The translations under genes were made by a program, and so were the position numbers. From assembly GCA_035314825.1 (NCBI GenBank), contig DATFYX010000076.1:1-35056 (forward strand): a stretch of 35,056 nt of DNA, in the 5' to 3' direction. Positions 1 to 35,056 of this stretch are shown one piece after another. Source of the stretch: Candidatus Eremiobacteraceae bacterium (GTDB lineage Bacteria > Vulcanimicrobiota > Vulcanimicrobiia > Eremiobacterales > Eremiobacteraceae). Each line of letters opens with the position of its first letter. Position 1 is the stretch's first letter. The notes below the pieces were generated by a model. That model was not told where the DNA came from and did no database searches. It saw nothing but the letters and a program-made list of their open reading frames with translations.

Positions 1-141
1 GCGCCGCAGCGCGACGGTGACGAGCTGCGTGCGGGCCGCGGCGAGCGCGTCGGCCATGACCTCCGGGCTGCCGAACTTGCCGGTGCCGACGATGAGGCGC
101 GATTCGAACGCGCGGCCCCCGAGCGCAAGGTGGTCGGTCAA
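1..141 (-). CDS. thiG: Thiazole synthase ThiG, N-terminal 47 residues (runs off the window)
   Basis: Reading the minus strand from a TTG at 141 gives an open frame to the window edge. It begins [12 protein letters not shown] and continues [20 protein letters not shown], then [10 protein letters not shown]. This matches the N-terminus of ThiG (Ser/Phe-rich start, GTGKF motif, QLVT-A--R), which makes the thiazole phosphate ring of thiamine from deoxyxylulose phosphate, dehydroglycine and ThiS thiocarboxylate. The catalytic lysine lies outside the window. The TTG start is supported by a GGAG about 8 nt upstream; an in-frame GTG at 156 is the alternative. The neighbouring gene is divergent, so this is probably the first visible gene of a leftward thi segment. 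Only a fragment is seen, but the motif match is good. Confidence 0.78.
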
Positions 142-282
142 AGTGTCACTCCGCACATGGTTTGAGAGCCTTTCCATTCTGCGGGATGTCCGGCGATTCC
201 CCGCGCGGCGCTCGAACGAAGGTTAAGCGACCCGCCGCTCGAAGGCCACGCTCTCGGTTTCTCACTCGTCTGAGGAGGTCCC

Positions 283-1077
283 ATGGCTACAGCTCAGATC
301 GACGTCGTCAAGGAGTTGCAAGACTCTTTTCAGCTCCTGATCAAGAATTGGATGCTGGCCCTTCCCACGGCGATCGCTGCGCTCTTGGGGTCGGTGCTGC
401 GCTTCATGATTTTCGGTGCGCTTGCGGCCGGCGCTCTGAGCAGCGGGGTCCTCGGCAGCACGGGGAACCAGGGAGCCATGACCGCGGCGATGGCCGTGCT
501 GGCCTCCGTGGGGCTCATCGGACTGATCGGCGGTATCGTGCTGGCCCTGATCGGGCTTGTGGCGCAAGCCACCGTTGTGTACGGCGCAACCGACATCTGG
601 GCGGGCAGGCCCTTGGATCTCAGCTCCGCTCTGTCGCGAGGTTTTGCGAAACTGCCTCAGATGATCGTGGGCCTTATCTTGATCGTCCTCCTCGCGATCA
701 TACCGTGTATCCTCGTCTTCCTCTTCATCGGCGTGTTCCTCTTGCTCGCGCTTGGCTTCTTCGTGATGTACTGGGTGCCCGGCGTCGTGATCGGCAACAA
801 GAGCGGCATGGAGGCGATCGGCGACTCGTTCAATCTCGCCAAGAACAACTTTGGGCCGAGCGCCTTGGCGTTTTTGGGCATCTTCGTCGTGGTCCTCGTC
901 GGCGGCTTCGTCGACATGCTGTTCAGTCATATCATCGGGCTCAACTTCCTCGTGAGCTTCGTCGTGGGCGGCTTTATCTACGCGTTTGCGGCGATCGTCG
1001 TCGTTCGGATGTACGAGCTGCTGACGCGCAGCGCCAGCCTTGCGCCCGCTGCGACACCCCCGGCCCCGACCGCATAG
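283..1077 (+). CDS. Polytopic membrane protein, function unknown
   Basis: The 264-residue protein has a short amphipathic N-terminus and then about six hydrophobic helices: roughly residues 25-50, 65-95, 125-150, 150-170, 195-220 and 222-245. A Pro/Ala-rich tail ends the chain. The layout of paired helices separated by a soluble loop with a conserved-looking GNKSGMEAIGDSFNLAKNNF segment (about 171-190) resembles the broad family of bacterial membrane proteins related to the glycerophosphodiester-phosphodiesterase membrane domain (DUF7544/DUF4013-like). That link is by general appearance only. The start is well supported by an AGGAGG at 273-278, five bases before ATG. It stands alone between divergent thiG and a convergent LolA-like gene, with a hairpin terminator just after the stop. 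Confidence 0.85.
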   Translation: MATAQIDVVKELQDSFQLLIKNWMLALPTAIAALLGSVLRFMIFGALAAGALSSGVLGSTGNQGAMTAAMAVLASVGLIGLIGGIVLALIGLVAQATVVYGATDIWAGRPLDLSSALSRGFAKLPQMIVGLILIVLLAIIPCILVFLFIGVFLLLALGFFVMYWVPGVVIGNKSGMEAIGDSFNLAKNNFGPSALAFLGIFVVVLVGGFVDMLFSHIIGLNFLVSFVVGGFIYAFAAIVVVRMYELLTRSASLAPAATPPAPTA

Positions 1078-1102
1078 CCCACAAGAGATCCGACTCAAAC
1101 GC

Positions 1103-1128
1103 AAGGGGCCGGCAGATGCCGGCCCCTT
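1103..1128. terminator. GC-rich hairpin between convergent genes
   Basis: An 11-bp perfect stem (AAGGGGCCGGC / GCCGGCCCCTT) closes an AGAT loop in the 70-bp gap between two convergent genes. It is followed on the plus strand by TTCGCTTTC rather than a clean T run. It could terminate both transcripts. Without a strong U tract the intrinsic-terminator call is moderate. Confidence 0.6.
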
Positions 1129-1147
1129 CGCTTTCACTGCGCCGCCG

Positions 1148-1792
1148 CTATTGCGGCTCCTTGAACACCGAATCCGGGATCGGCACGTTGATGTCGTACG
1201 AATCGTAATCGGCGGCCACGTGCGCTTTGTATTTGGGGAAACTGAAGTCCGCCTCTTGGTGGCTGGGCAACACGTAGGTCCCGCTCGTCTCGTTGAACTG
1301 CGCGACGTTGATGCTCGAGCCGTCCTTGTAGATCCACTGCTGGATGACGATGCCGTAGGTCGAGGTGTCGACGGTGATGTCGGCGTGGTCGAGGCTGCCG
1401 CCGTTGCGCGGCGTCAGGCGCAAGGTGACGTTGCCGTTGTCAGACGGTTCACCCGGCTGCGGCGGCTCGAGCGTCACTATGTACGTCTTCGGCCACGTCG
1501 CGGGCGTCCCGGTCGACGCATAGAAGTTCTGGAACTGCTTGGCTAGACTAGGTACCGAATCGAAGACGATCTGCATCTTGTCCGGCTGCTTATAGTAGTA
1601 GGTAGCGTTGAGCACGAGCGGCAGGCTCAAGAACGAGTGCACCTTCGCGTCGAAATGGATGCGCACCGTATAGGTCTTCACCGACGCATTGACGGCGGTC
1701 ATCTTGCGCAGGATCGCAGCCGCGCCGTGCTGGCCGTGGGGCTGCCCCGTCTGTAGCGCGACCGCCGCCGCCAGCGGCACGAGCAGCATCAC
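1148..1792 (-). CDS. Secreted LolA-like (outer-membrane lipoprotein-sorting fold) protein
   Basis: The 214-residue protein starts with a typical signal peptide (MMLLVPLAAAVALQ, then a probable cleavage around residue 15-20). The mature part alternates short beta strands with motifs such as TYTVRIHFDAKVHS, NATYYYKQPDKMQIVFDSVP and an AEFSFPKYK-like end, a pattern of LolA/LolB-type half-barrels (DUF-type outer membrane lipoprotein-sorting proteins). In such proteins the half-barrel binds lipid or lipoprotein acyl chains in the periplasm. The assignment is at fold level only. Its ATG overlaps the TGA of the upstream ferredoxin-NADP reductase by the ATGA arrangement, so the two are translationally coupled. 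No functional link between the two is obvious. Confidence 0.65.
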   Translation of the reverse strand: MMLLVPLAAAVALQTGQPHGQHGAAAILRKMTAVNASVKTYTVRIHFDAKVHSFLSLPLVLNATYYYKQPDKMQIVFDSVPSLAKQFQNFYASTGTPATWPKTYIVTLEPPQPGEPSDNGNVTLRLTPRNGGSLDHADITVDTSTYGIVIQQWIYKDGSSINVAQFNETSGTYVLPSHQEADFSFPKYKAHVAADYDSYDINVPIPDSVFKEPQ

Positions 1793-2802
1793 GGCTGCGC
1801 GCCGACCTTGGCTGAAATCGGCAGCGTCAGGTTGCTCGAGTGCACCGGCTGCACTTTCTGGCTCGGATCCATGTAGTTCATCGCCTGGTTGACGGCGATC
1901 GCCGCCTCCGACGTGCCGCAGGCGATGAGCTTGAGCTTGCCCGGGTGCGCGACGACGTCGCCGGCGGCATAGATGCCCTTCACGCTGGTCTCTTGCGTGG
2001 CCGTGTCCACTTTGATGCCGTTGCCGTCAAGCTCGATGCCCCACTTCTTCACCTCGCCAAGATCGGAGACGAACCCGAGCGCGCACAGCACCGCGTCGCA
2101 GCGGACTTCGATCTCCTCTTTGGTCTTGGTCTGCACGACGATCACGCTCTCGACCATCGCGCCGCCGCGCACTTCCTTGATCTCGTGATCGGGCTGATAG
2201 ATCACCGCGCGCGACGCGCGCAGCTGCTCGACCGTGTGCGGATGCGCGCGAAAGGGCGAGCGGTGGACCAGCGTGACCTGCGCGGCTTTGGGCGCGATCG
2301 CGAGCGCGTAGTCGACCGCCGAGTCGCCGCCGCCGACGATGACCACTCGTTTGCCCGTGAACTCGTCGAAGCTGCGCGCGTAATAGTACAGCCCTTTGTC
2401 CTCGAACGCTTCGGCGCTTGGCGCCGCCAGTTTGCGCGGCTTGAACGCGCCGATGCCCGACGCCAGGATCACCGTGCGGCTGCTATGTTCGGCCTTGTCG
2501 GTGACGATCTTGATGGTGTTGTCGGACAGACGCTCGATATGGGTGACGCGCTCTTCCATGCACTTGGCATGCGGCCATTGGAACGCTTGCTCGACGCACG
2601 CGTCGACCAGCGCCTGCCCGGTGATCGCCGGGATGCCCGGCATGTCGTAGATGTACTTCTCAGGATACAGCGCGTACAGCTGGCCGCCCATCTCGGGCAG
2701 CGCGTCGATGACTTTGGCCTTGGCGCCGCGCATACCGGCATAGAACAGCGCGAACAGCCCGCTGGGACCAGCACCGATGACGGTGATGTCGTAGAGTTCC
2801 AC
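1789..2802 (-). CDS. Ferredoxin--NADP(+) reductase, thioredoxin-reductase-like type
   Basis: The 337-residue flavoprotein transfers electrons between NADPH and ferredoxin or flavodoxin. Visible motifs are the N-terminal FAD dinucleotide fold (VIGAGPSGLFALFYAG), the NADPH-binding GGGDSAVDYAL near the middle, and the C-terminal FAD motif AAGDVVAHPGKLKLIACGTSEAA. There is no CxxC redox pair after the NADPH fold, which separates it from true thioredoxin reductase and fits the YumC-type FNR family. I chose the GTG at 2802 (VELYDITVIGAG) because this is the usual family start. The open frame extends to 3069 but would then overlap the divergent aldolase gene. The SD at this start is weak; an AAAGGAG lies about 21 nt upstream. 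It is followed by the coupled LolA-like gene. Confidence 0.88.
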   Translation of the reverse strand: MELYDITVIGAGPSGLFALFYAGMRGAKAKVIDALPEMGGQLYALYPEKYIYDMPGIPAITGQALVDACVEQAFQWPHAKCMEERVTHIERLSDNTIKIVTDKAEHSSRTVILASGIGAFKPRKLAAPSAEAFEDKGLYYYARSFDEFTGKRVVIVGGGDSAVDYALAIAPKAAQVTLVHRSPFRAHPHTVEQLRASRAVIYQPDHEIKEVRGGAMVESVIVVQTKTKEEIEVRCDAVLCALGFVSDLGEVKKWGIELDGNGIKVDTATQETSVKGIYAAGDVVAHPGKLKLIACGTSEAAIAVNQAMNYMDPSQKVQPVHSSNLTLPISAKVGAQP

Positions 2803-2902
2803 CCCGCGTAGCTTTGACGCGACGTGCTCCTTTCTTCTTGCGCGCCGCAGGCGCGGGCCGACGGCGGTCGAAATCAAGCCATCTTCGAATGGAGGCTGCA
2901 CG

Positions 2903-3808
2903 ATGTTGACCAAGGTCCGGCGCCCGACGATCGACGACCTCGCGCTTTCCCCCGGCAAGCGCGCGCGGCTGTACCGTATGCTGTACGAGTACGGCCCCGC
3001 CAACGGCACGCTGTTGTTCTTGCCCATCGACCAGGGCATCGAGCACGGTCCGGTCGATTTCTTCGACAACCCGGACAGCCTCGACCAGGACTACATCTTC
3101 AGGCTCGCGATCGAGGGCAAGTACTCGGGCGTCGCCTGCCACGTCGGGCTGGCCGAGAAATACTTCGGGCCGTATGCCGGCAAAGTGCCGCTGCTGCTCA
3201 AGGTCAACGGCAAGACCAACGTTCCAGCCGATGACGAGCCGTTCTCCCCGATGACGTCGAGCGTCGAAGATGCGGTGCGCCTCGGGGCGGATGCGGTCGG
3301 CTATACGCTCTACGTGGGCAGCCCGCGCCAGGCCGAGGACATCGCCCAGCTCGACGGCGTGCGCCGCGAATGCGAGCGCTACGGCATGCCGCTGGTCGTC
3401 TGGTCGTACCCGCGCGGCAAGGCCATCAAGGAAAAGGGCGGTCAGGATTCGCTGTACGCGATCGATTACGCGGCGCGCATGGCCTGCGAACTCGGTGCGG
3501 ACGTCGTCAAACTCAACGAGCCCAAGGTCGGCGAGAATCTCGACAAGCAGCCCAAGCCGTACAACACGCTGAGCCTGTCAGAGGAAGAGGGCATCCGCAA
3601 GGTGGTCAAGTCCGCCGGCCGGACGCTCGTGCTGCTCTCCGGCGGCAGTAAGATGGGCGACGACGACCTGCTGCACAAAGCGCGCATCGCGATGGATGCC
3701 GGCGTCACCGGACTCATCTTCGGGCGCAACCTGTGGCAGCGCAAGTGGGACGATTCGCTCGCGATCACGTCGCGCATCCACAAGATGCTGGAGGCCTACG
3801 GGACCTAG
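2903..3808 (+). CDS. fbaB: Class I fructose-bisphosphate aldolase, archaeal/DhnA type
   Basis: The 301-residue enzyme cleaves fructose 1,6-bisphosphate to dihydroxyacetone phosphate and glyceraldehyde 3-phosphate through a lysine Schiff base. DeoC/FbaB-family signatures are LFLPIDQGIEHGP near the N-terminus, ADAVGYTLYVGS, WSYPRGKAIKEKGG, the probable Schiff-base strand ADVVKLNEPKVGEN, and phosphate-binding VLLSGGSKMGDDDLL and VTGLIFGRNLWQR. Length matches the family. ATG at 2903 has a GGAGG-like SD eight to nine bases upstream. It is divergent from the ferredoxin-NADP reductase, with about 100 bp between them for both promoters, and ends 10 bp from the convergent YciI gene. Confidence 0.93.
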   Translation: MLTKVRRPTIDDLALSPGKRARLYRMLYEYGPANGTLLFLPIDQGIEHGPVDFFDNPDSLDQDYIFRLAIEGKYSGVACHVGLAEKYFGPYAGKVPLLLKVNGKTNVPADDEPFSPMTSSVEDAVRLGADAVGYTLYVGSPRQAEDIAQLDGVRRECERYGMPLVVWSYPRGKAIKEKGGQDSLYAIDYAARMACELGADVVKLNEPKVGENLDKQPKPYNTLSLSEEEGIRKVVKSAGRTLVLLSGGSKMGDDDLLHKARIAMDAGVTGLIFGRNLWQRKWDDSLAITSRIHKMLEAYGT

Positions 3809-3818
3809 CGTCTCGAGA

Positions 3819-4085
3819 TCAGTGCCTCTCGGTCGTGCTCTTCCATCCGCGCACGGTCATCTTCAGTTTCGCGTCAGCCTGATACGGATCGCGCGCGACA
3901 AACGCCACGGCGGCGGCCTCATCCGGCATCTCGATGATGTACATTCCGCCCTTGCCGTCGGCGAACGGACCTGACTCGACCACGCTGCCCGCTTTGCGCC
4001 CGTCTGCCAGGAACGCGCGGTGCGCCTCGAGCACGCGGTTGCGCGCTTCCATATCCGTGTAGTCGATCAGGACGACGTATCGCAT
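3819..4085 (-). CDS. YciI family (YCII-related) protein
   Basis: This 88-residue protein has the ferredoxin-like alpha/beta pattern of YCII proteins: [26 protein letters not shown], then GSVVESGPFADGKGGMYIIEM, then DPYQADAKL and a closing beta strand. The family includes small dehalogenase-like or monooxygenase-fold proteins, mostly of unproven function. The early His of the family (AHRAFL) and the GPF segment are both present. The start overlaps the end of the Clp-like gene by 19 nt, and a GGAG inside that gene lies 8 nt before the ATG, so it is the last gene of the iscX-to-yciI operon. Confidence 0.85.
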   Translation of the reverse strand: MRYVVLIDYTDMEARNRVLEAHRAFLADGRKAGSVVESGPFADGKGGMYIIEMPDEAAAVAFVARDPYQADAKLKMTVRGWKSTTERH

Positions 4086-6070
4086 GGCTGCAGCTCCAAT
4101 TCCCCGCGCGGCGCGACATCGATGCGCACGCTCTGGCCGCGCACGAACGTGCCGGCCAAGACCGCTTTCGCCAACGGCGCGCTCAAACGGCGCTCGATCA
4201 CGCGCCGGATGAGCCGGGCGCCCTGGCGCTGATCGTCCGCTTCGGCGGCGATCGCGTCTAACGCTGCGTCCGACACCTGCACGGCGATGCCCTGCTCGGC
4301 CGCGGCGGCCGCGACGTTGGCGACCTGGCGCGCGGCGATGGCGCGGATGTCTTCGCGGCCCAGTCGGTGGAAGACGACCGCATCGTCCAGCCGGTTGATC
4401 AGTTCGTGCGAGAACTGCGCGCCGAGCTGCGCGAAGTCGCCTCCGGCGGGCGCGTTGGCGGTCAGGATGATGAGCGCGTTGCGGAAATCCACCGCGCGTG
4501 AGTTCGAATCGGTCAAGCGGCCGTCGTCGAGCAGCTGCAGCAGCAGGTCGAGCACCTCAGGATGCGCGCGGTCGACGTCGTCGAACAGCACGACGCTGTA
4601 CGGACGCCGGCGCACGGCTTCGGTCAGCTCGCCGGCGCGCTCGTGGCCGGCATAGCCGCGCGGCGCACCGACGAGCCGCGTCGCGGATTGGGCTTGCGAG
4701 AACTCGGACATGTCGTAGCGCAGCAGCGCCTCGTCGCTGCCGAACAGCGCCGCGGCAGTAGCGCGGGCCAGCTCCGTCTTGCCGACGCCGCTCGGCCCGA
4801 TGAACAGCAGCGCGCCCATCGGCCCGCGATGCTCTTTCATGCCGGCGCGCCCGCGGCGCACGCTTTCTGCCACGGCGCGCACCGCTTCGTCTTGGCCGAC
4901 GACGCGCTCGCGCAGCAACGCTTCGAAATTGAGCAGCCGCGCCGCCTCGCTGCCGGCGACCGCCTCGACCGGAATGCCGGTCCAGCCGGCGACGACCCGC
5001 GCGACATCTTCGGGCCCCACGTCCGTTCCGCCGCGCAGCGAGACGAGCGCCGAGGCCTCGTCGAGCACGTCGAACGCCTTGTCCGGGAGGTTGCGGTCGC
5101 TGATGTAGCGGGCCGAGAGCGTGACCGCCGCGGCAAGCGTGGCGTCTGCGATCTTCACGCCGTGGTGGCGCTCGTAGCGCGAGCGCGTGCCGCGCAGCAT
5201 CTGCAGGGCGTTGTCCGGCGACGGCTCCTCGATGACTACCGGCGCGAAGCGCCGCTCAAGCGCCTCGTCGCTCTCGATGTAGCGCCGGTACTCGTCGAAC
5301 GTCGTCGCGCCGATGCAGCGGATCTCGCCGCGCGCCAGAGCGGGCTTGAGCATGTTGGCGGCGTCGACGGTCGAGCCTTCGGCGCTGCCGGCGCCGACGA
5401 TGGTGTGCAGCTCATCGATGAACACGATGACGTCGTTGGCGCGCGAGAGCTCCTCTAACATGCGGTGCAGTCGGGCCTCGAACTCGCCGCGATACTTGGT
5501 GCCCGCCACGACGCCCGCCAGCGTCAACGCGAGGATGCGCTTGCCTTGCAGCGTCCGCGGCACGTCACCGCGCACGATGCGTTGGGCCAGTCCTTCCACG
5601 ATCGCGGTCTTGCCGACGCCCGCGTCGCCGATGAGCACCGGGTTGTTCTTGGTGCGCCGCGCGAGAATGCGCACGATGCGGTCGATCTCGACGTCGCGCC
5701 CCACCACAGGATCGAGCCGTCCCTCGAGCGCCTGCCGGCTCAAGTCGCGCGAGAACGAGTTGAGCGTCGGCGTCCGGCCGTAATTCGGGAAGCCCGCCGT
5801 CCGGGGCGGCGGCGGTGAAGCCGGCGTGACCGGCGACCCGATGTCGTCGCGCCTGCTGCGCTGGAGCTGCTCGCCGATCACCGCTGCGCCGACGCCAAGC
5901 GCCAACGCGGCCAGCGCGGCGCCGCCCATCCATTGCAGATTGGTCGCGGCTTGCGCGGCCATGCACTGCGAGCACAGGCTGGTCACCGCGACGCGGCCGG
6001 ACTTGAACGTCGGCGTCACGCCGGTCGCCGGCTGCTTGCCGCAGCGTTCGCACATCTTCAACGCGCTCAC
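4067..6070 (-). CDS. Membrane-anchored, zinc-finger ClpE-like AAA+ ATPase lacking N and M domains
   Basis: The 667-residue protein has two AAA+ modules of the Clp/Hsp100 type. Order: a CxxC...CxxC finger (C7, C10, C33, C36) like that of ClpE/McsA; a hydrophobic stretch at about 48-66; a Pro-rich linker; D1 with Walker A GDAGVGKT (148-155), pore loop GTKYRGEF and Walker B FIDE (217-220); D2 with Walker A GPSGVGKT (425-432), pore loop GYAG (472-475) and Walker B VVLFDD (493-498). The Clp N domain and the coiled-coil M domain are missing: D1 runs directly from [12 protein letters not shown] into AGWTGIPV. The D2 Walker B glutamate is Asp498. No IGF/IGL ClpP-docking loop is visible. The arginine finger (INRLDD) is kept. 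ATG overlaps the Nudix stop (ATGA). It is probably an unfoldase or disaggregase at the membrane; its protease partner, if any, is unknown. Confidence 0.88.
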
Positions 6071-6651
6071 TCGATCACCGCCTCTTCAGACCACACGCTC
6101 AACAAGTTGTGCACGATGCGCCCGGTGGCGCCCCAGATGCGCCCGCCCGCGACAGGATAATAGTAGATCTCGCGCCTCACCCCGCGCCACTCCCGCCATT
6201 CGACGCCTTCCGCACCGGGCTTGGTGAGGTCGCGCAGCGCGACGATCACCGGACGTGCGACCTCCGAGGGGTCCGGCACGAGCGTCGGCAGCGCCTCCAG
6301 ATGGCCGACGACCGGCGTGATGACGTAGTTCGACACAGTCGTATGCACGTCGTCGAGCAGCCCCAGCACCTCGACCGCGTCTCGCTGCAAACCGAGCTCC
6401 TCGTGCGCCTCGCGCAGCGCCGCATCGACGACGTCTGCATCGTGCGGCTCGATCGAGCCGCCCGGGAAGCAGATCTCGCCCTTATGCTCCATGACCTCGT
6501 TCGACCGCTCGAAGCAGATGAGGCAGAGCTCCTCGCCGTCCGCCACCAGCGGCACCAGCACGGCGGCCGCACGCGTGCCCGGCTCGCGCAGCCGCTGCGA
6601 CGCGCGCGCCGCGAGCCGCTCGCGCAGCGCGTGGATCGTTCCGGTGCCCAT
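6067..6651 (-). CDS. Nudix hydrolase, CoA-pyrophosphatase (NudL-like) type
   Basis: The 194-residue protein carries a Nudix box spread over residues about 78-102: GGSIEPHD, then ALREAHEELGL, giving the REXXEE core. Just before it is LICFERSNEVMEHKGEICFPGG, the H-x-G-x-(I/V)-x-FPGG arrangement typical of coenzyme A diphosphatases, which split CoA into phosphopantetheine and 3',5'-ADP. The C-terminal part has the family-like WGATGRIVHNLL. I took the ATG at 6651; the open frame extends further but would overlap the upstream LON-domain gene. The stop overlaps the start of the Clp-like gene. Substrate is inferred from the motif only. Confidence 0.87.
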   Translation of the reverse strand: MGTGTIHALRERLAARASQRLREPGTRAAAVLVPLVADGEELCLICFERSNEVMEHKGEICFPGGSIEPHDADVVDAALREAHEELGLQRDAVEVLGLLDDVHTTVSNYVITPVVGHLEALPTLVPDPSEVARPVIVALRDLTKPGAEGVEWREWRGVRREIYYYPVAGGRIWGATGRIVHNLLSVWSEEAVIE

Positions 6652-6665
6652 ACTGCTGTGCGTCT

Positions 6666-7346
6666 TCAGTTTTCCGAAAAGCGGACGTTGAACGGCGCGG
6701 TCTCGGGCGAGGGCTCGTCGACGCGCACGCCCTCGGCGGCGAGCGCGCGCAAACGCTCGGTCTCGCTGTCCAGCAGCACCATCTCTGCGCGCAAGCGGTC
6801 GATCGAGGTCGCCGCTTCGAGCAACTGCTGCTTGACCGTTCCCTCCACTTGGAGCGCGTCGGCGATCAGGTACGACGATGCGGTGATGTCCTCGGGCATG
6901 TGCAGGCTGTCGAGATCCCGTCCGAAGAGCGCCAGCAGCGCTTGCAGGTAGTCCGTGAAGCGCTCGGCCGCGATGGCCTGGAGCGTGGCTGCGGCGCCCG
7001 CGCCGATGGGTTCTTCCAGATAGGATACCTCGGCGGTCCAAAAAGGTTTCTTGCTCACCAAACGCTCGACCCTGAAACGCCGCTCGCCGCGCGTGACGAT
7101 GTGCAGCCGGCCCTGCGGCAGCGGCGTCACTTCGGCGATGTGCGCGGTGGTGCCGATGTCGACCGGATCGAGCTCGTCGCCGAGCTCGGCGCCGCGCCGG
7201 TCGAGCAGCACGCCGAACGGATCGCCGGACTCGATGCAGCCCCCGATCATCTCTTTGTAGCGGTCTTCGAAGATGTGGAGCCGGAGCGCGGCGCCCGGCA
7301 CGAGCACGGTGCGCAGGGGGAACAGGCCGATGCGCGTGGTCGCCAC
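6666..7346 (-). CDS. LON N-terminal (substrate-binding) domain protein
   Basis: The 226-residue protein begins RIGLFPLRTVLVPGAALRLHIFEDRYKEMI, the hallmark of the LON substrate-binding domain (FPL..V.FPG..L.L.IFE.RY). It continues with the beta-rich part (TTAHIAEVTPLPQGRLHIVTRGERRFRV) and an alpha-helical C-terminus (about 120-205). There is no AAA+ or Ser/Lys protease domain, so it belongs to the stand-alone family similar to YcaP/Slr-type proteins, whose function is not settled. It starts one base after the iscX stop and is followed 14 bp later by the Nudix gene. An inferred role near the Clp-like ATPase (substrate binding) rests only on the shared operon. Confidence 0.88.
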   Translation of the reverse strand: MATTRIGLFPLRTVLVPGAALRLHIFEDRYKEMIGGCIESGDPFGVLLDRRGAELGDELDPVDIGTTAHIAEVTPLPQGRLHIVTRGERRFRVERLVSKKPFWTAEVSYLEEPIGAGAAATLQAIAAERFTDYLQALLALFGRDLDSLHMPEDITASSYLIADALQVEGTVKQQLLEAATSIDRLRAEMVLLDSETERLRALAAEGVRVDEPSPETAPFNVRFSEN

Positions 7347-7556
7347 TTAGGCCTTTTGGGCGAACTCCTCGCGCCAAGCGGCGGCGATGCGCTCGAGCGT
7401 GCCCTCGTCGACGCGTTCGGGATCGTCCTCGAAATCGTCGAGGTCGGTCACCAATTGGAGCAGTTCGGGCATCGCGACTTGATCGGGATTTTCATCCGGA
7501 TGCGCCTGCGCGAGCTCGAATCCGATGTCTTCGACATCCTGCCACGTAAGGCCCAT
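7347..7556 (-). CDS. iscX: IscX-like Fe-S assembly protein
   Basis: The 69-residue acidic protein aligns by eye with E. coli IscX (66 aa) along its whole length: MGLTWQDVEDIGFELAQAHPDENPDQVAM, then LVTDLDDFEDDPERVDEGTLERI, then AAWREEF. IscX binds IscS and iron and modulates Fe-S cluster assembly. The ATG at 7556 has a strong AGGAGGGG SD. There are no other isc genes nearby; instead it leads an operon with the LON-domain, Nudix, Clp-like and YciI genes. The next gene starts directly after its stop. Confidence 0.87.
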   Translation of the reverse strand: MGLTWQDVEDIGFELAQAHPDENPDQVAMPELLQLVTDLDDFEDDPERVDEGTLERIAAAWREEFAQKA

Positions 7557-7624
7557 CAGCGATCACTCCCCTCCTGCGGACCCGTCACGTTGTCCGCGTC
7601 GCCCCCCATACCCTCTCTCTGTAG

Positions 7625-7644
7625 CGGTCGAATTCATTCGACCG
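7625..7644. repeat. 20-bp palindromic repeat, copy 1 (CGGTCGAATTCATTCGACCG)
   Basis: Nine-base arms flank a two-base centre (TC). The copy is preceded by TAG and followed by TC, as in other copies. It lies in the 107-bp gap between fabI and iscX, both on the minus strand, so it is downstream of one gene and upstream of the next. A weaker second dyad (about 7643-7662) follows directly and may be a decayed copy. Confidence 0.85.
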
Positions 7645-7663
7645 TCGATTTTAATCGGCCGTT

Positions 7664-8434
7664 CTAAATCCCTAAGATGCTGTATCCCGCATCGACGTAG
7701 ATCACTTGGCCGGTGACCGCGCTTGAAAGCCCGCTCGAAAGGAAGACCGCGATGTTGCCGACGTCTTGCGCCACCGCGTTGCGCCGCAGCGGCGCCTTGG
7801 CTGCGACTTCCCCCAGAATGCTCGTGAAGCCGCTGACCGCGCGCGCCGACGCCGTCTTGATCGGCCCGGCTGAGATCGCGTTGACGCGGATGCCGCTCTC
7901 GCCAAGATCCACGGCGAGGTAGCGCACGCAGGCCTCCAACGCCGCCTTGGCGACGCCCATGACATTGTAGTTCGCAACCGCGCGCACCGAACCCAGATAC
8001 GTCATCGCCATGACCGAGCCGCCGGGATTGATGATCGGCGCAAGCTCGCGGCACAGCGCGGCCAGCGAGTACGCACTGATGTCGAGCGCGACGCGAAAAC
8101 CGTCGCGCGAGGTGGCGTAGAACTTGCCTGCGAGCTCCTCCTTACGCGCGAACGCGATGCTGTGCACGACCGCGTCCACATGCCCGTACTCGGATTCGAG
8201 CACGGCGCGCAAGCTCGCGAGGCTGTCGTCGCTGCCGACGTCGCAGTGCAGCGCGAGCCCGCCGCCGAGCTCGCTCGCCAGCTTCTCGACCTCGTCTTTG
8301 GTGCGTTCGCCCTCGTAGGTGAGCGCGAGCCGCGCGCCGTGCTCGTGCAGCGCTTTGGCGATGGACGTCGCGATGCTCCAGCGGTTCGCGACGCCCATGA
8401 CGAGCGCGATCTTGCCTTCGAGCAGCCCCGCCAC
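7664..8434 (-). CDS. fabI: Enoyl-[acyl-carrier-protein] reductase (NADH), FabI type
   Basis: The 256-residue short-chain dehydrogenase catalyses the last reduction of the fatty-acid elongation cycle. FabI-specific features are the N-terminal GKIALVMGVANRWSIATSIAKAL nucleotide fold, DVGSDDSL, VHSIAFARKEEL, the catalytic Tyr in the Y-N-V-M-G-V-A-K motif (Tyr-x6-Lys), SGIRVNAISAGPIKT and the C-terminal TGQVIYVDAGYSILG. Length matches the family. GTG at 8434 is used as the start, seven bases after the sodA stop, so the two genes are probably co-transcribed although their roles are unrelated. No strong SD is seen. Confidence 0.95.
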   Translation of the reverse strand: MAGLLEGKIALVMGVANRWSIATSIAKALHEHGARLALTYEGERTKDEVEKLASELGGGLALHCDVGSDDSLASLRAVLESEYGHVDAVVHSIAFARKEELAGKFYATSRDGFRVALDISAYSLAALCRELAPIINPGGSVMAMTYLGSVRAVANYNVMGVAKAALEACVRYLAVDLGESGIRVNAISAGPIKTASARAVSGFTSILGEVAAKAPLRRNAVAQDVGNIAVFLSSGLSSAVTGQVIYVDAGYSILGI

Positions 8435-8441
8435 CGCCGGC

Positions 8442-9056
8442 CTACTTCTTGGCGGCGTCGAAGCGCTTGGCCACGGCGTCCCAGTTGACCACGTTCCACC
8501 AGGCCTTGAGGTAGTCGGGCCGGCGGTTCTGATACTTCAAATAGTAGGCATGCTCCCAGACGTCGTTGCCCATGACCGGATGCTGCCCGGCGGACATCGG
8601 ATTGTCTTGGTTCGGCGTGCTGGTGATCTGCAGCTTGCCGTCGGCGGTCAGCACCAGCCACGCCCACCCGCTGCCGAACTGCTTGACGCCGGCGTCGTTG
8701 AACTGCGTCTTGAAGGTCTCGAAATCGCCGAACGTGCTCTTGATGGCGTCGGCAAGCGCGCCTTTGGGATCGCCGCCTGCGTTGGGCGCCATGATGGTCC
8801 AGAACATCGAGTGGTTGACGTGGCCCCCGCCGTTGTTGCGTACGGCGCCGCGGATGTCCTCAGGCACGGCGTTGAGATTCTTTATCAGCTCTTCGACCGT
8901 CTTGCCCGCCAGCTCCGGATGCTTCTCGATAGCCGCGTTGAGATTGTTGACGTACGCCGCGTGGTGCTTGTCGTGGTGCAGCGTCATCGTCTCTTTGTCG
9001 ATCGTCGGCTCCAGCGCGTCGTAGGCGTATGGCAGATCGGGCACGGTGAACGGCAT
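8442..9056 (-). CDS. sodA: Superoxide dismutase, Mn/Fe family, probably Mn type
   Basis: The 204-residue enzyme dismutates superoxide. Metal ligands are in the expected motifs: His in [13 protein letters not shown] (about residue 27), His in [11 protein letters not shown], and Asp and His in [13 protein letters not shown]. GGGHxNHxxFW together with [20 protein letters not shown] favours manganese over iron. No signal peptide, so cytoplasmic. ATG at 9056 has a strong GGAGGG SD about 7 nt upstream. It leads a minus-strand sodA-fabI unit and is divergent from moaD. Confidence 0.96.
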
Positions 9057-9161
9057 GGTCGGTCCCTCCTATAAGCCCCGGGCACTACCGTATAGTGTCT
9101 GGCAACTCCTAGTCGTATGCCCAGGGAGGAAGCGGCGCCCGCGCCGTAGTCAGACCGCTGC

Positions 9162-9407
9162 ATGCGGATCATCGTGCGGCTGTTCGCGTCCCAGCGCGAG
9201 GCGCTGGGGCGGTCTTCGATCGACGCCGACGTGCCGGACGGCTCCACCGCCGCTTCGGCGCTGACGTTTCTGGCGCGCGCGTATCCGGCGCTTTCGGCCG
9301 GCGGCGCGACGTTGGCCTTTGCAGTCAATCGCGAGCACGCGTCATCCGATGCGGTGCTCCGCGAAGGCGATGAGCTCGCGCTCCTGCCCCCGGTGGCCGG
9401 CGGATGA
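9162..9407 (+). CDS. moaD: Molybdopterin synthase sulfur carrier subunit MoaD
   Basis: The 81-residue ubiquitin-like protein begins MRIIVRLFASQREALGRSS and ends in the required Gly-Gly (PPVAGG), which is thiocarboxylated to donate sulfur for molybdopterin. Internal AFAVNREHAS and LREGDELALLPP match MoaD. Its last four bases overlap the moaE start (ATGA), consistent with a stoichiometric MoaD-MoaE complex. No convincing SD precedes the ATG. Confidence 0.92.
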   Translation: MRIIVRLFASQREALGRSSIDADVPDGSTAASALTFLARAYPALSAGGATLAFAVNREHASSDAVLREGDELALLPPVAGG

Positions 9408-9826
9408 GCGCGCGCCATTTCGTCCTCACGAACGAGCCGCTCGACGAGCATCTGGCGACGCAGGTCATCTCCCATGACGGCGCCGGCGGCGTGGTGACGT
9501 TCGTCGGAAAAGTGCGCGACGAAGCGCGCGGCCACAAAGTGACGCTGCTCGAGTACGAGGCCTACCCCGAGATGGTCGAGCGCGTGTTCTCCGACATCGC
9601 GGCCGAGGCGCGCAAGCAGTTCCCGATCACCGACATCGCGATCCATCACCGCGTCGGCGCGCTCGAAGTCGGCGACGTGAGCGTGGTGATCGCGGTCTCG
9701 GCGCCGCACCGCGCCGCGGCGTTCGATGCCTGCCGTTACGCCATCGATCGCCTCAAGCACATAGCGCCGATCTGGAAGAAAGAGCACACGCCCGACGGGG
9801 CGGTGTGGGTGGACGACCGGCCCTAG
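9404..9826 (+). CDS. moaE: Molybdopterin synthase catalytic subunit MoaE
   Basis: The 140-residue protein converts precursor Z (cPMP) to molybdopterin with MoaD. Family motifs are GGVVTFVGKVRDEARGHKV, LEYEAYPEMV, HHRVGALEVGDVSVVIAVSAPHR, FDACRYAIDRLK and the C-terminal PIWKKEHTPDGAVWV, which includes the active-site lysines (IWKKE). Start overlaps moaD by four bases. Its TAG overlaps the TAG of the convergent MbfA-like gene at a shared CTAG. Confidence 0.95.
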   Translation: MSARHFVLTNEPLDEHLATQVISHDGAGGVVTFVGKVRDEARGHKVTLLEYEAYPEMVERVFSDIAAEARKQFPITDIAIHHRVGALEVGDVSVVIAVSAPHRAAAFDACRYAIDRLKHIAPIWKKEHTPDGAVWVDDRP

Positions 9827-11070
9827 CCGCCGACGAACTTGACGCCGAACAGGCTCGGCACGAACGTTCCGACGACATAGCCGATGATGCCGGCGCCGGC
9901 GCCGATGAGAAACTGCTCGAGTCCCGAGCGCCATGGATTTCCGTTGGTGACGCGCGCCTTCACGATGCCGATGCCGAACAGCGCCAGACACGCGAGCGAG
10001 ATCGAGAGCGCGAGCGCCTCCCTGCCGTTGGTGAAGACGTAGGGAAGGATCGGTGCGATCGCGCCCAACAGGAACGAGGGCGCCATCACGGCCGCGTCCT
10101 TGAGCGGGTTGCCCGCCGATTCGGTGTCAAGCCCGAGCTCGGCGCGCGCCATCACCTCAAGCGCTTTGTTCGGATCTTTGGAGACGGCCAGCGCGGCGTC
10201 GCGCGCCTGCTCGGCGCCCATGCCCTGCAAACGGTAGATCTCGGCCAGCTCTGCGAGCTCTTCGGCAGGATGCTCGATGATCTCGCGCAGCTCGCGCTCG
10301 ATCTCAGAACGGTGGACCTCTGATTCGGCCTTCGACGACAGGTATTGCCCGGCGGTCATCGCCACCATGCCGGCCACGCCGGTGGCGACGCCGGCGAGCA
10401 GGATCGTGGTATTGGATTCGTGCGCGCCGAAGAACGCCGACACGACGCTGACGGTCGTGAGCAGTCCGTCCTGAGCGCCGAACACGAACTCGCGGATGCG
10501 CGTGCGCGATGCCACGCGCTCGCGCTCCTCTGTGATCTCCGCCGGTCCGGTCATCTTCTCGACGCCGCGAGCGGTGCGTTCGAGCGCCCTAGGCGCCGTC
10601 GCGGCGGCACCATCGGCGGGTTTTTCGCTGCGGTCGAATACATTCGACCGCTCCATGCCGCTCGGTGCGGCGGGGCCGCGGCGTTCCACGAGCGCGAGCG
10701 CGTCTTGGAAGAGCTTGACGTGCGCCTGCTCGCGCGCCATTGCTACTTCGAAACCCACAAGCGCGTCCGTGCGTCCTTCTGCTTTGGCCTCCGCGATGTA
10801 GCGCGGGTAGGTCACGGCCGATTCAGCTGCCTCATGCTCGACGACTTGACGGAGGTTCTCGGCGGTGCTCTTGACGGCGCCAAGCGCGCGCAGATGCATC
10901 GTGGCGTGGATGATCTCATCGCCCGCCGCTTGCATGAACGCCTCGGCGACCTCCGGATAGCCCTCGCTCAGCGCCGCAAGCGCGTAGGCGCTATAGAGGC
11001 GGTGGGTCTTGGCTTCGTCCATGAACGAGGTCCACAGATTGAGCTCGGTCTTGGACACGTCGATCCGCAT
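9823..11070 (-). CDS. MbfA-like ferritin-domain/VIT1 fusion, probable iron(II) exporter
   Basis: The 415-residue protein joins an N-terminal ferritin-like diiron four-helix domain (about 5-130) to a C-terminal VIT1/Ccc1 domain (about 185-410). Candidate metal ligands include E19, E52 and H55 (GDEIIH), E79/E83, E108 and E114/H117. In the VIT part, FVFGAQDGLLTTVSVVSAFFGA and GQYLSSKAESEVHRSEIERELREI are classic, followed by helices at about 330-410. This is the architecture of MbfA, the membrane-bound ferritin known from rhizobia, which exports iron under iron or peroxide stress. I chose the ATG at 11070 (MRIDVSKTEL). Residues about 139-148 (MERSNVFDRS) are encoded by a copy of the 20-bp palindrome and sit in the linker. 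Confidence 0.87.
   Translation of the reverse strand: MRIDVSKTELNLWTSFMDEAKTHRLYSAYALAALSEGYPEVAEAFMQAAGDEIIHATMHLRALGAVKSTAENLRQVVEHEAAESAVTYPRYIAEAKAEGRTDALVGFEVAMAREQAHVKLFQDALALVERRGPAAPSGMERSNVFDRSEKPADGAAATAPRALERTARGVEKMTGPAEITEERERVASRTRIREFVFGAQDGLLTTVSVVSAFFGAHESNTTILLAGVATGVAGMVAMTAGQYLSSKAESEVHRSEIERELREIIEHPAEELAELAEIYRLQGMGAEQARDAALAVSKDPNKALEVMARAELGLDTESAGNPLKDAAVMAPSFLLGAIAPILPYVFTNGREALALSISLACLALFGIGIVKARVTNGNPWRSGLEQFLIGAGAGIIGYVVGTFVPSLFGVKFVGG
10631..10650. repeat. 20-bp palindromic repeat, copy 2, inside a coding region
   Basis: CGGTCGAATACATTCGACCG with nine-base arms and a two-base centre lies inside the MbfA-like gene, in frame, encoding part of MERSNVFDRS in the loop between the ferritin and VIT1 domains. 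Read on the minus strand it carries the GGAG 5' flank seen in other copies. Confidence 0.85.
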
Positions 11071-11129
11071 GCAGGGTTGCTTCAAGGCCAGGCAGGCGCG
11101 ACCTCCGGAAGCGCCCAACGCCGCGCTGC

Positions 11130-12086
11130 ATGCTCCAGCGTCTCTTCGTCAAGGACGGCCGGTTGCGGCCGGTGTTCAGGGTGCTCGCCTACATACTGGC
11201 GGCGGTGGCCGCGCAGGCCGTGCTGGCGATCTTCGTGGCGATCGGGTACCGGATCGCGTACGGTCCCGACGCGGCGTTCATGCGCACCCCGGTCTGGCTC
11301 GATGAGCTCATCTCGGCCATCGCGGTGGTGGGCGTCGCGATCCTGCTGCGCATCTACCTCGACCGGCGCAGCGTCGCCTCGCTCGGCATCACGTTTCGCA
11401 CACGCTGGCTATGGCTGTTCGCCCTGGGCGCCGCGATCGGCGCGGGCATGCAGCTGCTAATATTCGCCTTCGGTCTCTTGCTGGGCGCCAACCACGTCCT
11501 CGCGCTGTCGATGACGTGGTCGGTCTTGCGCAACCTCGCGGCATGGTGTGCCATTTTTGTCATCGCCGCGCTTGCCGAAGAGATGCCGCTGCGCGGCTAC
11601 ATCCTGCAGAATCTTTGGGAAGAGTTCGGGTTCTGGCCGGCGGCGATCGTCACGTCCGTCATGTTCGCGCTGCTGCACTTCAAGAATCCGTATTTCGGCG
11701 ATCTGCCGTGGGCGACGACGATCAACATCGCCGTCGACGGGATATGGGCGTGCTGCGCGATCCTGTGGACTCGATCGCTGTGGCTCGCGTGGGGCGGCCA
11801 TTTCGCATGGAACGTGTTCGAGGGGCCGGTGTTGGGCACGCCGGTGAGCGGCATCCATACGGGACCCGGCATCGTCATGCAGTACGTCAGCGGCCCGCCG
11901 CTGCTGACCGGCGGCAAGTTCGGTCCAGAAGCCGGCTTGCTCGTGCCCGTGGTGGAGATCGCCGGCATCGCCGCGCTGTATGGCATGTACCGGCTGGGAT
12001 GGTTCGCGCAGCTGCCCGACGCGCGCGAGGCATACGCGCGGGCCCCGGACTCGCCTCACGCCGTCAGCGCGACCAACCTCACATAA
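11130..12086 (+). CDS. CPBP-family intramembrane metalloprotease
   Basis: The 318-residue polytopic protein has about eight hydrophobic helices. CPBP (CAAX protease and bacteriocin-processing) motifs are present: E150-E151-x3-R155 (AEEMPLRGY), FALLHFKNP with the second-motif His, and GGHFAWNVFEGP with the third-motif His. These residues bind zinc and activate water in the Rce1 family. Substrates of bacterial CPBP proteins are mostly unknown. It is divergent from the MbfA-like gene with about 60 bp between starts, and is followed immediately by a hairpin terminator. Confidence 0.9.
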   Translation: MLQRLFVKDGRLRPVFRVLAYILAAVAAQAVLAIFVAIGYRIAYGPDAAFMRTPVWLDELISAIAVVGVAILLRIYLDRRSVASLGITFRTRWLWLFALGAAIGAGMQLLIFAFGLLLGANHVLALSMTWSVLRNLAAWCAIFVIAALAEEMPLRGYILQNLWEEFGFWPAAIVTSVMFALLHFKNPYFGDLPWATTINIAVDGIWACCAILWTRSLWLAWGGHFAWNVFEGPVLGTPVSGIHTGPGIVMQYVSGPPLLTGGKFGPEAGLLVPVVEIAGIAALYGMYRLGWFAQLPDAREAYARAPDSPHAVSATNLT

Positions 12087-12112
12087 GAAGCGAGGCCTTT
12101 CGGCCTCGCTTC
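12087..12112. terminator. Rho-independent-like hairpin between convergent genes
   Basis: An 11-bp perfect stem (GAAGCGAGGCC / GGCCTCGCTTC) with a TTTC loop starts at the base after the CPBP stop. It is also just downstream of the histone H1-like gene on the minus strand (six bases beyond its stop). It probably serves both genes; T runs are short. Confidence 0.7.
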
Positions 12113-12118
12113 GGTCTG

Positions 12119-12502
12119 CTAGAACTCCTCGGAATGCTCGGGGTGGAACTCTTCTTCTGTCTCCTCGCCGAATGGCTCTTCTTCGAATTCTTCTTCTTCG
12201 TATTCCTCGATCACCAGATCGCCGTCCGCCGCGCCGTTGTCGTCGAGCACCGTGGTCGGCACCGGTTTGGGAGCCGGCGCTGTGGCGCGTTTGGCCTTCG
12301 GCGGCGCGCTCTTCTTGGCTGGCTTCTTCGCGGCTGGCTTCTTCGCGGCTTTGGCCTTGCCGCGTTTGGCTGTGGTCTTCTTCTTAGGTGCTGCGGCTCG
12401 GCGGGCGCCTTTCGACGCGGCCCGCTTTGTCGCGCGCTTTGCGCCCTTCTTCTTCGCCGGCGCTTTCTTCTTGGTGGCGCCCTTTTTCGATTTCCGCCTC
12501 AT
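12119..12502 (-). CDS. Histone H1-like Lys/Ala-rich protein with acidic tail
   Basis: The 127-residue protein splits into a strongly basic N-terminal part (about 1-75) made of KKKAPAKKK, TKRAASKGARRAA and repeated AAKKPAAKKPAKK motifs, a short Pro/Ala linker, and a strongly acidic C-terminus (about 88-127) rich in EEEEFEEEP and EETEEE runs. The basic half resembles eukaryotic H1 tails and bacterial H1-like proteins (HctB/AlgP type), which bind DNA and compact the nucleoid. The acidic tail is unusual for those. Such a polyampholyte could self-associate or regulate DNA binding; this is inference. Low sequence complexity makes homology calls unsafe. ATG at 12502 has a GGAGGA SD eight bases upstream. 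Confidence 0.8.
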   Translation of the reverse strand: MRRKSKKGATKKKAPAKKKGAKRATKRAASKGARRAAAPKKKTTAKRGKAKAAKKPAAKKPAKKSAPPKAKRATAPAPKPVPTTVLDDNGAADGDLVIEEYEEEEFEEEPFGEETEEEFHPEHSEEF

Positions 12503-12615
12503 CGTCTGGTCCTCCAGGCATTCGCAGTGGTGGGTGTCCGCTATGGGATATCGGCTGGGCCGCTCGAATCGTTGCGCGGCGCTTGTGGGTCAATCGGAGC
12601 GTCTCCTCCCGGGAC

Positions 12616-12939
12616 TCAGGGCCGCAGCGGACGCACCTCGATGATCTGGTCGCCCGCAGGCAGCGTCCGCGCCTCGCCCTTCACAGGCGTGAGCTGCAGC
12701 ACCAATGCGCACGACCCGATCAGGTCCTCGCGGACCTGCACCTGGCCCTCGTACAGGCGGTCGGAGCTTCGGGCAAGCACGTTGCGGCGAAAGTCCGCCG
12801 CTGGCGGACCGTTGCGCCGCACGAGGCCGGCTTCGCACTGGCCGACGAAGCCGTCGGCGAACCGCACTGCGACGTTGAGGACGTCGCCCGGATTGTACAC
12901 TTCGCGGTGCGGCGAGAATTCGATGCGCTCTATCTGCAT
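12616..12939 (-). CDS. Small hypothetical protein, beta-rich
   Basis: I do not recognise this 107-residue protein. It starts MQIERIEFSPHREVYNPGDVLNVAVRFAD and continues with alternating beta-type segments (QCEAGLVRRN, LYEGQVQVREDLIG, ALVLQLTPV, DQIIEVRPLRP). YNPGD followed by paired strands is reminiscent of an immunoglobulin-like or DUF-type beta sandwich. There is no signal peptide or membrane helix. It is divergent from glcD (about 85 bp between starts) and codon use matches the neighbourhood, supporting a real gene. Confidence 0.6.
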   Translation of the reverse strand: MQIERIEFSPHREVYNPGDVLNVAVRFADGFVGQCEAGLVRRNGPPAADFRRNVLARSSDRLYEGQVQVREDLIGSCALVLQLTPVKGEARTLPAGDQIIEVRPLRP

Positions 12940-13023
12940 GAAGCGGGCCTACTGTTCGCCCCCCTTCCGGCGTGCCCTGCGGAGGTCGCAGGCGTCCGTG
13001 TGCGCGAAGTCTGAGCGTTGCTC

Positions 13024-14475
13024 ATGGACGCTGCCTTCATCAAACGTCTGCAGGTCATCGTCGGCGCCGCGCACACGCTGTCGGCGTCCGCCGACCTGCG
13101 CAACTACCAGTACGACGGTTCTGTGGACCAGGCGCTGCCCGAGGTCGTCGTGCTGCCCGGCAGCGCGTCTGAAGTCGCGGCGGTGGTCGCGGCCTGCAAC
13201 GAGCGCGGCTATCCGTTCTTAGCGCGCGGCGCCGGCACAGGGCTGTCCGGCGGCGCCGTGCCCGAATCGGGCGGCGTCGTCATCTCGACTGCCCGGCTGC
13301 ACCGCATCCTCGAGGTGGACGTCGCGAACCGCCTTGCGCTCGTCGAGCCCGGCGTCGTCAACGCGGAGATCACCGCTGCGGTGAAGCAGCACGGTCTGTG
13401 CTTCATCCCCGATCCGTCCAGCCAAGCCGCGTGCACCATCGGCGGCAATATCGCCGAGAATTCCGGCGGTCTGCATTGCCTGGCGTATGGGGTCACCACG
13501 AACCACACGCTCGGCGTCGAAGTCGTCACGCCGGAAGGCGAACTCGTGTGGCTGGGCGGCCGCACGGTCGACATGCCCGGCTACGACCTGCTGGGGCTAT
13601 TCGTCGGTTCTGAAGGCACGCTCGGCATCGCCACCAAGATCGTCGTCAAGCTGACGCCGATCCAGGAAGCGGCGCGCACGATGCTCGCGGTCTTCGATTC
13701 GGTCGAAGACGCTTCGCAGTCGGTTTCGGCGATCATCGCGGCTGGGATCATCCCCGGCGCGCTCGAGATGATGGATCGCACCTCGACGCAAGCGGTCGAG
13801 GCCTTCGCGCATGCGGGGTTCCCGACCGACGCCGAAGCGATTCTCATCGTCGAAGTGGATGGCATGGCCGTCGCGGTGGACGAGACCGCGGCGGACGTGC
13901 GCGACGTCTGCCGGCGCAATCACGCGCGCGAAGTGCGCTTGGCGCAGACGGCCGACGAGCGCGATCGCATCTGGAAGGGACGCAAGGGCGCATTCGGCGC
14001 GATGGGCCGGCTCAGCCGCAACTTCTACGTGCAGGACGGCGTGATTCCGCGCAGTCTGCTGCCGGAGATGCTGCGCGAGATCGCCGCTATCAGCGAAAGG
14101 CATGGCCTGCGCATCTGCAACGTCTTCCACGCCGGCGACGGCAACCTGCACCCGCTGATCTTGTTCGACGAGAGGAAACCTGGCGACGTCGAGCGGGCCG
14201 TCGTAGCGGGCGAGGAGATCTTGCGCGCGTGCATCGAGCGCGGCGGCAGCGTGTCGGGCGAGCACGGCGTCGGCACCGAAAAGCGCGACTGCATGGCGCT
14301 GCAGTTCTCGCCCAGCGACCTCGAGCTGATGTCGCGCATCAAGCTCGTGTTCGGCAACACCGGGCTCTGCAATCCGCAGAAGATATTTCCGACGTCGCGG
14401 CGCTGCGGCGAATCCTCGCGCCGGCTGCACCGCCTGGAGCCCGAGGTCGCAGCCGCGGCCGGGCCGGCGTTCTAG
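13024..14475 (+). CDS. glcD: Glycolate oxidase FAD-linked subunit GlcD
   Basis: The 483-residue flavoprotein oxidises glycolate to glyoxylate within GlcDEF. The PCMH-type FAD domain is at the N-terminus (about 35-215), with PFLARGAGTGLSGGAVP, CTIGGNIAENSGGLHCLAYGVTT-like FAD contacts and LLGLFVGSEGTLGI. The FAD-oxidase C-terminal domain has NVFHAGDGNLHPLILF and VSGEHGVGTEKR, both diagnostic. I chose ATG 13024 (MDAAFIKRL); a TTG two codons upstream is possible. SD is weak. It is followed six bases later by glcE. The paralogous D-lactate dehydrogenases share this fold, but the D-E-F gene order supports glycolate. Confidence 0.93.
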   Translation: MDAAFIKRLQVIVGAAHTLSASADLRNYQYDGSVDQALPEVVVLPGSASEVAAVVAACNERGYPFLARGAGTGLSGGAVPESGGVVISTARLHRILEVDVANRLALVEPGVVNAEITAAVKQHGLCFIPDPSSQAACTIGGNIAENSGGLHCLAYGVTTNHTLGVEVVTPEGELVWLGGRTVDMPGYDLLGLFVGSEGTLGIATKIVVKLTPIQEAARTMLAVFDSVEDASQSVSAIIAAGIIPGALEMMDRTSTQAVEAFAHAGFPTDAEAILIVEVDGMAVAVDETAADVRDVCRRNHAREVRLAQTADERDRIWKGRKGAFGAMGRLSRNFYVQDGVIPRSLLPEMLREIAAISERHGLRICNVFHAGDGNLHPLILFDERKPGDVERAVVAGEEILRACIERGGSVSGEHGVGTEKRDCMALQFSPSDLELMSRIKLVFGNTGLCNPQKIFPTSRRCGESSRRLHRLEPEVAAAAGPAF

Positions 14476-14481
14476 CACATC

Positions 14482-15804
14482 GTGCTCGCGTCGACGCCGT
14501 TCACCATCGCGCTGCGGGATGTGCTCGGCGAGCGTTTCCGCGTGCATCCGGACGATTGCGCGCGCAGCGCGGTCGGCGGCGTCGTGCCCAAACTCGTGCT
14601 TTCCCCGCGCACGTTGGACGAAGCGGCGCGCGCGGTGAAGATCATCGCCGGCGAGCACGCCTCGGTCGTGATCCGCGGCGCAGGTACCAAGTCGAATCGA
14701 CCGCCGCGGCGCGCCGAGATCGATGCCGTGATCGACACCTCGGAATTGCGCGGCGTGCTCGAGCACAAGCCCGGCGACCTGACCGCGACCGTCGCCGCTG
14801 GAACGCCGCTGCAGGATCTGCAGTTCGCGCTGCGCCGCTACGGCCAGTTCTTCCCGAGCGACGCGCCCTTTGCCGCAAGCGCGAGCCTCGGAGGCACGCT
14901 GGCCGCCAACGCGAACGGCGCGCTCCGGCAGCGCTACGGCGCGCTGCGCGACAACGTGCTGGGCGTGCGGCTCGCGCTTTCGGACGGACTCGTCGCGTTC
15001 AGCGGCGCGAAAGTCGTCAAGAGCGTCGCGGGCTATGACACGCACAAAGCGTTCATCGGATCGCGCGGTACGCTGGGGCTCATCGGCGAGGTGACCATCA
15101 AGGTCGCGCCGCTGCCCGCCACCCAGCGCCTGCTGGTCGCGTCGTTTGCCGATTGCGCATCGGCGTGCGCGGCGGCGACCGCCATCGCCGGATCGCCGCT
15201 CTTCGTGATGGCGATGACGCTGCACGATGCAGGCGCCGCGGCACGCGTGCCCGCCTTGCGAGCCTCGGGCGCGCCGCCGTGGACGCTGGCCGTGCGCTGC
15301 GGCGGGTCGCGCGTCGCGACGGTCGCACAGTTCGACGGCGCCGCGGCGCTCTGCAAAGAAACGGGCAGCGACGCGCTGCGCGACATCCCGGCGGAGCTCG
15401 TCGAGCCGTTGTGGGCGGACATCGCCGAGCTGAGCGCAGGCGCGGCGTATGATCCCCAGTCCTACGTGATGGCTAAGTTCGTCGCGCCGCCCGCGCAGAC
15501 GCACGCGCTGGTTGGCGCGGTGCGGACCGCGTGGCCCGAGGCGCAGATCAGCGCACACCCGTATGCGGGCGTGCTGCTGGCCCACATACCGGCTGCGTCG
15601 GCGTCTCCCCAGCCGGGTGCGTTGTGGCACGCGTGCGCCGACAATCAATGGACCGTCGAGTTTCTCTCGGCGCCGTACGCACGGGCGCAGGAGTTCATCG
15701 CGCCCTTGCCCGCCGGACTACCGATGAAGGTGCAACGGCGCCTCAAAGCGGCGCTCGACCCGGCAGGCACCTTCGACGCGGGCGGGTTCATCGGTGGCAT
15801 CTGA
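14482..15804 (+). CDS. glcE: Glycolate oxidase subunit GlcE (FAD-binding)
   Basis: The 440-residue protein is a second PCMH-type FAD-binding subunit. Motifs are VVIRGAGTKSNRPPRRAEID in the N-terminal FAD half, PSDAPFAASASLGGTLAANANGALRQRYGALRDNVLGVR, SGAKVVKSVAGYDTHKAFIGSRGTLGLIGEVTIKV (shown here as motif names; each typical of GlcE), and a C-terminal part ending MKVQRRLKAALDPAGTF. GTG at 14482 follows the glcD stop by six bases, and its end overlaps glcF by 11 bases, so the three subunits are one operon. It is longer than E. coli GlcE (350 aa), mostly in the middle and C-terminal parts. Confidence 0.9.
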   Translation: MLASTPFTIALRDVLGERFRVHPDDCARSAVGGVVPKLVLSPRTLDEAARAVKIIAGEHASVVIRGAGTKSNRPPRRAEIDAVIDTSELRGVLEHKPGDLTATVAAGTPLQDLQFALRRYGQFFPSDAPFAASASLGGTLAANANGALRQRYGALRDNVLGVRLALSDGLVAFSGAKVVKSVAGYDTHKAFIGSRGTLGLIGEVTIKVAPLPATQRLLVASFADCASACAAATAIAGSPLFVMAMTLHDAGAAARVPALRASGAPPWTLAVRCGGSRVATVAQFDGAAALCKETGSDALRDIPAELVEPLWADIAELSAGAAYDPQSYVMAKFVAPPAQTHALVGAVRTAWPEAQISAHPYAGVLLAHIPAASASPQPGALWHACADNQWTVEFLSAPYARAQEFIAPLPAGLPMKVQRRLKAALDPAGTFDAGGFIGGI

Positions 15805-17107
15805 GCCGCTGATCAGGCCGATCGGCTACGCCGGTCCCGAGCGCCCCGCCGACGACGACCTGAGCAAGTGCACGCGCTGCGGGCTGTGCGAACAGGCCTG
15901 TCCGACCTACCGCGAGCTGCGCGAGGAACCAGACTCCCCGCGGGGCCGTGTCTTCCTTATGAAGCAGGTGGCCGACGGCGTCGCCGACATCGACGAGGAC
16001 CTCGCCGAGCACCTCTACCTGTGCCTGGGCTGCCGCGCGTGCGAGACCGCGTGCCCATCAGGCGTGCCCTACGGGCGCCTGCTCGAATACGCGCGCTTCC
16101 AGATCGAGCAGCGCGGCGAGCTGACGCCGGAGCGGCGCGGCTGGCGCCGCTTCCGCCGCCTCGCGTTCGAGCAGCTGCTGCCGAATGAGGGCCTCTTCAA
16201 ACTCGCCATGGCGCCGGCACAGCTCTTGCAGCGCATCCCGTGGCTGGCGACGTTCGCGGCCGCCATCGCGCCCGGGCGCACGCGCAAGCTGCTCGACATG
16301 ATCCCTCGCAACGGCGCCGCCACCCATGGAGCGCTGCCCGAGATCATCCCGGCCGAAGGCGAGCGGCGAGCGCGCATCGGCTTGTTCACCGGCTGCGTCA
16401 TGGGGTCGTTGTTCGGACACGTGCACGAATCGCTGGCGCGCGTCCTGCGGCACAACGGCTGCGACGTCGTCGTGGCGCGCGGCCAGTGGTGTTGCGGCGC
16501 GCTCAACGTGCACGCCGGCGAGCGCGAACACGCCAAAGCGATGGCCAAGCGCAACATCGACGTATTCGAGCGCGCTCAGGTAGATGTCATCGTGCTCGAT
16601 TCGGCGGGCTGCGGCGCGATCATGAAAGAGTATGGCGAACTGCTGCGCGATGATCCGCAGTATGCGGAGCGCGGCGCGGCATTTGCGCTCAAGGTCAAGG
16701 ACGCGAGCGAGCTGCTCTTCGATCTGGGCGTGCGCACGGATTTCGGCACGCTGCGCAAGCGCATCACGTATCAAGATGCGTGTCATCTCGCGCACGGACA
16801 GGGCGTGCGCAGCCAGCCACGCTCTCTGCTCGCGCAGATCCCCGGGGTCGACTACGTCGAGCTTGCCAACGCCGATCGCTGCTGCGGCGCGGCCGGCGTC
16901 TACAGCCTGACGCAGCCCGAGATGTCGGCGAAGATCCTTGAAGAGAAGCTCGACGCGATCGAGGACGCCAACGCGGATTACCTGGTGACGGGCAACCCGG
17001 GCTGCCATATGCAGATCCAGGCCGGCATGCTCGAGCGCGGCATGCGCACCAAGGTCAAACATCTGGCGGAGGTGCTCGACGAAGCCTACGCCCTCAAGAC
17101 CCCGTAG
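15794..17107 (+). CDS. glcF: Glycolate oxidase iron-sulfur subunit GlcF
   Basis: The 437-residue subunit passes electrons from the flavin subunits towards the quinone pool. It has two 4Fe-4S motifs, C26-T-R-C29-G-L-C32-x3-C36-P and C77-L-G-C80-R-A-C83-x3-C87-P. Two cysteine-rich CCG domains follow, with GCVMGSLF and QWCCGALNVHAG, then YQDACHLAHGQGVR and DRCCGAAGVY. GTG at 15794 overlaps the glcE end. The stop codon is followed directly by a copy of the 20-bp palindrome, which fills the whole gap to the convergent lipoprotein gene. Confidence 0.94.
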   Translation: MASEPLIRPIGYAGPERPADDDLSKCTRCGLCEQACPTYRELREEPDSPRGRVFLMKQVADGVADIDEDLAEHLYLCLGCRACETACPSGVPYGRLLEYARFQIEQRGELTPERRGWRRFRRLAFEQLLPNEGLFKLAMAPAQLLQRIPWLATFAAAIAPGRTRKLLDMIPRNGAATHGALPEIIPAEGERRARIGLFTGCVMGSLFGHVHESLARVLRHNGCDVVVARGQWCCGALNVHAGEREHAKAMAKRNIDVFERAQVDVIVLDSAGCGAIMKEYGELLRDDPQYAERGAAFALKVKDASELLFDLGVRTDFGTLRKRITYQDACHLAHGQGVRSQPRSLLAQIPGVDYVELANADRCCGAAGVYSLTQPEMSAKILEEKLDAIEDANADYLVTGNPGCHMQIQAGMLERGMRTKVKHLAEVLDEAYALKTP

Positions 17108-17127
17108 CGGTCGAATTTATTCGACCG
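17108..17127. repeat. 20-bp palindromic repeat, copy 3, filling a convergent gap
   Basis: CGGTCGAATTTATTCGACCG begins at the base after the glcF TAG and ends at the base before the TGA of the convergent lipoprotein gene. It has a nine-base stem with a TT centre. A terminator role here is possible but the stem has AT pairs near the loop and no T run. Confidence 0.88.
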
Positions 17128-17469
17128 TCAGCTGAGGCTCAGGCTGACGTTCTGAATGGTCGTCGTGTCCGGGGCGATCATGGCGCTGCCGTTGACGGTC
17201 TGATACCCGGGCGCAGAAACGGTGTAGACGATGGACCCCGCTGGGATACCGGTGATCTGATAGAAGCCGGTCTGGTCGGTCCCGCCGGTGTGGTACGAGT
17301 TGTCGGTCGGCGTCACCGAGATCTGCGCGCCGGCGACCGGCCCGCTGGGCCCGGTCACGACCCCTTGAAGTGTCCCGGGTTTGGTGGTGGTGGTCGGAGT
17401 CGCCTTAATGACGTTACAGCCTGTGGCCAGGGCCAATACAATGACGATAAGTCCAATAGAGCGGAACAC
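17128..17469 (-). CDS. Lipoprotein with carboxypeptidase regulatory-like (beta-sandwich) domain
   Basis: The 113-residue protein starts with a lipoprotein signal (FRSIGLIVIVLALATGC; lipobox LATG|C at residue 18). After a Thr-rich linker comes one CarboxypepD_reg-like domain: GTLQGVVTGPSGPVAGAQISVTP, TDQTGFYQITGIPAGSIVYTVSAPGYQ, and a closing strand NVSLSLS. These domains are transthyretin-like folds found in surface proteins. Nothing points to an enzyme. Convergent with glcF and divergent from the c-di-GMP gene. Confidence 0.85.
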   Translation of the reverse strand: MFRSIGLIVIVLALATGCNVIKATPTTTTKPGTLQGVVTGPSGPVAGAQISVTPTDNSYHTGGTDQTGFYQITGIPAGSIVYTVSAPGYQTVNGSAMIAPDTTTIQNVSLSLS

Positions 17470-17600
17470 AGCGGCTCCGGATTCGGTCAGCCCTCGGAGG
17501 CCCCCTTGGGCTCGCTCGGCCGCTCGGTAAGAAATGTCACAAAACGTCGTTGCGCCGAGTCACATAGAGAACCCCGGTTTACCGGAACAGGACGTGAGCG

Positions 17601-20306
17601 ATTAAGAATCTGCCGCAGCCAGGGAAAGGCGTTCCCTCGGCGTGGAGGCCGGCCACTCCGCCGGCGACGACGGGCTTCAACCCGCTGCTCCGCTCCGAAT
17701 CGGCAACGCTCCCCTGGGAGTCGTCCTTTTACGCGCAGCTGCTCTCGCTTGCCGCAGGGCACCCGGAAGAACAGTTCTTCAGCCACGTCCACACCGCGCT
17801 GCGCTCGTACATCGACACGCCGATCCTCGTCGCCGCCACCGCCGATCCGACAGCGCGCGACGGATTCCGCATCCGCTATCAACGCAATCTCGACGACCGC
17901 AATTCGCTGCCGGTGATCGAGCGCGGCTTCATCGCGCAAGCGATGCGCGCGGGCCGCGCGCTGCAGTTCGGCCGTCCGGCCAATGCGCCGCAGACGCTGG
18001 CAAGCCGCGGCAACATGCTGACCAATATCGGCTCGGTCATCATCGCGCCGATCCGCAATGACGGGCGCAACCTCGGCTACATCGCGACGCGCAATCCGCG
18101 CGACGGCGTCTTCGGCGAGAAAGAGCTCGAATTCGTAGCGGCGGCAGCCGACGTCGGCGCGCTCGTCGTGCGCAACAAGAACGCCGCCGAAGAAGCGCGC
18201 GCGCGCAGCCAAGAGCTGCGTCTCATGCTCGAGACGGCGCGGGCCTTGGCGTCGGAACGCGATCTGCGCCGTCTGTTCCACCGCTTGCACCGGTTGCTGG
18301 GCGGCGTGCTCGATGCGTCTACGTTCTGGGTCGCGCTTGGTTCGTGGGAACAGGGCCTGATGACGATCCCCTATTGCGTCGACCACTACCGCGTGCTCGA
18401 CGTCGTCGATCCGATGCCGCTGCAGGGTTCGCTGTGCGGCCAGGTGTTCCGCGAAGGCGTGCCGTTGCTCATGCGGACCCCCGAGGATTGGAAGCCGTAT
18501 CCGGTCATCATGCACGGCGACGCGAGCAGCGAGGACGTCGTCTCAGCGCTCGTCGTGCCGATGAGCATCGGCGCGCGCACGATCGGCGTGATCTCCGTGC
18601 AGAGCTCGCGCCCGCACGCCTACACCGAACGCGATCGCGACCTGGTGGTCGCCGTCGCCGAACAGGCGGCCATCGCGGTCGAGAACTCCCAGGCGGTCGT
18701 GCAGGCCGACCAGCGCGCGCGCGAACTGAAGATGCTCTCTGAAGTCTCGCGGGCGCTTGCCGCGCAGCTCAGCTTGAACACCCTGTACCAGACCGTATGC
18801 GAAGAGGTCCGGCGCGTCATCGAGGCGCCCGGCTTCTTCGTCGCGCTGCGCACTGAGGACGGCAACGCCCTGCACATGGAATATTTCATCGAGGGCAACA
18901 ACGTCATGGAGGTCGGCGATACGCCGATGAAGAGCTCGATCGCCGAGCGCGTCATGGCGTCCAATCGCACTTTGGTGTTCCAGACCCTCGAAGAGATCGA
19001 TAACCAGCCGCACGGCGTCATCGGTACCGATAACGTCAGCAACGTTCGCTCGCTGGCCATGGCCCCGCTGCGCCTCGGCAACAAGTGCATCGGCGTGATG
19101 TCCGCCCAGGCCTATCGCGAGAACGCGTACGACGACTCGAGCGTGCGCCTGCTCACCGCTATCGCCGAACAGCTCGCGGTGGCCGTCCAAAACGCGCAGC
19201 TGTACGACCAGGCCGAGTCGCGCGCCGACCGCGATCCGCTCACCGGCGTGTTCCATCACCGCTATCTGAAGACGCGGCTCGAGGAAGAGCTGCGCCGATC
19301 GCGCACCAACGGCCAGGCGGTCGCGGTCGTGATGATGGACCTCGACAACTTCAAGAATGTCAACGACACCTACGGCCACCTCGTGGGCGACGACGCGCTC
19401 AAGATGGTCACCGGCGTGCTCATGGGAGCGGTACGCTCCACCGACGTCGTCGGCCGCTACGGCGGCGACGAATTCATGGTCGTGCTGCCCGAGACCACGC
19501 GCGAGCAGACCGAAAGCATCATCAACCGCGTCACGGCCGAGCTCGAAGAGCGCGACCTGCGGCTCGCGGACGGTTCCGCCATCCCGGTGAAGTGCTCGAT
19601 CGGCTATGCGCTCTTCCCGCTCGACGCCGACTCGCCCGCGGACCTCATCGCCAAAGCCGACGCGGCGCTGTACCAGAGCAAGCGCATGGGCCGGCCTGCG
19701 ACGCGCCTGCAGCGCGTCGGTACCACCCAGCTGCGCTTGGAAGGCGATTTCGGACCGGTCTCCGAGCTGCTCGCGGCTCTGCTCGCGCGCGATCGCTCGA
19801 CGCGCAGCCATCTCGAGCATGTCAACCGCGTGGCGCGCGAGTTCGGCAACGTTCTGGCGCTTGAAAAGGCTGATATGGACTCGCTGCTGCGTGCATCGGT
19901 GCTCCATGACGTCGGCAAGATCGCGTTGCCTGCGCCGCTGCTGGCCAAGCCGGGCCGCCTCGCGCCCGAAGAATACGAGTTGGTCAAGCGCCACGTCACC
20001 ATCGGCGCGATGCTCATCGAGAACATCCCCGGCTTCGCCGACGCCGCCAAGGCGGTCAAGTATCACCACGAGCGCTTCGACGGCAAGGGTTATCCAGAGG
20101 GCCTCAAGGGCGAGCACATCCCGCTGCTGGCGCGCATCGTCTCGCTGATCGACGCCTACTCGGCGATGGTCATCGACCGGCCGTACCACAAGCGCATCGA
20201 GTACGAGCAGGCCGTGCGCGAGCTGCGCGCGCGGGCCGGCACGCAATTCGACCCCAAACTGGTCGAGAAGTTCGTCTCGCTCGTCGAATCGGGTGGAGGC
20301 CGCTAG
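17601..20306 (+). CDS. GAF-GAF-GAF-GGDEF-HD-GYP cyclic-di-GMP signalling protein
   Basis: The open frame encodes about 900 residues: three GAF-type sensor segments, a GGDEF domain with intact active site RYGGDEF and inhibitory RxxD site (RSTD) just upstream, then an HD-GYP domain with LHDVGKIALP and HHERFDGKGYPEGLKG. It can therefore be expected both to make and to break c-di-GMP; no membrane helices are seen, so it is soluble. The first canonical start is GTG at 17913, but coding sequence clearly continues upstream (FYAQLLSLAAGHPEEQFF, HTALRSYIDTPILVAATADP), back to a TGA at 17595. I place the start provisionally at ATT 17601, which has AGGA eight bases upstream. A one-base frameshift joining GTG 17594 is the alternative. 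Confidence 0.82.
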   Translation: MKNLPQPGKGVPSAWRPATPPATTGFNPLLRSESATLPWESSFYAQLLSLAAGHPEEQFFSHVHTALRSYIDTPILVAATADPTARDGFRIRYQRNLDDRNSLPVIERGFIAQAMRAGRALQFGRPANAPQTLASRGNMLTNIGSVIIAPIRNDGRNLGYIATRNPRDGVFGEKELEFVAAAADVGALVVRNKNAAEEARARSQELRLMLETARALASERDLRRLFHRLHRLLGGVLDASTFWVALGSWEQGLMTIPYCVDHYRVLDVVDPMPLQGSLCGQVFREGVPLLMRTPEDWKPYPVIMHGDASSEDVVSALVVPMSIGARTIGVISVQSSRPHAYTERDRDLVVAVAEQAAIAVENSQAVVQADQRARELKMLSEVSRALAAQLSLNTLYQTVCEEVRRVIEAPGFFVALRTEDGNALHMEYFIEGNNVMEVGDTPMKSSIAERVMASNRTLVFQTLEEIDNQPHGVIGTDNVSNVRSLAMAPLRLGNKCIGVMSAQAYRENAYDDSSVRLLTAIAEQLAVAVQNAQLYDQAESRADRDPLTGVFHHRYLKTRLEEELRRSRTNGQAVAVVMMDLDNFKNVNDTYGHLVGDDALKMVTGVLMGAVRSTDVVGRYGGDEFMVVLPETTREQTESIINRVTAELEERDLRLADGSAIPVKCSIGYALFPLDADSPADLIAKADAALYQSKRMGRPATRLQRVGTTQLRLEGDFGPVSELLAALLARDRSTRSHLEHVNRVAREFGNVLALEKADMDSLLRASVLHDVGKIALPAPLLAKPGRLAPEEYELVKRHVTIGAMLIENIPGFADAAKAVKYHHERFDGKGYPEGLKGEHIPLLARIVSLIDAYSAMVIDRPYHKRIEYEQAVRELRARAGTQFDPKLVEKFVSLVESGGGR

Positions 20307-20332
20307 CCAGCTCTACCGCGAACGAAGCGCGC

Positions 20333-20965
20333 GTGGAGATCCATTTCGCCATCACCGCGTTTGCCACTGCGCTGACCATCATCGATCCGGTCGGCATGGT
20401 GCCGTTGTCGCTGTCGGTCACCGCCTCGGCGCCGCCGGACGCGCGCCGCAAGATGATCGACCGCGCCGTCATCGTGGCCGCGGCGGTCATCTATTTCATG
20501 GCGCTGGTGGGGCGCTACGTGCTCACCTATCTGAACATCACGCTGCCGGCCTTCTCCATCGCGGGCGGCATCTTGCTGCTGCTGATCTCGATCGACATGT
20601 TGTTCGCGCGCCCGTCAGGCGCGCGCGCCAAGCCCGAAGAGGAGCGCGAGGCGATCGAGCGCGAGAATGCGGCCGTGTTCCCGCTGGCCATCCCGATGAT
20701 CGCGGGCCCGGGTACGATCGCGACCGTCTTGCTGCTGGTGAGCTTGAGCCGCGGCGACCCGGCGCGCACGACGATCGTCTACGCAGCCTATGCTCTCGCG
20801 CTCTTGCTGACCTGGCTGTGCATGCGCGGGGCGACGCTGGTGCTCAAGTGGATCGGCCGGACCGGCGTCGGCGTGCTCACGCGGCTGCTCGGCATCATCC
20901 TCTCGGCGCTGGCGATCCAGTTCATCATCAACGGGCTCTCGCAGACGCCGCTCTTCCGCCACTAG
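20333..20965 (+). CDS. MarC family integral membrane protein
   Basis: The 210-residue protein has six hydrophobic helices and MarC (UPF0056) motifs: IIDPVGMVPLSLSVT near the N-terminus, AGGILLLLISIDML, FPLAIPMIAGPGTIATVLLL and a C-terminal GVLTRLLGIILSALAIQFIINGL. Function in the family is unsettled; the old multiple-antibiotic-resistance link has been withdrawn. Start is GTG 20333, 26 bases after the c-di-GMP gene stop. Its TAG directly abuts the stop of the convergent antiporter. Confidence 0.93.
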   Translation: MEIHFAITAFATALTIIDPVGMVPLSLSVTASAPPDARRKMIDRAVIVAAAVIYFMALVGRYVLTYLNITLPAFSIAGGILLLLISIDMLFARPSGARAKPEEEREAIERENAAVFPLAIPMIAGPGTIATVLLLVSLSRGDPARTTIVYAAYALALLLTWLCMRGATLVLKWIGRTGVGVLTRLLGIILSALAIQFIINGLSQTPLFRH

Positions 20966-22153
20966 CTAGACCTCGATCTCCTCGAGGCCGCCCGACTCGG
21001 CCTCCAGTACCTCTTGGGTCGGCGGGAAGTGGATCTGCGCGATCAGCGTAGGGACGATCGCCGTGGCGATGACGACCGTGACCAGGGCGCTGTATTGCAG
21101 CTGATCGATGTAGTGGTGGCTCAGGCCGTAGAGCGCTGAGATCGTGCCGAAGGTCAGCCCGGTCGCCATCATGAGCGTCAAATACGTGGCGTCGGTGGCG
21201 GAGTAACGGAAGCCGCGCGCCACGGGCCAGACGCCGAGGATCTTCGCCACGACTTTCACGGCGAATAGGGCTAGCACCGTCTTGAACGCTGCAAGTACCT
21301 GGACGAGCGACACAAGTGTACCGGCTTTGATGAAGTAGAACGGCGTCAACAGACTCATTGTCGTAGTACGCAAGCGGCGGGCGAACTCGATGTGCGACAG
21401 CAAGAAGCCGGCCGAGGCGAAGCCCAACACGTAGGCGGGCAACACGCCTTCGCTCTTGGCAAGCGTCGCCAGACCGGCAAGCGTCAGGATGATGGCGAAC
21501 AGCAGCCGCGTACCGGGTTCGCTGACGCGGTCGCCCATTTTCACGAAAGCCGCTGGGAGGTACTTGGGTACGAGCAGCACGGCCACGACGGACACACCGA
21601 TGAACAGCGCCAGCCAGGCGTCATAGTTGGCGAACAGCAGCGCCAGGGCGAGCACCGTCCCTAAGTCGGTGATGAAACACGCGGCCAGGATGAGCTGGCC
21701 GAATTCCTTACCGGCCAGGCCTGATTCGAGCATCACGGCGTAGACCACGGCCACCGAGGTCGTGGACATGGCGACGCCGGCGACTTTGGCCGCGTCCGCA
21801 GACCAGTGGCCGACGAACAGCGCATAAGCTAACGCGCCTAGAAACGGCAGAGCGAACGACACGGTGCCGATGAGGACGGCGGGCCGCCACTGGCGGCGAA
21901 GCACGTCGGGATTGATCTCGGCGCCGGCGAGATAGGTGAGCATGATGCTGCCGAAGCCCGCAACGAAGTCGATCCAGCTGTTGGTTGTCAGCGCGATGAG
22001 ATTGCCGGCGAGAATCCCGAGCACAATCTCGACGAGCGCGGCAGAGATCTTCAGGCGTATGGAGATGAACGCGCCGGCGAAAGCGAGCGTCATCCACGCG
22101 GCGGCGACGAGCCAGGTATTGCTGAGGATGGACGAATTGAAAAGCAGATGCAC
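20966..22153 (-). CDS. Cation/proton antiporter (Kef/CPA2-type, Na+/H+ exchanger family)
   Basis: The 395-residue protein has about 11-12 membrane helices. Family-like segments are LVEIVLGILAGNLIAL, FGSIMLTYLAGAEINPDVLRRQW, VAMSTTSVAVVYAVML, QLILAACFITDLGTVLALALLF (the ion-binding ITD-type motif of CPA2) and MMATGLTFGTISALYG. There is no C-terminal TrkA/RCK domain, so it is closest to the short NapA/Kef-like exchangers. Start is GTG 22153 with an AGGAGG SD five bases upstream; that SD lies in the 3' arm of a 9-bp hairpin. The leader is about 108 bp. Transported ion cannot be read from sequence. Confidence 0.9.
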   Translation of the reverse strand: MHLLFNSSILSNTWLVAAAWMTLAFAGAFISIRLKISAALVEIVLGILAGNLIALTTNSWIDFVAGFGSIMLTYLAGAEINPDVLRRQWRPAVLIGTVSFALPFLGALAYALFVGHWSADAAKVAGVAMSTTSVAVVYAVMLESGLAGKEFGQLILAACFITDLGTVLALALLFANYDAWLALFIGVSVVAVLLVPKYLPAAFVKMGDRVSEPGTRLLFAIILTLAGLATLAKSEGVLPAYVLGFASAGFLLSHIEFARRLRTTTMSLLTPFYFIKAGTLVSLVQVLAAFKTVLALFAVKVVAKILGVWPVARGFRYSATDATYLTLMMATGLTFGTISALYGLSHHYIDQLQYSALVTVVIATAIVPTLIAQIHFPPTQEVLEAESGGLEEIEV

Positions 22154-22159
22154 GACGGC

Positions 22160-22193
22160 CTCCTGAGCTTGTGCTCACGCGATTGCTCAGGAG
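22160..22193 (-). promoter_or_regulatory. Hairpin sequestering the antiporter ribosome-binding site
   Basis: In the transcript, CUCCUGAGC pairs perfectly with GCUCAGGAG nine bases long, with a 16-nt loop. The 3' arm contains the SD core, five bases before the GTG start at 22153. Pairing would hide the SD; opening it by an ion, temperature or protein would turn translation on. I do not recognise a known riboswitch class in the rest of the leader (22194-22261). Confidence 0.6.
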
Positions 22194-22261
22194 TCATCGG
22201 CCTTGAAGGCGGTTCGGGCTTATAAGAGCTCGCGGGCGGACTCCACCGCCGCAGCACTAGA

Positions 22262-22843
22262 CTACTCTGGAAGAGACCGCCCGACCTTCGCGGCGGCGCG
22301 AAGCCGGCGCTTCGCTAGAGCCAGGCGCGCAGCGCCGTCAGGCGCGCTTGCGTCCAAATCGTCAAGCGCACGCTCGAGGCTATTCCAGGAAACGCGACGC
22401 GCATGAGCCTGAACGGCGCGCTCCGCGACCTCCAACGACTGAGAGTCCGCCCAGTGCAGAAACGCAGCGATCCGGTCGGCAATCGCATCTTCGAAATGCA
22501 GCACGCGCACCGTGCCGAAGCGGGTGGGCAAAGTCGTGAAATCCTTGATCGCTCGCTGATCCACGAATGGTGTGTCCGCGACGAGGTCGAGCGAGTACGC
22601 GACCTCGGGATGGACGAAATCTCGACCGGATGCGCGGAACCCTATTTTGGCGACTGCGTCGCCGAACTCGCGTCGGCTCGCTCCGTTGATCGCTGCGAAG
22701 TCAATATCGTGGGACGTGTAGACGTCCGGCACGTATGCCGTGACGGCACTCCCGCCCACAACGGCCGCTTTGATGCCGGCCGCCTCGAGCTCTTTGCTGG
22801 CCAGCGCAGCGATCTCGATGAGGGACGCGTCTTTGAGATTCAT
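22262..22843 (-). CDS. Nucleotidyltransferase-fold protein (AbiEii-/DUF6036-like)
   Basis: The 193-residue protein has the minimal nucleotidyltransferase signature: AAVVGGSAVTAYVP, followed by TSHDIDFAAI with the catalytic Asp pair (D-x-D, HDIDF), and a third acidic residue in SLDLVADTPF. The C-terminal half is helical. Proteins of this type include AbiEii toxins and DUF6036 members that modify tRNA or other targets. Its start overlaps the upstream winged-helix gene by ATGA, giving a two-gene unit with the layout of type IV AbiE-like systems, although it is much shorter than classical AbiEii (about 300 aa). Function is inferred from fold and pairing. Confidence 0.75.
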   Translation of the reverse strand: MNLKDASLIEIAALASKELEAAGIKAAVVGGSAVTAYVPDVYTSHDIDFAAINGASRREFGDAVAKIGFRASGRDFVHPEVAYSLDLVADTPFVDQRAIKDFTTLPTRFGTVRVLHFEDAIADRIAAFLHWADSQSLEVAERAVQAHARRVSWNSLERALDDLDASAPDGAARLALAKRRLRAAAKVGRSLPE

Positions 22844-23163
22844 CGAGGGGTCTTGCCCATAGCGCGCGGTCGGCGGCTTGTCCGCCCCCAGAGCTCCCGA
22901 TAGAGAGGCCGCTCGCTGAGCTTCAGGAGCAGCATCGCCATCTCCGAGCTCTCCGGGTAGCGTCGATTGAGATCCACGAGGCGCACCCTTCCAACGCGGC
23001 GTGTGGTGACCAGACCGGCTCGCTCGAGCGATCGGAGCGCGCGCTGGATCTCGATGGGGCGTTTCTTCAATACGCCCGCGAGTTCAGACGCGTACGTGGT
23101 CCCAAGTCGAGCGACCGCGATCAGTACGTCACTCCGCAAGCGGGAACCGAAAATGCCATCCAT
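22840..23163 (-). CDS. Winged-helix transcriptional regulator, probable antitoxin partner
   Basis: The 107-residue protein has a winged helix: LRSDVLIAVARLGTTYASELAGVLKKRPIEIQRALRSLERAGLVTTRRVGRVRLVDLN (helices at about 10-50, wing 52-70). It ends in a basic tail (GRTSRRPRAMGKTPR). It resembles ArsR/AbiEi-type N-terminal domains. The start ATG at 23163 has no SD. An extended -10 TGTTATAGT ends seven bases upstream, so the transcript is probably leaderless. A 10-bp perfect palindrome covers the -35 region, suggesting autorepression. Overlaps the nucleotidyltransferase gene by four bases. Confidence 0.77.
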   Translation of the reverse strand: MDGIFGSRLRSDVLIAVARLGTTYASELAGVLKKRPIEIQRALRSLERAGLVTTRRVGRVRLVDLNRRYPESSEMAMLLLKLSERPLYRELWGRTSRRPRAMGKTPR

Positions 23164-23169
23164 GGACTA

Positions 23170-23210
23170 ACTATAACATAAATGTAGCTCTGTAGCTACA
23201 CTTCTGTAGC
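23170..23210 (-). promoter_or_regulatory. Promoter and operator of the winged-helix/nucleotidyltransferase operon
   Basis: On the minus strand an extended -10 (TGTTATAGT, core 23175-23170) lies just before the ATG at 23163. The perfect palindrome TGTAGCTACA at 23191-23200 covers the expected -35 position, flanked by further TGTAGC half-sites at 23183-23188 and 23205-23210. The cluster of three evenly spaced sites looks like a regulator binding region. Its AT content is higher than that of the surrounding genes. Confidence 0.6.
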
Positions 23211-23217
23211 AGTTTGA

Positions 23218-23982
23218 TTAAGCGGTCCAGAAGCGCTTCGGGTCGATCTCGCGGATGATGCGCAGCTCTTCTTCCGTCGGCTCGGGCGTCGTCTTGAGCA
23301 CCGGCGTGACCATGAGCGGCCAGCCGGTATTCGCTTTGACGTCCTCGGCTTTGACGCCGGGATGCACCGTATCGAGGTACGCTTCGCCGGATTCGAACCC
23401 GAAACGCAGCACGCCCATCGTGGTGATGATCGCCGATGGTCCGCCGCGCGGCAACCCTTCGTCGGCGCGCCAGTGCGCGCCGTCCCCGTTGCCCGGTGAC
23501 GTGACGTAGCTGACGCGCTCTACGAGCCGGCGGTCATTGTGCTCGATGATCACGACGAAACGTCGCGCCAGCGAAGCGATGTCGGCGGCACCGCCGCTGC
23601 CAGGCAGCTTTACCTCGGGAGCGTATGGATCGCCGATGTACGACGTGTTGATATTGCCGTACCTATCGACTTCCGCGCCGCCCAGAAAGCCCAGATCCAC
23701 TTCGCCTTTCTGCATGAGCCCCATGACGGTCGTCATGCGACAGCACATCTGCGCGCCCTCGATGTTCGGCGGATCGCCCATCGTATAGAGCAGTTCGGCC
23801 GACGGCGTGTCGCGCACGATGCCATTCTCGAAGAAGCCGACCGCGTCCGGAGCATGCAGGCGTTTGGCCAGCGCAAACGCGATGAGCGGCAGGCGCATGC
23901 CGACGAAGACCACCTCGCCATCCTTGATCTCACGCGACGCGGCGACGACCATGAGCTCGGCCGGCGTATACGCAGGTTTCAT
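23218..23982 (-). CDS. CoA-transferase, beta subunit (GctB/IpdB-like)
   Basis: The 254-residue protein is the second subunit of a family I CoA-transferase. Motifs are GMRLPLIAFALAKRLHAPD, FFENGIVRDTP (ENG motif; the glutamate is the likely acyl-CoA carrier), LGFLGGAEVDRYGNINTSYIG, LPGSGGAADIASLARR and GPSAIITTMGVLRF. ATG at 23982 overlaps the alpha-subunit TGA (ATGA). The best-known relatives are glutaconate CoA-transferase and actinobacterial IpdB, which acts as a ring-opening hydrolase in steroid catabolism; which one applies here is undecided. Confidence 0.87.
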   Translation of the reverse strand: MKPAYTPAELMVVAASREIKDGEVVFVGMRLPLIAFALAKRLHAPDAVGFFENGIVRDTPSAELLYTMGDPPNIEGAQMCCRMTTVMGLMQKGEVDLGFLGGAEVDRYGNINTSYIGDPYAPEVKLPGSGGAADIASLARRFVVIIEHNDRRLVERVSYVTSPGNGDGAHWRADEGLPRGGPSAIITTMGVLRFGFESGEAYLDTVHPGVKAEDVKANTGWPLMVTPVLKTTPEPTEEELRIIREIDPKRFWTA

Positions 23983-24899
23983 GTCGCGCTGAAGTTGGCC
24001 GGCGCGGCCAAATTCTCGTGTTTGACGGCAAGCGCGCGCCAGCGCTCGGCTCCAAGCAGCTTCAAGTAAACGGCACGCGATCCGATGCCGGCGATCCAGC
24101 GCTGGCGCCATTGCTCGAACCCTTCGGCGGTCTTGGTCTGCGCGTGGTATTCGTGATAGAAATCGGTATCGCGGCCGTAATAGCCTTGGACGGGTGACGG
24201 ATGCGCGCCGCCCGGCTCGTGCACGACCGCGGTCACGCGGTGCGGTGGGACGAGTACGCGGTTGGGGTCGCTCTTGATAACGCCGACCGGCACGATCTCT
24301 TCGGCGACGACGATGACCTTGGCAGCCGCAAGCCCCGCCTCTTCGCTCACGCCGAGATTGCCCCAGCAGTGATTGCCGCCGGTCTCGTCGGCCCGCTGGA
24401 CCTGCAGCACAGCCACGTCTGGCACGATCGCGGGCACGAGCAGCACGGGCTCGCCATCGAGCGGCGACTGTGCGGGGCGCAACGTCGCGTTGGTTTTGAG
24501 GATGTCCGAACCCAGCAGCGTGCGCGCGGGGATGAACGGCACGCCGAGCGCCCCGGCGAGCAAACTGAGCGCGATCGTGAAGTTGGAGTGATCTTCGATC
24601 GTGATCTTGTGCGGCACGCCGTCTTCGGCCGCGCGCCGGTAATTGTAGCCCAGGCCGGCGCTGACGTTGCCCGCCCACGCCGCGACGACGGTGCGCACGC
24701 AGCCGGCACCGATGAGCTGGTCGAAGAGGATGTCGGAGATCGGGCCGATGACGGTGAGGTCGCGCCTCTTCTGGCGGATGATCTCGTGGCCCGCCGAGAA
24801 CGGGATAAGCGCCTCAAGCGCCAACCCGAGGGCGACCGAGGAGCCGTCGGGCACGTGCTGCGCGATGGCCTCGCGCATGGTCGTGAGCTTCGATTTCAC
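23979..24899 (-). CDS. CoA-transferase, alpha subunit (GctA/IpdA-like)
   Basis: The 306-residue protein has the Rossmann-like CoA-transferase I fold: VPDGSSVALGLALEALIPFSAGHEIIRQ, DLTVIGPISDILFDQLIGAG, TVVAAWAGNVSAGLGYNYRRA, LLPAIVPDVAVLQVQRADETGGNHCWG (in motif form) and VIVVAEEIVPVGVIKSDPNRV. It pairs with the overlapping beta subunit. Start is GTG 24899 with an AAGG SD. The gene follows the enoyl-CoA hydratase on the same strand, with two hairpins in the 86-bp gap. Context suggests use in acyl-CoA or aromatic/alicyclic acid breakdown. Confidence 0.87.
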   Translation of the reverse strand: MKSKLTTMREAIAQHVPDGSSVALGLALEALIPFSAGHEIIRQKRRDLTVIGPISDILFDQLIGAGCVRTVVAAWAGNVSAGLGYNYRRAAEDGVPHKITIEDHSNFTIALSLLAGALGVPFIPARTLLGSDILKTNATLRPAQSPLDGEPVLLVPAIVPDVAVLQVQRADETGGNHCWGNLGVSEEAGLAAAKVIVVAEEIVPVGVIKSDPNRVLVPPHRVTAVVHEPGGAHPSPVQGYYGRDTDFYHEYHAQTKTAEGFEQWRQRWIAGIGSRAVYLKLLGAERWRALAVKHENLAAPANFSAT

Positions 24900-24919
24900 G
24901 CCTTACCGCCACTAACGGA

Positions 24920-24977
24920 GTAGCGCGTCTTTTCGAAACGCGCTACTTCGTCAAGACCTGCGCGTTCGCGAACGCGC
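24920..24977. terminator. Two adjacent hairpins between hydratase and CoA-transferase genes
   Basis: The first hairpin has 9-bp arms GTAGCGCGT / ACGCGCTAC (24920-24928, 24938-24946). The second is an 18-bp perfect palindrome GCGCGTTCGCGAACGCGC (24960-24977), nine bases after the hydratase stop on the minus strand. Neither has a clear T run; they may attenuate or protect the hydratase mRNA. Confidence 0.45.
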
Positions 24978-24985
24978 CACTGCGA

Positions 24986-25816
24986 TTACGAGTTGGTGAA
25001 TTTGGCCATGCGTTTCTCGACGTACGCGTTGAGGCCTTCCTTGGCGTCGCTGCTTTGGAACAGCAGCTGTTGCAGCTCGCGTTCGATCGAGAGCGCCTCG
25101 GAGAACGGCACTTCGCCGCCCGACACCACCGAGCGCTTGATGTTGCCGACCGCCTTGGCCGCTTTGTTCGGCGTCGTGAACTGCTTGGCGTAGGTGATGA
25201 CGTCTTTGAAGAACGCCGCGCCGTCGCCCTCGTAGATCTCGGTGACGAGACCCAGCTCCTGCGCTTCTTCGAACGAGAAGGTGCGGCCGGTGACCATCAG
25301 CTCGAGCGCTTTTGTGCGGCCGACCACGCGCGTGAGCCGCTGCGTGCCGCCCGTGCCCGGCAGCACGCCCAGCGCCACTTCGGGCAACCCGATCTTGCCG
25401 GCGTTCTTGCGCGCGAGGCGCATGTCGCAGGCCAGCGCGATCTCAAGACCGCCGCCGACGGTGTGGCCGTTGAGCGCCGCGATGACGAGCTTGGGGGTCT
25501 GCTCGAGCCGCGTCAGCGTCTCGTTGGCGTGCAGGCAGAAATAGTACTTGAACGTCGGGTCGACTTTCTGCAGCATGCCGATGTTCGCGCCGGCGCAGAA
25601 GAACTTCTCACCGGCGCCGGTCAGCACGATGACCTGCACCGCATTGTCGAAACGCGCCTGCAAGATGGCGTCGTCGAGCTGGCGCATCATCTCGTGCGTG
25701 TATGTGTTCGCGGGCGGGTCGTCGAAGGTGATGACGGCGATATGGTCACCCTCTTTACGGTAGGTGACCAGCGTCTTGCCGTTGGCCTTGGTCTCGCTCT
25801 CGATCTTGGTGGCCAC
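24986..25816 (-). CDS. Enoyl-CoA hydratase/isomerase (crotonase family)
   Basis: The 276-residue protein hydrates trans-2-enoyl-CoA. Crotonase marks are FCAGANIGMLQ (oxyanion-hole region), NGHTVGGGLEIALACDMRLA with the first catalytic Glu, and LPEVALGVLPGTGGTQRLTRVVG with the second. A short N-terminal extension (about 15 residues) precedes the fold. GTG at 25816 has AAGGAG six bases upstream and lies ten bases after the PaaA/BoxB-like stop, so the two are an operon. In the paa pathway PaaF/PaaG are crotonases; here the exact step is inferred. Confidence 0.93.
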   Translation of the reverse strand: MATKIESETKANGKTLVTYRKEGDHIAVITFDDPPANTYTHEMMRQLDDAILQARFDNAVQVIVLTGAGEKFFCAGANIGMLQKVDPTFKYYFCLHANETLTRLEQTPKLVIAALNGHTVGGGLEIALACDMRLARKNAGKIGLPEVALGVLPGTGGTQRLTRVVGRTKALELMVTGRTFSFEEAQELGLVTEIYEGDGAAFFKDVITYAKQFTTPNKAAKAVGNIKRSVVSGGEVPFSEALSIERELQQLLFQSSDAKEGLNAYVEKRMAKFTNS

Positions 25817-25826
25817 GATGTTCTCC

Positions 25827-26939
25827 TTACGCCGCTTTGGGCGCGACCCAATCTGATTGCTTGAAGATCTCTGCCAGCACTTTTTCGTCGTCCTCGTTCG
25901 GCAGCACTTCTTTGAGATGCTCTTCGTATTGGTCCCGGTCGAGCAACCGCCCGTCGACCGCGTATGTCTTGCCGGCGAACTCGCCGATCTGCCGATTGAA
26001 GCGGATGTCCGCTACGTACAGCTTCTCGTCGCCGGGGATGGCGGCGTTGACCTGATCGACGAGCTTGGCGCACTCCTCGTAGTACTGGCGGCGCGCGTAA
26101 TCGTTGAGCAGGTCTTTGTCGGCTTCAACGTCCTCTTTGTCTTCCTCAGGCCGGCCCTTGATGCCCCAGATGTACGCCCACACGGCGCTCGAGGAGTGAT
26201 CGTTGCCGAACAGATCCAGCGAGCCGGACAGCCACTTGTTGTGGTACTTCTGCTGGATGCTGACCGGCACGACGCCCGCTTTGGCCACACGCTTGAGGCC
26301 CGTAAGACCGGTGCCCAGATGGAACGACTCCTCGCGCAGCATCGGCCCCATGCTCATCGACAAGGGGCGGAAGCCTGAGTGCGAGAGCATCTGCAGCTGG
26401 AACTTGCCGTCGCGATCCATGTAGTTCTGATACGCGAACAGGTCGAGCCAGTGCTTGACCGGAGTGTTGAATGCGTTAAGCAGGCGCGTCCCCTGGTCCG
26501 CGCGCCGCTCGAGCATCTTCTCCGCCTCGATGCGCCCATCGTTACCGAAATGGTTGACCAGCAGGTGGCACATCTGATAACCGTGGCGCGTCTCTTCGAT
26601 GAACACGCGGCAGATCGAGTACATGTCGTATTCGGACGGCGCGGTCGCGAGCAGCTTGCGCTGCTGCTCGTTGGAAGCGAACTCGGTGTCGCCCTGGTAG
26701 ATGATCATGGTCAGCACCGCATCGCGCATGCGCTGGTCTGGGATCTCCATGACCTTCTCCCACTTGCGCTGGCCGGCGAACTCGCCGAACTCGATCTCGT
26801 CGCTGTGCGGATCGGCATACTTGGCTTCGAGCGTGTAGCCGCCGAGCACGCGGTTGAAGACCTCGGGGTCGACGTCGAGGTCCTTTTGCCAGTGGTGGAA
26901 CACCTCCACCCAATCGTCAAACGTCTTGATGCGCGCCAT
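25827..26939 (-). CDS. PaaA/BoxB-family diiron acyl-CoA epoxidase-like protein
   Basis: The 370-residue protein belongs to the ferritin-like Paa/Box oxygenase family, which epoxidises phenylacetyl-CoA (PaaA, about 310 aa) or benzoyl-CoA (BoxB, about 470 aa). Probable diiron ligands lie in GDTEFASNEQ, FIEETRHGYQMCHLL (E-x2-R-H) and MLREESFHLGTGLTGL (E-E-x2-H). Length is between the two known types. It opens with MARIKTFDDWVEVFHHWQKDLDVDPEVF. No PaaB, PaaC or PaaE (reductase) gene is next to it; instead an enoyl-CoA hydratase follows, and a PaaX-like regulator is divergent. AGGGG lies about 10 bases before the ATG. The electron donor is unknown from this window. Confidence 0.83.
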   Translation of the reverse strand: MARIKTFDDWVEVFHHWQKDLDVDPEVFNRVLGGYTLEAKYADPHSDEIEFGEFAGQRKWEKVMEIPDQRMRDAVLTMIIYQGDTEFASNEQQRKLLATAPSEYDMYSICRVFIEETRHGYQMCHLLVNHFGNDGRIEAEKMLERRADQGTRLLNAFNTPVKHWLDLFAYQNYMDRDGKFQLQMLSHSGFRPLSMSMGPMLREESFHLGTGLTGLKRVAKAGVVPVSIQQKYHNKWLSGSLDLFGNDHSSSAVWAYIWGIKGRPEEDKEDVEADKDLLNDYARRQYYEECAKLVDQVNAAIPGDEKLYVADIRFNRQIGEFAGKTYAVDGRLLDRDQYEEHLKEVLPNEDDEKVLAEIFKQSDWVAPKAA

Positions 26940-26957
26940 TTTACTCTACCCCTGGAG

Positions 26958-26977
26958 CGGTCGAATTTATTCGACCG
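26958..26977. repeat. 20-bp palindromic repeat, copy 4, in a divergent promoter
   Basis: CGGTCGAATTTATTCGACCG, identical to copy 3 and with a GGAG 5' flank. It overlaps the -35 position of the rightward promoter and the start region of the leftward one, so it could influence both even if its origin is as a repeat. Confidence 0.88.
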
Positions 26978-27013
26978 TTATGCTATAATTCTCACGGTCG
27001 GTCAAAATTTGCC
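26977..27013. promoter_or_regulatory. Face-to-face promoters for paaX-like gene (+) and PaaA/BoxB-like gene (-)
   Basis: Rightward: extended -10 TGCTATAAT (26981-26989) with only a weak -35. Leftward: TTGACC (27005-27000) and CATAAC (26982-26977) separated by 17 bases. An imperfect dyad GGTCAAAATTTGCC (27000-27013) covers the leftward -35 and lies just after the rightward start site, a natural position for autorepression by the PaaX-like regulator. It does not match the E. coli PaaX consensus as I remember it. Confidence 0.6.
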
Positions 27014-27062
27014 ACAATCGACGTAAGGATTCAACGCCCTGCCGCCACGCACCCCTCGCACG

Positions 27063-27914
27063 TTGGGATCGTTCCCCGGCATCGCACCGCTGCGCCCGCG
27101 CTCGATGCTCTTCACGTTATATGGCGACTACGCATACCCGCGCCGCGTCGACCTGTGGCTCGGCAGCCTCGTCGCGCTGGGCGCGCGCTTCGGCATCTCT
27201 GAGATGGCGGTCCGCTCGGCGGTCGCGCGTCTGGCGCGGGACGGATGGCTCGCAGCGCAGCGCGAGGGCAACCGCTCGTATTACGCGCTCACGAAACGCG
27301 GACGGGATCTCATCGAGGAAGGCACGCGGCGCATCTACCAGCCGCGCCGCGGCGCGTGGAACGGCCGCTGGTGTCTGCTGACCTATGCCATCCCGGAGAC
27401 CAAACGCGCACACCGCGACCGGCTGCGCAAGCAGCTCGCGTGGTTGGGCTTCGGCGCACTCGGCGGTGGGACGTACATGAGCCCGCGCGACGTGCACGCA
27501 CAGGCTGCGGCGCTCGTCGAGGAACACGGCGTCGCCCGGTTTACGCGCATCTTCAGCGCGCAATTCGAAGGACCGGTGGCGGTCGCGGATCTGGTGCGGC
27601 GTTGCTGGCAGCTCGAATCCATCGCTCGCCACTACGCCGCGTTCGTCAAACATTACGAGCCGCTCTACGCGCGAGATGCCGCGTTGCGACGCAAGCGCGC
27701 GCTGTCCGATGACGATGCGTTCGTGCACCGTTTCGCGCTGACGCACGACTTCCGGCGTTTCCCGTTCATCGACCCGGATCTACCGGCGGAGCTGCTGCCC
27801 CGCGACTGGCCAGGCACGCGCGCGCGCGCGCTGTTTGCGAGCTATCACGCGCTGCTGACCGACGGCGCGCTCTCATATTTCAAGTCGACCGCCGAGCGCA
27901 ACCGTGCCGCCTGA
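27063..27914 (+). CDS. PaaX-family transcriptional repressor
   Basis: The 283-residue regulator has the PaaX layout: MLFTLYGDYAYP, a winged helix (about 35-80, GISEMAVRSAVARLARDGWLAAQREGNRSYYALTKRGR), the central domain (WNGRWCLLTYAIPETKRAHRDRLRKQLAWLGFG, motif form) and a C-terminal domain with FRRFPFIDPDLPAELLPRDWPG. PaaX represses phenylacetate genes and is released by phenylacetyl-CoA. TTG at 27063 is used here, but it has no SD; a CTG at 27039 has AAGGA nine bases upstream and may be the true start, and an ATG at 27105 is the first canonical start. Overlaps the next gene by 11 bases. Confidence 0.87.
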   Translation: MGSFPGIAPLRPRSMLFTLYGDYAYPRRVDLWLGSLVALGARFGISEMAVRSAVARLARDGWLAAQREGNRSYYALTKRGRDLIEEGTRRIYQPRRGAWNGRWCLLTYAIPETKRAHRDRLRKQLAWLGFGALGGGTYMSPRDVHAQAAALVEEHGVARFTRIFSAQFEGPVAVADLVRRCWQLESIARHYAAFVKHYEPLYARDAALRRKRALSDDDAFVHRFALTHDFRRFPFIDPDLPAELLPRDWPGTRARALFASYHALLTDGALSYFKSTAERNRAA

Positions 27915-28875
27915 ACAGCTGGCGCCCGATCTGTGGCGCATCAGAGTGCCCCTGCCGTTCCGCTTGCGCGAAGTCAACCTGTATCTGCTGCGCGGCGAGC
28001 ACGGATATACGCTTATCGACGCGGGTATCGACACCGCTGATGCGCGTGCGGCCTTCGACGCCGCTCTCGCCGAGCTGCGCGTGCCCGACACAGCGATCGA
28101 GCGCGTCTACGTCACGCACATGCATCCCGACCACATCGGCATGTCGGGCCGGCGCGCAGCCGCGGGATCGCGCATCTTTCTGCTAGGTCAGGAAGAACGG
28201 CGCGCGCGCTTCGTTTGGGGAACCGAGCCGCTGAGCGATTGGATAACGTATTCGCGCGAACACGGCGCAGGCGGTGAGATCGCCGAGGGGATCGTCACCG
28301 CGGTCAACGGGCTGCGCCGGGCGGTCACGTTGCCGGAGCGCTTCGAACACTTGTCGGACGGCGACGTCGTCGAGGCGGGCAAGCGGCGTCTGCGCGTCGT
28401 GTGGACGCCAGGCCACAGCGACTTCCATTACGTGCTGGTCGACGATGACGCGCGCGTCGTCTTCTGCGGCGACCAGCTCCTGCCGACGATCACGCCTAAC
28501 ATCGGGCTATATCCGGAATGCCGCCCCAATCCGTTGGAAGACTTCTTATGGTCGCTCGGGCGCTTCGAACGAGAATCCGCGTACGCGGTGTTGCCGGGCC
28601 ACGGTGAGAGCTACGCGACGTTGCCGGAGCGCATCGGCCAATTCCGCAAACACCATGACGAGCGTTTGGCCGGCGTCCGATCGCAGGTGGCCGCGAGCGA
28701 CGGCGCCGGCGTCACGGCGTTCGAAGTGGTGCGCCACTTCTGGGGCGACAAGCTCTCGACGCATGAGATACGTTTCGCGCTGGTCGAGGTAGTGGCGCAC
28801 CTAGAATATCTCCGCCTCGGCGGCGGACTCGCGCGCACCGACGATTCCGGCGTCTACCGATACCGGGTCGCCTAA
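27904..28875 (+). CDS. Metallo-beta-lactamase fold hydrolase
   Basis: The 323-residue protein has the MBL metal motif THMHPDHIGM (H-x-H-x-D-H), the Asp of VLVDAGI-type strand (TLIDAGIDTADA), GHS in WTPGHSDFHYVLV, the bridging Asp in VVFCGDQLLPTITP and His in VLPGHGESY. The C-terminal helical extension (about 225-323) resembles MBL proteins next to acyl-CoA genes, some of which act on thioesters. GTG at 27904 lies inside the end of the PaaX-like gene, so they are co-expressed. Substrate unknown. Confidence 0.9.
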   Translation: MPPEQLAPDLWRIRVPLPFRLREVNLYLLRGEHGYTLIDAGIDTADARAAFDAALAELRVPDTAIERVYVTHMHPDHIGMSGRRAAAGSRIFLLGQEERRARFVWGTEPLSDWITYSREHGAGGEIAEGIVTAVNGLRRAVTLPERFEHLSDGDVVEAGKRRLRVVWTPGHSDFHYVLVDDDARVVFCGDQLLPTITPNIGLYPECRPNPLEDFLWSLGRFERESAYAVLPGHGESYATLPERIGQFRKHHDERLAGVRSQVAASDGAGVTAFEVVRHFWGDKLSTHEIRFALVEVVAHLEYLRLGGGLARTDDSGVYRYRVA

Positions 28876-29282
28876 CCCGTTTCGGTCGTCGAGCTCGAGC
28901 GCATGGCGCTGCGCAGCCACGTGTTGAGCAGCGCGGCCAGGCCCAGCGCGCACGCGATGACCGCGATCGTCGTCAACCACTCCGCTCCCTGACCGGGCAA
29001 CTGATTGACGCCCTCAAGCGCGAACCCGATAGCGACCAACCAGAAACCCACCCGCTGATCGGTGGGGCCGAGCGTGGCGAAACCGGCGCAGATGACTGCC
29101 AGCAGCCCGAGCACGCTCAGGCCGCCCGACAGCAGGCTCAAACCACTCACGAATCCGACCGCTGCGCAGATGCCGCCGATCCACGCGATTGCTCCGCCGA
29201 CCTCTGCATCCCCGTATCGACGCACGAGCACGCCGATGAGCCAGAGCAACGCGCCGATACCGGCGCTGAGCCAGAAGATCAC
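28872..29282 (-). CDS. Small four-to-five-helix membrane protein
   Basis: The 136-residue protein consists almost wholly of hydrophobic helices (about 1-20, 28-50, 52-70, 78-95, 100-122). I do not recognise a family. GTG at 29282 overlaps the TGA of the upstream dehydrogenase (GTGA), which supports this start over the longer open frame. A SD-like AGGAGG lies further upstream inside the dehydrogenase gene. Its TAG overlaps the TAA of the convergent MBL gene. Confidence 0.7.
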   Translation of the reverse strand: MIFWLSAGIGALLWLIGVLVRRYGDAEVGGAIAWIGGICAAVGFVSGLSLLSGGLSVLGLLAVICAGFATLGPTDQRVGFWLVAIGFALEGVNQLPGQGAEWLTTIAVIACALGLAALLNTWLRSAMRSSSTTETG

Positions 29283-30154
29283 GTTGAAGTATTCGATGAC
29301 GCGCCCTCCTTGGGATACTCGTAGACGCCGCGGCCGACCTTGCGGCCCAAGCGGCCTGCCTTGACGTACTTGACCAGCAGCGGGCACGGCCGGAACTTCT
29401 CGCCGAGCGACTCGTGCAAGTACTCGAGGACTTTGAGCCGCGTGTCCAAGCCGACGAGGTCGATCATCTCGAACGGCCCCATCGGATGGTTGAGACCAAG
29501 TTTGAGCGCCTTGTCGATGTCGCGCGCCGACGCCACGCCCTCCTGCAGCATGTAGAACGCCTCGTTGCCGATCATCGCGTTGATGCGGCTCGTCGCAAAC
29601 CCGGGCGCCTCGTTGATGAGCACCGTCTCTTTGCCAGACCGTGCCGCCACTTCGAGCGCGACCTCGACCGCGCGCTGCGAAGTCTCCAGGCCGCGCACGA
29701 TCTCGACCAGTTTCATGATATGAGCCGGGTTGAAATAATGCATGCCGACCACGCGCGATGGATCCGTGACCGCCGCGGCGATCTCGGTGATGGACAGCGC
29801 CGAGGTATTCGTCGCGAAGATCGTGTCGGCCGGACATGCGTCTTGAAGCTCGCGCAGCACGGTGTGTTTGAGGCCCAGATCCTCGGGCACTGCCTCGATC
29901 ACCAGCTGCGCATTTGCGGCCGCAGCGCTGTCGGTGGAGGGTGAGATGCGAGATTGCGCGTCGCGCGCTTCTTGCGCCGTGAGCTTGCCGCGTTCGACGC
30001 CTGCCCGTAGGTTCGCATCGATCGTGGCCATCCCACGGGTCAGCCCCTCGCGCGCCGCATCGACGAGCGCGACCGAAAAGCCGGCCAGCGCCAAACTGTG
30101 GGCGATGCCGTTGCCCATCGTGCCTGCGCCGATCACCGCGACGCGTTCGATCAT
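29279..30154 (-). CDS. 3-hydroxyacyl-CoA (3-hydroxybutyryl-CoA) dehydrogenase
   Basis: The 291-residue enzyme oxidises 3-hydroxyacyl-CoA with NAD+. It has the NAD fold VAVIGAGTMGNGIAHSLALAGFSVALVD, ATNTSALSITEIAAAV, the catalytic-His motif GMHYFNPAHIMKLVEIVRG and the C-terminal dimer domain with NEAPGFATSRINAMIGNEAFYMLQEG, HPMGPFEMIDLVGLDT and GRLGRKVGRGVYEYP. Length is as for PaaH/Hbd. ATG at 30154 overlaps the stop of the small upstream gene. It suits the PaaX-linked acyl-CoA pathway. Confidence 0.94.
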   Translation of the reverse strand: MIERVAVIGAGTMGNGIAHSLALAGFSVALVDAAREGLTRGMATIDANLRAGVERGKLTAQEARDAQSRISPSTDSAAAANAQLVIEAVPEDLGLKHTVLRELQDACPADTIFATNTSALSITEIAAAVTDPSRVVGMHYFNPAHIMKLVEIVRGLETSQRAVEVALEVAARSGKETVLINEAPGFATSRINAMIGNEAFYMLQEGVASARDIDKALKLGLNHPMGPFEMIDLVGLDTRLKVLEYLHESLGEKFRPCPLLVKYVKAGRLGRKVGRGVYEYPKEGASSNTST

Positions 30155-30504
30155 TTGGACGGCTTGCGCCGGCCGCGCACGCGCGCTGCGCGGAGCGACT
30201 CGATGCCCGCGGCGTATTCTCGCGCCGCGCCGAACGCGGCGGTCAGGCGCGACCACGCGTCGTGGCGGCGGGCGACAGCGCTGGCGCCGGTACGCACGTA
30301 GGCTTGCGCGACCCGCACCTGCGCGATCGCGGTGCGCCAGACCCGGCCGGGGTCGCCCGGTCGGGCTTGCACGCCCAAGCGGTCGATGACGGGCGGCGCG
30401 ACGATGCGCGGATGCGCGGATGAGATCTCAAGGCGCGCAAGCGTGTATTCCGCCACCGCTTGGTTGTAGCCGGCGACCATCACGCGAAGGCGCAAGCGCA
30501 TCAT
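30151..30504 (-). CDS. Small basic hypothetical protein
   Basis: I do not recognise this 117-residue protein. It is Arg/Ala-rich, helical in appearance, starts MMRLRLRVMVAGYNQAVAEYT and ends RAARVRGRRKPSK. A mid region QARPGDPGRVWRTAIAQVRVAQAYVRTGA looks like paired helices. Support for a real gene is the exact ATGA overlap with the dehydrogenase start and the similar codon use. Only 20 bp separate its start from the divergent GNAT gene, leaving little room for promoters. Confidence 0.5.
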   Translation of the reverse strand: MMRLRLRVMVAGYNQAVAEYTLARLEISSAHPRIVAPPVIDRLGVQARPGDPGRVWRTAIAQVRVAQAYVRTGASAVARRHDAWSRLTAAFGAAREYAAGIESLRAARVRGRRKPSK

Positions 30505-30524
30505 GAGGGTAAACCCTGTGCGAT

Positions 30525-30974
30525 ATGCGCATGCGCCGGGCGAACGACGAGGACGCGGCCGCGATCCATCAGGTGCTCGAGCGCAGCGGTGGGGATGCGG
30601 CGCTTGCACCGGTCGAGGCGACGCTGGGCGACGTCGAATCGTTCTTGCGCGCCGACAACGCCGGCGCGTTCATCGCCGAGTTGGACGACCGCGATGCCGG
30701 TGCCGCGCTGTTCAGCCGCCAAGGCGATGTCATGTGGCTTTTCCATATCGCCGTTCTGCCGCACGCGCGCGCGAAGGGGATCGGCAAAGCGCTGGTCGGC
30801 GCGGTCGAAGCCGGCGCACGGGGAGCCGGCGCGAGCGCGGTATTCGTCCAGATCCCAAAACACGTCGAGGCCCGCTCCTTCTTCGAAGCGCTGGGCTATC
30901 ACGTGGACATCGAAGAAGACGACGTGGTCGCCGGAGAACCCATCACGCTGGTGGATTTGGTCAAACTGGTCTAG
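30525..30974 (+). CDS. GNAT family N-acetyltransferase
   Basis: The 149-residue protein has the GNAT fold: MRMRRANDEDAAAIHQVLE, the beta4/acetyl-CoA segment WLFHIAVLPHARAKGIGKALVGAVEAGARGAGA (with the R/Q-x-x-G-x-G/A pattern in ARAKGIGKAL), and the final ARSFFEALGYHVD. Substrate unknown. Its TAG overlaps the TAG of the convergent acylase gene at a shared CTAG. Confidence 0.88.
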   Translation: MRMRRANDEDAAAIHQVLERSGGDAALAPVEATLGDVESFLRADNAGAFIAELDDRDAGAALFSRQGDVMWLFHIAVLPHARAKGIGKALVGAVEAGARGAGASAVFVQIPKHVEARSFFEALGYHVDIEEDDVVAGEPITLVDLVKLV

Positions 30975-33358
30975 CGCCCTGTGCTGGGCGTCAGGACGAG
31001 CGTATGCTGGGTAGCCGCGACGACAGCCGCCTGGGTGAACGGGACCGGCGCCCAACCGACGTGCGTGTAGTCGTCGAGCTGGTCGTCGTAGTGGGGATCG
31101 CTGTATACGCCGGATTCGCCGAGCGTCAAGAGCATCGATGACTGGTCGAAATCCGACAGATCCACCACCAGGCGCTGCGAGGGTCCGTGATCCGGTTTGG
31201 CCGCGTATGGGGCGAAGCCGCTGCCGGGCTGCGGCACCGGCGGTAAGCTCAAGAACCCGAGAAACCATTTCACCGAGAGCGGATGGCGATAGATCGCCGC
31301 GTTGCGCACCCCCCACGGCTGCAGCGCGGCGAGATCACGAGCTGCGCCGGATCCACCGCGGCTCGCCGCCTCCCGGGCAGCATTCACGATCGCGGCCTCG
31401 ACGCTGGCACGCGTGATGCCGAGCTTGCTCAAGCGAGTATCGCCATCCAAGGCGCGCAACAGCGGCACGATCTTCCAATAGTGCTTGTCGTACTGCGCGA
31501 ACAGCACGGAGCCGAGGCGCGGCTCGAGCAGATCGCGCGCGAGCCAAGCCTCTTCGAGCACGATGAACGTAGGGACTCGCGACGGCACGTCCATCATGCC
31601 GTTCCACGTCCTGAGCTGGCCCGCGAGCGCGATAGTATCGGGATCGGTCGAGCTCGCGAGTAGGCGCGCGGTCGCCTGCGCAAGCCGCCAATGCGGGTAA
31701 TCGAAGATGTCGGCTTGCACGGCGCCGACGAGTTGCGGCGTCGCGTCACGCATCGGCGCGAGGTCATGTGTGATGCGATCGGCGCGGAAGGGCGGCTCGA
31801 AGTAGGTCGAGAGCTGCGGCCGGTACGATGGCGCGACCAGCTCATTGTTCGCGGTGACGATGAAGCCGACACGTGGATCGAGCGCGTGGGGCAGCTTGTC
31901 GAACGGCACGTCGCCGATCCATGCATAGCGGTCGTCTTGACCTTCGACCGGGACCGAGCCGTCGCCGCGGGCGCGCAGCGGCACCATGCCAGCGGCTTGA
32001 TACCCGATGTGACCGGCTGTATCCGCGTATCCGAAATTGAGCACCGGGCCCTCGAGCTGCGCGAGCGCCGCGCGGAATTGCTGATAGTTCGCTGCCGTGT
32101 CGATGTCGAGCAGCGAACGCGCCGTGCCTTTGGCGCGCAGGATCGTCCACGCCAGCGCCAACCCGCGCGTCCCGTCGCGCTGGATCACCGGACCGTGGCG
32201 GGTCACCAACACGTCGAGCACGACATCGGGCTGGCCCTTGACCCCGATGCGTTCGATGCGATGCTGCGCCTCGAGCCATTTGCCGTTGGCGAGATACTCG
32301 TCCGAGGTCGCCGAGCGGAAGCGCTCGATATACAGGTCCTCGACGGCCTCTTCGGCGCTGGTGACGCCGAACGCGATGCGCTCGTTGTGCCCGAGGATGA
32401 TTCCAGGCAGCCCGGGCAGCGTGAAGCCGCCGACGTGCAGAGCGCCTCCGCGCACCTCGACCGTCCACCACGTGCTCGGCAGCGTTCGCCCGAGGTGCGT
32501 GTCGTTCGAAAGCACCGGCTTGCGCGTGGACGTGCGCGCACCCGAGACCATCCAATTGTTGGATCCCGTGCCGCGCTCGTGCCCGGTGGGATCCTGGCCC
32601 AGCGCAAGATCATATGGAGCGGTCGAGTTTACTCGACCGTCAGCAGCGTATGGAGCGGTCGAGTTTACTCTACCGTCATAGCCCGGGATATGATGCTCAA
32701 GCTTTGGGATCTGCATGTCGACCAGCGCGTCCGCGGTCTGCACGCCGAACTTGTCTACCAGCGCTGCCTTGACGTCGATGTAATACCATTGATCGTCGAG
32801 CCGCTGCGCCATCAGCTTCGCGATGGCGTAGGTGTCGAGCGGCGTCCATGGTTCCCAGCCATACCCCAACAGCTTGAACTCGATCGGCAGCGGATGGGAA
32901 GCCGCAGCCGCATTGACCCCAGACGCATACGCTTCAAACGCGGCCCGCGTGGGCGCGTCGAGCGCGTCCACGTCGACTTGCGCGGCATGGGTAAGTCCAA
33001 GCGTGCGCATGTAGCGGTCCACGTCGAGCGCGCCGGGGCCGGCGAATTCGGACAACCGGCCTTCTGCCTGACGGCGCAGCGTGTCCATCTGCCAGAGCCG
33101 ATCCTGTGCGCAGGCAAACCCCTCGGCGAACAACGCATCGTCAACCGTCTGAGCTTCGATATGGGCGATGCCGCGGTCGTCGCGCCGGATCGACACCGGC
33201 GCGCTCAAGCCGGTGACGGTGACCGTGCCGTCAAGCCTCGGCAACGGGGCGCGTATGAACCATGCTGCCAGCCCGAGGGCGAGCAGCAACACGCTGAAGA
33301 GAACCACCAGCGCCGTGCGCCAGAGGTTCGTGCTCGCGTCACGTGTCGTGATCGACAT
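30971..33358 (-). CDS. Penicillin-acylase family (Ntn) amidohydrolase, membrane-anchored
   Basis: The 795-residue precursor begins with a hydrophobic anchor (about 14-36), then the alpha-chain part (VSIRRDDRGIAHIEAQTVDDALFAEGFACAQDRLWQMD), a spacer, and the beta chain starting at the catalytic Ser266 in GTGSNNWMVSG. Oxyanion and structural marks such as NDTHLGRTLPSTWW, FTLPGLPGIILGHNERIAFG and YADTAGHIGYQAAGMVPLR follow. These enzymes self-cleave and hydrolyse amides such as acyl-homoserine lactones or beta-lactam side chains; the substrate is not clear. Residues 229-249 of the spacer are encoded by two tandem copies of the palindromic repeat. The ATG overlaps the upstream flavoprotein by 20 bases. 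Confidence 0.91.
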   Translation of the reverse strand: MSITTRDASTNLWRTALVVLFSVLLLALGLAAWFIRAPLPRLDGTVTVTGLSAPVSIRRDDRGIAHIEAQTVDDALFAEGFACAQDRLWQMDTLRRQAEGRLSEFAGPGALDVDRYMRTLGLTHAAQVDVDALDAPTRAAFEAYASGVNAAAASHPLPIEFKLLGYGWEPWTPLDTYAIAKLMAQRLDDQWYYIDVKAALVDKFGVQTADALVDMQIPKLEHHIPGYDGRVNSTAPYAADGRVNSTAPYDLALGQDPTGHERGTGSNNWMVSGARTSTRKPVLSNDTHLGRTLPSTWWTVEVRGGALHVGGFTLPGLPGIILGHNERIAFGVTSAEEAVEDLYIERFRSATSDEYLANGKWLEAQHRIERIGVKGQPDVVLDVLVTRHGPVIQRDGTRGLALAWTILRAKGTARSLLDIDTAANYQQFRAALAQLEGPVLNFGYADTAGHIGYQAAGMVPLRARGDGSVPVEGQDDRYAWIGDVPFDKLPHALDPRVGFIVTANNELVAPSYRPQLSTYFEPPFRADRITHDLAPMRDATPQLVGAVQADIFDYPHWRLAQATARLLASSTDPDTIALAGQLRTWNGMMDVPSRVPTFIVLEEAWLARDLLEPRLGSVLFAQYDKHYWKIVPLLRALDGDTRLSKLGITRASVEAAIVNAAREAASRGGSGAARDLAALQPWGVRNAAIYRHPLSVKWFLGFLSLPPVPQPGSGFAPYAAKPDHGPSQRLVVDLSDFDQSSMLLTLGESGVYSDPHYDDQLDDYTHVGWAPVPFTQAAVVAATQHTLVLTPSTGR
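32617..32680. repeat. 20-bp palindromic repeat, copies 5 and 6, tandem with 36-bp period, inside a coding region
   Basis: Copy 5 is CGGTCGAGTTTACTCGACCG at 32620-32639; copy 6 at 32656-32675 has one mismatch in the right arm. Both differ from the other copies by paired changes (AAT/ATT to AGT/ACT) that keep the dyad. The 36-bp unit encodes GRVNSTAPYAAD, then GRVNSTAPY again, in the acylase spacer just before the catalytic serine. Confidence 0.88.
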
Positions 33359-33893
33359 AATATCCGCCGCGCATACGTTGGATGATCGCGATCGCAACTT
33401 TGGCGCCGTCGCCCGCCGAAATGCTCGCTTGGCTCGGAAGGCCGGTGATGCGGCCGGCCGCATAGAGCCGATCTACCGCGGTCCGACCCTCTGAATCGAC
33501 GCTGACAAATTTGTTGCCGAAGCCCCCTAGCTCTAAGCCTAGCGCATGCGCGATGTCGGTGCGCTTGTTGGATGCCAGAATCGCGTAGTCGGCCTCATAC
33601 GCCCCCGCGCCGGTTCGAACAGAAAACGATGCGCCGGCGTTGGCGACCGCCTCCACGTCTTCATCGAACAGCTCGGCGCCGAAACGGGTGGCCTGGCGTC
33701 GGCCGAGTTCGATGAGCTCTGGGCCCGGGATACCATCGGGAAAGCCGAGATAGTTGTGCACGCGCGAGACGCGGTAGAGGCTCGATTCGTGCTGATCGAA
33801 GACCGCGACCGAAATGCCGGCGCGCGCGAGGAAGAGAGCCGCAGAAAGACCGGCCACGCCGCCGCCGACGATCGCGACCTGAAACCGTTTCAC
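33339..33893 (-). CDS. Half-size thioredoxin-reductase-like FAD flavoprotein
   Basis: The 184-residue protein has the N-terminal FAD fold (FQVAIVGGGVAGLSAALFLARAGISVAVFD), RVHNYLGFPDGIPGPELI, a beta strand YAILASNK and the C-terminal FAD motif AGRITGLPSQASISAGDGAKVAIAII. The whole NADPH-binding domain and the CxxC redox motif of thioredoxin reductase are absent; about 180-200 residue relatives with this layout exist. The chosen GTG 33893 gives MKRFQVAIVGGG; a TTG at 33926 is possible. It overlaps the acylase start. Function unknown. Confidence 0.75.
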   Translation of the reverse strand: MKRFQVAIVGGGVAGLSAALFLARAGISVAVFDQHESSLYRVSRVHNYLGFPDGIPGPELIELGRRQATRFGAELFDEDVEAVANAGASFSVRTGAGAYEADYAILASNKRTDIAHALGLELGGFGNKFVSVDSEGRTAVDRLYAAGRITGLPSQASISAGDGAKVAIAIIQRMRGGYYVDHDT

Positions 33894-33960
33894 GTGCCCG
33901 GCGGCTTCGTTGAGCCGCGCTGCCAACCCGCTCGCGTGGACCTATGCGGCCTTTTGCCGG

Positions 33961-33998
33961 AGAAAAAAGGAAGCCGCCGTGACTGCGACGGCGGCTTC
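33961..33998 (-). terminator. Rho-independent terminator of the propeller lipoprotein gene
   Basis: On the minus strand an 11-bp stem GAAGCCGCCGT / ACGGCGGCTTC with a 7-nt loop is followed by CCTTTTTTCT, a good T run. It starts 16 bases beyond the stop of the gene ending at 34015. Confidence 0.85.
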
Positions 33999-34014
33999 TT
34001 GAGTTGCGACCGAC

Positions 34015-34989
34015 CTACGGTCCGAACGAGACGGCTGTGGGCTGCCCTGTGCCCGGGATACTAAATATCGGGACGCTACTTACGCCGAGCGGCTGCGCGA
34101 ATATCGATACGTTCCCCAAAGCCCCATCGATTTGGTAGGGGACGTAAAGGTCCCCGTTGGCCCCGAAGCTCGGCTGATAGGTTTGACCCGACAAGCCTCC
34201 GCTGACGATCGGCGGCGAAATCGCAAATGCTGGCATGATGCCCGTCGCATATGGAGGGTTGTAGACATCGAGCTTACCGCTGACGAACTCGGCGACCACC
34301 AAACGGTCTTTCGTATCGACCGCGATCCCTTCCGGTTCGCCCGGCACCGTGATCGCAGCGATCGCCGTCGCCGTCGCCGTGAATGGGGGTTGGAAGACAA
34401 ACACCTGGTCCGAGAACTGATTCGCCACGAACATGCGTCCAAGTGGGTCGAAGATGATTCCGGAATTGCCACCGAGAGCCGGGGTAGTGGCGTGCATGGA
34501 CAGCGCCGGCACTGCGACGCCGGTTGTAAACGGCGGCGTGAACTCATATATAAACGAGTTGCCGGAGCTCGAAACCCAAATGTTGCCGCTCGCGTCAAGT
34601 GCGAGCGAGAAAGCGTTGGCGAAGCCGGGCTCCGGGCCTATGACGGTCGCCGGCTGACTCGTGGCGGTCACCGGCGGCGCATAGATATAGATCGAAGAGC
34701 TTAGGTCGTCGATCACGTAGAAATTACCTTGATGATCGAAAGCCGATCCAGAAGGGAAGCCCGCAAGGCCATTGGCAGCGCCAAGAGTGATCGCGGCCAC
34801 GGACGACTGGCTGAGCGGTTGGTTGTAGACGCTTACGCTGAATGTGCCGAGACTGCCAAAGCTCGAATCGCTGACAAACATCCGCGCCGCCGGCGGCGGC
34901 GGAAGCTGGATAACAGGGTTCTTGGAGCACCCGGCGAGGGCGGCTGCCGAAAGGGCAAACAACAATACCCGAGTCGTGAATGATCGCAC
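34015..34989 (-). CDS. Lipoprotein with NHL-like beta-propeller
   Basis: The 324-residue protein starts with a lipoprotein signal (VLLFALSAAALAGC, lipobox cysteine at residue 21). The rest is made of repeating units with YxPPxxT-type blade ends (YIYAPPVTATS, YEFTPPFTTG, FVFQPPFTATA, DVYNPPYATG) and DxxGNxY/WV-type turns (DHQGNFYVID, DASGNIWVSS, DPLGRMFVAN, DTKDRLVVAE), as in six-bladed NHL/SMP-30-like propellers. There are no clear catalytic residues. GTG at 34989 has AAGGAG seven bases upstream; a terminator follows the stop, so it is probably monocistronic. Confidence 0.87.
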   Translation of the reverse strand: MRSFTTRVLLFALSAAALAGCSKNPVIQLPPPPAARMFVSDSSFGSLGTFSVSVYNQPLSQSSVAAITLGAANGLAGFPSGSAFDHQGNFYVIDDLSSSIYIYAPPVTATSQPATVIGPEPGFANAFSLALDASGNIWVSSSGNSFIYEFTPPFTTGVAVPALSMHATTPALGGNSGIIFDPLGRMFVANQFSDQVFVFQPPFTATATAIAAITVPGEPEGIAVDTKDRLVVAEFVSGKLDVYNPPYATGIMPAFAISPPIVSGGLSGQTYQPSFGANGDLYVPYQIDGALGNVSIFAQPLGVSSVPIFSIPGTGQPTAVSFGP

Positions 34990-35056
34990 AGATGCACTCC
35001 TTATCGTAACGCGAACTCGATATCGCGGCTCAGCGCACAGTTTTCCACCGGCCGCC
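34990..35056. other. Window end, upstream of the propeller lipoprotein
   Basis: Holds the AAGGAG ribosome site of the minus-strand lipoprotein near 34997 and presumably its promoter; no coding frame or clear -10/-35 pair is visible to me. Confidence 0.4.

Follow-up and report, generated by a model that had tools for sequence, protein, structure and literature searches.

What is a doubled DNA palindrome doing inside the coding sequence of a penicillin acylase-like enzyme, a few codons upstream of the catalytic serine? The initial annotation of this locus regarded the repeat as tandem copies of an element inserted in frame into the self-excised spacer between the alpha and beta chains, where an insertion would cost little. 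We have analyzed the whole stretch of DNA containing the gene (35,056 nucleotides, here called the window) together with its source genome (G000; 2.55 Mb, 97% complete), whose nearest named relatives are metagenome-assembled genomes of Ca. Eremiobacterota.

The gene lies on the minus strand at 30971 to 33463 and belongs to the penicillin acylase family (S45, Ntn-hydrolase), its product matching the Penicil_amidase Pfam domain (PF01804, E=4.3e-178) and carrying a Ser nucleophile after a linker. The open reading frame has 830 codons, and translation likely starts at the ATG at 33356 to 33358, Met36 of the longest frame, where the gene finder also begins its call (30971 to 33358); counted from there, the protein has about 795 residues. 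Residue numbers used here follow the longest frame (P0001), while those of the initial annotation (residues 229-249, Ser266) are based on Met36. Two direct copies of the repeat, at 32613-32642 and 32649-32678, are identical at 29 of 30 bases and have a period of 36 bp. On the plus strand, the first element copy (32615-32639) consists of a T-GGAG tag and a perfect 20-nt palindrome, CGGTCGAGTTTACTCGACCG, with a predicted single-stranded fold of -9.0 kcal/mol (z -3.1). The second (32651-32675, plus strand, direct orientation) has a single mismatch (CTCTACC) that breaks its stem, and the two copies are jointly predicted to fold into a longer hairpin of -17.3 kcal/mol (z -4.8).

Read on the minus strand, positions 32612 to 32677 are the codons for DGRVNSTAPYAADGRVNSTAPY, residues D263 to Y284, in a linker without predicted secondary structure. 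The palindromes spaced by 36 bp do encode a peptide twice, as had been claimed, but the unit is DGRVNSTAPY, in the arrangement DGRVNSTAPY-AA-DGRVNSTAPY, and AAD is not repeated. The codon for the catalytic Ser301 (GTG|SNNW) occupies 32561-32563 on the minus strand; this residue is invariant across 42 relatives and marks the start of the beta chain by homology, the beta chains of solved relatives beginning at the residue aligned with it. The repeat indeed precedes the catalytic serine, although not directly, with 16 residues standing between them.

The element is not confined to the acylase gene. The window has six loci with its 18-nt core (8 strand matches), where dinucleotide shuffles lead one to expect 0.01, and the genome contains about 150 exact copies of the core, with none for a reversed-pattern control. 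Counted with the tag, exact copies number 144 in G000 and 2 in the congener G001, whose acylase is 71% identical; the class has 115 other genomes, all of them with 0. When up to 3 mismatches are allowed, G000 gives up to 223 matches, some perhaps counted on both strands, and two congeners give 6 and 0. From 119 copies collected in about 740 kb of G000 stretches plus the window (about 780 kb), we obtained a 25-nt consensus, T-G[G/T]AG-CGGTCGA[A/G]T-T[T/C]-A[T/C]TCGACCG, that is, a T-G[G/T]AG tag followed by a 20-nt stem-loop. Conservation ends abruptly at the limits of this unit, from about 1-1.9 bits inside to near 0 outside, where there is only a preference for A before it and T after it. The tag, which stands directly before the palindrome, is GGAG in 75 copies, GTAG in 34, and GCAG in 3. 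Stem pair 13/18 is A-T in 82 copies, G-C in 26, C-G in 3, and G-T in 4; A-T, G-C, or C-G thus accounts for 111 of the 119, and the palindrome is maintained through compensatory changes at this pair.

Single copies and direct pairs dominate, pairs 28-65 bp apart being common and compact inverted pairs few. Neighboring copies share the same orientation in 52 of 74 cases against 38 expected (p=0.0004). On contigs C11, C23, C41, and C59, orientation is coherent over tens of kilobases, with nearly all copies on C11 being on the minus strand. Such coherence is as expected if insertion follows the direction of replication; no significant link was found between element orientation and GC skew or strand-corrected third-codon skew, and the skew itself is weak.

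With genes called by a simple codon-usage finder rather than taken from a published annotation, 67 of the 119 copies fall between genes, 15 at gene edges, 12 near gene ends, and 25 well inside genes. Since 92% of the sampled DNA is coding, coding DNA is avoided by the element but not excluded. Of 80 copies, 21 lie in convergent gaps, which make up 11% of intergenic bases. The remaining copies in the window illustrate this range. At 7620-7644 (plus strand) a copy between genes has a GTAG tag and is followed by a degenerate inverted copy, while at 26953-26977 (plus strand) a GGAG-tagged copy sits between divergent genes. The GTAG-tagged copy at 17103-17127 (plus strand) provides, with the TAG at 17105-17107, the stop codon of the upstream open reading frame 15794-17107. 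A further GGAG-tagged copy at 10631-10655 (minus strand) lies in the linker of what we take to be a rubrerythrin-VIT1-like fusion, where it is translated in frame as MERSNVFDR; the congener has a linker of similar length there without the element.

Copies inside genes show a clear choice of reading frame. One of the six frames of the element contains TAA or TGA, and none of the 25 internal copies uses it, while 16 are read in the GR[M/V/I/T]NSTA[P/T] frame; with each gene counted once, 12 of about 19 sites are in the GRxNSTAP frame. The acylase likewise does not use the stop-containing frame, and the suggestion that its frame avoids a stop codon is therefore confirmed. Judged by their sequence motifs, the host proteins include MutY, FabH, alanine racemase, NuoC, an E2 subunit and kgd (in their linkers), MetE, imidazolonepropionase, an AMP-ligase, and diacylglycerol-kinase-like, MobA-like, DUF255/YyaL-like, and UvrD-like helicase proteins. 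Alignments with homologues place the internal sites in loops and linkers that vary among relatives. The MutY-like adenine glycosylase (L060 6422-6480, G000:C77) has two in-frame copies 36 bp apart, which separate its cluster-binding cysteines from the C-terminal part, and the UvrD-like helicase has a tandem pair at L055 17183/17225.

The acylase site has the same character. The AlphaFold2 model of the enzyme has a mean pLDDT of 87, with neither helix nor strand at residues 256-299 and pLDDT values below 50 at 266-276 and 279-281, and this prediction supports the assignment of the repeat segment to a disordered linker. The view that the repeat is an element read in frame where the protein tolerates it is upheld, with the element found genome-wide and the acylase site in a disordered linker. 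Its exact location relative to the processed chains is less defined. In most solved relatives the alpha chain runs 22-40 residues beyond the last aligned position, and by arithmetic on these alignments its end would fall at about residues 269-286, a range that overlaps the repeat (263-284). The repeat could thus belong to the tail of the alpha chain, to the spacer, or to both. Removal at maturation, which had been put forward as the reason why the repeat is tolerated, is unnecessary as an explanation because the same element and peptide also occur in linkers of proteins that undergo no self-cleavage (MutY, FabH, NuoC, the UvrD-like helicase, and kgd).

We consider it likely that the acylase repeat belongs to a family of mobile, REP-type palindromes that has expanded in this lineage, and that it has a passive role as a linker. 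REP elements are short stem-loops with a tetranucleotide foot, typically GTAG (PMC3733652, PMC8266576). The family described here is a high-copy, dispersed short palindrome within the 20- to 50-nt range, has a stem-loop, and shows an extragenic bias with copies near stop codons and in convergent gaps, all as in GTAG-type REPs. Two observations count against this reading. The main tag is GGAG and not the canonical GTAG or GT(A/G)G, and a search for the REP-associated transposase RAYT (Y1_Tnp) in G000, G001, and G002, with Pfam and with a profile built from five RAYT-like proteins of the family, returned no match, and no REPtron, a cognate RAYT gene flanked by REPs, was found in G000 (97% complete). 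Of the 11 other genomes in the same family (f1), 10 have a Y1_Tnp match. Only genus g1 has the element, although Y1_Tnp is found in none of its three genomes. The mover may have been lost, may be in the missing 3% of the genome, or may be of another kind; REPtrons can be lost (PMC3733652).

How the copies entered the genes was addressed through the length of the host linkers. W206 and Ser301 are 95 residues apart in the acylase of the window and 89-100 (mean, 94.1) apart in the 15 nearest relatives without the repeat, 11 of which have 94-96. These relatives fill the linker with other, unrelated residues, and the repeat sequence is not conserved among them. The homologue alignment that the initial annotation had proposed as a check thus contradicts the insertion it described: the 22 repeat residues are not a net insertion, because the linkers of relatives have the same length and different residues. 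Across 17 intragenic sites compared with the two congeners, the mean net gain is +1.8 amino acids, whereas pure insertion predicts +11.8 (p=0.001). At the DUF255/YyaL-like site (L053 15809-15833, G000:C11), the element-encoded GRMNSTAPYVD is in register with the family pattern GR.....PYVD and the length is unchanged, suggesting, from the alignment, a replacement guided by partial similarity. Family length without the element is kept in the acylase, the DUF255/YyaL-like protein, and the helicase. Pure replacement as a general rule was rejected, given that across the whole of genus g1 the FabH, kgd, MobA-like, and AMP-ligase linkers exceed those of other genera in the family by about 5-25 amino acids or more. 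We also rejected the idea that an abundant REP family of the congener itself explains the equal linker lengths, since none was found in 371 kb of G001.

A simple, recent in-frame insertion into an excised spacer, as initially proposed, would account for copies that are in frame and in a tolerant linker, and a clean-looking gain of 10 amino acids is seen in the diacylglycerol-kinase-like gene (L215 vs L234). The acylase linker, however, has the modal length of its family, the gain over the 17 sites is far from the one predicted, and the repeat may lie partly or wholly in the alpha chain, whose projected ends overlap it. We therefore regard this explanation as improbable overall, and for the acylase it is already refuted unless a deletion of equal size came later. 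A stronger contender, although still on the unlikely side, is that the insertions are old and took place in the ancestor of the genus, with palindromes that were kept here but decayed beyond recognition as such in the congeners, which would make the lengths look equal today. The linkers that are longer throughout g1 fit with this, as does a slight similarity to the element in congener linkers, whose summed best match is 323 against 300.6 after codon shuffling (p<0.0005), a lead rather than proof given that the linker limits were chosen by the analyst. The strongest residual similarity is in the AMP-ligase of G001 (L209 4890-4947 vs L224), where an apparent decayed copy, TGGCGCCGTCGAGCTCGCCCGGCCG, encodes GAVELARP at the position of an intact pair in G000. 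Ancient insertion is nevertheless at odds with the acylase, the DUF255/YyaL-like gene, and the helicase, in which the whole family has equal length without the element, and the copies in G000 are too alike for such an age without continued conversion. It is also conceivable, although we would give it a rather low probability, that short partial similarity guided REP copies to overwrite resident linker DNA with no gain in length, as might happen if a folded REP single strand annealed to the lagging-strand template and was joined in. The DUF255/YyaL-like and acylase linkers would then have been replaced rather than inserted into. Overwriting of this kind would fit both the missing RAYT and the strand-coherent orientation and, if true, would amount to a recombination-like spread without a dedicated transposase.

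Two further explanations do without mobility. The palindromes could be sites for a DNA-binding protein, such as a regulator, a nucleoid protein, or a chromosome-segregation factor, that are kept by selection. That they are oriented, coherently so along contigs, and that no transposase was found in G000, G001, and G002 are compatible with binding sites, but a 25-nt unit with nearly invariant positions at about 150 places against about 2 in the congener would require many parallel substitutions at each site, and known REPs show a like mixture of intergenic and stop-codon sites (PMC3733652); we think this quite improbable. Least credible of all is that acylase maturation or activity selected the peptide repeat and that the DNA palindrome is incidental. 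The linker does adjoin the autoproteolytic serine and its length is kept across the acylase family, yet the same DNA element recurs at other sites, some of them between genes or read in other frames, and acylase relatives do not conserve the repeat. The genome-wide copies already exclude peptide selection as the origin of the repeat.

For the REP-type mobile palindrome that we favor, we propose that copies spread as folded single strands, handled in trans by a RAYT (Y1/HUH-type) or a similar single-strand nuclease that would now be missing from the genome or diverged beyond recognition. Most copies would persist in intergenic DNA and directly behind stop codons, and intragenic ones in flexible linkers, mainly in the small, polar GRxNSTAP frame. 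The acylase pair probably arose from one arrival and a local 36-bp duplication. These copies would have taken over the linker before the serine with its length unchanged, either by overwriting or by insertion with a compensating deletion, and would act as a passive spacer peptide rather than provide a new function.

A literature search for a REP-type family in Ca. Eremiobacterota found none, and Eremiobacterota is not among the phyla listed for GTAG repeats (PMC3733652). As far as searchable papers show, this is a REP-type family new to the phylum with an unusually clear intragenic use, of which the acylase is one case among many. Conserved proteins (MutY, FabH, alanine racemase, NuoC, MetE, and kgd) carry in-frame copies, and the frame encoding a flexible peptide is measurably preferred. 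This lends support to the view that ready-made linkers can come from mobile palindromes. With its length-neutral sites and absent RAYT, the genus is one in which the mode of REP spread can be tested.

GTAG-tagged REPs (PMC3733652, PMC2817692) share with this family a stem-loop in the 20- to 40-nt range that carries an unpaired tetranucleotide on one side, a copy number between about 100 and several hundred, a mostly intergenic location near stops, where the tag may give a TAG stop codon, and the occurrence of dimers. Published REPs likewise have tags that supply TAG stop codons and are enriched in convergent gaps (PMC3733652). Intragenic REPs were already known, more than half of them being dimers or groups that encode 20-30 amino acids, many in DNA repair genes (PMC3733652), and the pairs in MutY and the UvrD-like helicase echo this excess. 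What is unusual here is that the tag is mostly GGAG instead of GTAG or GT(A/G)G, that RAYT is undetected in the genus, and that some linkers are occupied without a change in length; the 25-nt unit and the common direct pairs 28-65 bp apart also differ. The Rickettsia palindromic elements (CGTC-tagged RPE-4 and RPE-6 and the longer RPE-1) are similarly found in frame in many unrelated proteins but have another tag and sequence and were described as insertions (PMC3733652). Multiplication of short palindromes within one lineage is also known from REPINs (PMC3116915) and BIMEs, but these are mainly paired inverted REPs, whereas the family described here is dominated by single copies and direct pairs, with a few compact inverted pairs.
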